From Brachycybe producta (lineage: Eukaryota > Arthropoda > Diplopoda > Playtdesmida > Andrognathidae): a DNA stretch of 64,000 nt. Below the pieces are notes generated by a model. The model saw only the letters and a program-made list of their open reading frames with translations, was not told the origin of the DNA and searched no databases. The translations under genes were made by a program, and so were the position numbers. Below are positions 1-64,000 of the stretch, piece by piece. The stretch spans positions 350,001-414,000 of the forward strand of contig JAUPFP010000026.1 of NCBI GenBank assembly GCA_036925085.1, written 5' to 3'. Every line of letters begins with the position of its first letter. The stretch's first letter is position 1.

Positions 1-80
1 GTTTCTGCACTTTTCATAATATGGATTACATTGGCTACAACCATTGAAGTTGCATCTCAAGGTAACTTCTGGTAAACTAT

Positions 81-550
81 TGTAACATGCCAGAATCTGA
101 TTCTGGGTCATTATGGGGCACCTCAACCTGCGTACTCGATTTATGTCCGAAATAAAGTGGAACGAAGGCGATGGAAGGAATAAAAACGAATTTTATTACT
201 AACAATAAATGTAAACAAGATTAGACACTTTAACAATACAAGAGAGACCTCAAGGGGCTTTCAGGCTGTTCTTTTCTGGGATCAGCAAGACAGACTAGTT
301 GAGAAAAACAGCTGGTATTTGAATTTGCCTCTCAGTTTGGTAGCGATTGTCTATGTCCTTTTTGTAACATATTGATTGTTTGATTGACCAATTTATCTAC
401 CAGCCATGACTCGTGAGAATCAGCTGTCAGTTGGAAAGAGAAAGAGGAAAAAAGGGAGATCGATACGATTATCGATCTGTACATATAGATTAGATGGCTT
501 CAATATAAATAATCCCTGTGAATAAAACACCTAAAACATGGGGTGTCACA
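81..550 (-). repeat. 3' LTR of gypsy-like element E1
   Basis: Read on the minus strand this block starts TGTGACACCCC and ends GGCATGTTACA, the TG...CA ends and short inverted termini expected of an LTR. Immediately upstream on the minus strand is a purine-rich tract with CTAGTTGGGAGAA, like the CTAGTTGGAAGG found before the 3' LTR of E9 at 56217, so it is read as the polypurine tract. Its position after the E1 accessory ORF fits a 3' LTR. The partner 5' LTR is not in the window, so both ends are inferred. Confidence 0.5.
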
Positions 551-923
551 TTCTCCCAACTAGCTGTAAAAGACATCCCACTTCAATTAAAACCACAGAA
601 TATGAACATCAAGCTTCTAACTAGTATTTGAGCTTTGAGGTTCAACAATAAAATTTCAGCTATGCCCATGGCCAGTCGGAACCATCAGCACGAGCACATC
701 CAACATAATGAATTCATGTATAAATGTTTCAAGCACAAAACTCAGAATAAAAGACTAGCCAAAAACAGCTGACTGGCACTCATGCACAGATTCAGAAATA
801 AGAATTAACCCCAACAACAAGAAAATGAAATGACACATGAAACAAAATCAGATAAACCATTCTACGAATGTGACTGTCCCTGGCAAATTCAACTAATAAT
901 CGGCATCGACCCATCCAGGTCCT
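551..923 (-). other. E1 3' untranslated region
   Basis: About 370 bases between the E1 accessory reading frame and its LTR. I see no coding signal; the part next to the LTR holds the candidate polypurine tract (about 551-566). Confidence 0.35.
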
Positions 924-2290
924 TTAAAACAGCTCATGAATTGTGGCATCGGTCGCTGCTTCTCTAGAGTCAGTTAGCTGCCTCAAGTGGTGATACGCAA
1001 GGTCCCACAGTAATGCAGGTCGGAAACTTCCTTCGTGGGCTGCTGTTGATGGCCCACTACAATAAATGACCACCAGGCGAGCTCACCAGGCATGGTGCAT
1101 GATCGCTCTAGTGGCATTATGATCCTTGGTGACAGAAAATGTGTTTGGTCCTCCTGCATCGCTTCTTTTTCTTTCCAGTCTTGCCAAACTCAACATCCTC
1201 CATCGTAAATAGGGTCGGAATGCAAATTGTGTCCGACCCAGGTTCCGGTGAAGAATTTCCTTCTTGAGGCTCGATATGTCCACTATCACATCATCTTGGC
1301 AATATAGTCACTCTGCCAAAACTCACTGCAGGGAGCCTCCTGTTACTCGAACTCTTTTACACTCAACCCAGAGTCCCTGGACCTCTTGTTTGTACTTCTC
1401 CCTCTTTTCCGATCTCTGCGGAGCTGTAATGGTGCTTGAGGAAGAGGTGACGGCAGATTCCGCAAACCGAATCTCCCAGGAGGGATTCTGGATCTCTTGT
1501 GGATCGGTTGGTGGTGGATGGCGAGCCCATTCTCGATCAAACTCTTCCTGATCTTTCAGAGCTTGTTGCTGCTCAGCCCAGGACTTTTGTATCTTCTCCA
1601 TAAACAACTCAGGCCATTCGCTTTTCCGATCCGACTTCAATTTGAGTAGTGAAGGCAGCTTCACAGTCATGAGCAGATTTGCCTCTTCGTAATGCTTGTA
1701 TATCTACTGGAGCTCCACCTGAGCCTGCCGTTATTCGGCCTCAATCTTTTGGTTGATGGCATTAAGTTTTATCCGGAGATCTTCTTGTGCCTTTTCTCTT
1801 GCTGCCCTTCCCGACATGCATTGCCCTAGAGCAATAGACTTCCGGAACTTACGCATGGCTCCCAAAGGCATAGTCTCAATGTCGATCCGGCACTCACGCT
1901 GTTCCTGCTCATGAACAGACTTCTCCAGTCGCAATGGTCGGATCAAGGACATGTAAGGTTCAACTTCCTTACGTACTAGATTGGCTGGTTGATGTTCCCT
2001 TACTTGCTGATGTTGCTCTCCAGTTTGTTGGAAGTTCCTAGGCTGATGGAAATTCTGCTCTGGACGAGATCGACAATTGGAGACCGTGTTTCACGCCCAG
2101 GGCGATCCTCAGTTTTTTGTGGCGAAGACCCAACATGGAGATGCCTTTGCCAACTACCTATGCCAGAAGATGCCATGTTAATAATGCTAAGGTTACTCAC
2201 AACCAGTGTCCAAAAAAACAACCAAAACGGCACACACTGCTGTCCCAGATCTTTCTGAAGACTTGGAAGAAACTCCTCCCGGCAACTGTC
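924..2290 (-). pseudogene. Decayed 3' accessory ORF of E1
   Basis: One minus-strand frame can be followed from about 1952 down to a stop at 924, broken by in-frame stops (for example 1731-1733 and 1704-1706). A further stretch in another frame (about 2000-2240) begins MASSGIGSW. The middle is charged and helix-rich (residues KSEWPELFMEKIQKSWAEQQ), possibly coiled coil. The last 70 codons, with RPALLWDLAYHHLRQL followed by REAATDATIHELF, line up with the C-terminal part of the E9 ORF (RPHLLFDEATSYAEGRRSYR, then SADAAIILEGAL) and with the remnant at 40436-40717. It sits between pol and the 3' LTR, where errantiviruses carry env, but it has no membrane segment or signal peptide. Function unknown. 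Confidence 0.55.
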
Positions 2291-2949
2291 ACTGTCACAG
2301 ATTCCGTCACTTAAGTTGTCACTGACAACTTTTACAAAGAAAAACTTCTTTGTTGGCAAAAAGAAACTTAGCCTCTCTAACCTCGAAAAAGGCTTTTGTT
2401 TTTGTTTGTTAAAGAAAACTTCCGAAAAATGAATGAACATAATAATAAAAGTACTGCGACTTTATCAGCCTCTTTTTCTGGTAACCAAAGCTAAAGTGAA
2501 GCGCAATTCGAAACTACTTCCGAAGAATTGTTACCATATCCCTGCACATGGATATAGCTAAAAATGGTATTGGCTGGTAACTTTATCACTTCCGTATCGT
2601 TATTAGCCCATGACCTTCTTCTTCCAGAAGTGGGAGGAGCCACTGACATCAGTTGTTTACATGAAATGGTACCAAAATTTTCTATACTTCTTTCCCACGC
2701 TTCTCTTGAATTTCGTGCCTGGGTGCAAATTTTCTGTTGAATTTCTATGACGTCACTTGGATTCATCGGTTTTAATCCAAAGTAGTTTTACTATTGTCAA
2801 CAGGTTATTGCCATTTTTGCCGCTAAATTCATTGTACACACATGTTCTTCGCATTGTCAGATAAGTTTTCGTTTTTATTTTGTCAAAAAGAAGTTTCTCA
2901 ATGGAAAAAAATTGTGATCATTTAATAAGTTAATTGCATGACTGCGACC

Positions 2950-5900
2950 AGGGGTAGGCAATGTATCTGCCACAACTAAGTCCTGAACATCTTTTTGCCT
3001 TTCCTTGTAAGGACGCATATGAATGATGTTCACGTTGTCCAAGACCATTTTTCCATAAATGTTCTCATGTTCCAGTTCACACTGTGTCTGTGATTTTATT
3101 TGTCACAGTGTATCCTTCTTTGTAGGTATATTGCCATTTTTTTACTTCATTCAGCACCACTCGTAGTTCTCAGACCTGAATTAGTACTCTTCGGGCTCCC
3201 TTCGAATGAAGGGTTACCTTTGGCTACCAGAGGCAGATCTTCTGCCTCCTGCAAACCTCCAGTCTTCAGCTTCACATCCGTTATTTTTGGTCAGCTAGGA
3301 ACCCTATTATCGATCGGAAGTCTGGCCTCCCTTCCGAACATCAGTCTGTAAGGTGAAAATTTGGCAGAACCATGTTTGGCTGTGTTGCAAGCGAATCCAG
3401 CTGGATGAAGATGGAAATACCAGTCCTTCTGCTTCCTCCCAGGTGTCAAAGCCTTCCTAACAATCAGCATCACAGTCTTGTTTGTCTTTTCATCCAAACC
3501 ATCTCCCTGAGGAAAGTAGGCTGTTGTTGTTGTGTCTCACTCCAAATTCCTCGAACAGCTCTTGGGCCTGCTGAGCTGTGAAAAGTCTATCAGTCAGTAT
3601 CTGGATTGCAGTTCCAACTTGATAAATGATGACGTCCTCAACAAAATTCTTGGTCATTTTTGCACTCTGTCGCTGCACCGCTTGTGCAAAACAATATCTG
3701 GTTGCATAATCTACTGCCAGGATAATACGTTGCACACCACCAGGAACTTGGGAAAAGGTCCGATGTAATCAATACTCCAACACTTCCTAGGTTGTCCGAT
3801 TGGAATCTCATGCAGGAATCCAGGAATTTCCTGTTGCAGTTTGAGTTTGTTGCATAGCTGACAAATGTGACATGTGCGAACATAATCAATTGTGTCAGCT
3901 TTCCAGGACACCCAGAAAAATCGCTGAGCTACTCATTCTAAAGTTTTGTCTTGTCCTAGGTGTCCAGCTTCCAGTGTATCATGAAGCATCTCCAACACCT
4001 CAGATGTCAGATGTCTCGGTACAACGTTCAGCAGTGTAGCAACCTCGCTTCGTCTGTATACTATTGCACACAGTATATCATCCACTATGACATACTTCTT
4101 CTTTAGCTCGTCATCTGGATCATCCAGCAGTGTTTTGATGACCTTCTTCAGCTCAGGATCACATCTTTGCTCATTTGCCCAATCCCAGATTCCCATAACA
4201 GCGAAAATCACACCATAGTCAAGATTGTCAGGTTCAGGCTGTAATCTCCAGTTCGATGGCACGTGAAATATAGCCCGCATCAACATGAGTTATCCCAGCC
4301 TTATAGATGATGGTCTAGTTGTATTCCTGCATCAGGCGTTGCCCTCTTCCAAGTCTACCCTCCAGTCAGTGGGCAGTCTTCATATAACAGAGTGAGTGAT
4401 GATCTGTAACGATCACAAAAGGTTTGTTGAACAGGTATGGTCTGAACTTGGTCACTCCATAAATTATGGCAAAGCATTCCTTGTCCGTTGTGGAGTAATT
4501 AACCTCTGCAGCCTTCAAAGTTTGAGAATGCATTAAGGATTTGCAATGGTCTATCTCCTGACTTTTGATACAAGATCGCCCCAACTCCTTTCCATGATGC
4601 ATCACTGTGCATGGTCAGCTCTCCTTGTGGATCATGAACTACTAACACACGTGCTTCAGTCAGCTTTTTTTTGAGTAAGCTGAATGCAGCTTCATACTCA
4701 ATTGTCCACTCAAAGTTGGTTTCCTTCTTCATAAGGTTGGCAAGTGCCTTAGCAAAATAAGTGAAGTTAGTAATATGCTTTTAATAAAACCCTGCCATTC
4801 CAAGAAACCATCTTGTTTTTTTCAGGTTTGTAAGTGCCAGATGCTCGGAAATTGCTTCCACCTTCCACTTTCCACCTCATAACCGAAAAAGCATTTCCCA
4901 GGATTCAGTTTTAGATCAGTCTCATTCAATAGGTTCAAGATGAGGTTGAGTGTTATTCGATGAATTACTCGATTATTACTCGATGAATTGCTCAAATGTT
5001 TTGCCAAAGACGATAATATCATCTAGGTAAACGAGGCAAGTCTCCCATTTATTTCCGGCAAGTAAGATGTCCAGGGCTATCTGCATAGTCGCTGGTGCAT
5101 TGCATAACCCGAAAGGCATTATATTAAACTCAAAGAGTCCTCCAGGTGTAATAAATGCGGTCTTCTCCTTCTCCTCATCAGCCATGTTGAATGCCAATAA
5201 CCAGACTTCATATCAAGCATGGCATAGTACCAAGCTCCATGAGGTGAATCAAAGGCATCATTGATCCTTGGCAGAGGATAGTTGTCCACCTTCGTTTGAG
5301 CATTTAGTCGTCGATAATCCACACAAAATCGATATTGTCCATCTTTCTTTTTAACTAAGACCACAGGAGAAGAGTAAGGTGACTTTGAAGATTTGATGAC
5401 ACCAGCATCGAGCATTTCCTACACGTTGGTTTTTAATATAGCACGCTGGTCCGGACTGTGCCTACGTAAAGGCTCCCAGACTGGTGGCGAACCATTGTTG
5501 TCAATCCGGTGTTGAGTCAAATTTGTACTTCCCAGCTCATCTTGAGTGAATGCGAACGATGTACGGTGTCGTTGTAGCAAATCTTTTAAAATGTCTTTCT
5601 GCTCCTCTCTTAGTCGGTCCCAATTGCCAACCATCGGGAAAGTGGAGATGTCGGATCAAGAATTTGATGATCCGACATCTCCACTTTAACGATGGTTGCA
5701 ATTTCTGAAGAAATGATATACTCATCCTTCTCGAATTCCGCATCCTGTTTCATGCAGTACTCGGTCTGCATGTGAGCAACGATTTCTCCGGCAGCAATTC
5801 CGACAGTACTGAGGGTAGTATTCATAACTTCGATATTGAAAGTCATCTCATCTTGTCCCTGCATAATTGTGGAAGCAACAAATACTGCTTTCCAGGAATG

Positions 5901-6104
5901 TAACTTCTTATCAGGCACTACTGGCACTGTTTCCTTCGAGATTCGATTTGCCTTCACCTCAATCAGTCTTGTCTGTCCAGGATTTAAGGTCACATGCTCC
6001 ACAGATCGAGGACATGGATGACATCTATTTCACCCTCAGTCGTCTCGCTTCTCTCCAGCTTCTTGCTTCCCCCAGGTGGTACAACTCCTTCCTCAGATGC
6101 ACTC
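2950..6104 (-). pseudogene. pol: E1 pol: RT, RNase H, integrase, degenerate
   Basis: Minus-strand reading gives, in order: a post-protease segment (5610-6104, with VTLNPGQTRLIEVKA); the RT N-terminus (5419-5634); RT core with KKKDGQYRFCVDYRRLN and the intact catalytic box YLDDIIVFG (4976-5415); RNase H with DPQGELTMHSDAS and TTDKECFAIIYG (4366-4732); the integrase zinc region with GHLGQDKT and CHICQLC (3711-4286); the integrase core with DYATRY (3490-3735); and the region with YRLMFGREARLP (3291-3497). A weak GPY/F-like tail (VLDNVNIIHMRPY) reaches about 2950. Many stops and frame changes separate the pieces, so it is a dead Ty3/gypsy pol. It is cut at 6104 by the LTR of E2; gag and protease are not seen. 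Confidence 0.85.
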
Positions 6105-6841
6105 TGTGACGACCCAGTTTTGCTCCTTTTGAAAGCAAGGCTAAATCTCCTGTTGCCATCTACTAGGCTGGCTAGCGTAGGCTGCCCAGCAGACGACAGA
6201 AAGGCCAGCAAGGGTCACTGTCCACCCCCAGGTAGAGCAGCCTGGGGGAGTATATAATGGGTGGCGCCATTATATACTGGGCAGTATGTTGAACCCTTGA
6301 GTAGAGAGGATGTGCTTGTATTTTGTTTTTGGCCAAGATTGCCACCATCATCATTTTTCATTGTTCTTTGTTGGCTGTTTTTGGTGTGTCTCTGCTGGAG
6401 CATTTGTCCCACAGAAGAGTGCTTATTAATTGAGTAAGTGTTTCATTTATTTGTTTGAATAAATTATCTTTTTATTTGCATCATACACACGTGTACGCGT
6501 ACACGTTGATTTATGGGGAAGTATCTGTTTAGAGGGTGGTGTTCGGCCAGGTGGGGATACACTGCCCCATCACCATCCTGTTTCCGGCATTATCGGTTGG
6601 TACATCACATCAGATCCACGGTAAGATCCAACGGGCATTAACCGTGGATTCTCCATTGTGTTTGTCTGCCATTTGTCCATCAATCTACAGGGAGTTCAAC
6701 TTCCGACCGGCATTACCCTGGGCCACGAACGGTACAAGAGGAGGGTTAGCCAGCACTTTGAGCATTTACAAAGGGAGTCAGCAGCAGGTGAGCCGGGGCA
6801 GTTTTGCCTGGGTGTTGTGGCGACAAAGTCGGTTCGTTACA
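6105..6841 (+). repeat. 5' LTR of B-type element E2
   Basis: Starts TGTGACGACC and ends GGTTCGTTACA, an imperfect terminal inverted repeat. It aligns along its length with 62246-62970 (shared GGGTCACTGTCC, CAGCCTGGGGG, TATATAATGG, GGCCAAGATTGCCACCATCA and AGATCCACGGT stretches) and with minus-strand copies at 24774-25473 and 22445-22770. TATATAATGG near 6250 is a plausible TATA box and GAATAAAT near 6458 a plausible polyadenylation signal. A primer site follows three bases later. Confidence 0.75.
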
Positions 6842-6843
6842 AT

Positions 6844-6861
6844 TGGTGGAGGTGCCGGGTA
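6844..6861 (+). other. Primer binding site of E2
   Basis: TGGTGGAGGTGCCGGGTA follows the LTR end after a 2-3 base spacer and begins with the obligatory TGG (complement of tRNA CCA). The same sequence lies next to the LTR at 24754-24771 (minus), and shorter forms sit at 62973 and 45567, so it is a shared primer site. I cannot name the tRNA with confidence. Confidence 0.65.
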
Positions 6862-7160
6862 GCACTACCACTAGCCTCTTGCGTGGTTGGTAGACCGGAG
6901 TCATGAGTACACCGGTAGGGCATCGACAGTTGTTCACAGAACTATGGTGGAAAACGGCTTAGGCCGTAGTAGTCTGGTAAAAGACAATGGGACACGGACG
7001 GGTTGTCCGTAATACCACGGTGGTTAACGGGAAAAGGCCAAGGTTATCCGCTAGTAGGACAGTAGGCACGGTGGTTGACCTTGCAGGACTGTTCGAAAGT
7101 GGTATAGCGACCGAGGGTCCACTTGGTGGAATCCACGGATGCTGAGCCTTATGCTGAGAC
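6862..7160 (+). other. E2 leader between primer site and gag
   Basis: Non-coding leader with alternating ACGGT/ACCGT words and one clear hairpin, ACGGACGGGTTGTCCGT, near 6994-7010. It is the short counterpart of the hairpin arrays in E4 and E10. Confidence 0.45.
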
Positions 7161-8266
7161 TTCGTGGAACCAGAGCAGGGCACCACAGCTGGTAAGTACT
7201 GTGCCATGGATGCCTGGGCGCCCCCTGGACGCCCATGGATGCTGGCCATCTCTTCGGAAATTCAGGCATTCGGGTTTTTTAACCTGGTCCACTCGTTTAT
7301 TCGGTATGATGGACGAGAAGACATGGCACCTTTTCTCCGGCAGTTCAAAGCCAAAGCTAGGGCTCAGCACTAGATGGATGAGGCCAGATGTAGTTACTTA
7401 ACCTATCTGCTGGATGGTCTGGCCAAAGAATACTACGCCAGTTTGGTGGAGTTGCAGCCAGACCTAACCTGGCCGGAGCTGAGGCAGGCCATGTTTCAGC
7501 GCTTCGGAACCAAGAATCAGGCTCAGGCCTGTTTCGACCGTTTCGAAGCAATGATTCAGTGGCCTATGGAATCGCTCCAGGTGTTCTACTGGTGCTTCAT
7601 TGAGGTGGCAGAACGGGTTTCTCCTTGAGAAGAGGAGTCTTGTCGACTAATCCAATTCAAGAAGAAACTCTAGCCGGTGATTCTCAGATGTCTCTGGGGA
7701 TCACGGGCTGAGATGGTAATGGACTTTAAAGCTGAGGCAATGTTAGTCGAGGCCGACATGCTAACGGCGGGAAAGTTACATGCTCATACCTTGACGGTAC
7801 TGGGGACCAAGACTATGGTCAAGGCCTCTGGTGCTGTGGCACAGCCCAAGGGCTCCACTGCGTCTTCTTCAACCTCTTTGGGTGTGAATGCAGCAGCACC
7901 ATCCAAAGTGGACATAGCTACTGCCAAGACCGGAGGGAAGAAGAGTAAAAAGATGAATCAGCAGAGCCAGGGTGGAAATTAGTCCACAGCAGCCCGTCCG
8001 GGTTCGGTCAAACGGCTGGTGGAGGTCATACTCATAGGCAACCAGGTCCATGCTTTCGGTGTAACCAGATGGGTCACTTTAAGAAGGTCTGTCCAAAGGT
8101 GGTTGCCCAAAGACAGGTTGCCCAAGTATCACCAGACAAAAGCCAGGTGATACAGTACATCCTGGGTCTAGCACCCGTGGTACTGCAGGGCCATGAGTAT
8201 CTGTCCACCGTGATTGATGGACAGATGTTCTATCTACCTGTGGACAGGGACGATGGTGCACCCTAG
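7161..8266 (+). pseudogene. gag: E2 gag, broken
   Basis: Structural capsid/nucleocapsid polyprotein of a Ty3/gypsy element. Frame 7164-7982 carries the capsid part, with YLLDGLAKEYYASLVEL, DLTWPELRQAMFQRFG and VFYWCFIEVAERV, interrupted by stops at 7371, 7626 and nearby. A basic, Ala/Ser/Lys-rich segment follows (AAPSKVDIATAKTGGKKSKK). After a frame change at about 8000 comes one zinc knuckle, CFRCNQMGHFKKVC (8051-8092), a complete CCHC. The E4 gag at 22771-24300 is the same protein from another copy. The stops make this copy non-functional. Confidence 0.8.
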
Positions 8267-8765
8267 TCAAACTGGCACTGGTCACTGCAGAACTGAGCTG
8301 CAGTCAACCGGGAGAGCTTAAAAACTCAGGTGCCCGGCAAAGCTGGCAAAGTGAGGAAGGGTCCAAGTACATGTGTATCCTGCTTGAAGCAGGGGTGCCT
8401 TTGGCAAAGTCTGCAGACCTGGAAATTACTCATTGGGTGTTTCCGAAGCCATGCCCACATTGGAAGCTGTGCTAGTCCAACTGGAGAGTTGGGTGGCACC
8501 TTTCTTCCCTATTTGTAGGGGAGAATGTCCGGACAGTACGGGCAATGCGAGGACTTCAGGCATTGTTGCACCCATGCTGTTGCCCAGGCCTGGTAGGTCT
8601 TCTGGTTTGAAGACTGGTACCCAGACCCCCGAGCATCCAGTACGACCGTCCATTACAGGTGGGAAGACGGATGAGGCTCAGAAAAGCAATGTCGGCAACG
8701 ACGGTTGCCCATACCTGAATTGCAAAGCCGTGTGTACTTGCGAGGGGCACCACATGTTCTGATGT
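8267..8765 (+). pseudogene. E2 gag-protease junction, degenerate
   Basis: Roughly 500 bases linking nucleocapsid and protease. Short open stretches exist (for example 8433-8762) but none shows a recognisable domain, and the frame leading into the protease is closed by several stops. I read it as decayed linker. Confidence 0.35.
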
Positions 8766-9183
8766 TTAATGCGATCGGCTGGTTGAGTCGATCATGGACA
8801 CCGGGGCCGAGGTATCGGTCATAAGCATGTTGGTGGCAAAGGAGATGGGGTTACCGGTGGAGGAGGTTAACTTCCTCTCATACCTTTGTGGCATGAGTGG
8901 GTACTCCATCCAAATAGAAGGAGTCATGTACGTGGACATGTCAATCCACGAGAAGTCCATCAGTTTCCATCTTCTCCTCATAGAGGGAGAAGGAGAAACC
9001 ATTATAGGTGTTGACCTGGCTTCTTGGTTTGGGCTGATGGTGGACATCATAAGCTGGAAGATTTACTTCCGGGAAGACATCTCGACCACACATCCAGATG
9101 CCCTTCATGCCACACTGGCCGATCAGGCTTTGCAGGGTACTTTGCAAGAAGTACACCTTCCGAACTCATACTGGAGGCATTAG
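8766..9183 (+). CDS. E2 retropepsin-like protease domain
   Basis: The reading contains the aspartic-protease signature MDTGAEVSVISMLVAKEMG near the start of the open stretch, then the flap region and the C-terminal box GETIIGVDLASWFGL, which plays the role of the usual ILGRD box. This is the retroelement protease that matures Gag and Pol. It is open from 8794 to the stop at 9183, but neighbouring frames are broken, so it is a domain relic and not an independent gene. Confidence 0.7.
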
Positions 9184-10870
9184 CGAAGCTTCACGATTCT
9201 GTGGAGCCTCTGCTACTCCCTCCATTTGGGATACCAGAAGGCATTCCTGAGACCAGTTCTTCAATTGGGAGCGGGGATGTTAGTTCCCTGCGACTGTTGG
9301 AGAACGTATGGCTATCAGCTCATGAGCGGAAGGTGGTTTCTGTGAGCTTAGTAGAGCATGCTGGCCCTGGACAGCTGCTTCTTATTGAGCCCCATTGTAA
9401 AGCCTTAGGTGGACATGGTCTGTTGGCGGTGGCAGGAATTGTCGAAGCCACAGAGGAAGGCACTTACAAAATCTGGCTTGAGAACATCACTGTTATACCC
9501 ATTGCCCTGTAAACCGGGGAGAGTGTCGCGACAGCTCAAGCTGTGGAGGCAGCCCTAGTGGTGGGACTGGACGGTCCATCTAAGTTGAGAGGGGAAGACC
9601 CCACTCATGGAGATGGCCAGACAGAGGAGCTTCAGGTTAAGTTGAGAGGGGCAGCCTGTAAAATCCACTGGGTCCTTAACTTGGAAGTAGATCCTACTCT
9701 CGAAGAGTGTTTTAAAACCAGACCTAGTCTGAAGCCTGAAGAGGTGGCACAGGTTCGAGAGTTTCTGCTGAAACGCATTGATCATTTCCTGTTCGATTAT
9801 GCAGAGCTGGGAACCCCGCTTGTTGAACATACAATTGATACCGGTGGGTTACCTCCAGTGCGGGAGGAATAGGAAGTACTGCTCTAGTGGCACGTGCAAT
9901 CGAGAAAGAAGAGGTAGTAAAAATTTTGGATGCAGGCGTAATCCAAAATTTGCATAGTCCATACGCAAGCCCTTTCCTACTTGTTTGCAAGAAGGATGGT
10001 GGCTTTCATTTCTGTGTGGACTATCGGAGACTGAATGCTCTGACAAAGGCGGATCAGTACCCGCTACCTCGCATCGATGATGCCATTGATTCACTTGCCG
10101 GAGCGAAGTATTTTGCAACCCTGGACCTCGCTAGTGGTTACTGGCAGGTCAGGATGGCTGAGCCGAGCCTTGAGAAGACAGCATTCATTTGCTCTCAAGG
10201 TCTATTTGAGTTTCGGAAAATGCCTTTTGGACCCTATAATGCTCCGGACACAATGCAAAGAGTGTTAGACTGCTTGTTGGCAGGACATAAGTGGAAGAGC
10301 TGCTTGTTGTACCTGCACAAATGTATCGTCTTTGGGAACACCTTTGAGCAGTTTCTCGACCGCTTAGGTACTGTCCTTGGACTGCTCGAGGGGCTGAGCT
10401 GAAACTCCAGCCACAAGAAATGTTTTTTTCGGGTTTGACAAGGTCTAATATCTCCGTCACATTGTGAGTGCCAAGAAAGTTGCTACGGACTCGGAACTCG
10501 TGAGAGCAGTCGAAGAGTTCAATGTCCCTACAACAGTGACTGCCATCCAAAGTTTTCTCAGAATGGCGGCTACTACCGTAGGTTCATCAAGGACTTCGCC
10601 AAGGTCGCAATGCCACTGCATTATCTGCCTAGAAAGGATGTGTCCTTTGACTGGTCGGAGCAGTATGGTCTAGTGTTCGAGCTGTTAAAGGCATTTTTAA
10701 CCGAAGCACCGGTGCTCACCATGTATGATCCACGTGGTGAGGTGTTAATTCACACCGATGCGAGTGGGTACAGTCTAGGTGTCGTAGTATACAAGAAGTT
10801 ACCTGAGGACAAGGCTTCTTGGGTTCTGGCCTACTTTAGCTGTCTCATGAAGGTCCTGGAAACACAGTTT
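9184..10870 (+). pseudogene. pol: E2 RT and RNase H, catalytically dead
   Basis: A post-protease linker (9024-9512 and 9543-9872) precedes the RT at 9887-10402 with KKDGGFHFCVDYRRLN, LDLASGYWQV and GLFEFRKMPFG. The catalytic box, which should read YLDDIIVFG, is YLHKCIVFG, so both aspartates are gone. The thumb and connection are frameshifted near 10400-10610. RNase H starts well (DPRGEVLIHTDASGYSLG, 10610-10840) and then breaks off into integrase sequence at about 10870, a deletion that removes the end of RNase H and most of integrase. Confidence 0.8.
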
Positions 10871-11593
10871 TGCAAAAGTTCAGAGAGCACTATAATATAG
10901 CGCAGCACTTCACGATGGCATTCCATTCGCAAGCTAATGGGCTTACGGAGCATATGAATAAAACCATGATGGAAACCATCAAGCATTACCTTGATCCCTT
11001 TATTGCCTACCATGTGGGCCTACAACACTGCAGTGCAGGAGAGCACAGAATGTTTGGATGTGAGAGCCGTGGAGGAGCATGCTCGTCAAAATTTGGTGGC
11101 CGCTCATTAAAACAGAAGAGCCGGTATGATGCTGGCCGGGTGAGCCAAGAAGTGGAACTTCGCTTACAAAGCTGAACTGTTTACGGTGGTCCGGCAGGTT
11201 TCCGACCTAGTCTATGAGGTGGAATTCATAGATGAATATGGTTGGAATGTGCGGGACTGGTTTCATGTTGATAACCTGAAGCCGTACAAGCCCACATGTA
11301 GAGTTCGTGAGGAAGATGGCCTAGTAGGCTCTGACAGCTCTTCGAACTCCAGTCGGACCATTGATTCTGAGTCTCAGGCCGATAGGATGGTGGAGGATAG
11401 TAATGTTCCTCCAGTACCATCCAGTCGGCCTGGCTTGGCTAAAGAGTCTACCGACTCTGAGGCAGAAAAAGAACCTCAGCCCCGGTATAACCTCCGACCA
11501 AAGAAAGCGAAAGCTTACGGGGTGGTGCACGCTTCCTATGAGGCATCAGTAGACACTAGGAATCTACAGGAACTCTATGAGTCCCTGCCCTGA
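10870..11593 (+). pseudogene. E2 integrase C-terminal remnant and tail
   Basis: Begins inside the integrase core at HSQANGLTEHMNKTM, equivalent to HPQSNGLAERTNKSI in E9, so the catalytic glutamate position is kept but the two aspartates lie in the deleted part. Open stretch 11186-11593 holds the C-terminal module (LVYEVEFIDEYGWNVRDWFH, then VDNLKPYKP), a Ser/Glu/Asp-rich linker and the motif YNLRPKKAK near the end, which is common at the end of gypsy Pol. The gene ends at 11593. Confidence 0.7.
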
Positions 11594-12150
11594 TGGGAAA
11601 AAGCAGGCCAATCCCTGAAGTGGGATGACAGCCTGATACAAAGAAATAAAAATTGGGCACCCAGAGACCCCGGACGGGACTCCACCTGTCTGTCACGGAC
11701 AGATGGTGGTCGCCCAGGGAGAACTGGGTAGAGAAATTCATAATGCCCAGCTGCAGAGTTTGTGTTAAGTCTGCAGAAGATATTTCCAACCATGATCTTT
11801 CTCCTCAGTCTTTGCATAGAGATTCACGCCATGTGTCTGCCCCTAAAAAGGCAGACGATAGTAGAATCTCTATGGTAACAATAGTGGAGGTGGCTAATGG
11901 TGTTTTAGCCACCAAGCCACACTGTTATCCGGTTTTTCCAGTAAAATTAGCTGCTAAGTGCCATCTTGTTTTTCGTATTCAACAAGGACGGTCGTTTGCC
12001 ACTAATTTTAAGAAAAAACGTGTTGTTTACCGGCTAAAAAAGAGACTCGCTGCTGGATGCCAGGGAAAAGATTAAAGTAAGTCCCGAAGGAGGAACCTTT
12101 CGTTTTTGCCCGTGGACAGTATTGTTTTATTGTTGTTGGGTGTGTCAAGC
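11594..12150 (+). other. E2 region downstream of pol
   Basis: One open stretch (11653-12075) encodes a basic peptide with a cluster near its end (NFKKKRVVYRLKKRL) but no domain I recognise. A near-palindrome, CCACCTGTCTGTCACGGACA, lies at about 11680. In E9 the matching interval (53280-53620) is also a weakly coding spacer ending in KRKKK. Confidence 0.3.
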
Positions 12151-12159
12151 TGTCATTGA

Positions 12160-12800
12160 TGGCTTGCACACGTGGTGCAGGTAGAGGCACTACCTGTCGG
12201 TGGGGCCGTCAATTGCACGGTGTTTGATCGTCTGAACACTGTGGAACTTTGTGAAGACCAGATTCTACAAAGTTTGGATGGGCAATGGGTGTTTTTTGAC
12301 CGTGAAACCACCGTGGAGAACGGTTTTTACCGTAGACCACGTTGTTCTATCGGTCAGAAAGCGGTTTTGCACGGTGAGAATTTGTGGAAACTGCTCCCCA
12401 GTCAACCTGAACAAAGAGTATGGGATTTGGATGGTCCAAACGAACGGCTTTTACCATAGGTCACGGGTTGTGCACGGTGGAACGAGATGTTACACGGTAA
12501 AAACCCACAGAAATTGCCGCCCAATGTACCCAACCAAATTGTGCAAGGTTTGGACTGGTCAAATTCGTTTTTGACTGGTTCTGACTGTGTGACCACCGCT
12601 GGGGATGGCTACGGCAGTGTACCATGGTGCTTACCCAGCTGGAAAGTGATTTCTTACGGCAAAAGTCCGTGAAAATCACTTCCTACCATTGTAAGAAGTT
12701 TTCTGACGGTGCTTTTTGGTGCTTTGCATTTAGCCACGGCAGAGAAGGAGGATATCAGCAGTGGGAGCAGCAGTTTTTCCTCCTCCCTCAGTTCCCTGCA
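12160..12800 (+). repeat. Degenerate leader-type repeat with CACGG/CCGTG words
   Basis: Two to three diverged units of roughly 110-125 bases, each with an ACGGTTTTTACCGT-like palindrome or its half, a CACGGTG word and TTTGGATGG. The vocabulary is that of the leaders of E4 (21880-22440, 24300-24740) and E10 (62990-63480), so it is probably leader sequence from another B-type copy. There is no coding signal. Confidence 0.45.
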
Positions 12801-12961
12801 TCCTGGTAATGCAGGGCTGTTGGAGTCAGATCCTGCATGCTCCCGAACTCTGTGGGGCAGGCCATAGCTGACCCAGCCGATGGCGGACCTTTGGGTATGC
12901 TATTGGCTGGGGATGCTGTGGTGGATCAGGCGTCCCCCGGAAACCTCAGTATTTTGGGTCC

Positions 12962-13483
12962 GTGTGGGGATGGTTGACACCGACTCCCACCGTGGAATCA
13001 CCGAAGGTGACCATTAAGTTGGGAGCCATGGAGATTCTGGCGGTTGCTGAGCCGGTGGGGACAAGCACACCCGTAAGAGAGGAGGCCACCGGTTTGGTGG
13101 CCACCTCACCAACAAAGCTTTTGACTCCGGCGGACCAAAGCCAGCTAGAATTGGCTAGCCTGGCTGAGGAAAGCAGGGATACCTCCTTGGGAGGTACCCT
13201 TGTCATTAACATGGAGGTGGGAATGGATACCATGGAGGATTCCATGGTGCCCTTTTCTCGGCAGTGGAGAAGCCAGCGAATCCTCTCTTCAGAGGACTCT
13301 TCAGAGTCTGAAGGAAGAGGAAAGGCCTCCCTAAGTAAACGGTCGATGACTGGATCCCGGGAGGATACTCCCACCGCTCAAGGGAGTCCTATAGATGTTG
13401 ACCCTATGGGGAAACTGAAGAGGAAAGGCTTGATCAGCTGGACGAGAGTAACAAGTAACAAACGCAGTCAGGAGGTTTCCTGA
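12962..13483 (+). CDS. Unknown acidic/basic ORF, B-type element
   Basis: An open frame (first ATG codon inside it at about 13029) of mixed low-complexity character. Thr/Pro-rich sequence comes first, then SSEDSSESEGRGK, then SPIDVDPMGKLKRKG, which looks like a nuclear-localisation or charged linker. It has no enzyme motif and no membrane segment. Its place before the 13483 frame and its composition recall the charged ORF at 54285-54716 of E9 (YIDTDDEELPG, AKKRREAG). I infer part of a retroelement accessory or gag protein; function unknown. Confidence 0.35.
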   Translation: MWGWLTPTPTVESPKVTIKLGAMEILAVAEPVGTSTPVREEATGLVATSPTKLLTPADQSQLELASLAEESRDTSLGGTLVINMEVGMDTMEDSMVPFSRQWRSQRILSSEDSSESEGRGKASLSKRSMTGSREDTPTAQGSPIDVDPMGKLKRKGLISWTRVTSNKRSQEVS

Positions 13484-14245
13484 TGGCAGATGGGAAACGT
13501 TACTATGTTGTGGAGTTCCCTACCCAGCAGTACCATAAGGATGGATCAAAATCCAAGAAAAAGTCCAGTGCTGCTAGGTACACTGCTAGGATGAAGGCTC
13601 TAGCAGAAAGTCTCAGTTAAAGGCAAAGGAAGCTGCCATGGCAAAGTTTATGCCAGCAGTGAGTCTTCTTTCTGAGATTCCAAAATCTCTTGTATGCCTT
13701 GTACTAGGGTATGCCCGTGGCAGTGGTTAGCTGTTCGAGTTGGCAGTCAGGAACCCCCAAGAGGGACCGATGAGCAGAAAGAAGGCCAATCCATATCATC
13801 CTTCCACTCTAAGGAAGATCACTAATGCTGGTGGTGGTGGTGGTCAGGGACAGAAATGTCCCCGCCCCTTCACCCCAACAGTGGCTAGTAGGGGAAGAAG
13901 GACAAGACCTCTCATGGAGGTCTGGTCGGCTTCCCCAAAGGAAAGCGGAGCCACGAGGACCGTTTGTGGTACCACCAGGCTCAAGCGGCAAGATGTGAGG
14001 CCCTTGTCCAGCATGACAAGAACGATGCATGCTGACGGGAGTTCGAGCTAAAGGCCACTAAGTTTCCGCCCCTGTGAGAAACTGATGCCAGAAATCCGCT
14101 CGTTACAGGAGAACTTCCTGTCGGGCGTGGTGTCACTTCAGTTCCGAGGGAAGGAGTTCCCTGAGGTCATTAAAAAATATCAGGAACAAAAAAGGACCCA
14201 ACATTCTAACCTGGGGTACACCAGATTTAACAGCAAACCACTCTG
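13483..14245 (+). pseudogene. Second part of B-type accessory ORF, broken
   Basis: Starts MADGKRYYVVEFPTQQYH with a following KKK cluster, comparable to IADGLWSYTIIPT plus KKKQTKK in the E9 ORF at 53618-54253. Later pieces in other frames include LMPEIRSLQENFL and LQFRGKEFPEVIKKYQEQ (14080-14210), comparable to LIDQVYETFDEEKI and IMEFKGATLPVVI of E9. Stops and frame changes separate the parts. The reading ends at the border with the LINE fragment. The homology is by eye and moderate. Confidence 0.35.
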
Positions 14246-14560
14246 AGTCAGACCCATTTAGAACTACCCTTTGTTTCCTATCACTTAAAAAATAAGTTAC
14301 CTATTTGTTACCTGCCCCAACCCATATGCTGCAACATTTGCCAGATGTTTTGAATGTGAAACAGTGTCAAATGCTTTACAAAAGTCAAGAAACATCATGT
14401 CAACCTGTTTATCATTGTCTAAACTTTTCTGGAGGCCATCCACTACCAGGATAAGTTGAGTCTCACAAGAGCACCCTCAGTGAGACCTGTATATAATTTT
14501 TTTCTTCAATGTCTGCCCCCTTGAAATGCACAATCTATAAGTACAAAATGAACTCGTCCT
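14225..14560 (-). mobile_element. Non-LTR retrotransposon fragment, RT piece
   Basis: The minus strand reads through remnants of a CR1/jockey-type RT (a KAF-T-VSH box between about 14340 and 14400). It is a diverged copy of 49190-49610: both share CTTTGTTTCCTATCACT and the CTGTGTCAAATGC-type block. It is short, full of stops and dead. Confidence 0.6.
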
Positions 14561-15109
14561 AAACTTGACATCTTCTATAAATTTAATATACCACAGTCCT
14601 GCTAGACTAGGTGCCATTTCTAAAGCAATGCTGCATATCAGCTAAACACAAAATTTCAGCAATTCACAGCCCAGTAAGGTAATAGTCTAAGTTACAACCA
14701 TAATATTATTATGGTGCCATGACATATCTCTGGCTGACGACATCCATTCCAAAGAAGCATCTGAAATAATATTATTCGCACTCACAACTTCTTGTTGTGC
14801 TATGTTGTTAGCAAAAAATACAAGTTCATTTTCATAGTTAGCAGGTCCTCTCAGTACCCCTGGCCCAAGACTAAAAAAATGCTTAACAAACTCTCCAATC
14901 TTCTTAAACACCACTAGGTCCACTTTACAGTTGAAATGATACCCATCCTGACTCTAACTATCCCTAAAACCTAACATTGATGCCCTCCAGTCATTACATT
15001 GACCCCCACTGAATTACAAACTGTAGACAACCAGCTAATAATTGGTCTCTCTGGTGAGCAATAATCCCAACCCTCAATCCTGGCCTACTGCTCATAAAGC
15101 ATAGGGTTG
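14561..15109. other. No recognisable gene
   Basis: AT-rich sequence with short chance open frames (for example 14687-14923, minus) that show no family features. It may be decayed LINE or intergenic sequence. Confidence 0.4.
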
Positions 15110-15720
15110 TTATTGATGGGTGCATGGGTGTAAAATATGGGGTTCCCCAGGGTAGTGTATTATATCATCTTTTGTTTCTGGTTTCCATTAATGACCTCAG
15201 CAATATCGTTAGCAGTAACTAGGCTTTTTCCTGAAAACAAGTTAATTTACAGGGAGGTGCAAAACACCCTCTACCATGAATCACTAATGGCAGACTTAAA
15301 GGTAATTGAAAGTTGGTGTGTTTCATGGGAACTTCAGTTGAATAAGTTGAATGCAGTGTGATGAGGGTAACATGATGAAGACATCCATTGACTTTTCCTT
15401 TATGTTTTGAATAACAAACTAATTCAGAACGTTAATTATTATAAATACTAGGGGATTACATTGATGAGCACTCTGTCTTGGAAGCAGCATGTTGATAATG
15501 CCACAGGCAAGGCAATGCAAATGCTTCGTTTTTGTTAACGATCATTGGTATTTGCCATTAGCAAGTTAAATTTGTTGCTTACAATGCACTGATTCGGCCT
15601 CATCTTGAGTATTGCTGCAGTGTGTGGAATCTGTAGCATTAACTAATACAGTGAACATTGTCTAGCATAGGCAGCGAGGTTTGTCTGCGGCAGGTATAAT
15701 ATTACCGATAGTGTTAGTGA
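15110..15720 (+). mobile_element. Non-LTR retrotransposon RT fragment
   Basis: From 15137 the plus strand, read in the right frame, gives GVPQGSVLYHLLFLVSINDL, the classic LINE RT box with the invariant PQG and IND(L). Further on are pieces like AMQMLRF and LIRPHLEYCC-type sequence (about 15510-15620), typical of the region after the RT in CR1/jockey-like elements. The FADD box region and several frames are broken. Orientation is opposite to the neighbouring fragment at 14225, so these are separate insertions. Confidence 0.7.
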
Positions 15721-16511
15721 AATTCTGGTGGGGCTTTTTTGGAATAGTTTAGCTCATCGTAGTTCAAGAAAATTGTATGTGGTCAATGTCCCAAACCAGT
15801 CTAGTGATATATGTAAAGCATTGTATGTAAGAAGGGGTGAACACTAAAAAAAGAGATTTTTACCAAGAACAACTCTTATTATTGGGGTTTTATAGGGTTA
15901 TATACGAAAATCGAATGCTCTTCCCAAACAGGCCAATGCTCTGTAGGCTACCTCTTTGTAGATCCTCCCATGCACTGACCTAAATGCTGGTATCCCTCCT
16001 TGGTTCCAAACCCATATTCTAGGCCAGGTGTAATTCTTCCAGCCCCTTTTTCCTGATGAGCTTGCTCTTCTTGAAGAGTTTCTACAAACTTATTAACAAC
16101 TCAAAGCTGCAGACAACCTCTGACAAGAGTTCCTCTCCAAAATGTGCTTTCTTTGTATTCAGATTGATGCAGAGTGTCAGCTTTTTTTCAGTATCTCAGT
16201 TCTCAACAAGGCCTCTTTTCGGACTTTTGGCAATTGTCTCTTAAAAGTTTGTTAGGAACTCTGAAGGGGGAGATCACTTGCCCTATGACTTTTAGTGGAG
16301 TCCCTCAGGAGTAGTTACTGTTGTCTTCACCACCAACTGTCTTTTAGGTTTAACCTTGACATCCAACTTGGATGTTTTGGCAACCCCACTTTGCAGTGGT
16401 TTCTTGGTTCGTTGTCTTCCTTCTTGGATGGTGTGAATCCTGGTACCAGTTACAGTGTCTTCTTATTTTCTTCACAAGAGCAGCTACTCTTCGCCTCGCT
16501 GACTCTGGCTT
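15721..16511. other. No recognisable gene
   Basis: Short chance frames only. The 16056-16525 part is T/C-rich on the plus strand, the complement of a purine-rich minus strand, and may be decayed sequence of the gag fragment to its right. Confidence 0.35.
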
Positions 16512-17370
16512 TCACCAGGGCTTGAAAGCCTCATCATCATGTGGATGAATCCTCCGGTACATCTCTGCGTACTTCTCAGCATAGGCTTTGAATATTTCAT
16601 GGTCCTGCTGGCATCTCTCAACTAATTCGCAACCCATGCAAAATTTCTCATCTTCCAGGAAGAATTCAGCAATGATTTCCTCCTTCATGGCTGCCCATGT
16701 GAATTCTTTATTGAAAGCAGCACTGAAGTGTGCAAGCCACTTGATTACATGCATCTTTAAGAGCCCAGTGAAGTGCCTTAATTGCTGCAGGGAGTTCCAT
16801 TTATGTGCCATGGTGATGTCTTCAAACTTTTCTATGCAGAGGAGGGAAACCCTGCAGCAGATGTAGCAAGTGTTTTGTAGTATGGCTTAGGTTTTAGGTC
16901 TAGTGCCCATTATGTTGCTTCGTCCAAACCAGGCTTGCACCTGGCTTCAACCGATTTTCTTCGTCTGTGGTTAGCCTGCTCTCTTCTTGCTTTATTCGTC
17001 TCCCAAAATTTGACGAGCCAATTCATCTGGTTTTCGCTTTGACAGTTTTCCAATCATGTCAGCAATTGCAGCTTCTTCTGGAGACTTGCTTCCATCATTG
17101 GATTGCACCTCTGGTTTCATGGCAACTTTAGGGGGTCATGATACTCCTCTTTTCTCTTCAACCTCCTTCTGTTGAGCCCTTCCTGTGAGCTCTTCATGAT
17201 TTTCTTCAATTCAGCAGTTTTCATCTTTTGGCTTCCCTCCTCCCTCAGTTTCTCGAGGTCCCTCAGGTCTTTCAGTAGCTTTCATACACTGGTCTTCTAT
17301 ACTGCATGCATTTCAACACGAATTTCTTAACAACTTATGGAGTAACAAGTTCTTCAGGACCAAGCTCCTC
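16512..17370 (-). pseudogene. gag: gag fragment of a third gypsy element (E3)
   Basis: Open stretch 16512-16811 encodes a capsid-like segment: HVIKWLAHFSAAFNKEFTW, then MKEEIIAEFF and DHEIFKAYAEKYAEMYRRI, the W...F...F and leucine/phenylalanine spacing of retrotransposon Gag. The upstream part (16860-17370) is charged, Lys/Glu-rich and broken by stops. It differs clearly from the gag proteins of E2/E4, E6 and E8, so it is a separate family. Confidence 0.55.
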
Positions 17371-17379
17371 CACCTAGTT

Positions 17380-17990
17380 TGTAACGAAAAACTTTCGGGG
17401 AAAGGGAGCAGAATTAGCTCAGGGGTTTCAGTTCGCTTATTGGATGGACTGAAAGTGGTTGGCTAGGCCACTTATTCTACTCTGGTTCAGGAGGAAGGGA
17501 ACAAACTGGTTCCTTTCGTTTTCTCACAAATTTCAGCAACTTTTTGCACATAGTAACTTTCTTTCCTAAACTCTCTTTAGTACATAAAAACACGGACTTA
17601 TATACCCAAAAAGAGGATTATAAAAAGACTGTCTCAGAATCCTCCAATTGGTCCCTTACAAAAATCAAAACAAATTAGACCAATCAAGTTGATTGACCAG
17701 TGGTAAGCGAAAATATTAAATATGACTCATCTTCTATAAAAAAAACGAAACAAAAAAGGGAAATGCAACCCCATTGACTTAGTGTTGCCTTTTATCAGGA
17801 AGATTTGTTTATCATTATAGATAGAACTCAGAGGAAAGGGCCCAGCCCACTCCAGTTGTGAACAAAACAAGGATATTCGTAACCTTGTGGCATTATAGGG
17901 AGAAATCGGCTGCGTGGAATTGGGTCAACTTTCTGTACAACTGTACAAAGAGATGACAAAGTTCTGAGCCACTGCACAAACAACGAGCCA
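17380..17990 (-). repeat. Candidate 5' LTR of E3
   Basis: On the minus strand the block ends TTTTTCGTTACA and is followed after a few bases by AGGTGGAGGAGCTTGG, which resembles the TGGTGGAGGTGC primer site of the other elements though its first base is changed. GGGTATATAAG, minus strand near 17600, is a suitable TATA box. The far boundary (17990) is a guess. Confidence 0.35.
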
Positions 17991-18679
17991 GTATCGTGGA
18001 CTGATCGTTTCACAGTGACTTTGTGTTATAGTCATAATGCACTTTTATAATGTTAGGAGACACCCCAAAGGTTACGTTCTACTTTAGTGATGTCATAAAA
18101 ATATAAAGCTTTCAAAGTAAGCATGAATGAATGTTTAAACAAGTGTTAATGGCCACAAAAATTGACCTGACGAGCACAAAAATTGGCCTAAAATCAGGCC
18201 TGTATAACGGGAGGCTATAGCGTAAATTATAGCATGGCTTCCTATAGTGCAACCCTCCGTAATTGGTTTACTTCAATCGATTCTGTATCCCGATTTTAAT
18301 TTGTATATCCAGTTAAACGAATAAAAAAGTGGCTCGACATACTATCCACAATTTTATGGCATCTTAAAAGTATTATGTATGTACAGTGTAGATGATTTTG
18401 AGTTGATAAATAAAATTTAGAATAATATTGTATAGTTTTGTTTTGTTTATGTTTTGTGATGCGAATAATCTCTTGAACCATCCATGCAGTTGATCTTGTT
18501 GGGTCTCTTGCATGTGAATAATTTATTTCACTATAATTTATTGCCCCTTAATTTCAATATCAGTACTAATAATAAGAAATACATGCTAGAAAAATAAAAT
18601 ATAAAATTAATTATACAGTATTCTTAATTTAAAGAAAATTATTTAGTTGGTGTCAATTAATGGACTTTAATAACCTTAC
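17991..18679 (-). other. Flank and opsin intron sequence
   Basis: AT-rich, without coding signal. The part next to 18680 is intron on the minus strand, because the opsin exon ends with a consensus donor (AG/GTAAGG, 18674-18681). The next exon, which should encode the cytoplasmic tail, was not found in the window. Confidence 0.45.
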
Positions 18680-19683
18680 CTAATGCCATAGACAATCGGA
18701 TTATAAACAGCATTGGCCTTAGCAAAAACAGCTCCCCAGATCGTTAACAAAGGTGTTAGGTGTTTTCGGTCAGTAAACAGGCCTGTCCAAGCTATAATCA
18801 AATAAGGTGTCCAGGCAAAAAACCACAAGCTGACCGTCATCATGGCAATTTTTGCTAGCTTAATTTCAGCGGTGGTTTTCTGCAGATGGGCATTGGCTCT
18901 TATGCTTGCTACATTCATACGCTTTGCTTGCTCTCTTAACTGACATTCATGATCAGCAACCGCTTTCACGATAAAAAAATAATAGTATATCAGACTAAAA
19001 AGAGAAACGAAGTATACAGCCACGCCATATACTATTACGTAGCTGCTATTCCAAAGTTCTGTAGTCAAGTAATCAACTGTGCAACTTGTCATATTGCCCT
19101 CTGGCACATATCTACTCCATCCGAACATAGGAGCTATCGTCCATGCTAGTGACCACAACCAAACACAAAGGCAAATTCGTAAAGCTTTTTTGTGAGTTAG
19201 TGGACGAGCAGCAAAACCTTTAACAATGACGTTATATCTGTCGTAACCTATCATGACCATGCTCCAAATTGAGGCACAGCCAAAGAGAGAGCCCCACATA
19301 CCATATAGTTCGCACATAAATGGCCCCAGAATCCATGTCTCTGCAAAACAGTTTGTGGCCATTGTTGGCGTCATTGTCAACATCATCAGAAAGTCACTCA
19401 AAGCCAGATTCATAATTAAAATGTTAGAGGGACTTCGTAAAGTTTTTGTTGAACCAAACACGTATATGACAACACTGTTCCCAGCCATAGAAACGAGTCC
19501 TAATAGAACCATCACAATTCCAAGCACACTATGCCAAATTTGTTCTATGGGCGGATAACCATACCAGTGATCACTGATCATGAACAGCATGTCCAATGGG
19601 AGTTGCTGCACAATTGTACCATTAATAGATAAGAGAGGCATGGCTTTAGAATCATACGCGTAGCTATTACTTAAAACGAACAA
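18680..19683 (-). CDS. r-opsin (visual pigment), main exon
   Basis: Seven-transmembrane light receptor that couples to Gq in rhabdomeric photoreceptors (family knowledge). Seen in the sequence: an N-glycosylation-type NGT before TM1, NHT-like spacing through GNSVVIYVF (TM1), [16 protein letters not shown] (TM2), the TM3 end DRYNVIVKG, the counterion-region EGNMTSC, the arthropod loop [25 protein letters not shown] (TM6) and [15 protein letters not shown] with the retinal-binding lysine (TM7). The exon stops at a clean splice donor after NPIVYGI, so the tail lies on another exon. Upstream there is an ATG at 19639-19641; the open frame extends further to 19683 without an ATG, so a spliced upstream exon is possible. 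The wording matches the arthropod long/middle-wavelength class. No stops or frameshifts, and it is the only intact host gene part here. Confidence 0.9.
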
Positions 19684-20092
19684 TGTGATCTTGTTTTTCG
19701 AATTACTTTGTTGAAAAAAGGAACAATTTATATAAGGTTAGTGAATTAATTTTCATAAAATTGACACATGCCAAATCTGATTTGATTAGAATTACGAGCA
19801 TACTACTTATATGAAGCTAAGTAGCTTAAGCAATGTAAGTAGATTATGTACCTGATTAGGTACTAAGCCGCTTTATGTGCGGAGGCAAGGACTATTATGA
19901 TGCAATAGTTACTTCTGATTTTTTATACATTCTCTTATACAACCTAGCAAAAAATATTGTTATTGAAGATGAATTCAACCTTGGAGTACACACATTTTAT
20001 TTTAGGTATATGTATAATACTTCTTTTTTTAAAAAAAATTATGTTTTGCAAAATGTCACAACTTACGCCCACATTGAGTTAAATACATAGGG
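19684..20092. other. Upstream of opsin exon, no gene seen
   Basis: AT-rich. Candidate acceptor sites (pyrimidine run plus AAG or TAG) lie within the 50 bases before 19683 on the minus strand. A short open frame at 19875-20090 shows no family features. Confidence 0.4.
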
Positions 20093-20585
20093 TGTAACGA
20101 CCTGGTCTGCACCGCCTGGAAGGCGATATAGACGTTCGTCCTAAAGACACATATCCTAATGGCATTTGCCCTAAAGGGGCATTCGCCCTAAAACCATTTT
20201 CTTAGTGATGTTCGCCCTATGGGAACGTTTGACCTACAACCATTTGCCATAAATGAACATTTGCCCTAAACAGACATTTGCCCTAAAGCAACTTTTTTTT
20301 CTATTTTCACACTGTTTAGGGTTATTTGGTGGAGTAAGTTAAATACAGTAGGTTCTGCCTGCAGCAGGTGCACAAATATTGTTAAATGAAATATGCAAAC
20401 ATCATATTATAGGCAAGTGGTTTTAGAGTAAATGTCCTTTTAGGGCAGATAGTTTTAGGGCAAATTGTTTTATGGCAAATGTCCATTTAATACAAATAGT
20501 TTTAGGGAAAATATTTTAGGACAAGTGTAGATAGATCAAATATCTCTTTAGGGCAAATGCCATGCACCTGGAAAATGGTGGTGCT
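20093..20585. repeat. Foldback repeat of TTTGCCCTAAA words
   Basis: The left arm (about 20130-20290) holds some nine copies of a word like CATTTGCCCTAAA spaced about 17-22 bases. The right arm (about 20420-20570) holds about eight copies of the reverse complement (TTTTAGGGCAAATG). The middle (20290-20420) is unrelated. The result is a long imperfect inverted repeat, the architecture of a foldback or MITE-like element. The left tip, TGTAACGACCTGGTCTGC at 20093, matches the start of B-type LTRs, so an LTR end abuts or has been captured. Confidence 0.65.
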
Positions 20586-21215
20586 GACGAATTAATAGTG
20601 GCATACTTAGTGCAATCATCTGAGAGCTATGTTGTGTCCAATCTGAACCTCTCACCTGAAAACCTCTTATGTTATGAAGATGAAAGGTTATTTTGATCGA
20701 CAGTTGTCCCTCCAAGTGGCGTCAGAAGGTTGACATCACCCAGTTAGGGTATAAAGGTGCATACTCAGGCTGTACCGATCACACTTTTCTTTTGCAGAGC
20801 CAATATCCAACAGATCACACACAAAAAACTGGCATGCCAATCGATTTAACTGAGCCATTTGTAACACCCTGTATTTCGGCTTTCTTCCCCTAGCCTGAGG
20901 GCCCCTTGGGATCCAAGAGACATACTTCCATCCCTTCCCTCTCTCTTGAAAACCTCAAAGCTACTAAGTATATCCTGGTTCCGGTATCGGTGGATGGATA
21001 CCCATCGAAGCATGGTCCCTGGGGCGTGGGTACACCTGTGAAGGTGTACGCAGGCTCTAGATATAAAAGACCATGTTTCGATACATTCTGGGTCCATTCT
21101 CTGATATCGAAAACATGAAGTAAGTCAACTCATTCAATGGTCCAGTGGCGAAAGCACACCACACTTGTAACTTCTCTGGTTTGATGCATCTTAAACGATT
21201 GTGTCTATTATATCC
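20586..21215. other. Unassigned sequence before E4
   Basis: No coding region that I can defend. TGTAACACCCTGTATTTCGG at about 20861 resembles an LTR start, and 20900-21110 has open but featureless frames on both strands; it may be a decayed LTR. Confidence 0.3.
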
Positions 21216-21880
21216 TTAATTTAATATTATTAATATATTATTCATCCACGAAATCTCAGCATCAAGCTCAGCTTCCGTGGGTTCTACCAGGTGGACCCTC
21301 GACCACTGAATGGATGGGGGTACTCTGCGACCATACCCCAGAGGGATGGTGTGAGTACCTCCTGGAGGTATACACCTGGTCAAAACTGGCAGCACCTCCC
21401 TCCGTACACCTCTCAGATGCATGTGTGATGGTGTGAAACATGGTTGCTTTTCATGGATCCTTTGGATCTCTTGGGGCAGATGTCCCTATAACTGTCAGAC
21501 ATCGATGTCAAAAATGACATCGTGCCATGCAGACTACCCAACAGGGTCTCCACCGACTCACTTAAGTATCCCACTGCATTCAACCGGACCAGTGGTGGTG
21601 GAGGCCAGGATGCCGGCCAATGGCTGTGTGCCTGTCTCTGCCGGGGTCCCCAAAACTCCTTCAACCTTGTCCAACAGAGTTCCGTCAGTGACAATGCCTC
21701 CGAGCTGAAGTCGGTCTGCAGGGACACCCCCTATGGCACCTTCCTCCTCGGAACCACCGTGTCCATTCCTGCCAACAGCAACCCCAACCGGTTGCTGCCC
21801 CTCTGGCCAATTACCATGGCCGATGGTGTGAGAACGCAACTCTAAACCCTCACCTACACCGTTACCCCAACTAGCCATCG
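21216..21880 (-). pseudogene. gag: E4 second gag N-terminal fragment
   Basis: Minus-strand frame 21558-21878 begins MASWGNGVGEGLELRS and contains GRNGHGGSEEEGAIGGVPAD, matching the start of the E10 gag (GLLEGLELRYR, GRNGHGGSTEEGAVGGVHAD). Further pieces run to 21216, with VHLVEPTEAELDAEISW, matching the start of the E2 gag region near 7100-7170. Frame changes and stops make it a fragment. It is cut at its 3' side. Confidence 0.6.
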
Positions 21881-22444
21881 GAGGAAATGGGGCCTAAGCC
21901 GATATCCACCGTGCAAAAATGGACGGAAACAGCCACCAATTGTAGGGTGAAAGTACCTACAGTGAAATCTGGTGAATTCATGGACCAAAGTCCATAAAAC
22001 ACCGTCAAAGCATGGTAGAACTGTACCCACCGCAGTACAAAAGATAAAAGTCCATGTCCCACAGTAACTGTACGGTTAGTGACCTTCACCATCTTCGAAC
22101 AGAGATAAACGGACAATGGTCCATAATCAACCGTCTACTAATGGTGAAACTAGTTTCTTACCGGGTTCAACCGGTCCCACACAGTCAACCACCGTGCCAC
22201 TGGTTTACTAACGGTAAACCCCAACAATAAACCGGTTTGTATCATAGTCCCATGGACAACGGTCCGTGCCACACGGTATACAACCGGTAAACTTGGCCAT
22301 CGACTGGTCTTCACTGTAGTTCCACGGACAATTGTCCGTGCCCCACGGGGTACTACCGATCTACCAGGCAACCTCACGGTCAAAACTGTCCTCTACCGCT
22401 GTCCCGTGGACGAGGTCCACACCTGGCAGTGTCTTAACAGTTTC
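21881..22444 (-). repeat. E4 leader repeat array (second copy)
   Basis: Units of roughly 70-100 bases with paired words such as CCACGGACAATTGTCCGTG (near 22321) and ATGGACAACGGTCCGTG (near 22254), each a short hairpin, separated by ACGGT...ACCGT words. It is the same design as 24300-24740 and 62990-63480. Confidence 0.6.
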
Positions 22445-22770
22445 ATGGTCTTTTTGGGCTCATTACAATACCGGCAAAACTTCCCGGTCTTACCGGATCC
22501 TGACTCCGTTAGGGGCTGTGATTGAAGTGCTAGCTGCCCTCTTGCACCCAGGTGGTCCCTGGGTAGTAACGGTCTGGAGTCTTCCTCACTGCAAGTCGGC
22601 GGTGACTTCCCGCCGACACGACAAAGAACCCATGGTGAACCCCTGATGGATCTCACCGTAGCACCCGACGTAAAGTACTGGCCGCAAAGACAGAAACCGG
22701 GCAGTGAAGAGCTGGTGTACTCCCACCGGCGTATCCCCACTCTCCCCAGATACTTCCCATGCTGAGGCAA
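22445..22770 (-). repeat. B-type LTR fragment (3' part), minus
   Basis: Read on the minus strand it aligns with the second half of the E10 LTR (62680-62970): GGTGAGATCCA..., GTGTCGGCGG..., GCCGGTATTGTAATGA at the end. It is therefore the end of a 5' LTR for the gag fragment to its left. The U3 half is missing. Confidence 0.6.
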
Positions 22771-24300
22771 TGTTGGTCGAGGCCAACATGCTGACGGCAG
22801 GTGAATTGCCTCTGAGGTGTTGTCGCTAGATGTCCTCCACCAGAGCCTGCCTGCTTCTTCCCCTTCTTGCCCCCGGTCTTGGCCACTGCTTTGTCCATCT
22901 TGGATGGTGCAGCGGCATTTGCACCCAGCGGGTTTGAAGTTGAAGCTTTGGCGGAGCTCCTAGAGCTAGCCATTGGACCTGAGGCCGAAGCCTTCGGAAC
23001 CACTCGAGTACGGGCAGGTAATCTACTTGCCATAAGCAAATTGGCTTCAACAAGCCATGCCCTTCAGACACTTCTACCATTTTGGCCTAACAACCAATCA
23101 ATTGATTGGTGATGGTCGTAACGAGTTTCCGTTTGAAACGAATGAGCCAACAGCTCTCGTTTTCACCAGAAGACACGTTCTGACAGCTCAAATAACCGCC
23201 AATAGAACGCCTGTACAGACTCATGCATACCTTGCTTCATCGTTTCAAACTCCAGGGACCAGACAGGAGCCTGATTGCCGGAACTGAATCGGCTGCTCAT
23301 AGCCTCCTTCAGTTCCACCCAGGTGAGGTCCAGAAGAGTTTCCACCAACTGGGCATAATACTCTTCCGCCAGACCATCAAGCATGTATGTGAAGTCCCTG
23401 CCCCTAGACTCATCCGACCAGCGCTGAGCCCCAGTCTTTGCTTCGAAAGGCACGAATAACCTAAATGCCTGAACCTCCACAGGAACCGCTGGAGTGGGCA
23501 TTTAAGCAAAGGTGCTAACCCTGCGAGGTTGCCTGCTCCGGTTCCCCGAAGTATCAGACATGAAGTCAGCCACCAAGGGTGTCCGGGTTCAGGAAGAATT
23601 CCACGGCCAAATCCGCTAGGAAACAGCCTGGTTTCTTCCCATGAAGGTGCCAGCCTGGCTTGCACCAGCGGTGCCTCCCTCCATGCGGCTTTATGCATGG
23701 GCGACAGTGAGAACTGTGGTTCAACCTGTGGTTCAATCACCGAGCAGGACAACCGTCCTTCCAACCGAAGGATATCTATTCCGTACGCAATCTCCACGAG
23801 TTGCTGCATGGAAAGCATAGCCAAATAGGTCCGTGCCTTTCAAGCAGTCTGGTGCGTGTTGTCCTCCCTGTCCAACCAGATGGGTGGCGGTGGAAACATG
23901 GACACTCGGCTGAGGCCGAGCACCAAGATCAATGAGATTACCCTTGGCCTCCCTGCCGACTTCCAATGGAGAATCTCTGGGGAAACTGTCACCAGCATGT
24001 CTCTGCACCGTGACAAATTCTCCCAGCAAAGGTTGGCCCCGTGGAGCACCGTTCACAATGCTTCCCTCCTCCAGAGTCCTCTTCCACACTATTGTGCCGT
24101 ACCCGTTTCTCGTAGCACTCCACCTTCCGCCTCAAGAGGACGGTCGACAACACAGTTGCTCAACTCCAACCCCATTTCCACACTAGTTTCCCAAGTCACC
24201 ATGGGTATGCCGGGGTTCGAGCCAAATTCCACCTCGCTACCACGGTCAAAAATGGCCAAAACCACTAGAAACCTGGTTTTCATCGTTGGAAACGGTAAAT
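22771..24300 (-). pseudogene. gag: E4 gag (first copy), broken
   Basis: Minus strand, from right to left. The N-terminal part (24089-24300, with VEMGLELSNCVVDRPLEAEG) is followed by a linker (23733-24089) and the approach to capsid with MQQLVEIAYGIDILRLEG (about 23760-23820). The capsid itself follows, with YMLDGLAEEYYAQLVETL and DLTWVELKEAM and VQAFYWRLFELSERVF (23163-23501), and last comes the basic Ala/Ser segment AAAPSKMDKAVAKTGGKKGKK (22800-23039). The E2 gag has the same blocks in the same order. Frame changes occur at about 23500 and 23050, and no zinc knuckle survives, so it is a dead copy. Confidence 0.7.
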
Positions 24301-24753
24301 TCACAAACCAAAGTCAGTAAAACACCGTACTGGACAGATGGAACCATGCAATTTGGCGGTATTACAGACCAAAGTCTGTGTCCCAAGGTAATTTATGGTC
24401 AGAGTTCTTCTTTACAGGTTTCTACCATGGTCCCACGGACAGATGTCCGTGCCCCACAGTGTACTTACGGTAAAACGACCTTTTTACCATTTTTTACCAT
24501 GGTACCACGAACCAAAGTATGCACCCCAAGGTGTACTTTCAGTAAAAACCTCTCGAACCACTTTCCACCACGGTACCACGAACCAAAGTCCGCACCCCAC
24601 AGTGTAATTGTGGTGGAAGAGGTTTCCAACAGTTTCTGCCGCTGTTCCACGAACCAAAGTCCTTGCCCAGCAGCATACTACCATTGCACGGTGATTTGAC
24701 CGACTAAATGGTCAAATCCACTGTCTTTAAACGTGCGAGAGGCTGGGAATGGA
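24301..24753 (-). repeat. E4 leader repeat array (first copy)
   Basis: Four units about 75-85 bases apart on average, each with a TACCATGG or ACCACGG word, then CACGGAC...GTCCGTG or its decayed form CACGAACCAAAGTCCG, then a CCCCACAGTGTA word. One perfect arm pair, CACGGACAGATGTCCGTG, lies near 24434. Non-coding; the location between primer site and gag is that of a packaging leader. Confidence 0.6.
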
Positions 24754-24771
24754 TACCCGGCACCTCCACCA
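24754..24771 (-). other. Primer binding site of E4
   Basis: The complement reads TGGTGGAGGTGCCGGGTA, base for base the E2 primer site at 6844-6861, two bases inside the LTR end. Confidence 0.7.
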
Positions 24772-24773
24772 AT

Positions 24774-25473
24774 TGCAATGACTCGTCTGGTCATCAACAA
24801 CACCACCTGATAAAAATAAACTACTTACCGGGCACCAGGCTCCTAAAACGGGGACGGGATCGTAACCGTAGCAGCCTCTCACGGTTAAACCCTGGGTGGT
24901 GTTGGCTCCCTCGGAGCCTCCCTTGACGGACACGATGAAACAAGCTGACACGAATACCGGCCGAAACAAGATGGTTACAGGACTGTAGGTTGTCCCCAAC
25001 AGCCGGAGAACCCACCGTCCCCGCAGTAATCCTCAAAAACCGACACGACACAGTAATTAAATAAAACAAAGATATTCAATACACTCACGGTAAACACGCA
25101 GTGAATATGTACATAACTTCGCTGGTCACTTCTACCAGCCAAGAACTTTATACAAAACAAAGGCGTAATGGCCAACACAGGCAACAGAAACAAAGAGATG
25201 AACAGGAGGCCGGCCTGGCCTCCTCCATTGATGCCTTCCAGTCTCCAGCCCAAAACACACTGCCCAGATTAAATGGCTGACCTCCAGGTAGAGCTGCCTG
25301 GAGGGGACAGTGGTCAGAAGTGACCACTCACCCATTGAACTCAATGGTGAGAGGTCTGCTGGGATCAATATGGCATCCGTCCCAGCAGCCTACTGCAAGC
25401 TGCCAGGCAGACAACCATAGAAAGTTTGTCTGCTCAATCAAAATTTTTGAAATGAGCAGACCAGGTTGCCACA
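24774..25473 (-). repeat. 5' LTR of E4 (B-type)
   Basis: On the minus strand it starts TGTGGCAACCTGGTCTGC and ends GAGTCATTGCA, followed by the primer site. The start is nearly that of the tip at 20093 (TGTAACGACCTGGTCTGC). Its inner part (25263-25420) aligns with 44855-45010 (CAGCAGACCTCTCAC, CCTCCAGG), so three LTR copies of this branch occur in the window. Confidence 0.65.
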
Positions 25474-26150
25474 CTATATAGGCTTGAGTAAGAAAGTATT
25501 ACCGGGTGCGGCGGATAAGTACCAAATTACGGAACTTCGAAACCATCTTCATCCAATCATTCGTAATGCTGTCCAAACTGCACCAGGCTCGTACCTAAAG
25601 CAGTACACAACCTCAGGGGTATGAACTATTGATGGGATCATGGGTTCACCAGTGATTGCCCAAAACACCAGAGCACCCCAGAGGTATAATCAACATCAGA
25701 ACGCCAAACCAACACAAGCCGCATTGGATGGAGGATGCACGTATGCTGTCATTGCTCAATAAAGTCAAGCAAACTCACCAGATAGTCAGACTCTATCAAC
25801 TCCAAACAGCCATGCTCAACCAAAAACCAGTCAGAACCAGAACCAGAATCAGAGTCAGTACCAGAACCAACGAAATCTACAACAAAGAAACTTTAATGCC
25901 CAGTGATTGCCGAGGAATAATCAACCTGGGAACAGGCCTCCGAGAGTCCTAAGCACAGTGGAATGCTACAACTGTCATGAGAAAGGTGATTATTCTAGCG
26001 ACTGCCTAAAGAAAGTAGCGGATGGAACCGTAGCACTTGTAAACCATGGAATGACCACCAGAAAGAATGGTCAGCAATATTTTGTTATCAGTGAGGAAAG
26101 GCAGAAGAAGTATCTCAGAGAAGATAGCACAGCTGATTTAAACTAAAAAG
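25474..26150 (+). pseudogene. gag: E5 gag remnant with nucleocapsid
   Basis: A Gln/Asn/Arg-rich stretch (25656-25950) is followed by a zinc-knuckle-like CYNCHEKGDYSSDC (about 25966-26007), in which the histidine of CCHC is replaced by aspartate, so metal binding is doubtful. The reading ends with a Lys-rich tail and a stop at 26146. Frame changes occur near 25900. It belongs with the protease and RT at 27170-29149. Confidence 0.55.
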
Positions 26151-26170
26151 GGTGGCTGTAAAGAGGGGCC

Positions 26171-26212
26171 TACCACCGTTTCAAGATGGTTTTCCGTCCT
26201 GAAACGGTGGTA
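26171..26212. other. Perfect 13-bp hairpin
   Basis: TACCACCGTTTCA (26171-26183) and its exact complement TGAAACGGTGGTA (26200-26212) flank a 16-base loop. GGGGCC and GGCCCC lie outside as a further partial pairing. AATAAA follows at about 26247. It is in the broken interval of E5; whether it is a terminator-like RNA structure or a small inverted insertion is unknown. Confidence 0.5.
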
Positions 26213-26239
26213 ATCATCACATGGCCCCTTTCATGTCTT

Positions 26240-27165
26240 GTTATTGAATAAATCCATTTTTGTATATTTCAGTTTTGCCTCGGTTTTGTTGAAATTCACA
26301 TATTTGAAACATGTTTTTCCAAATATTTTTTTCTCATTTAACAGTGGCATTCATTTACTGTTAAAATATGTTCACTACTTTGCTTATATTATAACTAGTA
26401 TTCAAAAATAAATATATCACGATCTACAATATATTTTCGAACATTAAAAATTCTAACAACCAAACAAACAAAATACCACCACTTTTGAGAAATGACTATA
26501 TTAGTATGTTAGTTGGTGCATGTTTATAAAAAAATTCAGACTTGTAAGTGTTGCAGAACCACTTTTTTTCAAAGGTCAAAAACCAATGAAAATGACAATT
26601 TTCGGCAAAATGTGCTATTTGTTTTCAGTGTAGTTGTTGTGTTTATTAATTTATAATAACTTCATTAATATTTCTGAATTCGCCTTTGAATACAGAATTT
26701 AATGGTGTGTTTCATGTGAAAAAGGCGCTTTTCGCTTCCATTATACAGGGCATCAAAAAAGACATTTTTCAAAATTCGCAACTTTTTATGAAATTTATTT
26801 TTCCAATTTATAAATAAATACGAACAATAATGAATATATGCCGTCTTAATATATAAAATGTAGATGAATGATACCCTGAAAATATCATACAAATCTGTCT
26901 TATAGTTTATGAGATATTGAATTTTAAAATTTTACAGAAAAATGCATTTTTGCATCCGATACCCAAACTTTGGGAATTTTTTTCTCAAGAAATAATGGTC
27001 ATATGGTAAAACAAAAAAGGGTCTAATTATTTTGTAATCTCTACACACAATTTAATTTTAATAAAAAATGGTGACTATGAGTGGCATGCCCTACCTGATG
27101 GTGATGGAAAGGGTCAGTCGCCATTACGAATAATAAACTACAGCGAAATTCAAGAAAATCTGCGC
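26240..27165. other. AT-rich interval inside E5
   Basis: Very AT-rich with no coding signal on either strand. It separates the E5 nucleocapsid from the pre-protease region, so it is probably a decayed insertion; no terminal repeats were recognised. Confidence 0.4.
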
Positions 27166-29149
27166 AGAAGCTGAAAAACAATACTGGTAGAAGGGGAGAA
27201 ACTATAGAAGAAATGTTTCCGAATCAAATCATCTGGGTGACTCAAAAAACTATGAAGGTTTACGGGAATAGTTTGGAGGAAGCACAAAGAATAGTAACAG
27301 CCATGGAAACAGGATTTCATCAAGACAGAATTGAGGATACGGTCCAACATAATTCTGCCGATTCCAACAACAGGGCTAAGTCTAATGCCGTCAAATCCGA
27401 GAAAACTATCGTAAATGCAGCTAAGAGGGCGAGAGATGATACCAGCATGACTCCTGCAAACAACGAGATGATTGAATCTGTTTGAAGTGAGGAATTTATT
27501 GAGAAGTAGAGTGTGTTGCAACAAGTGTCGAAAACATTTAGGACAACGTCCTCACCTCATGTGAACTCATCGAGGTTGGAGATACCAGACCTGATGAAAG
27601 CATGGCCAAGATAACCATTTGGGTTAATGACACACCTGTACGATTTTTGGCGGATAGTGGGACTGGATACACTATCTTGTCATGCACAATGGCACAAGAG
27701 TACAGATTCCATTACGAATCCATTCTATCACATCTTGTAATCGGTGCAGTTGGAGGGGTACCAATTAAAGTACTTAGTCAGATGTGGCCCAAGTTCGAAT
27801 TAAACAAAAAGCGAGTAACTGAAAAGATGCTCATCATCGAAGGACAGCGAGAAGCACTGCTGGGACGAGACCTAGGAGCTGCATTTGATTTGATCGTTTC
27901 CATGAAGACCTCCAAGATTTACTTTGCTAACAAGATATTCTATGAAAGAACAAGCGATTTGATGAAGAAAGGAAGTGCTCGGACTAGTCTTCCCTGGAAT
28001 TTCTTCAGACATACAGGAGGGAAGCCATACGGAAAGCTCATACGCCATCAGAACCAATGAGGAGAGCTGTGTCAGAGCTCAAGGCAGGATCACGTTGAAT
28101 CCTGGCGAAGTGTTAAGTGTCTGCAGGGCGAATCATCGAGGAAAACAAAGTACTGATGATTAAAACGAACGATAGTCTCTTTAATTGAAAAGGTGTCGTT
28201 GTGGCCAGCAGTGTGCTACAAGGGGTTGGAAAATCACAACTAGAAGTTCAACTCCTGAATACCACACTGGAGTCCATGGGGATTGGAAACTGCAAGACTA
28301 TTGGACACTGCAAACTTCTGGACGAAACAGAAGAACAGCCAGCCTGCAAAGTTTCCGAGGAGGAAGACTTTAGAGACATCAGTGAAGCACCCGTTGATTT
28401 TCGCATTCTCTTCTAAGGACCTGGAAGCAACGAATTTAACGAAACACAAGATTGAAACTGGAGATAATCCACCAGGTCGAGATACATTACAAAGATGCAG
28501 ACCTTGAAAACACATCGTAATTGATGAGACGCTAGAAGAAATGAAGAAATCTGGGGTTGTAAGGCCATCGAAGTCACCATATGCATTGCCCATCATCCTT
28601 GTAAAGAAAAAGGATGGTTCATATTGTTTCTGCGTTGATTATCAGAAATTGAATGCGATAACAAAGGCAGACACTTATCCATTGCCCCGAATTTATGATG
28701 CACTAGACTCCATGAGAGAAGCTTGCTACTTCGCGACATTGGACATGAAGAGTGGATCTGGCAATTTGAGAAGGAAGACAGCGACATCGAGAAAACTGCT
28801 TTTACATCTCATCGAGGATTGTTCGAGTTCGTAAGAATGCCTTTTGGACTCCAAAATGCTCCTGCCACTATGCAACGTGCATTTGATATAATACTTGCAG
28901 GGCACAAATGGGAAACATGCCTAGTCTACCTACATCGTAGTTTTTGGAAGAACGTTTGAATAATTTATGGAAAGATTGAGAACAAACTTGGACTTGCTAT
29001 GGACAGCAAACCTAAAGTTGCATCCAACGAAATGCTTCTTTGGTTTTCAAGAAGAAGTATTTAGAACACCTGATCTCACCTGACGGAATTCGGCCAGATC
29101 CAGATAAGGTTGTCACCATAAAGAACTTCCCAGTTCCTGACAACATAAC
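27166..29149 (+). pseudogene. pol: E5 protease and RT remnant
   Basis: The pre-protease segment 27213-27485 is Lys/Asn-rich. The protease at 27602-28060 has FLADSGTGYTILS with the catalytic DSG, and EALLGRDLGAAFDLI as C-terminal box. The linker (about 28070-28420) is frameshifted. The RT at 28541-29149 has KKKDGSYCFCVDYQKLN, FEFVRMPFGLQNAPATMQ and WETCLVYL, then the frame breaks at the position of the catalytic DD. The last recognisable part is PDGIRPDPDKVVTIKNFPVP (about 29075-29135). The 5' LTR of E6 starts at 29150 inside this RT. Confidence 0.75.
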
Positions 29150-29613
29150 TGTTACCTGTAGAATTCAGGTAACAAAATCTCACACTTTTTATTTTTTATT
29201 TTTGTGTAGACATATAATACATAAACCAGTTCCTCCTCTTTCCCCCCCTTTTTTGTTTTTACCCAAACAAACACACAAAAGAAAAAACCGCCACTTGAAA
29301 GAAATAGGCCTATCCAAAACCTTACTGTAGGCTAAACATAAAGTTTTAAAAGCAAAAATGCTCCCCTCTCAAAAAACTTTTAAAGAAACAAAATTCTCCC
29401 CTATTTAAACTTAAAAAATCCCATTTATTACCCCTCCTTAAAATTCATTCTGCTTCTTAACTTCATTATATAACCCCTGTTGACTTTTATCCCCCTTCCT
29501 CTTCTCTTGAAAATACCCAGACATGAGAACTGTCTGGAGAATGAGGAAACAAACAAAATTCCCCCCTCACAGCCCTAGGCCATCTAGCAACCCAAACAAA
29601 CAAGACCAAAACA
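29150..29613 (+). repeat. 5' LTR of E6
   Basis: Starts TGTTACC and ends AAAACA. The first 24 bases form a perfect hairpin, GTTACCTG-TAGAATT-CAGGTAAC. TTATATAACC near 29470 is a plausible TATA box. The sequence is C-rich and purine-poor, with CCCCTC runs on the plus strand. It is inserted in the E5 RT. Confidence 0.9.
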
Positions 29614-29623
29614 ACCAACAAAA

Positions 29624-29641
29624 TGGCGCAGTCGACAGGAT
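29624..29641 (+). other. Primer binding site of E6 (tRNA-Ser)
   Basis: TGGCGCAGTCGACAGGAT starts ten bases after the LTR. TGGCGCAGTCG is the complement of the usual 3' acceptor end of animal tRNA-Ser (CGACTGCGCCA), the primer also used by Drosophila 17.6/297-type elements. Confidence 0.75.
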
Positions 29642-29710
29642 CTTAAATTTTTTTTGGAAGAACTAAATTAAATCAAATTGACTCTGACCCTTTTATTTTA
29701 CTAGTATATA
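29642..29710 (+). promoter_or_regulatory. Short leader with splice-acceptor-like tract
   Basis: A pyrimidine-rich run, CCCTTTTATTTTACTAG (ending at 29704), sits just before the first ATG (29711). It matches a consensus 3' splice site. If used, a short first exon in the LTR would be joined directly to the GTSF1-like ORF. Confidence 0.35.
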
Positions 29711-30172
29711 ATGAATGATCCCTATCTAATTCCATGTCCTTTTAAGAAAAATCATTGTCTTATAAAAGCCACCAAGTACAACAGTCATTATATGAGATGC
29801 CAGTATAGCCCCCGAAATTTACCAACGGTCTGCCCCAGCTCCTCACCTTCTCAAAATTGGGTAAGCCAGCCTGTATTTAACCTTCCACCACCTATAGAAG
29901 ATTGGGATAAAGAAATTCAAGAACAATTTGGGGTAGTTCAGGTTGTAGAACCCTATATTGATGAACTCAGTCTAAAAGCCATTACTTGTTCTGAAAACTG
30001 GGAGGATGAAACCTACACTGAGGAAGATATCCGAAAACTAGAAGAAGAGGCCCGAGCAGCTCCCAAGTACAGAAGATTTGTAAATTCCAATGAACTGAGT
30101 TACATGACAAAAACCCAAAAAAGAGAATATATTGCAAGAATTAGTAATAGACCAGTAAGACCAACTCAATAA
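29711..30172 (+). CDS. GTSF1/Asterix-like small protein (CHHC finger)
   Basis: The 153-residue ORF lies between primer site and gag, a place where gypsy elements normally have no gene. It opens with a CHHC zinc finger: C9, H15, H26, C30 (CPFKKNH...HYMRC), the spacing of the U11-48K/TRM13/GTSF1 finger family with one extra residue between the histidines. Residues 57-72, NLPPPIEDWDKEIQEQ, follow; vertebrate GTSF1 has PP-EDWDKDL-EQ at the same place after its fingers, and tryptophans of that tail bind Piwi proteins (family knowledge). A second acidic Trp motif, NWEDETYTEEDI, lies at about 96-107. GTSF1 has two fingers; here the second is reduced to C41 or lost. The ORF is intact, ATG to TAA, and 32 bases ahead of gag. 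I infer a captured host gene that may engage Piwi. Confidence 0.75.
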   Translation: MNDPYLIPCPFKKNHCLIKATKYNSHYMRCQYSPRNLPTVCPSSSPSQNWVSQPVFNLPPPIEDWDKEIQEQFGVVQVVEPYIDELSLKAITCSENWEDETYTEEDIRKLEEEARAAPKYRRFVNSNELSYMTKTQKREYIARISNRPVRPTQ

Positions 30173-30204
30173 TACTTTGGAAATAAAACACCTCTTGTTT
30201 CATC

Positions 30205-30840
30205 ATGGCTCAGGCTCAGCCAAACGCTCATCTAAATTTCACCTCTCTAATTCCGAGCTTTTCGGGAGATGAAAAAGGTCCTACTGCGGAAGATTTTTTT
30301 CATCATCTAGAGGATGTTGCCCATCTGGCAGAATGGAATGAGGCATTCCAAATAATTATTTTCAGGTCCAAGTGTCGAGGTTTGGCAGATGATTTTCTAA
30401 GAGACCATCCAGAAGTAAAAGAAATAACCTCACTATCGGATTTAAGATCTCTTATTAAACAAAGATTTCAGCCAACAGAGCCAAGGCAAATAACCCTACA
30501 GAAATTTTTTGAAGCTAAACAGGGACATGGTGAAACAGCCATAGAATTTATTTCCAAAGTACGCACATTTGGTAGGGCAGTAATTGAAGGAACTCCTACC
30601 AGAGATCAAATTGTTACTAGAGATAGTATGATACAGGCCCAAATCATAAAAGGGTTGTTACCTAAAGTCCGGAGATTTGTCCTGTCTAGAAACCCTAGAA
30701 ATCTTGATGAAACCATACAAATAGTGTTGGCAGAGGAAGAAAATGATAAACTTACCCAGACAAAATATGGAGTAAACACAATTGAGGTAGAGAAAGATAA
30801 AGAAATAGAAGACCTCAAAACAAGAATAAAAGGACTATAA
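30205..30840 (+). CDS. gag: E6 Gag capsid part
   Basis: 211 residues from MAQAQPNAHLNF. The retrotransposon-Gag core is visible: FSGDEKGPTAEDFFHHLEDV at the start, WNEAFQIIIFRSKCRGLADDFL, LRSLIKQRFQPTEP and FFEAKQGHGETAIEFISKVR, then a charged helix VEVEKDKEIEDLKTRIKG-like end (residues 195-211). It should continue into the nucleocapsid, since the next ORF is in the same frame, but a TAA at 30838-30840 intervenes. Two copies of the 11-base unit GACTATAAGAA (30833-30843 and 30844-30854) stand exactly there. Confidence 0.85.
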   Translation: MAQAQPNAHLNFTSLIPSFSGDEKGPTAEDFFHHLEDVAHLAEWNEAFQIIIFRSKCRGLADDFLRDHPEVKEITSLSDLRSLIKQRFQPTEPRQITLQKFFEAKQGHGETAIEFISKVRTFGRAVIEGTPTRDQIVTRDSMIQAQIIKGLLPKVRRFVLSRNPRNLDETIQIVLAEEENDKLTQTKYGVNTIEVEKDKEIEDLKTRIKGL

Positions 30841-30861
30841 GAAGACTATAAGAAGAAAATC

Positions 30862-31212
30862 ATGGCTCTTGATAAACCTAACTCAGATATGAAAGGATTC
30901 ACATCTCCAGCAGATCAAGCACCACCAAAGCCACACACCTATGTATGTATTAAATGTCAGAAACCAGGTCATTTTGCAAAAGAATGTAGAATGCCTACAA
31001 ATCTACCACAGCACAGCAGACCACCAACACGATGTTATACATGTAATAGGCTAGGTCATACCAGTAAATATTGTCAAAATACCAATAGGAATAATCAGCA
31101 GGGAAATTTTCAAAGACATTATAATCATCAGCCGAATTTTCAGAGACAGGGAAATAATCAGGGGCATGGAAACTTTCAGAGATCATCCAACTACCAAAGA
31201 CAGGGAAACTAA
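30862..31212 (+). CDS. gag: E6 Gag nucleocapsid part
   Basis: In the same frame as the capsid ORF. It encodes two intact zinc knuckles, CIKCQKPGHFAKEC and CYTCNRLGHTSKYC (residues about 33-71), then an Asn/Gln/Arg-rich tail with repeated NFQRQGNN-type units. This is the RNA-binding domain that packages element RNA. Expression needs readthrough, re-initiation at 30862, or an intact sister copy for the fusion. Confidence 0.85.
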   Translation: MALDKPNSDMKGFTSPADQAPPKPHTYVCIKCQKPGHFAKECRMPTNLPQHSRPPTRCYTCNRLGHTSKYCQNTNRNNQQGNFQRHYNHQPNFQRQGNNQGHGNFQRSSNYQRQGN

Positions 31213-31271
31213 AAACTCCCTCAGGTAAACTTGCATGTCAAAAAGGGAGAAGACATTTTAAATCATGCAAA

Positions 31272-31604
31272 ATGGTGAACAACATTAGAGAAAAAACTCA
31301 CGCATGTCCCATATTCTCTGCATGCATTCTGGGCCACAACCTAAACATATTGTATGATACTGGAGCTGCTATATCAGTTATTTCTAGGTCCATGTTTAAG
31401 TTGTTAAATGAAAAATATGGCCCCCAACTAGAAAAACTAAACAAAGGAGATAATGTTGAAATTATTGCTGCTAATGGTGAACCCTTTCCTACTATGGGTT
31501 TGTATCTGTTTCCTCTAAAGCTGAATAAACAGAAGACCGAAAAAGTCATTATGTATGTAAGCGAAAAGGATCTTTCTCCTAAATACCAAATAATTTTGGT
31601 ATAA
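31272..31604 (+). CDS. E6 protease
   Basis: 110 residues. The retropepsin signature is LYDTGAAISVISRSMF, with hydrophobic strands, then a C-terminal part ending PKYQIILV where ILG-type sequence should follow. The frame differs from Gag. The continuation lies in the RT frame one step away (stop at 31602, next frame from about 31600), so either a one-base loss in the TTTT run at about 31594-31597 or programmed slippage connects them. Confidence 0.8.
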   Translation: MVNNIREKTHACPIFSACILGHNLNILYDTGAAISVISRSMFKLLNEKYGPQLEKLNKGDNVEIIAANGEPFPTMGLYLFPLKLNKQKTEKVIMYVSEKDLSPKYQIILV

Positions 31605-33655
31605 ATGCAATTAAACATTTGGGTCTTAAATACGATCCAACAAATGATTGCATTTTCTACAAAGGAAAGGAGATACAAATTTATAGGAAAGGAGAAGCCA
31701 TAAAAATCTTAAATTCTGTTCAAACACGGCCAAGAAACCTACAATGGGTTGCTGATGTTTTAAATAAAACAGAAGAGAGGCATCACGATAAATTGCAACT
31801 CCTCCTAACTAGCTATTCAGACATTTTTGCATGCAGTCTAAAAGATCTACAACCAACAAGCAGGGTAACACAGGAAATCCATTTGACAGATCTAGCTCCT
31901 GTTTACATTAGGCCGTACAAGGTACCTCAAAAACAGGAGGCAATTTTGCAGGAGAAAATAGATGAGTTGCTTGAGGCCAACATTATAAAGCCCTCAGTGA
32001 GCCCTTACAGTGCTCCTTGCATGTTGGTAGGAAAACCTGATGGAAGTCACAGCTTAGTGGTTGACTTTCGAGCCTTGAATAAAAAGGTAATTGGGGATAA
32101 ATATCCTCTACCTGAACTCATCAGTGTTAGCAACCAATTAGGCAAAGCTACATACTTTTCTACTCTAGATCTAGCCAGTGGATTTCACCAAATCCCAGTA
32201 GAGAAAAATGACCAACATAAGTTAGGGTTCAGTACAACTTCAGGTCATTATGAGTTTGTTAGATCACCAATGGGGTTGAAAACATCCCCAAATGTGTATC
32301 AAAGGCTAATGGATGATGTTCTGAAAGATTTCAAGGGAAAAATCTGCTTTGTATATATGGATGACATAATAATTTACAGCAACACCATTGAGGAACACTT
32401 TGACAGACTTAGACAGATATTTCAAAGACTAAGGGAAGCAAATTTGAAGGCAAAACCCTCAAAGTGTATTTTTCTAAAAACAGAAATAAATTACTTGGGA
32501 CACACATTTAAACAGGGATTCATGAAACCAGGCCCAAACAAGATAGAAGCTATAGAAAAATTTCCCAGGCCCCACAATGTGAAGAAAATACAAAGTTTTC
32601 TTGGTCTGGTAAATTTTTACAGGAGATTCATTCCTGATTGTGCCAAGGTAGCAGCACCTCTAACAAGGTTGCTGGGAAAAGATGTTCTCTTTCATTGGAC
32701 TAATGAATGTGAGCAAAGCTTTCGTATCCTTAAAGAAAGTTTAACTTCCTCTCCTGTTCTGGTAATGCCTGATTTCAATCAGCCATTTTATCTAACAACA
32801 GATGCCAGTAACTTTGCAATTGGTGCCATTTTGGAGCAAAAAGTAAATGGATGCTTACATCCAATTTCATATGCTAGCAGAAAACTGAACCCAGCTGAAC
32901 AAAATTATTCAACCACCTGGAAAGAAGCACTAGCCTGTGTATATGGTGTGAATTATTTTAGGTACTACTTAATGGGTAGACCATTTACCTTAATAACAGA
33001 CCATAAACCCTTACAGTATCTTATGACCATGAAGAAGGATAAGGCTATGTTAACTAGATGGGCCCTTCAGTTACAACAATACAACTTTGAAATTAAATAC
33101 AGAGAAGGAAAAAACAATGGAAATGCTGATGCCCTCAGCCGAAACCCTCCAGAAGAAGTAAATGTGCTACAACAAAACATTTCAATATGGGAAGAAAAAG
33201 ACATAGTAGCTGACCAAAACAAATGCTCAGAATTAAAACCTTTCATAGACTACCTTTCAGGATACCCTTCCACCCCACAGGTTCAAAAGGAAGTACAAAA
33301 AGCAAGACTGTCAATCAATGAAGATGGTTGGTTGATTAAGACAGATGAATCCACAGCCAAATTAGTGGTACCCAAACAAAAAAGGGCTCATGTCTTGGCA
33401 ATGTGCCATGATGCAGCATTTTCTGGACATCTGGGTATTGAAAAAACTCAGAACAGGGTTGAGAAGAAATTTTTTTGGAAAACTCTTAAACCAGATGTCC
33501 GAAAATACTGTGAATCGTGTGAATCTTGCCAGGAAAAGAAAAAACCAGTGGGAAAGGTGTCTCTAATTAAATTTCCTCCTCCATCAAAACCATTTGAAAG
33601 GCTAGGACTTGACATTTTAGGGCCATTACCTACATCCAACAAAGGTAATACATAG
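31605..33655 (+). CDS. pol: E6 Pol: RT, RNase H, integrase N-terminus
   Basis: About 680 residues. RT: KPDGSHSLVVDFRALN, FSTLDLASGFHQIPV, FVRSPMGLKTSPNVYQRLM, and an intact catalytic box VYMDDIIIYS at about residue 244. Connection: NYLGHTFKQG and FLGLVNFYRRFIPD. RNase H: PFYLTTDASNFAIGAILEQ, YSTTWKEALACVYGV and LITDHKPLQYL, with LTRWALQLQQYNFEIKYREG and NADALSR closing the domain. Integrase zinc module: HDAAFSGHLGIEKTQ and CESCESCQEKK (HHCC complete), then GLDILGPLP holding the first aspartate. The frame closes at 33653-33655 while the integrase core continues one frame over. Confidence 0.9.
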
Positions 33656-35238
33656 CTGTAATCTGTGATTACCTCTCAAAATATCCTGAGGCATTTGCCA
33701 TCCCAGACCAGAAAGCTGAAACCATAGCAGCACTTTTGGTGAAGGAAATCTTTTCAAGGTATGGTTGTTGTAGGGAACTCATAACAGATAGAGGAGCCAA
33801 TTTCACTTCAGAATTAATTCTGAATATGTGCCGATTGCTAGGTATTAAGAAAATATTTACCTCAGCATACCATCCACAAACTGATGGTCTAGTCGAGCGT
33901 TTCAATGGAACGCTAATGACAATGCTCTCCCACTTTGTCGAAAACGATCAAAGGAATTGGGATGATGAATTGCCTTTAGTGTTAATGGCTTATCGAAGTG
34001 CTACACATTCTAGCACTAAAGAAACACCCTACTATCTCCTGTTTGGACAAGATATGAGTTTACCTTACGACATCCTAACCAGCAAACCAGCACCAATTTA
34101 CAACATAGAAGACTATGGCAAAGTTCTCACACGAAGATTACAGTCTGCATATCAAACAGCTAGAGAGGCCTTAGAAGTTGCTGCTGAGAAGCAACTAAAA
34201 TATCAATCAAAGGGAAGGAAAATGAAAGAATTTCAACCTGGGGACAAGGTTTATTTATATGTTCCCCATGTTCCAGTAGGAAAAACAAAAAAATTGGCAA
34301 AATTGTGTAGAGGTCCATATAGAATTTTGGAACAGACATCTCCAGTCAACTATAAAGTTCAACACAAATATCATAATAGGGACATCCAAATTGTGCATGT
34401 TGAGCGGTTAAAGCTAGCAAAAGAAAACAGACCCTGGGATCTCCAGGAAACACCAGATGATGATTCAAAAGGCAAATCAATTGAAAAGGGTGTACCAAAA
34501 GACCAAAGTTCTGATGAAGAATCAAATGAAAATTTTGATGACTCTGGGAGCCCAAAACTACCAGGAATTACACGTACTGAAAAACGGAAACATACCGGGG
34601 AACCATCCCACAAATATGGTCTAAGAAGCAAAGGTCCTGAAAATCTTTTACCTCCCCTAGTCCCAAGAAAACGCACAAGGCGTAGTACACAAACCACTCA
34701 AAATGAAAGTGTGACGGAATCAGAGGGGGAAGTTTCAATAGAACAGAGAATAGGAAATGAAGAAGCACTGCCCGAAATTAATCTAGAAGGATTAAGAGAA
34801 GCACTAAGGATAGCAATGGATGAAAACTCACAACGAGTTAGCCCCAAAATGGGAAATCAACCAGGACAAACTAGCACAAGGTTAGTAGAAGCTGATATCG
34901 ATGGTCCAAATACTAGCACAATGCTAGAAAAAGACAAAGAACCTTGTAGCACAGAAATGGAAACAGAGCCGAACAAGGACATAGCTACTAAAACAGGGTT
35001 AACAGATAGTGAGACTGAGACATCCAATTCAAGTACAATACCTGATAATAGGAACTCAGTAGGTACCTCAGAAATTCTTCCAGTAGCAGGAACAAGCAAT
35101 GATGTAAATGTAGAAACTGAAGCGAGTACTTCAAAAGAAGATGAAGGAAATGTAGCAGATCGTTGGTTAGATGCCCTGGCAAAAGCTTTAAACTCCCTGA
35201 TAAAAAGGTCTATTGGAAGAAATCCAAATAGATGTTAG
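33652..35238 (+). CDS. pol: E6 integrase core, GPY/F module and long tail
   Basis: Continuation of Pol after the frameshift near 33650. It has VICDYLSKYPEAFAI, TDRGANFTSELI with the second catalytic aspartate, AYHPQTDGLVERFNGTLM with the glutamate, PYYLLFGQDMSLPYDI, and CRGPYRILEQTSPVNYKVQ (GPY/F module). After HVERLKLAKENRPW comes an unusual acidic Ser/Glu/Thr-rich tail of about 270 residues with a KYGLRSKG motif. The first in-frame ATG is at 33736. The stop overlaps the envelope start by seven bases (35232-35238). Confidence 0.85.
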   Translation: MAVICDYLSKYPEAFAIPDQKAETIAALLVKEIFSRYGCCRELITDRGANFTSELILNMCRLLGIKKIFTSAYHPQTDGLVERFNGTLMTMLSHFVENDQRNWDDELPLVLMAYRSATHSSTKETPYYLLFGQDMSLPYDILTSKPAPIYNIEDYGKVLTRRLQSAYQTAREALEVAAEKQLKYQSKGRKMKEFQPGDKVYLYVPHVPVGKTKKLAKLCRGPYRILEQTSPVNYKVQHKYHNRDIQIVHVERLKLAKENRPWDLQETPDDDSKGKSIEKGVPKDQSSDEESNENFDDSGSPKLPGITRTEKRKHTGEPSHKYGLRSKGPENLLPPLVPRKRTRRSTQTTQNESVTESEGEVSIEQRIGNEEALPEINLEGLREALRIAMDENSQRVSPKMGNQPGQTSTRLVEADIDGPNTSTMLEKDKEPCSTEMETEPNKDIATKTGLTDSETETSNSSTIPDNRNSVGTSEILPVAGTSNDVNVETEASTSKEDEGNVADRWLDALAKALNSLIKRSIGRNPNRC

Positions 35239-37928
35239 AGGCAGGATGTCTAATGAAACTTTTTTACAGCCTCCTAATACTTGGGGTATGCAGTCAAGAA
35301 GAGAAGAAAGATACCTATGAAGTGGAAATATGTAAATGGGGTAACACTGGAAGATCATGTCGAGTGGTGACATCCACTGAAAAACCAAAGTATGCACAAA
35401 ACATCTGTCATGGGGGTTATTGTTATAAGTGCATAATTAAATGGACCACAAGGGTCATAACGTCAAAAAATGAAACTCTTAATGCATCATCTTTTATCAT
35501 TGAACAAAGTGAAGAGGTGGGAGGAAATGATGATCTATTTAAATGCCTAAATAGAGGACTGCCATGTTCTTGTAAAAATACATCCTGTTCTGGAACAAAC
35601 CAGTATTGCATGATATCAAATAAATGCAATGGTGAGTTACAAGATTGCCACTGTGAGGTGGTAAAGGCCAAAACCCAATTCACACATATTGATGTGAATG
35701 GAAATGAACGAACGAATTTTGAAATAGCATCCTTCAAAGAATGTTTTTTCAATATCTCGAATCATGAAGTCAGTATGGCAACCCAACGAAAATTGTTAGG
35801 TACTGATTCTATTAGTACCTCTATGGGTGATCATTTTATAAAGTTTAGTGATCCTGTGGTTACAGTCAGTACCAAAGGCACACTAATACTAAGAAAAGAT
35901 GGCATTGAACAAATCTGCCAAATAAAGGATGATAAACAAGTTATCATTCCTAGTGAATTTAGTATGGATTCGGGAATGCTCCACATTTTATTTGTGACTT
36001 CTGATGGAAAAACATTGGAAGGCACGTTTACAATTGACGGAAATAGCATCTGTCACCGAATAAAGTGTATATTTTGTTTAACATTTATATATAATCTGTC
36101 TTGCATGCCTACATATTTATCTTATGGCATTATTATACTATTGATATTGTTAACAAGTATGTCTATTTTATATGTTAGAGTAGCCATAAAAAGTGTCATT
36201 GATATTATCAAAATTATATTTAAAGTGTATTTTTCGTTTTATTTTGCTGTTAAAAAATGCTTAAAATTAAGTATGATCTTAGGAGTAGCAAGTGGAAATG
36301 CTATTCGAAGACGAGCCATCCAAACAAAAAACAGAATTGAAAATCTAAGACTGCTTGAAGAAGGTATACCAAACCCAATAAACCCAAATTTCATGTATAT
36401 TGTTCTTTTTATTGGAGTTCTTCTTAGTTTATGCTCAGGTGCACAACTCAAGTGTACTGAACATAAACTTATTAAATCACAAAATTTAGAGTGCCAAGAT
36501 ACACCAACTGGGAGGAAATGCTTTATATCCACCCAAGCTCAAATCACCCTCACCAATTTAGAATACACATCGTGTTTGTGGTTACTAGATAACCAAGAAG
36601 AAAATTTGGGCAGTCTGGAAATAACCTTCAATTCTGTAAATTGTGAATGGATGACTCAAAGAATGTACTACACTTTTCCCACCAAACTATACACCATAAA
36701 TCAGGTTGCTTGTCCCCAAAATGCTTACTGTGGCTGGGGCGATCACTGTCATAAAGACTATAAATTTGAAGCATTAACAAAAGAAGCTTTAGATTGGCCT
36801 GGGATAACAGACTGTTTTGGGGGAGATTCAGGAAGCATGTGCCCAATAATGTTGGACCAACCATGCCACCACTTTAGATGGTATCTAAAACCTGATTATT
36901 TATATACCTATGAAGTCAAAAGAATAGTTTCAATGTCATGTGCTCCCACAGTCAAAGTAGTACTCAAATTAAATGGTACAGAAGAAACATTTTTTGTTAA
37001 AAAATCCAGAACCCTACCTAGGGATATATCCATTGAAATACTTGGCACATTTGACCAAGCCACAGACATTATATCTAGGCATCTATTGATCAGACAGAAT
37101 AGACCACTAGAAGCCTATCTAGAAACTGCAGCAGAAATGCATAGGCCTTTAAGAGGACATATTGGGGATGTCCAGGCGGCGCATCCTACTGCCAGTTCAT
37201 TTACATTTGACCACATGATGGTTCAATGTAAATCTTATGAAAGGAGATTAACTTGCGATAAACAACCCTCTTATTTAGAACAGTTTATAAAAGAAAGACC
37301 AACATTGCTCCCTTTGACTGTATCCAACCATAGGATGTTAGTAACAGATGGAAGACTATATTCCACTCAATTAACATCCAGTCCAGCCACTGTCCATCTT
37401 GACATAAAAGATATGGAAATAAAATTGCATACCACAAAGATATGTCCAAAATTTGAAAAAGTACTTTCTCATACTGGATGCTATTCATGTATTATGCTGG
37501 CTACTATATATATAGAAGCCCATAGTACATGTTTACCAGGAGAGGTTCAAGTTACCTTTGAAAACAGCTTAATGACCACTAGGGCAATAAATTTAAAAAC
37601 CACCCCAGAAAAACATATGATCCAGTTAAAACTTGATACCAAATGTATTCATGATAAAATATGTTTAACTTCAAGAGTAGGGTCATCTTGTGAAGTTTTT
37701 CAGGGTTGTTTTGAAGACCCTCCTTTACAACTTGATCAATATAACTTATCTTCTTCCTCATCAATAGCAGGCTATGCCCCAGGGATTCCATTTAGTATGT
37801 CTAGTGTAATGCATGACATTTTTGGCTCTTTAGGAACCTCCCTCTACACATCTGTTGTAATAATTCTGTCTTTAATATTGGTCATATACATGTTCTCATG
37901 TGTATTGAGTATTATAAGGGCCAAGTAA
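35232..37928 (+). CDS. env: E6 envelope polyprotein, Gn/Gc-like
   Basis: 898 residues, uninterrupted. A hydrophobic leader (MKLFYSLLILGVCS, residues 8-21) is followed by a Cys-rich first ectodomain with several N-x-S/T sites. A membrane pair follows at about 297-345 (YGIIILLILLTSMSILYV, then a second hydrophobic stretch), then a second internal leader at about 386-403 (YIVLFIGVLLSLCSGA). The second Cys-rich ectodomain has CGWGDHC near residue 498 and HTGCYSCIMLATIYI near 746. The terminal anchor is SVVIILSLILVIYMFSCV (about 873-890) with a short basic end. This tandem Gn-Gc layout and the GCYSC box resemble bunyavirus (phenuivirus-type) glycoproteins, with class II fusion Gc, not the F-type env of Drosophila gypsy. 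Assignment is by architecture; the fusion loop is not certain. Confidence 0.75.
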   Translation: MLEAGCLMKLFYSLLILGVCSQEEKKDTYEVEICKWGNTGRSCRVVTSTEKPKYAQNICHGGYCYKCIIKWTTRVITSKNETLNASSFIIEQSEEVGGNDDLFKCLNRGLPCSCKNTSCSGTNQYCMISNKCNGELQDCHCEVVKAKTQFTHIDVNGNERTNFEIASFKECFFNISNHEVSMATQRKLLGTDSISTSMGDHFIKFSDPVVTVSTKGTLILRKDGIEQICQIKDDKQVIIPSEFSMDSGMLHILFVTSDGKTLEGTFTIDGNSICHRIKCIFCLTFIYNLSCMPTYLSYGIIILLILLTSMSILYVRVAIKSVIDIIKIIFKVYFSFYFAVKKCLKLSMILGVASGNAIRRRAIQTKNRIENLRLLEEGIPNPINPNFMYIVLFIGVLLSLCSGAQLKCTEHKLIKSQNLECQDTPTGRKCFISTQAQITLTNLEYTSCLWLLDNQEENLGSLEITFNSVNCEWMTQRMYYTFPTKLYTINQVACPQNAYCGWGDHCHKDYKFEALTKEALDWPGITDCFGGDSGSMCPIMLDQPCHHFRWYLKPDYLYTYEVKRIVSMSCAPTVKVVLKLNGTEETFFVKKSRTLPRDISIEILGTFDQATDIISRHLLIRQNRPLEAYLETAAEMHRPLRGHIGDVQAAHPTASSFTFDHMMVQCKSYERRLTCDKQPSYLEQFIKERPTLLPLTVSNHRMLVTDGRLYSTQLTSSPATVHLDIKDMEIKLHTTKICPKFEKVLSHTGCYSCIMLATIYIEAHSTCLPGEVQVTFENSLMTTRAINLKTTPEKHMIQLKLDTKCIHDKICLTSRVGSSCEVFQGCFEDPPLQLDQYNLSSSSSIAGYAPGIPFSMSSVMHDIFGSLGTSLYTSVVIILSLILVIYMFSCVLSIIRAK

Positions 37929-37932
37929 AAGG

Positions 37933-38000
37933 CCCAATCAAAAGGCTAAATGGCTTGACCAATGGGAGCCTAGTATGACAGAAAAAAATGTGCTATATAA
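37933..38000 (+). promoter_or_regulatory. Internal promoter-like elements before last ORF
   Basis: CCCAATCA at about 37932, ACCAATGGGAGCC at 37958 (CCAAT box) and CTATATAACC at 37993 (TATA box) lie between env and the last ORF with normal CCAAT-TATA spacing. The same ACCAATGGGA-GCC followed by TATAAAA occurs at about 39519-39575 just outside the right LTR. It suggests a separate transcript for the last ORF. Confidence 0.45.
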
Positions 38001-38162
38001 CCAACATACCTTGAAAAAACTTTTAAAAATTGTTACTTGTTTATGTGTGAGAAATCACAAAAAGTGTAAAGTCGGCATCCAGTTCAGCAACCAAAAAAGT
38101 GAAAGTGTAGAAGTGTGTGAATTTGAAGTGTGCATTAATCAAACAAAACAAATTCTGTGGAA

Positions 38163-38828
38163 ATGGCATCCTTTGAACAGCAGTTGTGTGCTCCGGATAG
38201 ACTAACCAAGGGAATACACACTAAGTTCATGAGAGAACTATTGAAAAAAAAGAGGGAAGCTAGAGGTGAAACAACAATAGAACTCAAAAAAATAATAATG
38301 AGTTCTAAAACCACTCAAATGATTGAAAGGGCCTCTAGACAAATAAATAAACTAAAGGCCAAGAACCAAGAAACTACCAAAACATCAACAAGGGCTCCAA
38401 CATCCACACCAACCTCAACAAAATTATCAACAACTACAACATCATCATCAACACATGGTCTGCAAAAGGAAATTCTTCAGGAAAAGGATGAAATCATTTT
38501 CCTGGAAACTGTGCAAGGTGCTAAAAGAAAACTGGAGGAACAAGGAACCTCCACAATGAAAAAAAGAAAAAATGAGCCTACAAGCAAAAGGATAAACTCA
38601 ACCAAGAATTCACCAAAGCCATCCACCACAACTAAACCATCAACAAGGGTGAGAAAAGAAACTCTTGACTTAAATGTAGAGGACATTTTGAAAGAAATTC
38701 CACTGGTCCCAGCCCTGCTGAGCCCCATACAAGGAAACAACAAAGAAGACAACAAAAAGAAAACAAGGTCTCAAAAAAGAAATATGAGACATAAGAAATG
38801 TCGCCAATTGTTTAAAACTTTATTTTGA
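38163..38828 (+). CDS. E6 basic Lys/Thr-rich last ORF
   Basis: About 221 residues from the ATG at 38163 (the open frame starts slightly earlier). The N-terminal 75 residues are charged and helix-rich (KFMRELLKKKREARGE, MIERASRQINKLKAKNQE). A Thr/Ser/Pro-rich spacer follows, then a second charged helix EILQEKDEIIFLETVQGAKR, two nuclear-localisation-like clusters (KRKLEEQ, MKKRKNEP), a short acidic/hydrophobic motif LDLNVEDILKEIPLVPALL, and a very basic end (KKKTRSQKRNMRHKKCRQL). No known family recognised. A position after env with its own CCAAT/TATA recalls retroviral regulatory proteins of the Rev/Tax/Bel kind, but only by position and composition. Confidence 0.6.
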   Translation: MASFEQQLCAPDRLTKGIHTKFMRELLKKKREARGETTIELKKIIMSSKTTQMIERASRQINKLKAKNQETTKTSTRAPTSTPTSTKLSTTTTSSSTHGLQKEILQEKDEIIFLETVQGAKRKLEEQGTSTMKKRKNEPTSKRINSTKNSPKPSTTTKPSTRVRKETLDLNVEDILKEIPLVPALLSPIQGNNKEDNKKKTRSQKRNMRHKKCRQLFKTLF

Positions 38829-38879
38829 AAACATTGCATGCATGTAAAACTGCATGAAATGTAATTTTGTTGTTGTGGT

Positions 38880-38893
38880 TTAGGGGATAGGAA
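38880..38893 (+). other. Polypurine tract of E6
   Basis: TTAGGGGATAGGAA directly precedes the TGTTACC start of the 3' LTR, the expected plus-strand primer site. Confidence 0.7.
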
Positions 38894-39357
38894 TGTTACC
38901 TGTAGAATTCAGGTAACAAAATCTCACACTTTTTATTTTTTATTTTTGTGTAGACATATAATACATAAACCAGTTCCTCCTCTTTCCCCCCCTTTTTTGT
39001 TTTTACCCAAACAAACACACAAAAGAAAAAACCGCCACTTGAAAGAAATAGGCCTATCCAAAACCTTACTGTAGGCTAAACATAAAGTTTTAAAAGCAAA
39101 AATGCTCCCCTCTCAAAAAATTTTTAAAGAAACAAAATTCTCCCCTATTTAAACTTAAAAAATCCCATTTATTACCCCTCCTTAAAATTCATTCTGCTTC
39201 TTAACTTCATTATATAACCCCTGTTGACTTTTATCCCCCTTCCTCTTCTCTTGAAAATACCCAGACATGAGAACTGTCTGGAGAATGAGGAAACAAACAA
39301 AATTCCCCCCTCACAGCCCTAGGCCATCTAGCAACCCAAACAAACAAGACCAAAACA
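38894..39357 (+). repeat. 3' LTR of E6
   Basis: The same 464 bases as 29150-29613 with a single substitution seen by eye (run near 39121). Starts TGTTACC and ends AAAACA. The sequence after it (GCCAAGTTCAC) does not match the five or so bases before the 5' LTR (ATAAC), so no target-site duplication is visible. Confidence 0.9.
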
Positions 39358-39654
39358 GCCAAGTTCACACAAAAAACCCAGACAGGAAGTAAAAAATAAA
39401 AAATAATTTTTTGTATGTGTATGATGAAGAAACATGTAGAATCTATGCCCCAACATAGATCTTGCATGGTTCTTTATGTATTTTAATATGTATGTGTCTA
39501 CAAATTATGTAAATTAACCATTAACCAATGGGAAGCCTCCAGTGCAAGCCTATGAAGGCCATTTCCTATAAAATGGCCAAAAGTTGGCTCAGAAAATTAT
39601 TAGGACTTTGGCTTTTCAGCCATCTACACTGGAAGGAGACACATATCTGAGCAC
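39358..39654 (+). promoter_or_regulatory. Promoter-like segment right of E6
   Basis: AACCAATGGGAAGCCTCC (39516) followed by CCTATAAAATGGCC (about 39568) is a CCAAT/TATA pair like that at 37933-38000. It may be part of another LTR of the same branch. No coding signal. Confidence 0.35.
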
Positions 39655-39667
39655 TGGTTTCCAAATC

Positions 39668-39960
39668 ACTGGAGTACTGTGGTTCAGACTGTGTCTAATC
39701 AAAATATTGCTTAACTACCTTGAGAAAGGATAGCTAAACTGATTTTTTGCAGTCTACAATTGGGGTACTATGGTGCTAAAAGTTTCCTTTCCTTTGGAGT
39801 ACTGTTAGGCCTAAAAGTTTCCATTTGGAGTACTATAGAAACTATTGGTTTCCATTTATTTGGAGTACTGTAGTGACTATTGGTTTCCATACTTTGGAGT
39901 ACTGTAGGACTTATTGGTTTCCAAGTTAGGAGTACTGTAGCTCCAAGGGTTCCCAGTGAG
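39668..39960 (+). repeat. Tandem repeat, 31-35 bp unit
   Basis: Units carrying GGAGTACTGTAG and ATTGGTTTCCA start at 39671, 39762, 39796, 39827, 39862, 39896 and 39929, so spacing is 31-35 bases after an initial gap of 91. The units keep TTTGGAGTACTGTAG and TTGGTTTCC best. It lies downstream of a TATA-type box, so it could be the transcribed leader of an LTR. Confidence 0.65.
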
Positions 39961-40435
39961 GAACTATAAAGAAAAATCAGTTTGGCTAGTGTGGAGGATT
40001 CTACATCATCATGGATTTCTATATGTGGATTACATTTTATATGTAAGTGTTATATGTATTTTCTTTTACTATTATTTTTATTTTTTATTGACAATATTTA
40101 GCTTTTTATACTTTTATTTCATTTTAATGGTCATATTACTCATAGCCTTATTTTTCATTTTCTACACATTTTTTCAAATATTATAAACATGTAATTTCTC
40201 AAACCCAATTTTTAAGTTAATCTTATTGTAATATCAATTTTTGTTTAATTGATTAACCCTATGAAAAAATTCCTAAAATAATCCTTTTATAATATTTTGG
40301 TAAAGGTCATGTTAATCCCCATTTATATGTTTATATGAATTAAAATAAAATATTCTTTAACTTAAATAAAATTTGAGTCAATTTGATTTATTTTTTATGG
40401 GCCTTCATTGACCCCGAACCTTAAGTCAAAATTAA
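39961..40435. other. AT-rich, no gene seen
   Basis: Long T and A runs, no coding signal; it leads into the accessory-ORF remnant at 40436. Confidence 0.4.
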
Positions 40436-40717
40436 CTTCAGTTGGTTATTTTCAACAATAAAGCTATACAGCCGGGAAACAACCAACATAACCGCCAATG
40501 GCAGAGAATCCTGAGCCTTATCGGACATGCCGTTAGACAGCCCACTCTCCATGATGATTGACCTTATGTATTGTTCGACGATGCCAGCAGCGATGCAGAG
40601 GATTGCCAAATTAGACAGTACTATAAAGAAACTTCTGGGGCTGTCACACAACTAGAAGCTGGTCTGTTCACCAGTCCCGAGAGCCCAACCCTGGGATGGG
40701 CCCCCGCCAGTTATTAA
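40436..40717 (+). pseudogene. Accessory-ORF C-terminus (E7 remnant)
   Basis: This plus-strand frame has one internal TGA at 40559. It reads RQWQRILSLIGHAV, then LFDDASSDAEDCQIRQYY, then LEAGLFTSPESPTLGWAPAS before the stop at 40715. The E9 ORF has LQWSNQCSIHITGRPV, LFDEATSYAEGRRSYRQ and LEGALRRSPESPAHGWAEAE with the stop at the same place. A shared 3' UTR follows (TTGATAGGCTTTCGCCTATT here, TTGATAGGCTTCCGCATATT in E9). It is therefore the end of a diverged relative of E9. Confidence 0.75.
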
Positions 40718-41408
40718 GTATTTTTCTATAGTATCATTTTTTATGCATGCTTTGCATTTGTTTTAAGTATTATTTTTATACTGTTGTATTTTTATGCACG
40801 TTTGCATTCGTTTGAAATTTTTATATCATTTATACTTTCTATCGTTTCCATATGCACTTTTTGCATTTTTTCGTTTTATAAACTGTTGTCTATTTTTATA
40901 TTCATTTTATTCAGACCGTTGTCTGATTTTTATAGAATTTTTCAATTGATTTTAGAGAAATCCCCTGTTTGAAATTTGATAGGCTTTCGCCTATTGATCA
41001 AGTTTTAAATCTTTGAGAATTTTGTATTCATTTTTAACTTTTTGCAATAGTGCGAATATTTACATATGGACTGTTTACTTTAGACCATTGTCTAAATTCG
41101 TTTAAATCTTAAAAAACGTGGTTTCCAAGATGGCGGCAAACAAAGAAAATTTTCAAGCCTAAATGGCGTTTTTAGTAAAAACAGTATAGCTTAAAAACTG
41201 CTTGACTAATTTTAAAACTGATTGCTGCATCGTGTTCAGCACACTTAGTTCTATTTAAATCACTTAAGATTAAACTTGAATGAAATGATTAAATTAAGAA
41301 AATAGCCCAAAAACCAGGGGGCAACATTTTTATGCTACAAACCACTAACATCACGGTTGTATACCTTGGATTACAAGTTACTTTTCTCTTCCTGTTTTTT
41401 TCTAATTT
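40718..41408 (+). other. 3' UTR related to E9, then unassigned
   Basis: 40718-41020 aligns with 55891-56110 of E9 (GCACGTTTGCATTCG/GCACGTTCGCATTTG, AGACCGTTGTCT, TTGATAGGCTT). No LTR follows as in E9; the sequence drifts into unassigned DNA and then the RTE insertion. Confidence 0.5.
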
Positions 41409-41415
41409 ACCCAGG

Positions 41416-43432
41416 TGGTCAGACATAGAAGAGAGACAGCAATTAGGCGGTGGGCATTACGAGACAAGGTGGAAGAGTTTAAGAAAATGGCAGGTAAGAT
41501 AGCATGGGATTTAGATGGCACTGCAGGAGAGCTGTGGACAAGGGTAGCACAACAGATCCGTGATTGTGGAAACGAGGTACTAGGGACAGTACGAGTAGGA
41601 GGGTCTCGATTAGACAGAGAAACTTGGTGGTGGGATAAGGAGGTACAGATGGCAGTTAAAAAGAAGAAAGATGGTTTCAGGACTTGGTGGCACAGGGAGG
41701 CCCAGATAGAATACAAGCGTGCCAAGATAGAGACCAAACAGCGGGTAGCCTTAGCAAAGCATAAGAAATATGCAGACATGTATGACGAGTTAGGTACCAG
41801 AGCAGGAGAAATGGCAGTATATAAAATAGCTAGGGCTCGGGACAGGAAAGGCAGGGATATTGAAAAGGTGTTGAGTGTCAAGAATAATGGGGGCAAAGTA
41901 TTGTGGGGTAGCCAGTATTGAACAGGTGGGGGAATATTTTAGCAAGCTTATGAATGAGGGGGTAAAGCATGAACATTTCACTGGAAAAATAATGATGGAG
42001 AAGGAGTGGAGCAGCTTAGGGCTGAGGAAATGGGCTGAGGGAAGGCTTTAGGGCCAGATGCGATACCAGTAGAGGTGTTGAAGGTCTTGGGGAATGTTGC
42101 CATTTCCTGGCTCACAAAGTTATTCAATAGATTGGCTAAGGGGGATAGAATGCCAGGAGCATGGCGGGACAGCTGGTTAGTGCCTATTTTCAAAGGCAAG
42201 GGTGATGTTCAGAAATGTGAGAACTATAGAGAATGAAGCTATGATGAAGCTTTGGGAGAGAGTAATTGAAGCTCGACTACGGGGTAAAACTGCAATTGGG
42301 AGAAGTCAGTTTGGGTTTATGCGAGGAAAATCCACAATGCACCCTATTTTTGCCACAAGGCAAGTTATTGAGAAGTTTCGGGCTGCCAAGAAAGAGTTAC
42401 ACATGGTATTCATAGATCTAGAGAAAGCCTATGACAGAGTATCACGGAAGTTATTGTGGGAGGTCTTACAGAACTACAGAACTTACAGAACTTACTTACT
42501 GGGGGTTCTCTGATAGTTTCGTGTTAGGATTGGTGTGTAACAGGGCTCAGCACTTAGTCCATATCTATTCGTTTTGGTCCTGGATGAGTTACTGGCAGGG
42601 GTGAGGCAGTAGGTCCCCTGGTGTATGCTGTTTGCAGATGACATAGTCTTAGTTGGGGAATCCAAAATGGAACTCGATATAAGGTTAGAGGAGACTAGGA
42701 ATGCCTTAGAATCCAAAGGGGTTGAAAATAAGTAGGGCAAAAAATGGAGTACATGAAATTTCTGTGGGATGGGAAAAAACAGTTGAATGAGAGGATTAGA
42801 CTTGGGGACAGTTTAATGCAGCAGGTGCATGACTTCAAATATTTAGGATCTGTGCTGCAAGATGATGGGAGATTAGACTTAGACATCACAAACCGGATAA
42901 AAGCAGGTTGGCATAGGTGGGGGCCGGCTAGTGGGGTATTATGTGACAGGAAGTTACCTATAAACTTGAAGGAAAAGTTTTATAGGACAGTAGTCAGACC
43001 AGCTATGTTGTATGGGTCAGAATGTTGGGCAATCAAGAAGGTGCATGAGGATAGAATGCAGGTAGCTGAGATAAGAATGCTAAGGTTTATGAGTGGGGTG
43101 ACCAGAAGGGATATCAACAGAAATGATTTTATTAGGGGTAGTGTAGAGGTAACAAATATAGTAGAAAAGATGCAGGAAAATAGGCTGCAGTGGTTTGGGC
43201 ATGTCCACAGGAGCGGAGAAGATGGGCTGCTGAGGCAAGCAATGAACTTAGACCTGAGAATAAAACAGGGTAGAGGAAGACCCAAGCAAACCTGGGATGT
43301 GGTAGTAAAACGGGATATGGTGGCATGTGGGGTCACTGGGGGCTTGGTGCAAAATCGGAACGAGTGGAGAGTTAGAACCAGCAAGGCCGATCCTGCTGCT
43401 TGCGGGATAAGGTACAGGAAATGATGATGATG
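41416..43432 (+). mobile_element. RTE-like LINE, 5'-truncated and broken
   Basis: Non-LTR retrotransposon pieces in order: ETAIRRWALRDKVEEFKK to KVLSVKNNGGKVLW (41415-41921), the region before RT; RSQFGFMRGKSTMHPIFATRQ and LHMVFIDLEKAYDRVSRKLLW (42202-42513); CMLFADDIVLVGES with the catalytic FADD (about 42625); and the C-terminal domain 42744-43424 with FKYLGSVLQDDGR, VVRPAMLYGSECWAIKK, RMLRFMSGVTRRD, LQWFGHVHRSGED and GRGRPKQTWD, typical of RTE-type proteins. The end is an ATGATGATGA tail. ACCCAGG occurs at 41409-41415 and again at 43433-43439, a candidate target-site duplication. Frameshifts near 41921, 42230 and 42530 make it inactive. Confidence 0.85.
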
Positions 43433-43439
43433 ACCCAGG

Positions 43440-44090
43440 GTAGCTAATTTAGCTGGCCTTGTATAACAAACAATGTGTTCTACCTTTTTTTTTGCAGTTG
43501 CTAATGTCCTGTTGGTTTGTGGTTGTGGATTAAATTTGCTGATTTTGCGCACACTTAAGTTAAACACAGACTTAAATGATGATCACTGAACGTGATTAAG
43601 TTTGCACACAATTTAGTACAAACCATTTTGAAGTTCTGAATGCATTTACCAACAACATTCTTTAAAGTACAAAATCATGCATGCCCAAATTTATTCTAAG
43701 TTCCCACATTTTCCCTCTTGAATCAAATAAACCATATAGATTCCCATTGAAATCTACAATGCTTAAGTGAAAACAATCTAAGTCTCCAAATAACCTTCAC
43801 CCTGGCAGACTACACTCCTCTTTGAAACTCTAACACACTCTCCCTTTGAAAGTCTTTCACATTCTGGTCCCAATAGCCTGACACATTTTGTGTCATTTTT
43901 AGTCAATTCTAGTCTCTCATTGCTTAACTTGGGTAGATTATCCAATCATCCAATCGGTCAGCCTTATGAGTGAAAGCATTGTGATTTGTTTTGACAAAAG
44001 TTACATTAAATTGTAAAAACAGCTGTGACCTTTCCCACGGTAGGTTTGTGGCTGCAAAACCAGCAGTGGATGTCACTTCGGTTATGGGAC
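43440..44090. other. No recognisable gene
   Basis: Intergenic-like. Short frames on the minus strand up to 43567 are antisense to the LINE end. Nothing else supportable. Confidence 0.4.
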
Positions 44091-44840
44091 TGATCCTGAA
44101 GTAAAAACGGTGGTTGCCAGTAAACCTTTGGGTGGCAAGTCCAAAAAGGCTAAGGGGGCTAATAACCTGCCAGTCTGACTGGCCTGGTAAACCTTTGAGT
44201 TTAGAAGGATACATCTCGAGGCATGGAAAACCTTCCTCTCACAGGAAAAAAAGTTAAAGGAGACTGGAAGCAGAAGTGCCAAATCAAGGAAGGAATTGAT
44301 ACATTAGTAATGAGTGCCTGCCGAGACCCAGTTGGATCATACCCGCCAAGTAGGGGTGGTTTAGAAAGATGGATGGATGGTCGATGCACAATGTTTAGTT
44401 GCAAACTGCCATCCTCTCCAAAGGTGGTTGCTTTATGGAGTCTGTAGGTTCCATCAGTGGCAACCCTCCACCAGGTGAGCTCGACTGTACCTCAAGGTGA
44501 AAACTGCCTGGTGGGTTGAGTTAGTGTTCCTGCCAAACGTGGTCTCATGACTCAGTGGGAATATTTTCTTTCTAAGTTCTGACAGTGGAGTCTTTCAGGC
44601 CCTAAGATCAGAAGTTTGATCCAGCTCTCTCCAGCCTCAGGCTGCGGGCAGGCATGTTGGTACAGAGGGTTTCCTGTTTTCCTTGGCTTGGTCTGTGGCA
44701 GGACCAGAAAGGAATAGAAGGGTAATAATACCATGAGTACTATTGCATTCAGTGTTGATGGTCATCAACCTGGTTTGGCAGGAGTTTTGTTTGCTGGACA
44801 TAGGACAACCTAGTCCAGCTCCTTTTTGTTTTGAAGGAGC
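44091..44840 (+). pseudogene. Possible gag C-terminal scrap, B-type
   Basis: A short reading near 44106-44170, ASKPLGGKSKKAKGANN, recalls the basic segment of E2/E4 Gag (TAKTGGKKSKKMNQQ). The remainder has no continuous frame. It lies just ahead of the B-type LTR fragment at 44841. Confidence 0.3.
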
Positions 44841-45179
44841 AGATGAATTACTGATGGTGGTCTGCCAGCCAGCTTGTAGTAGGGAGCCAGGAAGATGCCA
44901 TATTAATGCCAGCAGACCTCTCACAACTGGGGTCAATGGGTGAGAAGTCAGTTGGGACCACTGTGTTCCTCCAGGTGGAATTCCCGGCAATTCCACCTGG
45001 TGGAACAAGGCTGGCCATCAAATCAGGGCAGTTGGTGACAGGAAAACATATGGACAACATATTTGCTGGAGACCAGGCAGCCCCTAGGTCTACCATGTGT
45101 TTCTGGTTTTGTTTATTTTTTTCATTGATATAACGTGTTTCTTTGGCTGGCCAAACAGGCCAGCCCACCTGTATATTTT
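44841..45179 (+). repeat. B-type LTR fragment
   Basis: GGTCTGCCAGCCAGCTTGTA, then ATGCCATATTAATGCCAGCA, ACCTCTCACAACTGGGGTCA and CCTCCAGGTGG align with the minus strand of 25250-25430 in the E4 LTR. It is truncated at 45180 by the LTR of E8. Confidence 0.6.
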
Positions 45180-45562
45180 TGTGACGGGGTGATATTTTAT
45201 TTACCTTTTTACCAAAATGGATCTCGCGGTTCTTTCTCGCTTATATGACTCTTTGTGCAGAAGCTCTATTAGCCGTCTGTTCTCTCACTCACTTTCGGAA
45301 TTGCCGAAATTGAGTATATCGAAAGGATCTCTTCTTTATCGTATTTAAAAGTGTTTTATAATCATCATCCATCCTATGTTCCCTTTCCTTGGAGAGACAC
45401 AAACTTATTCTCGTTTGCTTGTGGAATAAATATTTAATTTATTCCACATTTAGTTCTTCATTTTTCCATTTATTTCAACAACGATCGCCATTTTATTGAG
45501 TTGCCTCTCATGCTCAGTTGTGACATTTATCTGAGCCCCTAAACTGAAACCCCGTACTGTCA
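45180..45562 (+). repeat. 5' LTR of E8
   Basis: Begins TGTGACGGGG and ends CCCCGTACTGTCA, matching inverted ends. AATAAATATTTAATTTATT (about 45425) can supply the polyadenylation signal. A primer site follows four bases later. Confidence 0.65.
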
Positions 45563-45566
45563 TATT

Positions 45567-45584
45567 TGGTGGAGGTGTGGGCTA
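45567..45584 (+). other. Primer binding site of E8
   Basis: TGGTGGAGGTGTGGGCTA, starting with TGG and sharing the first eleven bases with the E2/E4 primer site. Confidence 0.6.
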
Positions 45585-46149
45585 CCTCATAATTTAGCAG
45601 CATTTTTCAAATAATTTGAAAAAAAAAGTGTTTTATTCACGTATGTAAACAACAACAACACACGCCCCCAGACGGAGATTCTGTTGGGGAGAGGGTTACT
45701 TTTAACCCACGGACTACAAAAAATCCTCTGATTTCTTATCGACAACCTCAAGTGATGGATGAACATCAGCATCTTGAACTTGATACCGGATTTGACACAC
45801 CTTCATTGGCAGACAATGTGAGTAAACAAACCTTTGAATGTCGATCTTTGACACCACCTATTTTGACACCTCAAAGAATTCAGTTGAGAGGTTCCTCCTC
45901 TTTTGGAATTGCCGAAGAAGTGAGAATGCCCACTGAATTAATTTACACAACCAGCTGATCAACATTAACATCTGAACATATCCGACCAAGTTGTGGGCCC
46001 CTCGGTTTGCACACTTCTTCCGGAATCCTGAATGGAGGAGCGGCTGGGGAGTCATTACAACAGGATACACACATCCAAACACCTGTTGAGTCAGCGGAGA
46101 TGGGGGGATCGATGTCCCTCTTGCGGCATCCACGACATCAGATTAGCAT

Positions 46150-46715
46150 ATGCAATTGGATGGGAAAATCAAAATTCTCACCATCTGTCTATACAAACGG
46201 CATCAAATTTTTCGCGGGAGAATCCTAATTCTCAGGACTCGCCTATACAGATGACATCAAACTTTTGGCGGGAAAATCCAAATTCTCACCAACACCCTAT
46301 GCAAACGATGCAAACTTTTTGGCGGTAAAATGCGAATTCATCAAATTCTTCGCCTTACTCTATGACCACTCAACAGCAGCCAATGCAAAATTTTTGGCAG
46401 GAAAATTTAAATTTGACAAATACTCTGCCTGGCTCTATGGCTACTCAACAGCAGCCAATGCAACAATTTTGGCGGGAAAATTTGGATTCAATGAATACTA
46501 TGTCTCAATACATAGCATCACAACCAAGAGAGCAATTTTGGCGGGGAAAACGTGATACCATTCAATGCAATGACTAATACCTCTATGACTTGACCCATGC
46601 AACCAGAAATTTGGCGGGAAAATCAAACAACCATCCCACTATATGGTGCCCCAGCGTACGTGCTTGCCACACTCTAAGGCTCAGTGGATTTGGCGGGAAA
46701 ATCTAAATTCCACTC
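46150..46715 (+). repeat. Gag N-terminal tandem array, FWREN / TTTGGCGGGAAA
   Basis: Nine copies of a short unit whose core is TTTTGGCGGGAAAAT, near 46155, 46208, 46263, 46317, 46392, 46467, 46536, 46611 and 46689. Spacing is 54 bases for the first units and about 69-78 for the later ones. Copies at 46263, 46467, 46611 and 46689 keep TTTGGCGGGAAA exactly. In frame it encodes FWRENPNS-like peptides (NFSRENPNS, NFWRENPNS, NFWQENLNL, QFWRENLDS), with Gln/Met-rich spacers (STQQQPMQ). A stop interrupts the frame at about 46326 and the last two copies are in other frames. The DNA core equals the E2F/DP consensus. Confidence 0.75.
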
Positions 46716-46859
46716 AACACCACATGACAGACGTCCAGCCACATAGTCAGTTGATATCAACTGGGTATGTGCCTATGGCTGATGGTGGTATCCGTTATCG
46801 ACCATGGGTGAGTGTGGGGTCAAGTGAGGGGGCCCCAATGCATATGATACATCAGCTGG

Positions 46860-47060
46860 GTTCCCACATTCTCAGCCTACTCATGTGCAGTCCCAGCATC
46901 CATCAATGCCAGGACCCCACATGCAAGCACCCTCATACACCCAGCCTGTGCAGGCGCAGTCCCAGCATCCACCAATGCCGGGTCCCCACAGTCAAGCTCC
47001 TTTGTACACTCAGCCTGTATCCCAGCAACCCTCGGCCCATGCCAAGAGGGACTATAAAGG
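46860..47060 (+). repeat. Pro/Gln-rich coding repeat in E8 gag
   Basis: Two adjacent copies encoding SQHPSMPGPHMQAPSYTQPV and SQHPPMPGPHSQAPLYTQPV (46885-47040), a 69-base repeat. It is a low-complexity linker ahead of the capsid. Confidence 0.6.
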
Positions 47061-48367
47061 AGGCTATTTATCGCCAGCCATCAGAGGATAGACCTGCAGG
47101 GGACGGAGGGGGGATTAACAATGCGAAATATTAACGAGCTCTCAATAGAACTCAACAAGCGGTACAGGCATAGCAATCCTTTAGATCATCTCAAGCTATT
47201 CACTGGGAGAGGCCAGGTCACCACATTCCTGGAAACATTTGAGGTCATCGCTGCCTTACATAAGTGGACTCCCAACTATCAATACTTTTACGTTACTACA
47301 TGCATCAAGGATGACTCATGGGATTGGCTATCATGCACCAGGCATTGTAATCCTGGGTTAGACGGGTAGGGTCTCAAGGACAAAATGATGGAAGAGTTCA
47401 GACAGTCAGGAGAAAATCTGCTATTAAGCAAAGATCAAAAGAAGCTTAAGCAGGAAGACGGGGAACCTACACTAAACTTTATCCGGAAATTCCTTAAAGT
47501 ATCTGAGAAACTATACCTGGATATGTCTGATGACTTAAGTATAGGACAGTTACTAGAAGCACTGCATCCAACAATGAGTAGAGCAGTGGAGGCCGCTTCA
47601 GGGTCAAACAATGCTGTAAACTTCGAGTGCACATTATACCTTGCCGGGAAATGGAATTTGAAATGTGAGGAGGATGAAGAAGGGGAAAGATCCTCGAATA
47701 TGGCACGTAATACCAACCGATCTCATTCTGGAACACAAACACGCTCAACCAGCAATAACCTATCGAACAATGCAACTAACACCTCCGGCGCTCCTACCAC
47801 ATAGACCGACCGGACGGGACCCGCTCAGTCGGACCATGGGGCAAGAGTTGCCACAGGTAATACTCAAAGAGGACCCGTCCCGGATCGAAAGAAATGAGAT
47901 GAGACAAAAGCAAAATGCTTCCGCTGCCATGGAATGGGGAAGTTCTCTCAGAACTGCCCAGACCCCAATACGGTTAATGAGCTCACGAATGAAGGACTGG
48001 AGGAAATATACTCAGTCGACATCGTAATAGCACCTAGTGGTGGTGAATTAGCAGTCATCTACCTCGGAGACCAAGTCAGCTATGTGCCTCTGGCCAACCT
48101 AATAGGGGGATGGAAAGTTCTAAGAAATCTGAGGAGGAGAGCGATACTACAACTGACATAGCTGTCATCGAAACTGTAAAGGTCATGGAAAAGTGGACAG
48201 CGGATAATCTACTGGTGTGGTATATGTTGCAAGCCTACAAGGAGAATTGCTACCAAAACAGAAGTCGTGAAATCTATTTGGGAACATCTTCAGACAGTAC
48301 AAACTGTCTTGCTGTTAGAAAGACAGGATGAGATCCAACAAAAAGCTGGGCCTGCTGCCACAAAGTA

Positions 48368-49134
48368 ATGAGCGAAAGATGGGAATTCGTCAAAAAGCAA
48401 TGCCTACCAAAGGAAATTGGAGACTTCGATGAGGAGGAGGAATCGCCCAGGATCACAGTAACCATCAACCAAAAAAAAGTTTGGCTGCTGGTGGATTCTG
48501 GAGCCTTCTCCAGTGTCTTGTCTGAATCCTTAGTAAAAGAGATGGGTTGGATGGTGGCGCCAGTCTCCACCACTCCCACAGTTGGAGATGTGGGAGGCAG
48601 CTGACTGGACATGAAGGGCCAAGTGATAGCCACCGTTGAAGTAGGAGGGAAATCTGTAAGGGCCTGTTTCATCATCATCGGAGGAAAAAGAAAGGCCATC
48701 ATGGGGCGAGATCTTGGTGGGGCACTACATCTCATCATCAAAATGAAGTCTAATAAGGTGTACTTCAGTGAAGCCATGCTAAATTTAAGTCTACAAGCAG
48801 TGTGTGGAGAGCTATATAAAAAAGCACCATCCAGGAGGGGAAAAAGAGCACTGACACCACTACAGGAGTGACCAAAAAGGCATCCAAGCCAAAAACTGAG
48901 GTGAAAGGACTCTTCAACTTCAGGGATGCACAGGTGTTATGCTCAACTGCAGCCATAGTTATACCACCGAAACAGATTGGGTACGTCGAAGTAGAAGCTG
49001 CCAACCAGCTCACGTCCAATGATATCTTCGTAGTAGTTCCCGACGAAAAGCTCAAAACCTGGAAAGGGTTTTTTGTGGCTCCTGGGATTATGCAGGGGGA
49101 AGGAAAAACAAACTTCTTGAATTCCTTACCCTAG
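48368..49134 (+). pseudogene. E8 protease and pre-RT linker
   Basis: The protease reads VWLLVDSGAFSSVLSESLVK (catalytic DSG) and KRKAIMGRDLGGALHLI as C-terminal box (48480-48740), with a stop at 48602. The linker 48868-49134 has IPPKQIGYVEVEAANQL and VVPDEKLKTWKGFFVAPGIM, the same segment as VTLNPGQTRLIEVKANRISK and VVPDKKLHSWKAVFVASTIM of E1. The element ends here at a LINE fragment and RT is not found. Confidence 0.75.
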
Positions 49135-49189
49135 CTACCCTCATTACACAACATTTTTCCTTATTAAGTTGAAGTTGCCATTTAGAACA

Positions 49190-49610
49190 CCATGCCTCTA
49201 TTGCTTTCAAGTCACTATCAATAATATGGCAATCATTGTCAGAGGTAACCTCACGTTAAATTATTGTATCATCTGCAAATAGCCAGCAATTGCTGCTAAC
49301 TTGACTGCTGAGGTCATTGATATATAAAAGAAACAGAAGCAGACCCAACACACTACCCTGAGGAACTCCTGATGTAACCCCTATCCAGTCAGATTCAGAC
49401 CCACCTGCAACAACCCTTTGTTTCCTATCACTCAAAAAAGAATGCACCCATTTATTCCATACCCACTAATTTTTGTCATTAGTTTTGAGTGAGAAACTGT
49501 GTCAAATGCCTTTCAGAGATCAAGAAAAACCAAATCTATGTGACTGTCTTTGTCTAAAATTTTCTGAAGACATTTTCTGAAAACAAAGTGTAAATAACCA
49601 GGCGGCAGCC
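49190..49610 (-). mobile_element. Non-LTR retrotransposon RT fragment
   Basis: The minus strand reads SFLSDRKQRVVAGG, then GVTSGVPQGSVLGLLLFLLY, INDLSSQVSSN and LFADDTII (49256-49447): the RT palm of a CR1/jockey-type LINE with PQG and FADD intact. It continues into a KAF-type box to about 49600 with frame loss. It is the better copy of the fragment at 14225-14560. Confidence 0.85.
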
Positions 49611-50388
49611 CGGTAACTAACTTTCACCCAACCACCATTGCCATCCAACCATCTCTTCCTTTTGACAGTCAGAGGATACTACAGAAATATCGTTTCCAGC
49701 TATATTGCATTATCTGGAGTTCTTTCAGCTGTAATTTTATCACCAGGTGGGAGCCTCCTCTCTAATTTAGAGATGGCACCCCCCAAAATTAATCTAACAT
49801 TAGGACTGATTCTATGGCCATTTCTCCATTCTAGAAAGCAGCCAGCTCTCTCCCTCCACAGGACCGGGGCTTATGAGAAACCAGGGAGTGAGTAGTTGCA
49901 CTTTTCCCCTGAAACATCTGGGGCCTCCGTGGCAGTAGGTTGTACCAAGGCTGAGCGGCATTTGTCTCACTCGAATCGGCAGACTAAGTCCAAGTGGGTG
50001 GAGGTATCAGTATGTGAGGGGTTGCACACCCGTCTGCCATGTCCTTCTCTAAGGTATCATTTGGAGGATTGCCAGCACCATGAAATAAGACATCAATGAT
50101 ACGTTTTTCACACTGAAGACATTGTGGCACTGGTAAGCTTGTAAAACACATATGGCATTTGAATAGCTCAATGTATGTTTATGACAAAAAATAAAATTTA
50201 CATACCTGATGGAACTTTAATTTAATTATAAAAGTTATAAAAGTTTTCAGCACTTTTTGAATTAAACATTGATTAGAAGTAAATTAGTCATTGTAATTTG
50301 AATTTGGCATAGTTCACGTCCTATGGACGGTTACATGGATCAATGAAATAGACGTCCGAACTACACAAATCACACAACATCTATCCAA
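49611..50388. other. Unassigned sequence between LINE and E9
   Basis: Short frames such as 49638-49895 show no family features. The right part is AT-rich. Confidence 0.4.
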
Positions 50389-51219
50389 TGTAACGAATCT
50401 ATCATTTGAGATTTAGCGTTTTTGTAAGCACCCTGTAAATAAATCACGGATGTATTGAAAGGTTCTCACCTCATACTTGGGGGTGGCTGGGAGGTCATCA
50501 CGACAATGACTCCCTGCCCTCCAAGATGAGAAGAATAGCCCAAAAGGACTGCATTGATGGTTAATAGGATAGATCCTAGAAGAACCAACGATGCAGAACT
50601 TTTGGACGGGAGAATCTTTACAAATTGTTAATAGAAGGATCGTCGTGCATCCTTCTGTATTGTTATATTTTATGCATCGTATAGATGTTTTCGTTTTATT
50701 AATTAATAGATCACTTTTAGGTCCGAGTGTGTCCAAGAGACTTGGACACACCTGGCACCTTTTGTTTAACAAATCAGATGTTTCTATTGTATTAAGAGTA
50801 TTTAAACAGGACCGTGTAGATTGAGAAGGCAGATTGGTTACAACCACCAAGCGATACTGTTACTCTGATTCTCAATCTACAGCGTGTCGCTGTTCTTGTG
50901 AATAAAGATATAATATTTCAACTTGTCATCTCGATGTGTGGACTCAGTCATTTTATGGGAGTGGGACTTAGAATTGCAGCCGCCACTTAGCCGATGTTTC
51001 CACCGGACAACGAAGTCTCCAGCAGCCACGTGTAAGAAGACACCTCTACACTATTCTCTACCACAGGTCTCCTGAGGTACCGACCCTTGTGTCCCTGGTG
51101 GTTAAGTAAGCAACAAAGGAGCCAATAGACCGAAAGACTTAATCATCAACATCCATTCGACACTTCTAGATGGCTAGCAGAGATCTCTCTACTAACCCTA
51201 CGGAAACGGGGATGCTACT
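50389..51219 (+). repeat. Left LTR of E9
   Basis: Starts TGTAACGAATCTATC; aligned end to end with 56217-57047 it shows roughly twenty differences. Inside are a perfect hairpin, TGTGTCCAAG-AGA-CTTGGACACA (50728-50750), a 12-bp stem GTAGATTGAGAA/TTCTCAATCTAC (50816-50827 with 50869-50880), and GTGAATAAAG (about 50899), a polyadenylation signal. Its 3' end is worn (TGCTACT in place of TGTTACA). Integrase-side pol follows directly without primer site or gag. Confidence 0.85.
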
Positions 51220-51228
51220 TTATGCTAC

Positions 51229-53270
51229 ATGAAGACTGCAGCATGTCTGGAAGGAAGACTTGGTCGCTGGCAGCTCTTAATGCAGGAGTACGACTACAAA
51301 ATCGTCTACAAGGAGAGGAAACTCCATATCGAAGCTGATTGCCTGTCAAGATATCCAGGAGGAGTACCTGTTAACTGGAAGGCAATTCCGGAAGCCGAGG
51401 ACTTAGATGACAGCGTAATCTTCAGTGTGACCTTACAATGGGATTGGAGAGAAGAGCAAAAGTTGGACCAAGAAATTATGAAGATTCGTGAAGAGCTAAG
51501 AACACAGCCAGAGTCACCACTTCATAAGTTGTTCTGCGATTACGACAACATTTTGTTCGCCTGTGTGTTCCACGGAAGTTCCGTGCCCACATTCGTGAAC
51601 GTGGTACCAAAGCACCTTATCCCTGAAGTAATCAGATTATGCCATGATGATCTGGATGCTGGTCATGAAGGACAAACCAAGACCTGGGATCGAACCAGGC
51701 AGAGATTTTATTGGAATAACATGCAGCACGACATTTTCGAATATGTCCGATCATGTGAGATTTGTCAGCTACACAAGTTGGGCACTGAGAAACCAGAAGG
51801 GTTCCTTCAAGAAATGCCTATTGGACAACCTTGTGAATGCTGGGGAATGGACTTTATTGGACCATTAGTACCATCGGTTGGAGGAAGCAAGCACATCTTG
51901 TTGGCAGTCGATTACGCCACTCGATACTGCGTTGCTAAAGCTGTTCAAAGCACAACCGCACTAGTCGTCGTCAAATTCCTAGAAAAAGATGTAAGAGCGA
52001 TTTTTGGGAGACCCAAGAAATTGATTTCGGATCGAGGAACACCATTTGTTGCTAAGAATACTCAAGAATTCTTGGAAGAAAACGAGATAGAGCATGAAAC
52101 AACAACAGCGTACCATCCTCAAAGTAATGGTCTCGCCGAAAGAACGAATAAAAGCATTATTCGGACTATGAAGAAGTATCTGACTCCTGCGAAGAACCAA
52201 ACCGATTGGGCAACGAAACTGGATGAAGTTTTGGAATCATACAACTCATCTGAACATTCATCCACGAAGTTTACGCCGTATACTCATGTTTGGAAGGGAG
52301 CCTAGAACCAAAGTTGACACCTTAGTTCCAGAACGACCAGTTATTGTGGATAACGAGGCAGGAAACCTCGTGGACGTTCGACAACAGGCGGAAGAACGCC
52401 AAGAAGCGGAACTAAGTACAGCCAGAGCGAACCTGAAAGCAGCACATGATCGTCGAAAGAAGTACTACGACCAAAGAGCACAAGAAGCCTTATGAGTACA
52501 AAATTGGACAAAAAGTACTTGTACGAGACATGCGAATCAGGCCTGGACAGAGCAAGAAGTTCTTAACGAAATGGAGACAGGGATATACGATTGTCTAGAA
52601 GGTATCGGACACCGTATACCGATTGAGCTACGAGAATCAAGCTGGAAGATTAGTGGAAGACTCTGTAAATGTTGCAAATCTGAGACCACTATATGAGACT
52701 TACCAACCGGACGACCCCAATGTTCCAACGCCTGGAGACACCCTGGAGTCCATGGGTAACTCATCACCAGAAGAATCCGAATCGGAACCTGTAAAAGAAA
52801 AAGATATGACAGCATTTGTCAAGAAAAAGAACCTACCTTCATGTAAGAAGAGATGTTGTGGACACTGCAGATGCCAAAATGCTTGGATAGAATCCTCTGA
52901 GGATGAAGAAGAAATTGAGATAATTACAAAAGCAATCCAAACGCATTCTGACCGTAACGTCGAAATTAGAAGAAAAATGGCAGCAGACGATAACCAGCAG
53001 CAATTCTCATACTTAGCTGGCGAAGATGCGATGAAATTCACCAGAGAATATGGTAACAAGCCGAATTTTACCATGGAGACCATTGGATTCATTGAAGAAA
53101 TTCCTGAAGAAACAATGGAAATCAACGAAAAAGACGCAAATTTGCCGATGGAATTTCAAATGAAGCTGAAAAACGCAGAAGTTATCGATGGAACAACAAA
53201 AATGGACGATAATTTCGATGCTAGTGACACCACAGGAAGAAATGACGTCAAAAACGAGGAAGTAAACTGA
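51229..53270 (+). pseudogene. pol: E9 RNase H end, integrase and tail
   Basis: The reading begins inside RNase H (GRLGRWQLLMQEYDYKIVYK, ADCLSRYPGG). The integrase zinc module follows with HDDLDAGHEGQTKT and CEICQLH (one cysteine of CxxC kept, the second replaced by neighbouring residues), then the core with AVDYATRYCVAKAVQ, SDRGTPFVAKNTQEF and YHPQSNGLAERTNKS (D, D and E present). The frame shifts at about 52290 (LMFGREPRTKVD) and again near 52490 (IGQKVLVRDMRIRPGQSKKF), with a stop in between. The last open part, 52623-53270, has VNVANLRPLYE, a Cys cluster KKRCCGHCRCQNAW and an acidic Glu/Asp-rich end. The RT and everything upstream are missing. Confidence 0.85.
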
Positions 53271-53617
53271 GAGCGGTCAATGACGCTACCAAGCATGGAA
53301 GGAACACGTGGGCGGAGGGATACATTAAGTGAAATGTCTACTAGCCTCGCACCACTCTGGATCCGGGTCCTATTGTTTATCTTCTTCACGACTGACAGTT
53401 GTGCCCATGTGCTATACACATGTACCGGCACTATTTTTTGGCATCTTTATGGTATCAGGACAGTTTTTATCGTTATCAGCCATATTTTGAGAAAAACTAT
53501 TTTCATCGCAAAACATTCTGGAAGTTTTATCAATTTTATCGCGAAAAGCATCGAAAGTTTTGATATAATTGTGCCGAAGAGAAAAAAAAAGGATTACATC
53601 CAAGAAAGACAATTGGA
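53271..53617 (+). other. E9 spacer with hydrophobic open frame
   Basis: An open frame (53280-53621) encodes a hydrophobic segment WIRVLLFIFFTTDSCAHVLY and ends KRKKKDYIQER. It could be a relic of a signal or membrane segment or chance. It lies between pol and the accessory ORFs. Confidence 0.3.
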
Positions 53618-54253
53618 TTGACCATCAATCAGCAATCGGAAGAAGAAAAGGTAAAAAGGAGACGAGAAAAACGAAATTATTTCGGTCTCCGAAAAATTAA
53701 CACCTTTTTTCTTATTAATAGTGATAAGATGGCATCTCCTCTCGAGAATTTGTATAAGAGTATGGAAACTACCAGGCAGGGTGGGTGTCACGGTGCCCAT
53801 GGACCCGCCTTGTCCGGTCGTGGTCACGAAGAGAAAGGGTTTAAACGGGCCAGGACAGAGCCATGTTCTATTGTCCCTATAGAGGGAGGCTCTAAAATGG
53901 TATTCGAGACGGCTGCGGTTGGTCTAGAGAAGGAGATTGCAGATGGATTATGGAGTTATACCATCATACCCACCATCTCCAAGGCCGCCAAGAAGAAACA
54001 AACCAAGAAGATATTGCCTGGATTTATTGGTGCTGGCCAGCCCAATTTCTACCGTTCGATAAAGCCCGGAGAGTTTGCTCCCGGAGGGGATGAGCCACGC
54101 CACTGGGGCAAAACTAGAGAACCTGGGGGAACTGAAGAGTGGACACCCAACGATTGGGAGTGCCACAAACGCAGGAATCGACCACCAGTTCCTCACCGAA
54201 GAATGGATGAGATCTGGGACAGCCAGGGACGATATATTCCCAAGACCAAATAG
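53618..54253 (+). CDS. E9 accessory protein, N-terminal part
   Basis: Open frame with an internal start at MASPLENLYKSME (about 53729). Basic and Gly-rich: a patch with EKGFKRARTEP, then IADGLWSYTIIPTISKAAKK with KKKQTKK, a Gly/Pro segment (PGFIGAGQPNFYRSIKPGEF) and WTPNDWECHKRRNRPPVPHR. It has no enzyme motif, no signal peptide and no transmembrane helix. It stands where env would be. A similar ADG-Y-PT-KKK pattern occurs at 13483 in E2. Continuation into the following frames needs frame changes, so this copy is broken or multi-ORF. Confidence 0.5.
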   Translation: MTINQQSEEEKVKRRREKRNYFGLRKINTFFLINSDKMASPLENLYKSMETTRQGGCHGAHGPALSGRGHEEKGFKRARTEPCSIVPIEGGSKMVFETAAVGLEKEIADGLWSYTIIPTISKAAKKKQTKKILPGFIGAGQPNFYRSIKPGEFAPGGDEPRHWGKTREPGGTEEWTPNDWECHKRRNRPPVPHRRMDEIWDSQGRYIPKTK

Positions 54254-54284
54254 CTGAAGGACGCAGAAAAAGCATACGCAGTTA

Positions 54285-54716
54285 GTGGAGCCAGTTGCGG
54301 CAAAAACGAAGGACCACCTCCATACGCTCAAAAGACCAGCACCCATGGACTGTCCAGCAACAGCTATCATCACGACCAGTATTGAATCAAGTCTACGAAG
54401 GAAGAATAAACCAAGTAAGCGCCACAGGGAGGCAAAGAAGCGTCGAGAGGCAGGGCTCGCGGAGTCCTGCGATGCCCACCTCCCTAATCGAAGAATTGTC
54501 GAGGACCAAGCAATGGGACCCATCATCACAATCCGAAATACCAATGAAGAGGACAATGATGTCCTATATATCGACACCGATGATGAGGAGCTCCCAGGAA
54601 CCAGGCCTGAAGAAGAAGCCAGAGGAGTCGAAAAAGCTGTACCTCCTCCTCCCAAGATAAATGCCCAAACTCACAACTTCGAAGCAGACAGAAAGTACCA
54701 TCCTGGAGGATCCTAG
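54285..54716 (+). CDS. E9 accessory protein, charged middle part
   Basis: A 143-residue open frame. It has a basic bipartite-like cluster (LRRKNKPSKRHREAKKRREAG), then an acidic stretch NEEDNDVLYIDTDDEELPG, then a Pro run. The overlapping frame at 54295-54660 is Ser/Arg-rich and looks less natural. Probably the middle of the same accessory protein, shifted by an indel near 54255 and again near 54700. Confidence 0.4.
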   Translation: MEPVAAKTKDHLHTLKRPAPMDCPATAIITTSIESSLRRKNKPSKRHREAKKRREAGLAESCDAHLPNRRIVEDQAMGPIITIRNTNEEDNDVLYIDTDDEELPGTRPEEEARGVEKAVPPPPKINAQTHNFEADRKYHPGGS

Positions 54717-55380
54717 GAGTGACTACAATGCACAGTTAAGACTCCTGGTCGATATCGCCATTGAATACCACTCCAGAGGACTAGCGCTAATTGATCAGGT
54801 TTACGAGACCTTTGATGAAGAGAAAATCATTCTGTATGATGGCCGCATCATGGAGTTTAAGGGGGCTACCCTTCCTGTTGTAATCGGCAACTCAGGATCC
54901 ACAGAAGACCTGTTGGTCCGCGGAGTTCGGCGTTGGAGGCAGCCAAGGCCTCTCGTCGAACGAAACCGGCCCAGCAGGGGCCTGAGGAACCAGTTGCGAT
55001 CGGAAGTCTGCAGCTTCTTCCATCACGCTCCAGATAACACCGTCATCCTCAAGGATATCCGTCCTCGCGAAGCAGTATACACGTACCAAGAGGATGTGAA
55101 AGTCACCGAGCCGAAGTCTACAACCAGGAGCGACAAGGAAGCTCCTGGGAGTCCTAGGGCTTCTGTGTCGTCTCCTGGACACGCTCCCGTCAAAGATAGG
55201 TCAACCAACAAAACCGAAGTGACAACGACCAAAGAGTCCAAAGTGGAACCAAGTAAAGCAACAGGGGCCATACCGAAGAGACCAGTGAAGGAGCGCCTGG
55301 GGTCTGCAATAAAGACTCCAACGGACTCCATGGAGACTTCGGGCACCAGGAACATCGCGCATCCACACCGGAGTACCTGA
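54661..55380 (+). CDS. E9 accessory protein, central domain
   Basis: A 239-residue frame. The first 110 residues look like a folded domain: LRLLVDIAIEYHSRGLALID, VYETFDEEKIILYDG, IMEFKGATLPVVIGNSG, and LRSEVCSFFHHAPDNTVILK. A Ser/Thr/Lys/Pro-rich linker follows (residues about 155-239). I recognise no family. The E2 remnant at 14080-14210 shares IRSLQENF / LQFRGKEFPEVI-type wording. The stop at 55378 is followed after about 70 bases by the C-terminal ORF in the same frame. Confidence 0.5.
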   Translation: MPKLTTSKQTESTILEDPRSDYNAQLRLLVDIAIEYHSRGLALIDQVYETFDEEKIILYDGRIMEFKGATLPVVIGNSGSTEDLLVRGVRRWRQPRPLVERNRPSRGLRNQLRSEVCSFFHHAPDNTVILKDIRPREAVYTYQEDVKVTEPKSTTRSDKEAPGSPRASVSSPGHAPVKDRSTNKTEVTTTKESKVEPSKATGAIPKRPVKERLGSAIKTPTDSMETSGTRNIAHPHRST

Positions 55381-55452
55381 GGGGATGAAACCACCTTAAA
55401 CAATCTCTGCGTACACTGGTAGAAAAAAAGGACGCCGAGACATCAACTTTAC

Positions 55453-55890
55453 TTGGGACTCTTCGAATGGGACGAGACGCCGCCGAGGAACCATATTCCA
55501 AAAGGTACGAAAACCTACATCATCGGACTGGTTATCTGCAGGAGGTCCACCATGCTCGTCGTCACTGCAGAACATCGGGATATCATGATTTTCCACAACG
55601 AAGATGACATCAGAGTCCAGGAAATCGAAGACGGGGTCAAGAAATGGGCTCGCACCTTCCTACAGTGGAGTAATCAGTGCAGCATCCACATCACCGGACG
55701 TCCAGTATGCAGCCCACACTTCCATGACGATCGACCTCACCTGCTGTTCGACGAAGCCACAAGCTATGCAGAGGGTCGCAGGAGTTACCGACAGTGTAGA
55801 GGGTCAGCAGATGCCGCCATCATTTTGGAAGGAGCCCTCCGAAGAAGCCCCGAGAGCCCGGCCCACGGATGGGCTGAAGCAGAGTATTAA
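55453..55890 (+). CDS. E9 accessory protein, C-terminal domain
   Basis: A 145-residue frame: LFEWDETPPRNHIPKGTKTY, then IIGLVICRRSTMLVVTAEH, RDIMIFHNEDDIRVQEIEDG, and WARTFLQWSNQCSIHITGRP. The end has HDDRPHLLFDEATSYAEG, and SPESPAHGWAEAEY stands just before the stop. The mix of short strands and helices suggests a small globular domain. The same C-terminus recurs in E7 (40436-40717) and E1 (924-1290), with conserved HDD-P-LLFD-A, a spaced AA/LE pair and SPESP-GWA at the end. No known domain comes to mind; it does not resemble dUTPase, RNase H or envelope. Confidence 0.6.
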   Translation: MGLFEWDETPPRNHIPKGTKTYIIGLVICRRSTMLVVTAEHRDIMIFHNEDDIRVQEIEDGVKKWARTFLQWSNQCSIHITGRPVCSPHFHDDRPHLLFDEATSYAEGRRSYRQCRGSADAAIILEGALRRSPESPAHGWAEAEY

Positions 55891-56216
55891 GCGCCTGGAC
55901 TGTAATATTGTTTTAAAGTATTATGTAGTATACTTGTTTTTATGGATATAGCATTTTTATACTTTGTAATTTTTTTTGTTGTTGCACGTTCGCATTTGTT
56001 TTATTTCTATAGACCGTTGTCTATTTGTTTTATAGTAAGTTTTAATATTCGGGGATTTTCCCTTAGTCGTAATTTGATAGGCTTCCGCATATTTTTAAAA
56101 TTCAATTAACCAAACGGGATTTTGATTTATTGCGTTATAGCATTTCGTACCAACGGGTATTTTTAAAGAGTCAACTTTTGGGAGTACAGGGACGTACTCC
56201 TAAACTAGTTGGAAGG
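55891..56216 (+). other. E9 3' UTR and polypurine tract
   Basis: AT-rich and shared with 40718-41020 (GCACGTTCGCATTTG, AGACCGTTGTCT, TTGATAGGCTT). It ends AACTAGTTGGAAGG directly before the LTR, the candidate polypurine tract. Confidence 0.55.
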
Positions 56217-57047
56217 TGTAACGAATCTATCGTTTGAGATTTAGCGTTTTTGTAAGCACCCTGTAAATAAATCACGGATGTATTGAAAGGTTCTCACCTC
56301 ATGGTTGGGGGTGGCTGGGAGGTCATCACTACGATGACTCCCTGCCCTCCAAGATGAGAAGAATAGCCCAAAAGGACTGCATCGATGGTTAATAGGATAG
56401 ATCCTAGAAGAACCAACGATGCAGAACTTTTGGACGTGAGAATCTTTACAAATTGTTAATAGAAGGATCGTCGTGCATCCTTCTGTATTGTTATATTTTA
56501 TGCATCTTATAGATGTTTTCGTTTTATGAATTAATAGATCACTTTTAGGTCCGAGTGTGTCCAAGAGACTTGGACACACCTGGCACCTTTTGTTTAACAA
56601 ATCAGATGTTTCTATTGTATTAAGAGTATTTAAACAGGACCGTGTAGATTGAGAAGACAGATTGGTTACAACTACCAAGCGATACTGTTACTCTGATTCT
56701 CAATCTACAGCGTGTCGCTGTTCTTGTGAATAAAGATATAATATTTCAACTTGTCATCTCGATGTGTGGACTCAGTTATTTTATGGGAGTGGGACTCAGA
56801 ATTTCAGCAGCCACTTAGCCGATGTTTCCACCGGACGACGAAGTCTCCAGCAGCCACGTGTAAGAAGACATCTCTACACTATTCTCTACCACTGGTCTCC
56901 TGAGGTACCGACCCTTGTGTCCTTGGTGGTTAAGTAAGTAACACAGGGGCCAATAGACCGAAAGACTTAATCATCAACATCCATTCGACACTTCTAGATG
57001 GTTAGCAGAGATCTCTCTACTAACCCTACGGAAACGGGGATGTTACA
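56217..57047 (+). repeat. Right LTR of E9
   Basis: 831 bases, TGTAACG...GATGTTACA with clean TG...CA ends. Same hairpins as the left LTR (TGTGTCCAAG-AGA-CTTGGACACA at 56556-56578). No target-site duplication is visible (TCCAA before the left LTR, CGAAT after this one). Confidence 0.9.
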
Positions 57048-58160
57048 CGAATATACAATAAATGTCAATGTTTCAAATATCTGCATTAATACGGAATGGT
57101 GTGGTTATTTTCTTTTGTTTTATTTTTGTGTATTGTATAATTGTAAAATATATTTAACAAAAACAACATATTTTTGCTTATTTTTTAAACTTATTTAGTT
57201 CCTGAATTTGGATGTTATTTGGCATCAGATTTGAACTACAACTGAAAAAACTGAAAATGAAACCTCTTTTTAATAAATGTCATCTGAGGAAAATATATAC
57301 AAAACATATGTAAAATAAACATTGAATTTGAATTCACAAATTATTTCAATTGAAAAAAGTTAAAATGACGAAAAAGAATTCAATTATTTCCAAACCCTTC
57401 TACTTTAACCTATGTAAACTAGATCTTGATGTTCCAACAATTAGAGAATTTAATGCTGCTGGTGACAACAAAACTAGCACCACCACTGCATTTGTACGCA
57501 CCAAATTGGTAGTTGGCAACAGCAGTTAAATGGATTTTGCCTCTGCTCATCATGGTGAGCAGAAGGAACAAGAAACTATTGTATGCCAGGCAACCACTTT
57601 CTTATCACGTGATCATGATTTGGTTGCTAGTTGCTCGCCCATTTGGTTCCCTAATTTGCGACCGGCCTTAGAAGCTTGCAGAGCTGTCATGCCGACAGAA
57701 AAAAAAAATCAGTGCACAAACTTTTCCACAACTCGTACATTGCATGCAGGGTGAAGTTATAGTGTTATAGTATAGTTATAGTATTTTATCAACATCAAAA
57801 AGAATAATTAGACTGCAGTGGGCGCTTGTTTGGCCCATTTCCTGATGTAGCTGTAATACCTATGAGCATGTAAAATAGGAATAACTAGAGTAGGAACAGA
57901 AATGCATATGATGCAAAACAGTTACATTTAATCTTGAGTTACAGGTTAGTGATAAAACAATTGTTTTACTTTCAAAACATAGATATAAACTACAACAAAT
58001 TACAGTTATAAAATTTTGATAACATTTTATAGATTCAATAGATGACATTAACTCATAGTAGCCTAGTGCTCATAAGATGTAGTTTTCTCCAGAATGGCTA
58101 CGCCCGGCACGGTCATATGCTTTAAAATTGTCATGGTTTAAAATTAAAGCAACCCCTGGC
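57048..58160. other. Non-coding, no gene seen
   Basis: AT-rich. Open frame 57530-57754 has no recognisable motif. I see no element ends. Confidence 0.4.
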
Positions 58161-58163
58161 CCT

Positions 58164-58453
58164 ACATTATGAGACACGGTCTGCAGAGACTATCGCATAC
58201 AGACAAAGTGGCACGAGTGCATGAGTTGCAGGCACTATCTGTGAGACATAACTCTTTCGTTTTGGTTTTTCACTTTGAAAATTTACTTTTCTTCAGCATA
58301 AAAACTGACGAGAATGGACTTTCACAGATCTTGCATGTTGCCATACAAGTCTTTTAACATGTGCGTTCAAGAGAGTGTCCATCATAATAACATTATCTGC
58401 ATTGAGCTCTGTATGGGGTACAGTAGGCTCAACAGCCCGTGTCTCATAATGTG
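58164..58453. mobile_element. Candidate MITE with 16-bp terminal repeats
   Basis: ACATTATGAGACACGG at 58164-58179 and its exact reverse complement CCGTGTCTCATAATGT at 58438-58453 enclose 258 bases with no coding capacity. GGCCCT precedes and GGCCCG follows nearby. This is the size and layout of a non-autonomous DNA transposon; the superfamily is not assigned. Confidence 0.55.
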
Positions 58454-59999
58454 TGAGGCCCGAAGTCTGGGTCTACTGTTAATTTTACTTACTGGATGGA
58501 TTGGAGTCTATTGCAATCAAAGCAATATTTCATATTTGACGGCTTTAGGAACTCTATTGATAATAAATCGACCGTCGTAACTCAAAGAAGCAAAAAGCCA
58601 CGGATCGGCACTTGACCATTCAACTGCGTACACACTGTCTTCATGCTCTTCATAAGTCGAAACGATACAATCCTGATTCGATGAAAGTGACCTTCATTTA
58701 AAAAAAAAGATAAGCATGCATTTCATCAACTACGTTTAACAGATATTCAAATAGTGGTGAATTTACTTTATTCAAGAAAAAGTAGTGATGAGTTGTACAA
58801 CAAGGCATATTGGTACAACAGTTAACAACAGAATAGCAAATACTGTTCGAGTGTTGAAAAAAGTTTCCATTTTGTTGTACTTTTAGCTACTAATATAAGT
58901 TATGAAGCATCACTGATTTATAAGCAGTTCTGCTTTAAAGTTGCACACTACTATACTTAAGTTGCACACATGTTGTACAAAGCATTACAACGTTTGCTAG
59001 ATAATCTAAACCCAACTTAAAAGTTTAAAAGTCAGTACACAGCCCTGGATATTTTGCATTTCTAAAACTTTTAAAGAAACTTGAAAAAGTTCTAAAACAC
59101 TCAAAGAGCAAAGCATTTTTAAATTGAGGGGAAAAAACGAAAAATGAAAATCATAAGATTGCCATAAAAGGTTTATTTTTAAGTATTCATATGCTATTAA
59201 CTTCCTCGAGTTGTTAAAACGTTCTATATTTCCATACTATTGCTTCAAGGCATGTACTGGCTACAGTGGCAAAGTGGGAAATACCGCCTGCTCCAATAAT
59301 TCTAGGCGCAGGGGTTCCCTATAGTACTTTGGAGCAACGTTGGGTGGTTCACATAAAAGTGTGTTTTTTGTTGAAGGATAATTACTTAAAAAAATAAAAA
59401 TGCCAAAAATTTATAGTTTGAAGTAGTAGCAAACAACTTAGAAAATATTCTGGTATACCCGATAACAAGTATGGGTATAGTGGCACAGAATAAGCTCGTT
59501 TAGTCTATTGTTCAAACTCAAATGGGAATATTTAACCTAAGAGTGGTTATTCCAAACAAGCTCTGCATTATGAAAGAGAAACAAGACTTTATAAATATTG
59601 TAAAAGAGATTTTTTGGCAAATAGTGGAAAAATGACAGCTGAATTTTGGTATGTATGCTCATTTAGGCACGTAACTTAACATACTAAAGGTCCTCACAGA
59701 TACCGTGGTGGAAATTCAGAATAAAGGAGTGGTAAACCAACTTTTAAGAAAATTGCGAACCTGTTATGAAAGTGTTCTACAAATGCATATTGTATCATCA
59801 AAAGTGTTTGCACTCCCATAACATGAACATATTAAAAAGGTTTGAGTGATCAGACATAATAAGATAATCATCATTATCATTAGGAACATCACCATTATCT
59901 TCTGCACCTTTACTAGCAATATGGAGGGTCAGCTTTAAAGGTCGAGTTCGCCAATTTTCGATTTTGTGCAAAAAGTCCAGCAAATCCCTATAAACCCCA
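58454..59999. other. Non-coding, no gene seen
   Basis: AT-rich, no coding frame with any family feature, no element ends recognised. Confidence 0.4.
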
Positions 60000-60720
60000 A
60001 ATCCAATTTACCACCAAGTTCCAGGCATGTTTGGGCCTTTCTCTGCTCTTTTTAATCCCCAAGTCCAAACTTATCACTTGTTTCAGCAGCTCCTTCCAAT
60101 ACCTAATTACATGCCCAAACCACCTCAACCAATTTTCCTGTATCTTTTCTACTATGTTTGCACCTCCTACAATCCTTCTGATTATTTCTGACCCTATCTT
60201 TACTTGTTATCCCCCACATATAAACCTTAGTGTTTGCATTTCAGCCACCGGCAGTTTACCCTCTTGCCTCTTGCATTAGTGCCCAAACTTTTAACTCATT
60301 TTCCCATGCCACCAAAATTTCATGCATTCTATTTTTCCCGACTTATATTCAACCCCCTTGATACCAATGTCTTCCTCGTCATCTCTACCTTTACTTCTAA
60401 ATCTAGAAGTAAACTAAGTGGTAACTAGTACTCTGTATATGTGCAAATAGCATACACCAAGGTTCATCCTGACCTACCCCAGCCAGTAATTAATCCAGTA
60501 CTAAAATGAATAGATACAGATTAAATACTGAACCTTGATGCATGCCAATTCTAATGCTAAAACCAGTCAGTCCTGCCACTTGCATATGCTTCCTTAAACA
60601 TGTCTAACACTAAATCTTTTCTCCAACCCTCTCATCTGCAAAACCTCTAAAATATCATGGCACACTAGCATAGGCTTTCTTGAATAATATAAACACCATG
60701 TGTAACTCCTTGGCTACCCT
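60000..60720 (-). mobile_element. RTE-like LINE fragment, minus
   Basis: The minus strand reads AKELHMVFILFKKAYASVP (60655-60720), equal to the RT box of 42390-42450 (AKKELHMVFIDLEKAYDRVS), then decayed RT, then a C-terminal part with VEKIQENWLRWFGHV-like sequence (about 60080-60170). Same family as 41416-43432, heavily mutated. Confidence 0.65.
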
Positions 60721-61670
60721 AAACTTCCGAATAGACATAATAAGATGCAATAAGTTTGAATAAGTATAAGTATAATGCAATGTAATATGTATGAAAAAGT
60801 TTATCCAGATCTGGCTTTTTGCCACTATGAATCTCTTCATCAGCTTCTTTGACTTTGATTGCTTCATCACTTGCCATTTCATTATGCGGTAAGAATGTTA
60901 CGTTGATACTGAATCTGTTACCACTGTTATTATACCCATCACTTTAGTTGGTGTTTTGATTGTCAAGTAAATGCACGAATTATGGTAATACCACAAGGCA
61001 AACAAAGCATTATGCCTGGACTTCAATTCACTCCAATCGCATAGTGAGAGCTGACTACACAAGCAGTTTGCTTACCTTCACAAGTGCCAGCATATAGAAG
61101 TGAGGAAAGAAAACAGTCCTGTCAAAGCTAGATGTGGTGTTGTGAAGGAAGAGTGCATCAGCCTGTTTTATTGTCACTTTCTCTCTTCTACTTGGCAACA
61201 CATCTCAAACCTTGTTTGCTGGTGCTCTTTATTTGTATTGTTGCCTTATTTTTGCAATTATCTCAAAAGTGGATTTACCTCTCCTGGGTTGTTGACAGAG
61301 AAAGTGAATTCACGATAAAATTGATAAGGACTTTTTTTAAAAAAAAACTACATTTCCAACATTATTCGTTTCAAACATATATTTCTAGATGCCACCATAC
61401 ACGCGATATATGCAATATACTGATTTTTAAGGTCTTTTCAATGTCACAATGGCAGAATCCATGAGGACTTTTAGTATGTTAAACTACAAGTATACAGTGT
61501 AAATGAGCATCTATACCAAAATCCAGCTGTCATTTTTTTTCTATTTTTCCTAAAATTCCTGGAATAACATTTTACACTTTTATGTCTATAGCTGTAGTTA
61601 GAGATAGCGATTTCTATCCGCATATTCACACACTTTGTGAATACACTGGCTAAAGATAAGTATGCATTCA
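60721..61670. other. Non-coding, no gene seen
   Basis: Chance frames only (for example 61132-61464). T-rich on the plus strand around 61330-61560. Confidence 0.4.
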
Positions 61671-62240
61671 AATTGAAAAAAGCAGATTGGACACATAACA
61701 TGTGCCACAACTGTATCTGCACCACCCAAAAGATGGCATCCCTTTGAAAATGCTGGGGTAGTAGCAGACAAAATCCTGGTGGTGGTCTGCTAAACAGAAT
61801 CCAATGCAGCCTCTCATTCTCGACCCATGGGGTGTTGGCAGTGAGCACGAATGATGAGCCGATGGGTCTACGAACAAAACCATTGATCATAATCATATGA
61901 AGAAGAAGAGTACCGATGAGAAGAAGCAACAGAGTACACCTTCATCTGGTCAGAGAGGAATCGGTGCCAGTGCCACTGGACAGAAAGTGGTGCCTAAACA
62001 GTCCATTGCCTACTTTAATTGTAGCCAGGTCAGCAATTTTAAGGACAGTCCATAGATAGTGAAGACTGGTGGACTCGCAGCTGCAATATTGGCTCTATGC
62101 CACAGCACAGAGGTGAACACCATGGAGGTTGCTCCAGCCACTTACACTGGATGCCCCATATCCGAAAACTACAATCGATGGTAGGATGTATTGTCAACCC
62201 GTGAAAAGTACCGATTTGGCTTACCTTTGGGTGGTACCTG
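61671..62240 (+). pseudogene. Degenerate gag C-terminal remnant
   Basis: Around 61905-62060 the plus strand reads QQSTPSSGQRGIGASATGQK and then AYFNCSQVSNFKDSP, which follows the E2 knuckle CFRCNQMGHFKKVCP with the second cysteine, histidine and last cysteine lost. Further on EVNTMEVAPATYTGC. Broken by stops; it lies directly before the E10 LTR, so E10 may have inserted in an older relative or this is a rearranged copy. Confidence 0.4.
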
Positions 62241-62245
62241 TCTTA

Positions 62246-62970
62246 TGTGATTAGTCTTTGGAAGGCTGGAGTGCCAATGGCAAGGTCTGCAGATCCATAA
62301 CAAATGGCCAGCAAAGGGTCACTGTCCTCCCCCAGGTGGAGCAGCCTGGGGGGTGGTATATAATGGCGGCGGCCATTATAGCCGGGACAGTGTGTAGAAC
62401 CCTTTGATGCAAGGTGCATGTGTGGTGTTTGTGCTCCAAATTCATCAGGTGGCCAAGATTGCCACCATTCATCATGAATCATCAACTGGAATCATCTTTT
62501 GTCTCTTCTCTGCTGGATAATTAATCCAGCAGATTATTATAGTCAGTGAGTGTTTTTATCTAATATTTATTCTGTGAATAAATCATCTCTTATTTTCACT
62601 CCAAAACATTGAGTCCGTGTCAATTATCGTATAATAACTGGGGAAGTTACTGCGGGAAGGGTGGCGGTTCGAGTGGGTTTTCACCATACACCACCGTCCT
62701 GTTTCCGCCATGTCATCCGTCATGTCGGCCGGTGCTTCGCGTCGGGATCCACGGTGAGATCCACCGGGTGTTCACCGTGGATTCTCCGTCATCGTCGGCG
62801 GCCATTCGACCGTCGACTTGCGGGGAGATCTTCTGACCAATGCCACCCGTGGACACGGACGGAAAAGAGGAGGGTTGGCCCGCGCTTTGACCTGTCCCAA
62901 GGGGAGATCGAGCGGCGGTAAGTTGGAGAAAATTTACCGGGGCATTGTAACGATCAGTCGGGTCGTTAGA
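62246..62970 (+). repeat. 5' LTR of E10 (B-type)
   Basis: TGTGATTAGTC start, GGTCGTTAGA end; aligned along its length with 6105-6841. TATATAATGG (about 62353) is the TATA box candidate and GTGAATAAATC (about 62573) the polyadenylation signal. Confidence 0.75.
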
Positions 62971-62971
62971 A

Positions 62972-62990
62972 TTGGTGGAGGTCCGTGATA
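62972..62990 (+). other. Primer binding site of E10
   Basis: TTGGTGGAGGTCCGTGATAC follows the LTR; it shares TGGTGGAGGT with the other B-type primer sites and then diverges. Confidence 0.55.
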
Positions 62991-63543
62991 CCGTGGTGGT
63001 TACCGGGGAAAGCCCTAGGTTATCCGTAAGTAGGACAGTGGACACGGTGGTTGACCGTGTAGGACTGTCTGAACGCGGGATAATGGTTCTTTTTACCGTA
63101 AGTATACCGGTAGCACGATGGTTTACCGTGAATACCCGGTAGAACACGGTAAAAAGGTACTTTTTTACCATAAGTGGACGGTGGTTACGGACTTTTGTCC
63201 GTGTGTCAACGGTCAAACACGGTAAAAAGGGAGTTTCACCGTTGGGGGACGGTAGATTACGAACCGTTGTCCGTGTATCTCCGTTCGAGGATGGTAAAAC
63301 GGCTTTGTACCGGAAGTAGGTGAATAACGGACTTTTGTCCATATATCACCGGTCGAAAACGGTAATAAGAAACTACCGTAAATCTAACCGTGGTTATTTA
63401 CGGTTCTACCGTGTTTGGACGGTATTTTACGAACTTTTGTCCATAAATTCACCAGTTTTCACGGTAGAGTTCCCTCCCAATAAGTAGTGGTTGTTTCTGC
63501 CCGTGTTCGCACGGTAGAAATCGGCCAAGACCCCGTTTTCCCG
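62991..63543 (+). repeat. E10 leader hairpin array
   Basis: A chain of short inverted repeats. Hairpins ACGGACTTTTGTCCGT (63187), ACGAACCGTTGTCCGT (63259), ACGGACTTTTGTCCAT (63327) and ACGAACTTTTGTCCAT (63429) are spaced 72, 68 and 102 bases. Between them lie ACGGTAAAAAGG and TTTTACCGT words that can pair with each other. There are no long open frames. The best preserved hairpins in the window are here. Confidence 0.7.
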
Positions 63544-64000
63544 ATGTCTGGTCGGGGAAGCGGATTATTGGAAGGATTGGAGTTGCGTTACCGCACTGTC
63601 GGCCGTTGTTTTCGGCCGGTGGAACAGCACCCGTTTGGGGGTGCTGTTGGCAGGAACGGACATGGTGGTTCCACGGAGGAAGGTGCCGTAGGGGGTGTCC
63701 ATGCGGACCAACCTCCAACCGGAAACTTTGTGACGGTGCGACCGCACCGTGGAAGTAATGTCACTGGTGGAGCACCGTTTCACGGTGAAGAAGGGGTTGC
63801 TCAGACCCCAGCTGGGACAGGCAGATGGCCAATGACCCGTCTGCTAACCTCTACCGCCTCCCGTCCAGTTGGACGTGGAGGTGGTCTCTTACATGAAGAG
63901 GCAGAGAGGTCCCAGGCGGGAGCCAGTTCGGTGGACAGTTCGTCATGGTTGGCATCAATGTCCAAAAAGCAACTCCTGTCGATTGCCTGTGGGATTGACC
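63544..64000 (+). CDS. gag: E10 Gag, N-terminal part, open at window edge
   Basis: ATG at 63544, then 152 codons without a stop to the last base. It reads MSGRGSGLLEGLELRYR at the start, GRNGHGGSTEEGAVGGVHAD, then a Gly/Arg/Thr-rich stretch, and SMSKKQLLSIACGID at the end. E4 has the same protein (GLELRSHTIG, GRNGHGGSEEEGAIGGVPAD, SMQQLVEIAYGIDIL), so the start and frame are supported by comparison. Unlike all other B-type gag copies here it shows no break, so E10 may be a younger copy whose body lies beyond the window. Confidence 0.75.
   Translation, partial: MSGRGSGLLEGLELRYRTVGRCFRPVEQHPFGGAVGRNGHGGSTEEGAVGGVHADQPPTGNFVTVRPHRGSNVTGGAPFHGEEGVAQTPAGTGRWPMTRLLTSTASRPVGRGGGLLHEEAERSQAGASSVDSSSWLASMSKKQLLSIACGID

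What the first reader, a model, noticed from the sequence alone, without database searches (positions are those of the whole stretch)
29711..30172. Retrotransposon-encoded GTSF1/Asterix-like protein upstream of gag
Seen: an intact 153-codon ORF between primer site and gag with a CHHC finger (C9, H15, H26, C30) and a tail NLPPPIEDWDKEIQEQ, followed by a second acidic Trp motif. Known: GTSF1/Asterix proteins are small CHHC-finger cofactors of nuclear Piwi, and the Trp-containing acidic tail mediates Piwi binding. Inference: a recent env-bearing retroelement has captured this host gene and may use it to decoy, block or redirect Piwi, the main defence against such elements. One finger appears lost, which fits a protein that keeps the Piwi-binding tail but not full RNA binding. 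I know of no described LTR element carrying GTSF1.
Basis: partly seen in the sequence, partly recalled or inferred. Interest (0 to 1): 0.95.

Follow-up and report, generated by a model that had tools for sequence, protein, structure and literature searches.

The report
Retroelement carrying a GTSF1-like gene
A family of virus-like jumping genes carries, just before its structural genes, a small conserved protein that looks like a cut-down copy of GTSF1, a host protein that helps the Piwi system silence such elements, so it may be a stolen and altered part of the defence against it.

Summary
The ORF is real. Window 29711-30172 encodes an intact 153-aa protein between primer site and gag of an env-bearing gypsy-type element. 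It is no chance frame: at least 42 places in the host genome match. Of 28 loci read, 9 keep a full open frame, in five divergent families inside one gag group. Between families dN/dS is 0.11-0.33 where computable. Its only PDB match is mouse GTSF1 (E 1.3e-5). Finger and tail each match GTSF1 beyond shuffles; the family profile picks finger 1, the RNA-binding one, though single members vary. Pfam zf-U11-48K does not match, finger spacing is one residue longer, finger 2 is missing: a divergent single-finger GTSF1 relative, not an orthologue. Capture is old; separate finger-like and tail-like ORFs occur in sister elements. Likeliest role: a Piwi-pathway antagonist acting through acidic Trp motifs (about 0.45). 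Main rival: RNA/tRNA binding for priming or packaging. Expression and Piwi binding are unshown; host species unidentified. Nine library searches listed no retroelement-encoded GTSF1.

The parts
29146..29149 (.). target-site duplication TAAC, 5' copy
   Evidence: same 4 bases at 40489-40492
29150..29620 (+). 5' LTR with an internal deletion of about 1.1 kb
   Evidence: 464 shared bases compared with the 3' LTR, 1 mismatch; deletion seen against L001/L003 and the 3' LTR
29624..29641 (+). primer-binding-site-like sequence TGGCGCAGTCGACAGGAT
   Evidence: follows the LTR; a like site precedes the ORF in 8 of 8 leaders printed
29711..30172 (+). GTSF1-like accessory ORF, 153 aa (P0001)
29735..29800 (+). 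zinc finger CP-x4-H-x10-H-x3-C (C9, H15, H26, C30), closest to GTSF1 finger 1
29870..29926 (+). first acidic Trp motif PVFNLPPPIEDWDKEIQEQ (aligned with the mouse GTSF1 W98-W112 region)
   Evidence: EDWD present in families A, A2 and B, absent in C and D
29987..30022 (+). second acidic Trp motif CSENWEDETYTE, kept in all five families
30065..30154 (+). conserved C-terminal block KYRRFVNSNELSYMTKTQKREYIARISNRP, no relative found
   Evidence: a 46-residue piece has no PDB match
30205..30840 (+). gag, N-terminal part; this copy has a stop at 30840
31619..33655 (+). pol: RT, RNase H, integrase zinc domain
   Evidence: Pfam
33736..35238 (+). pol: integrase C-terminal part plus long extension (pol is interrupted in this copy)
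   Evidence: Pfam; frames
35232..37928 (+). env with class II (Phlebovirus G2-like) fusion domain
   Evidence: PF07245 E=3.8e-27
38157..38828 (+). further ORF between env and the 3' LTR, 223 aa, function unknown
38894..40488 (+). 3' LTR, full length
40489..40492 (.). target-site duplication TAAC, 3' copy

Best explanation
The ORF is an old, host-derived accessory gene of a group of env-bearing gypsy-type retroelements. It descends from a GTSF1 transcript; it has one finger, most like finger 1, and the acidic Trp tail, lacks finger 2, and has gained a new C-terminal block. Most likely it works as a GTSF1 mimic that interferes with the Piwi pathway. The Trp motifs would occupy the GTSF1 site on Piwi, while the incomplete finger module and the foreign C-terminus would prevent productive silencing of the element's own transcripts. 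Shown here: the gene, its conservation, purifying selection, GTSF1 similarity of both modules, one group in the gag tree. Inferred: descent from a host transcript, expression, Piwi binding, antagonism.
For: Only PDB match at E<=10 is GTSF1, for the single sequence (1.3e-5) and for the family profile (6e-5). Local-alignment sum of P0001 against six GTSF1 sequences beats 500 of 500 shuffles (z 11.7); each of the 7 members has at most 1 of 500 shuffles as high. P0001 finger alone: finger 1 z 9.2, finger 2 z 5.8, two other CHHC fingers z 3.7; tail alone z 7.2, 0 of 1000; tails of all 7 members at most 2 of 1000. Profile-profile score 40.1, to finger 1, against a maximum of 23.0 in 600 column shuffles. 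dN/dS 0.11 (A-A2) and 0.16-0.18 (C-D). Trp of the second motif kept in 27 of 28 loci. In mouse, W98/W107/W112 are needed for tight PIWI binding (PMC9385479, passages); F56 and W65 here align with W98 and W107. In flies, finger mutants still bind Piwi but do not restore silencing (PMC9539491 section 16), which is what a dominant-negative form would need.
Against: No Pfam match. A GTSF1 HMM of four sequences did not separate P0001 (E 0.24) from shuffles (best 0.1); only family B stood out (E 5.5e-4); phmmer with the host's own GTSF1 did not separate them either. The finger-1 preference holds in 4 of 7 members; finger 2 scores higher in z for L013, and U11-48K plus the host's other CHHC finger for L022 and L024. 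The second GTSF1 chain in the PDB set (9nhb) was not found by P0001. EDWD is lost in families C and D. The position of mouse W112 is Gln here. The structure model from one sequence is unusable (pLDDT 40.5). The kept finger also fits the RNA-binding rival. Nothing shows expression or Piwi binding.
Confidence: 0.45

Rival explanations
1. The captured finger is used for RNA, not for Piwi: a finger-1 derivative binds tRNA or the element's leader RNA and helps primer placement, packaging or Gag assembly.
For: In P0001 and in the family profile the finger is closest to GTSF1 finger 1, which binds tRNA (PMC9539491 sections 16-17). Three of the four RNA-binding positions (mouse R26, R29, K36) are basic in P0001 (K19, K22, R29; alignment). 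The ORF follows the primer site closely in 8 of 8 leaders printed. All four ligand positions are kept in 19 of 28 loci, with His15 swapped to Cys in families B-D, which leaves a possible zinc site.
Against: It does not explain the conserved acidic Trp motif, kept in 27 of 28 loci. In families A2, B, C and D only 2 of the 4 positions are basic. A sister family has a tail-like ORF without a finger.
Confidence: 0.25
2. The protein redirects rather than blocks Piwi, for example by using Piwi for nuclear entry or by tuning silencing to keep copy number tolerable.
For: Same Trp-motif evidence as the best explanation; purifying selection on the ORF; the conserved C-terminal block could be an effector.
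Against: No data separate this from antagonism; no search for a nuclear signal in P0001 was made.
Confidence: 0.12
3. Convergence: an unrelated small zinc protein with an acidic Trp tail, not derived from GTSF1.
For: No Pfam match; different spacing; weak HMM search; finger-1 preference in 4 of 7 members only; sister elements are rich in other small CP-x4-C proteins without known relatives, one of which reached 3 of 500 shuffles against GTSF1.
Against: Two separate modules match in order, each beyond shuffles; GTSF1 is the sole match at E<=10 among 177635 PDB sequences; 7 of 8 other accessory proteins have 20 or more of 500 shuffles as high.
Confidence: 0.13
4. RNA-level conflict as in TART-A/nxf2: the ORF serves to make piRNAs against the host's GTSF1 mRNA.
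For: Precedent of a captured fragment proposed to target a piRNA-pathway gene (PMC7785250, abstract).
Against: The longest word shared with the host GTSF1 coding exons is 9 nt (sense) and 8 nt or less (antisense) (exons by my reading); selection acts on the protein.
Confidence: 0.01

Closest known systems
GTSF1/Asterix (UPF0224)
   Same: CP-x4-H finger with H-x3-C, basic finger helix, acidic Trp tail; similarity beyond shuffles
   Different: one finger only, x10 instead of x9 spacing, His15 is Cys in three families, no Pfam match, extra conserved C-terminal block, carried by a retroelement
TART-A capture of nxf2 in Drosophila (PMC7785250, abstract and outline)
   Same: a retroelement holds sequence of a piRNA-pathway gene
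   Different: there the effect proposed is piRNA-mediated repression; here a protein is kept under selection and shares no long words with the host gene
Sequence-specific anti-silencing systems of Arabidopsis transposons (PMC5735166, search listing only; the names VANA and VANDAL are recalled)
   Same: a transposon-encoded protein acting against silencing is the proposed role
   Different: plant elements and DNA methylation; no relation in sequence is claimed
Burro gypsy-like elements of planarians (PMC6431247, passages)
   Same: gypsy-type elements with accessory domains, including Bcl-2; a Bcl-2-like ORF is in a sister family here
   Different: no GTSF1-like protein in the passages I read; giant polyprotein organisation
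Bdelloid rotifer LTR elements with captured ORF3 (PMC5408684, passages)
   Same: family-specific extra ORFs in LTR retrotransposons
   Different: extra ORFs in the passages are esterase or exonuclease types; the terms zinc and GTSF do not occur in the text
Insect endogenous retroviruses, ZAM and Beagle subclades (PMC12992720, passages)
   Same: a short coding exon upstream of gag
   Different: there it is a leader exon spliced to env; here env has its own start, and none of three splice-donor words searched for recurs at one place in all families

Membership tests
GTSF1/Asterix | two tandem CHHC fingers at the N-terminus | tested here: not met
   one finger only
GTSF1/Asterix | finger pattern CP-x4-H-x9-H-x3-C | tested here: not met
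   CP-x4-H-x10-H-x3-C in A and A2, CP-x4-C-x10-H-x3-C in B, C, D; pattern from PMC9539491 section 16
GTSF1/Asterix | match to Pfam zf-U11-48K (PF05253) | tested here: not met
   no match listed for any of 7 members at E<=10 (the filters drop most matches above about 0.1)
GTSF1/Asterix | significant sequence similarity to a known GTSF1 | tested here: met
   PDB 6x46 E=1.3e-5, sole match; shuffles; not significant by a four-sequence HMM for P0001
GTSF1/Asterix | acidic Trp motifs in the tail that bind Piwi | tested here: inconclusive
   motifs present and conserved; binding not testable here
GTSF1/Asterix | binding to Piwi proteins | not testable with these tools
   no complex prediction or pull-down available
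env-bearing Ty3/gypsy-type LTR element | LTRs, target duplication, primer site, gag, RT-RH-IN order, env | tested here: met
Drosophila-type errantivirus | env related to baculovirus F protein | tested here: not met
   env matches Phlebovirus_G2 (PF07245, E=3.8e-27); no F-type family among the 2 families listed

The most novel reading that the evidence does not exclude
A whole group of infectious-type retroelements carries a protein counter-defence against the piRNA system: a truncated GTSF1 that occupies Piwi. The module has been reshuffled in sister elements into tail-only and finger-only ORFs, near other captured genes such as a Bcl-2 relative.
Probability: 0.4. Interest if true: 0.97.

Novelty: new variant of a known kind. 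Interest (0 to 1): 0.86.

Why it matters
To my knowledge (recalled) protein antagonists of the piRNA pathway encoded by animal transposons are hardly known; the nearest cases met in my searches are RNA-level (TART-A) or in plants (PMC5735166, listing). A GTSF1 mimic would give a direct molecular handle on how retroelements escape Piwi. It would also bear on why GTSF1 genes are under selection, as reported for GTSF1 and GTSF1L in human populations (PMC12994711, passages). Even if the role turns out to be tRNA handling, it would be a retroelement that turned a silencing factor's RNA-binding finger to its own use.

Tried and rejected
Chance ORF: rejected by copies, gag context and selection. Two-finger GTSF1 orthologue: rejected by finger count, spacing and Pfam. 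Env leader exon as in ZAM: env has its own ATG and signal-like start, and three splice-donor words searched for are not shared at one place. RNA-level targeting of the host gene: longest shared word 9 nt. Relatives elsewhere: none among predicted proteins, none in viral contigs. Host species: not identified, because the genome search for COX1 (PF00115) and for the Piwi domain (PF02171) did not complete. Structure: single-sequence model at pLDDT 40.5, not searched further. A piece of the C-terminus against PDB: nothing.

Results against my reading: HMM of four GTSF1 sequences and phmmer with host GTSF1 do not separate P0001 from shuffles; finger 1 is not the best match in 3 of 7 members; one accessory control at 3 of 500 shuffles; D1-D2 with dN/dS 1.63 on very few changes, C1-C2 with no synonymous change, and most other pairs saturated at synonymous sites. 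On checking I lowered my estimate of GTSF1 descent from 0.87 to 0.85 and raised convergence from 0.12 to 0.13 because.

Full report
What is there. Window 29711-30172 (+) is an uninterrupted 153-codon ORF. It starts 69 nt past a primer-site-like TGGCGCAGTCGACAGGAT, and 32 nt separate its stop from the gag ATG. Downstream lie gag, a pol with RT, RNase H and integrase domains, an env with a Phlebovirus_G2-type fusion domain, one more ORF, and the 3' LTR. The repeat finder first gave a 300-nt repeat. Comparison with other copies shows the full LTR to be 38894-40488; the 5' LTR has lost about 1.1 kb inside. The 464 shared bases compared differ at 1 position, and a TAAC duplication flanks the element. 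Gag and pol of this copy are interrupted; some other copies have long open pol frames.

More than chance. A six-frame search of the window's own genome (295 Mb, 442 contigs) gave 42 matching places (a lower bound by the tool's own statement). I read 28 loci around such places, the window's own copy included as L002. In 25 of 28 gag follows (not in L010, L016, L026). In 9 of 28 the ORF is open from ATG to stop over its full length (L001, L002, L003, L009, L013, L014, L018, L022, L024). By sequence I group them as families A, A2, B, C and D; intact members of the other families are 38-76% identical to P0001. All four zinc-ligand positions read as ligands in 19 of 28 loci, and the Trp of the second acidic motif is kept in 27 of 28.

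Selection. On codon alignments of seven intact ORFs, dN/dS is 0.11 for A-A2, 0.16-0.18 for C-D, 0.25 for A-B and 0.31-0.33 for B-C. The remaining between-family pairs are saturated at synonymous sites; two within-family pairs are too close to tell (C1-C2 without synonymous change; D1-D2 with 1.63 on very few changes). The ORF changes about 2.5 to 2.8 times faster than gag at nonsynonymous sites in the six between-family pairs available for both; four of them: A-A2 0.161 against 0.062, A-C2 0.570 against 0.218, A-D1 0.612 against 0.216, C2-D1 0.290 against 0.118. So it is a conserved but fast-evolving protein gene.

One group in the gag tree. Of 41 loci with a gag match, 32 with at least 150 aligned residues were used; 9 were dropped. 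The 18 loci with this ORF, from all five families, form one side of a branch with 100/99 support. The other side holds 8 loci with several small ORFs before gag and 6 without a group label (labels mine). The branch is a clade only if the root lies outside it.

Relation to GTSF1, for. phmmer of P0001 against 177635 distinct PDB sequences finds one match at E<=10: mouse GTSF1 (6x46), E=1.3e-5, the best single stretch having i-E 0.011. The profile of seven family members again finds only GTSF1 (6e-5). Smith-Waterman sums against six GTSF1 sequences exceed 500 of 500 shuffles for P0001 (z 11.7); the other six members have 0 or 1 of 500 shuffles as high. Split into modules, the finger of P0001 matches finger 1 of five GTSF1 proteins at z 9.2, finger 2 at z 5.8, and two other CHHC fingers at z 3.7; its tail alone matches four GTSF1 tails at z 7.2, 0 of 1000 shuffles, and the tails of the other members have at most 2 of 1000. 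hhalign gives score 40.1 and probability 89% to finger 1, against a maximum of 23.0 in 600 column shuffles.

Relation to GTSF1, against. No zf-U11-48K match in 7 of 7 members. An HMM of four GTSF1 sequences gives P0001 E=0.24 while shuffles reach 0.1; only L013 (E=5.5e-4) stands clear; phmmer with the host's own GTSF1 does not separate them either. Another GTSF1 chain in the same PDB set (9nhb) is not found by P0001. In z, finger 1 is the best of the three finger sets in 4 of 7 members (P0001, L009, L014, L018); finger 2 is higher for L013, and the U11-48K/host-other set for L022 and L024. Of eight other accessory proteins used as controls, seven had 20 or more of 500 shuffles as high, but one had 3 of 500. 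I judge descent from GTSF1 at about 0.85 (0.87 before I rechecked). I do not file the protein as a GTSF1, because two fingers, the exact spacing and the Pfam match were tested and not met.

Anatomy and mechanism. In the alignment with mouse GTSF1, P0001 F56 and W65 fall on W98 and W107 of the three Trp residues needed for tight PIWI binding, and Q70 falls on W112 (PMC9385479, passages); the alignment with a fish GTSF1 agrees for F56 and W65, while the gapped mouse alignment places F56 elsewhere. F56 is invariant in the seven members; the EDWD motif with W65 is in A, A2 and B only; the second motif (W97) is in all. The host's GTSF1 gene (C24:568397-568823) has coding parts separated by non-coding stretches and, by my reading of its exons, a single tail Trp in the context SENWE, like the second motif here. 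Of the RNA-binding residues R26, R29, K36 and K39 of mouse finger 1, three are basic in P0001 (K19, K22, R29) and two in each of the other families. In flies, finger-ligand mutants still bind Piwi and enter the nucleus but do not restore silencing (PMC9539491 section 16). A protein that keeps the Trp tail but not the full finger module is therefore a reasonable dominant-negative form. That is my best guess, at about 0.45; binding and effect are inferred. The strongest rival is RNA or tRNA binding by the finger (0.25).

Age and source. The insertion in the window is young by its LTRs, but all five families have the gene. Separate ORFs in sister elements look like its two halves: L057_874 resembles the finger part (0 of 1000 shuffles) and L056_2433 the tail part (3 of 1000), while L053_2256 does not reach significance (262 of 1000). 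The similarity is not higher to the host's own GTSF1 than to mouse GTSF1 (finger 53 against 61, tail 36 against 60), and the ORF shares no word longer than 9 nt with the host's coding exons. So the donor is either ancient or another host.

Wider setting. Sister families carry up to five small ORFs before gag: two groups of CP-x4-C proteins, of which the six scanned have no convincing Pfam match, and a Bcl-2-like protein (E=1.9e-5, below Pfam's cut-off). Bcl-2 domains are on record for planarian Burro elements (PMC6431247, passages), and captured extra ORFs for bdelloid LTR elements (PMC5408684, passages).

Literature. Nine searches of the open-licence PubMed Central library showed, in their listings, no retroelement-encoded GTSF1; most subscription papers are not in that library, and listings were capped at 10 to 25 papers. 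I read passages of PMC13269885, PMC9385479, PMC12994711, PMC6431247, PMC12992720 and PMC5408684, the outline and the sections headed 12, 15, 16 and 17 of PMC9539491, and the abstract and outline of PMC7785250. PMC5735166 I saw in a listing only.

Limits. Host species and its Piwi genes were not determined, since those searches did not complete. No usable structure was obtained. E-values of small zinc fingers are modest, and the GTSF1 comparison set was small: six sequences, two of them fragments and one my own gene model.

Noticed in passing
L056 (oriented with RT at the 3' end) 1779-2249; the same frame is listed in copies L059 and L064: A Bcl-2-like protein (PF00452, E=1.9e-5, below Pfam cut-off) encoded before gag in a sister family of the element.
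   Followed up: partly
L053, L056, L057, L062 (oriented with RT at the 3' end): Several small ORFs between 5' LTR and gag in sister families: a group with CPYSxxCF..WxCxxH..FIxLGR, and a group with CP-x4-C...CxxH units; no convincing Pfam match in the six scanned.
   Followed up: partly
L056 oriented 2499-2777; L053 oriented 2274-2705: ORFs with a DWD tail motif (SERDWDLQI, TERDWDLQM) and a basic, nuclear-signal-like C-terminus (KKRRVEN, KRKRSSK; my reading) but no finger; the first resembles the tail of families B and D (3 of 1000 shuffles), the second does not reach significance (262 of 1000).
   Followed up: partly
L057 oriented 892-1230: Finger-only ORF CPWNPEC..YQDHTLIC that matches the finger of the CHHC families (0 of 1000 shuffles), but not GTSF1 itself (58 of 500).
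   Followed up: partly
window 29150-29620: The 5' LTR of this copy lacks about 1.1 kb internally, while the 3' LTR is full length.
   Followed up: yes
window 38157-38828: ORF of 223 aa, rich in Thr, Ser and Lys, between env and 3' LTR; no clear family.
   Followed up: no
window 18676-19683 (-): 335-aa rhodopsin-family GPCR reading frame (7tm_1, E=5.8e-53), apparently a host gene.
   Followed up: no
window 51229-52305 and 27602-28060: Pieces of other LTR elements (integrase; aspartyl protease).
   Followed up: no
leaders of families: Two primer-site types, TGGCGCAGTCGACAGGAT-like in A and B and TGGCGTCGTGAACAGGAT in A2, C and D; both overlap an ATG that makes a tiny upstream frame (my reading).
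   Followed up: no
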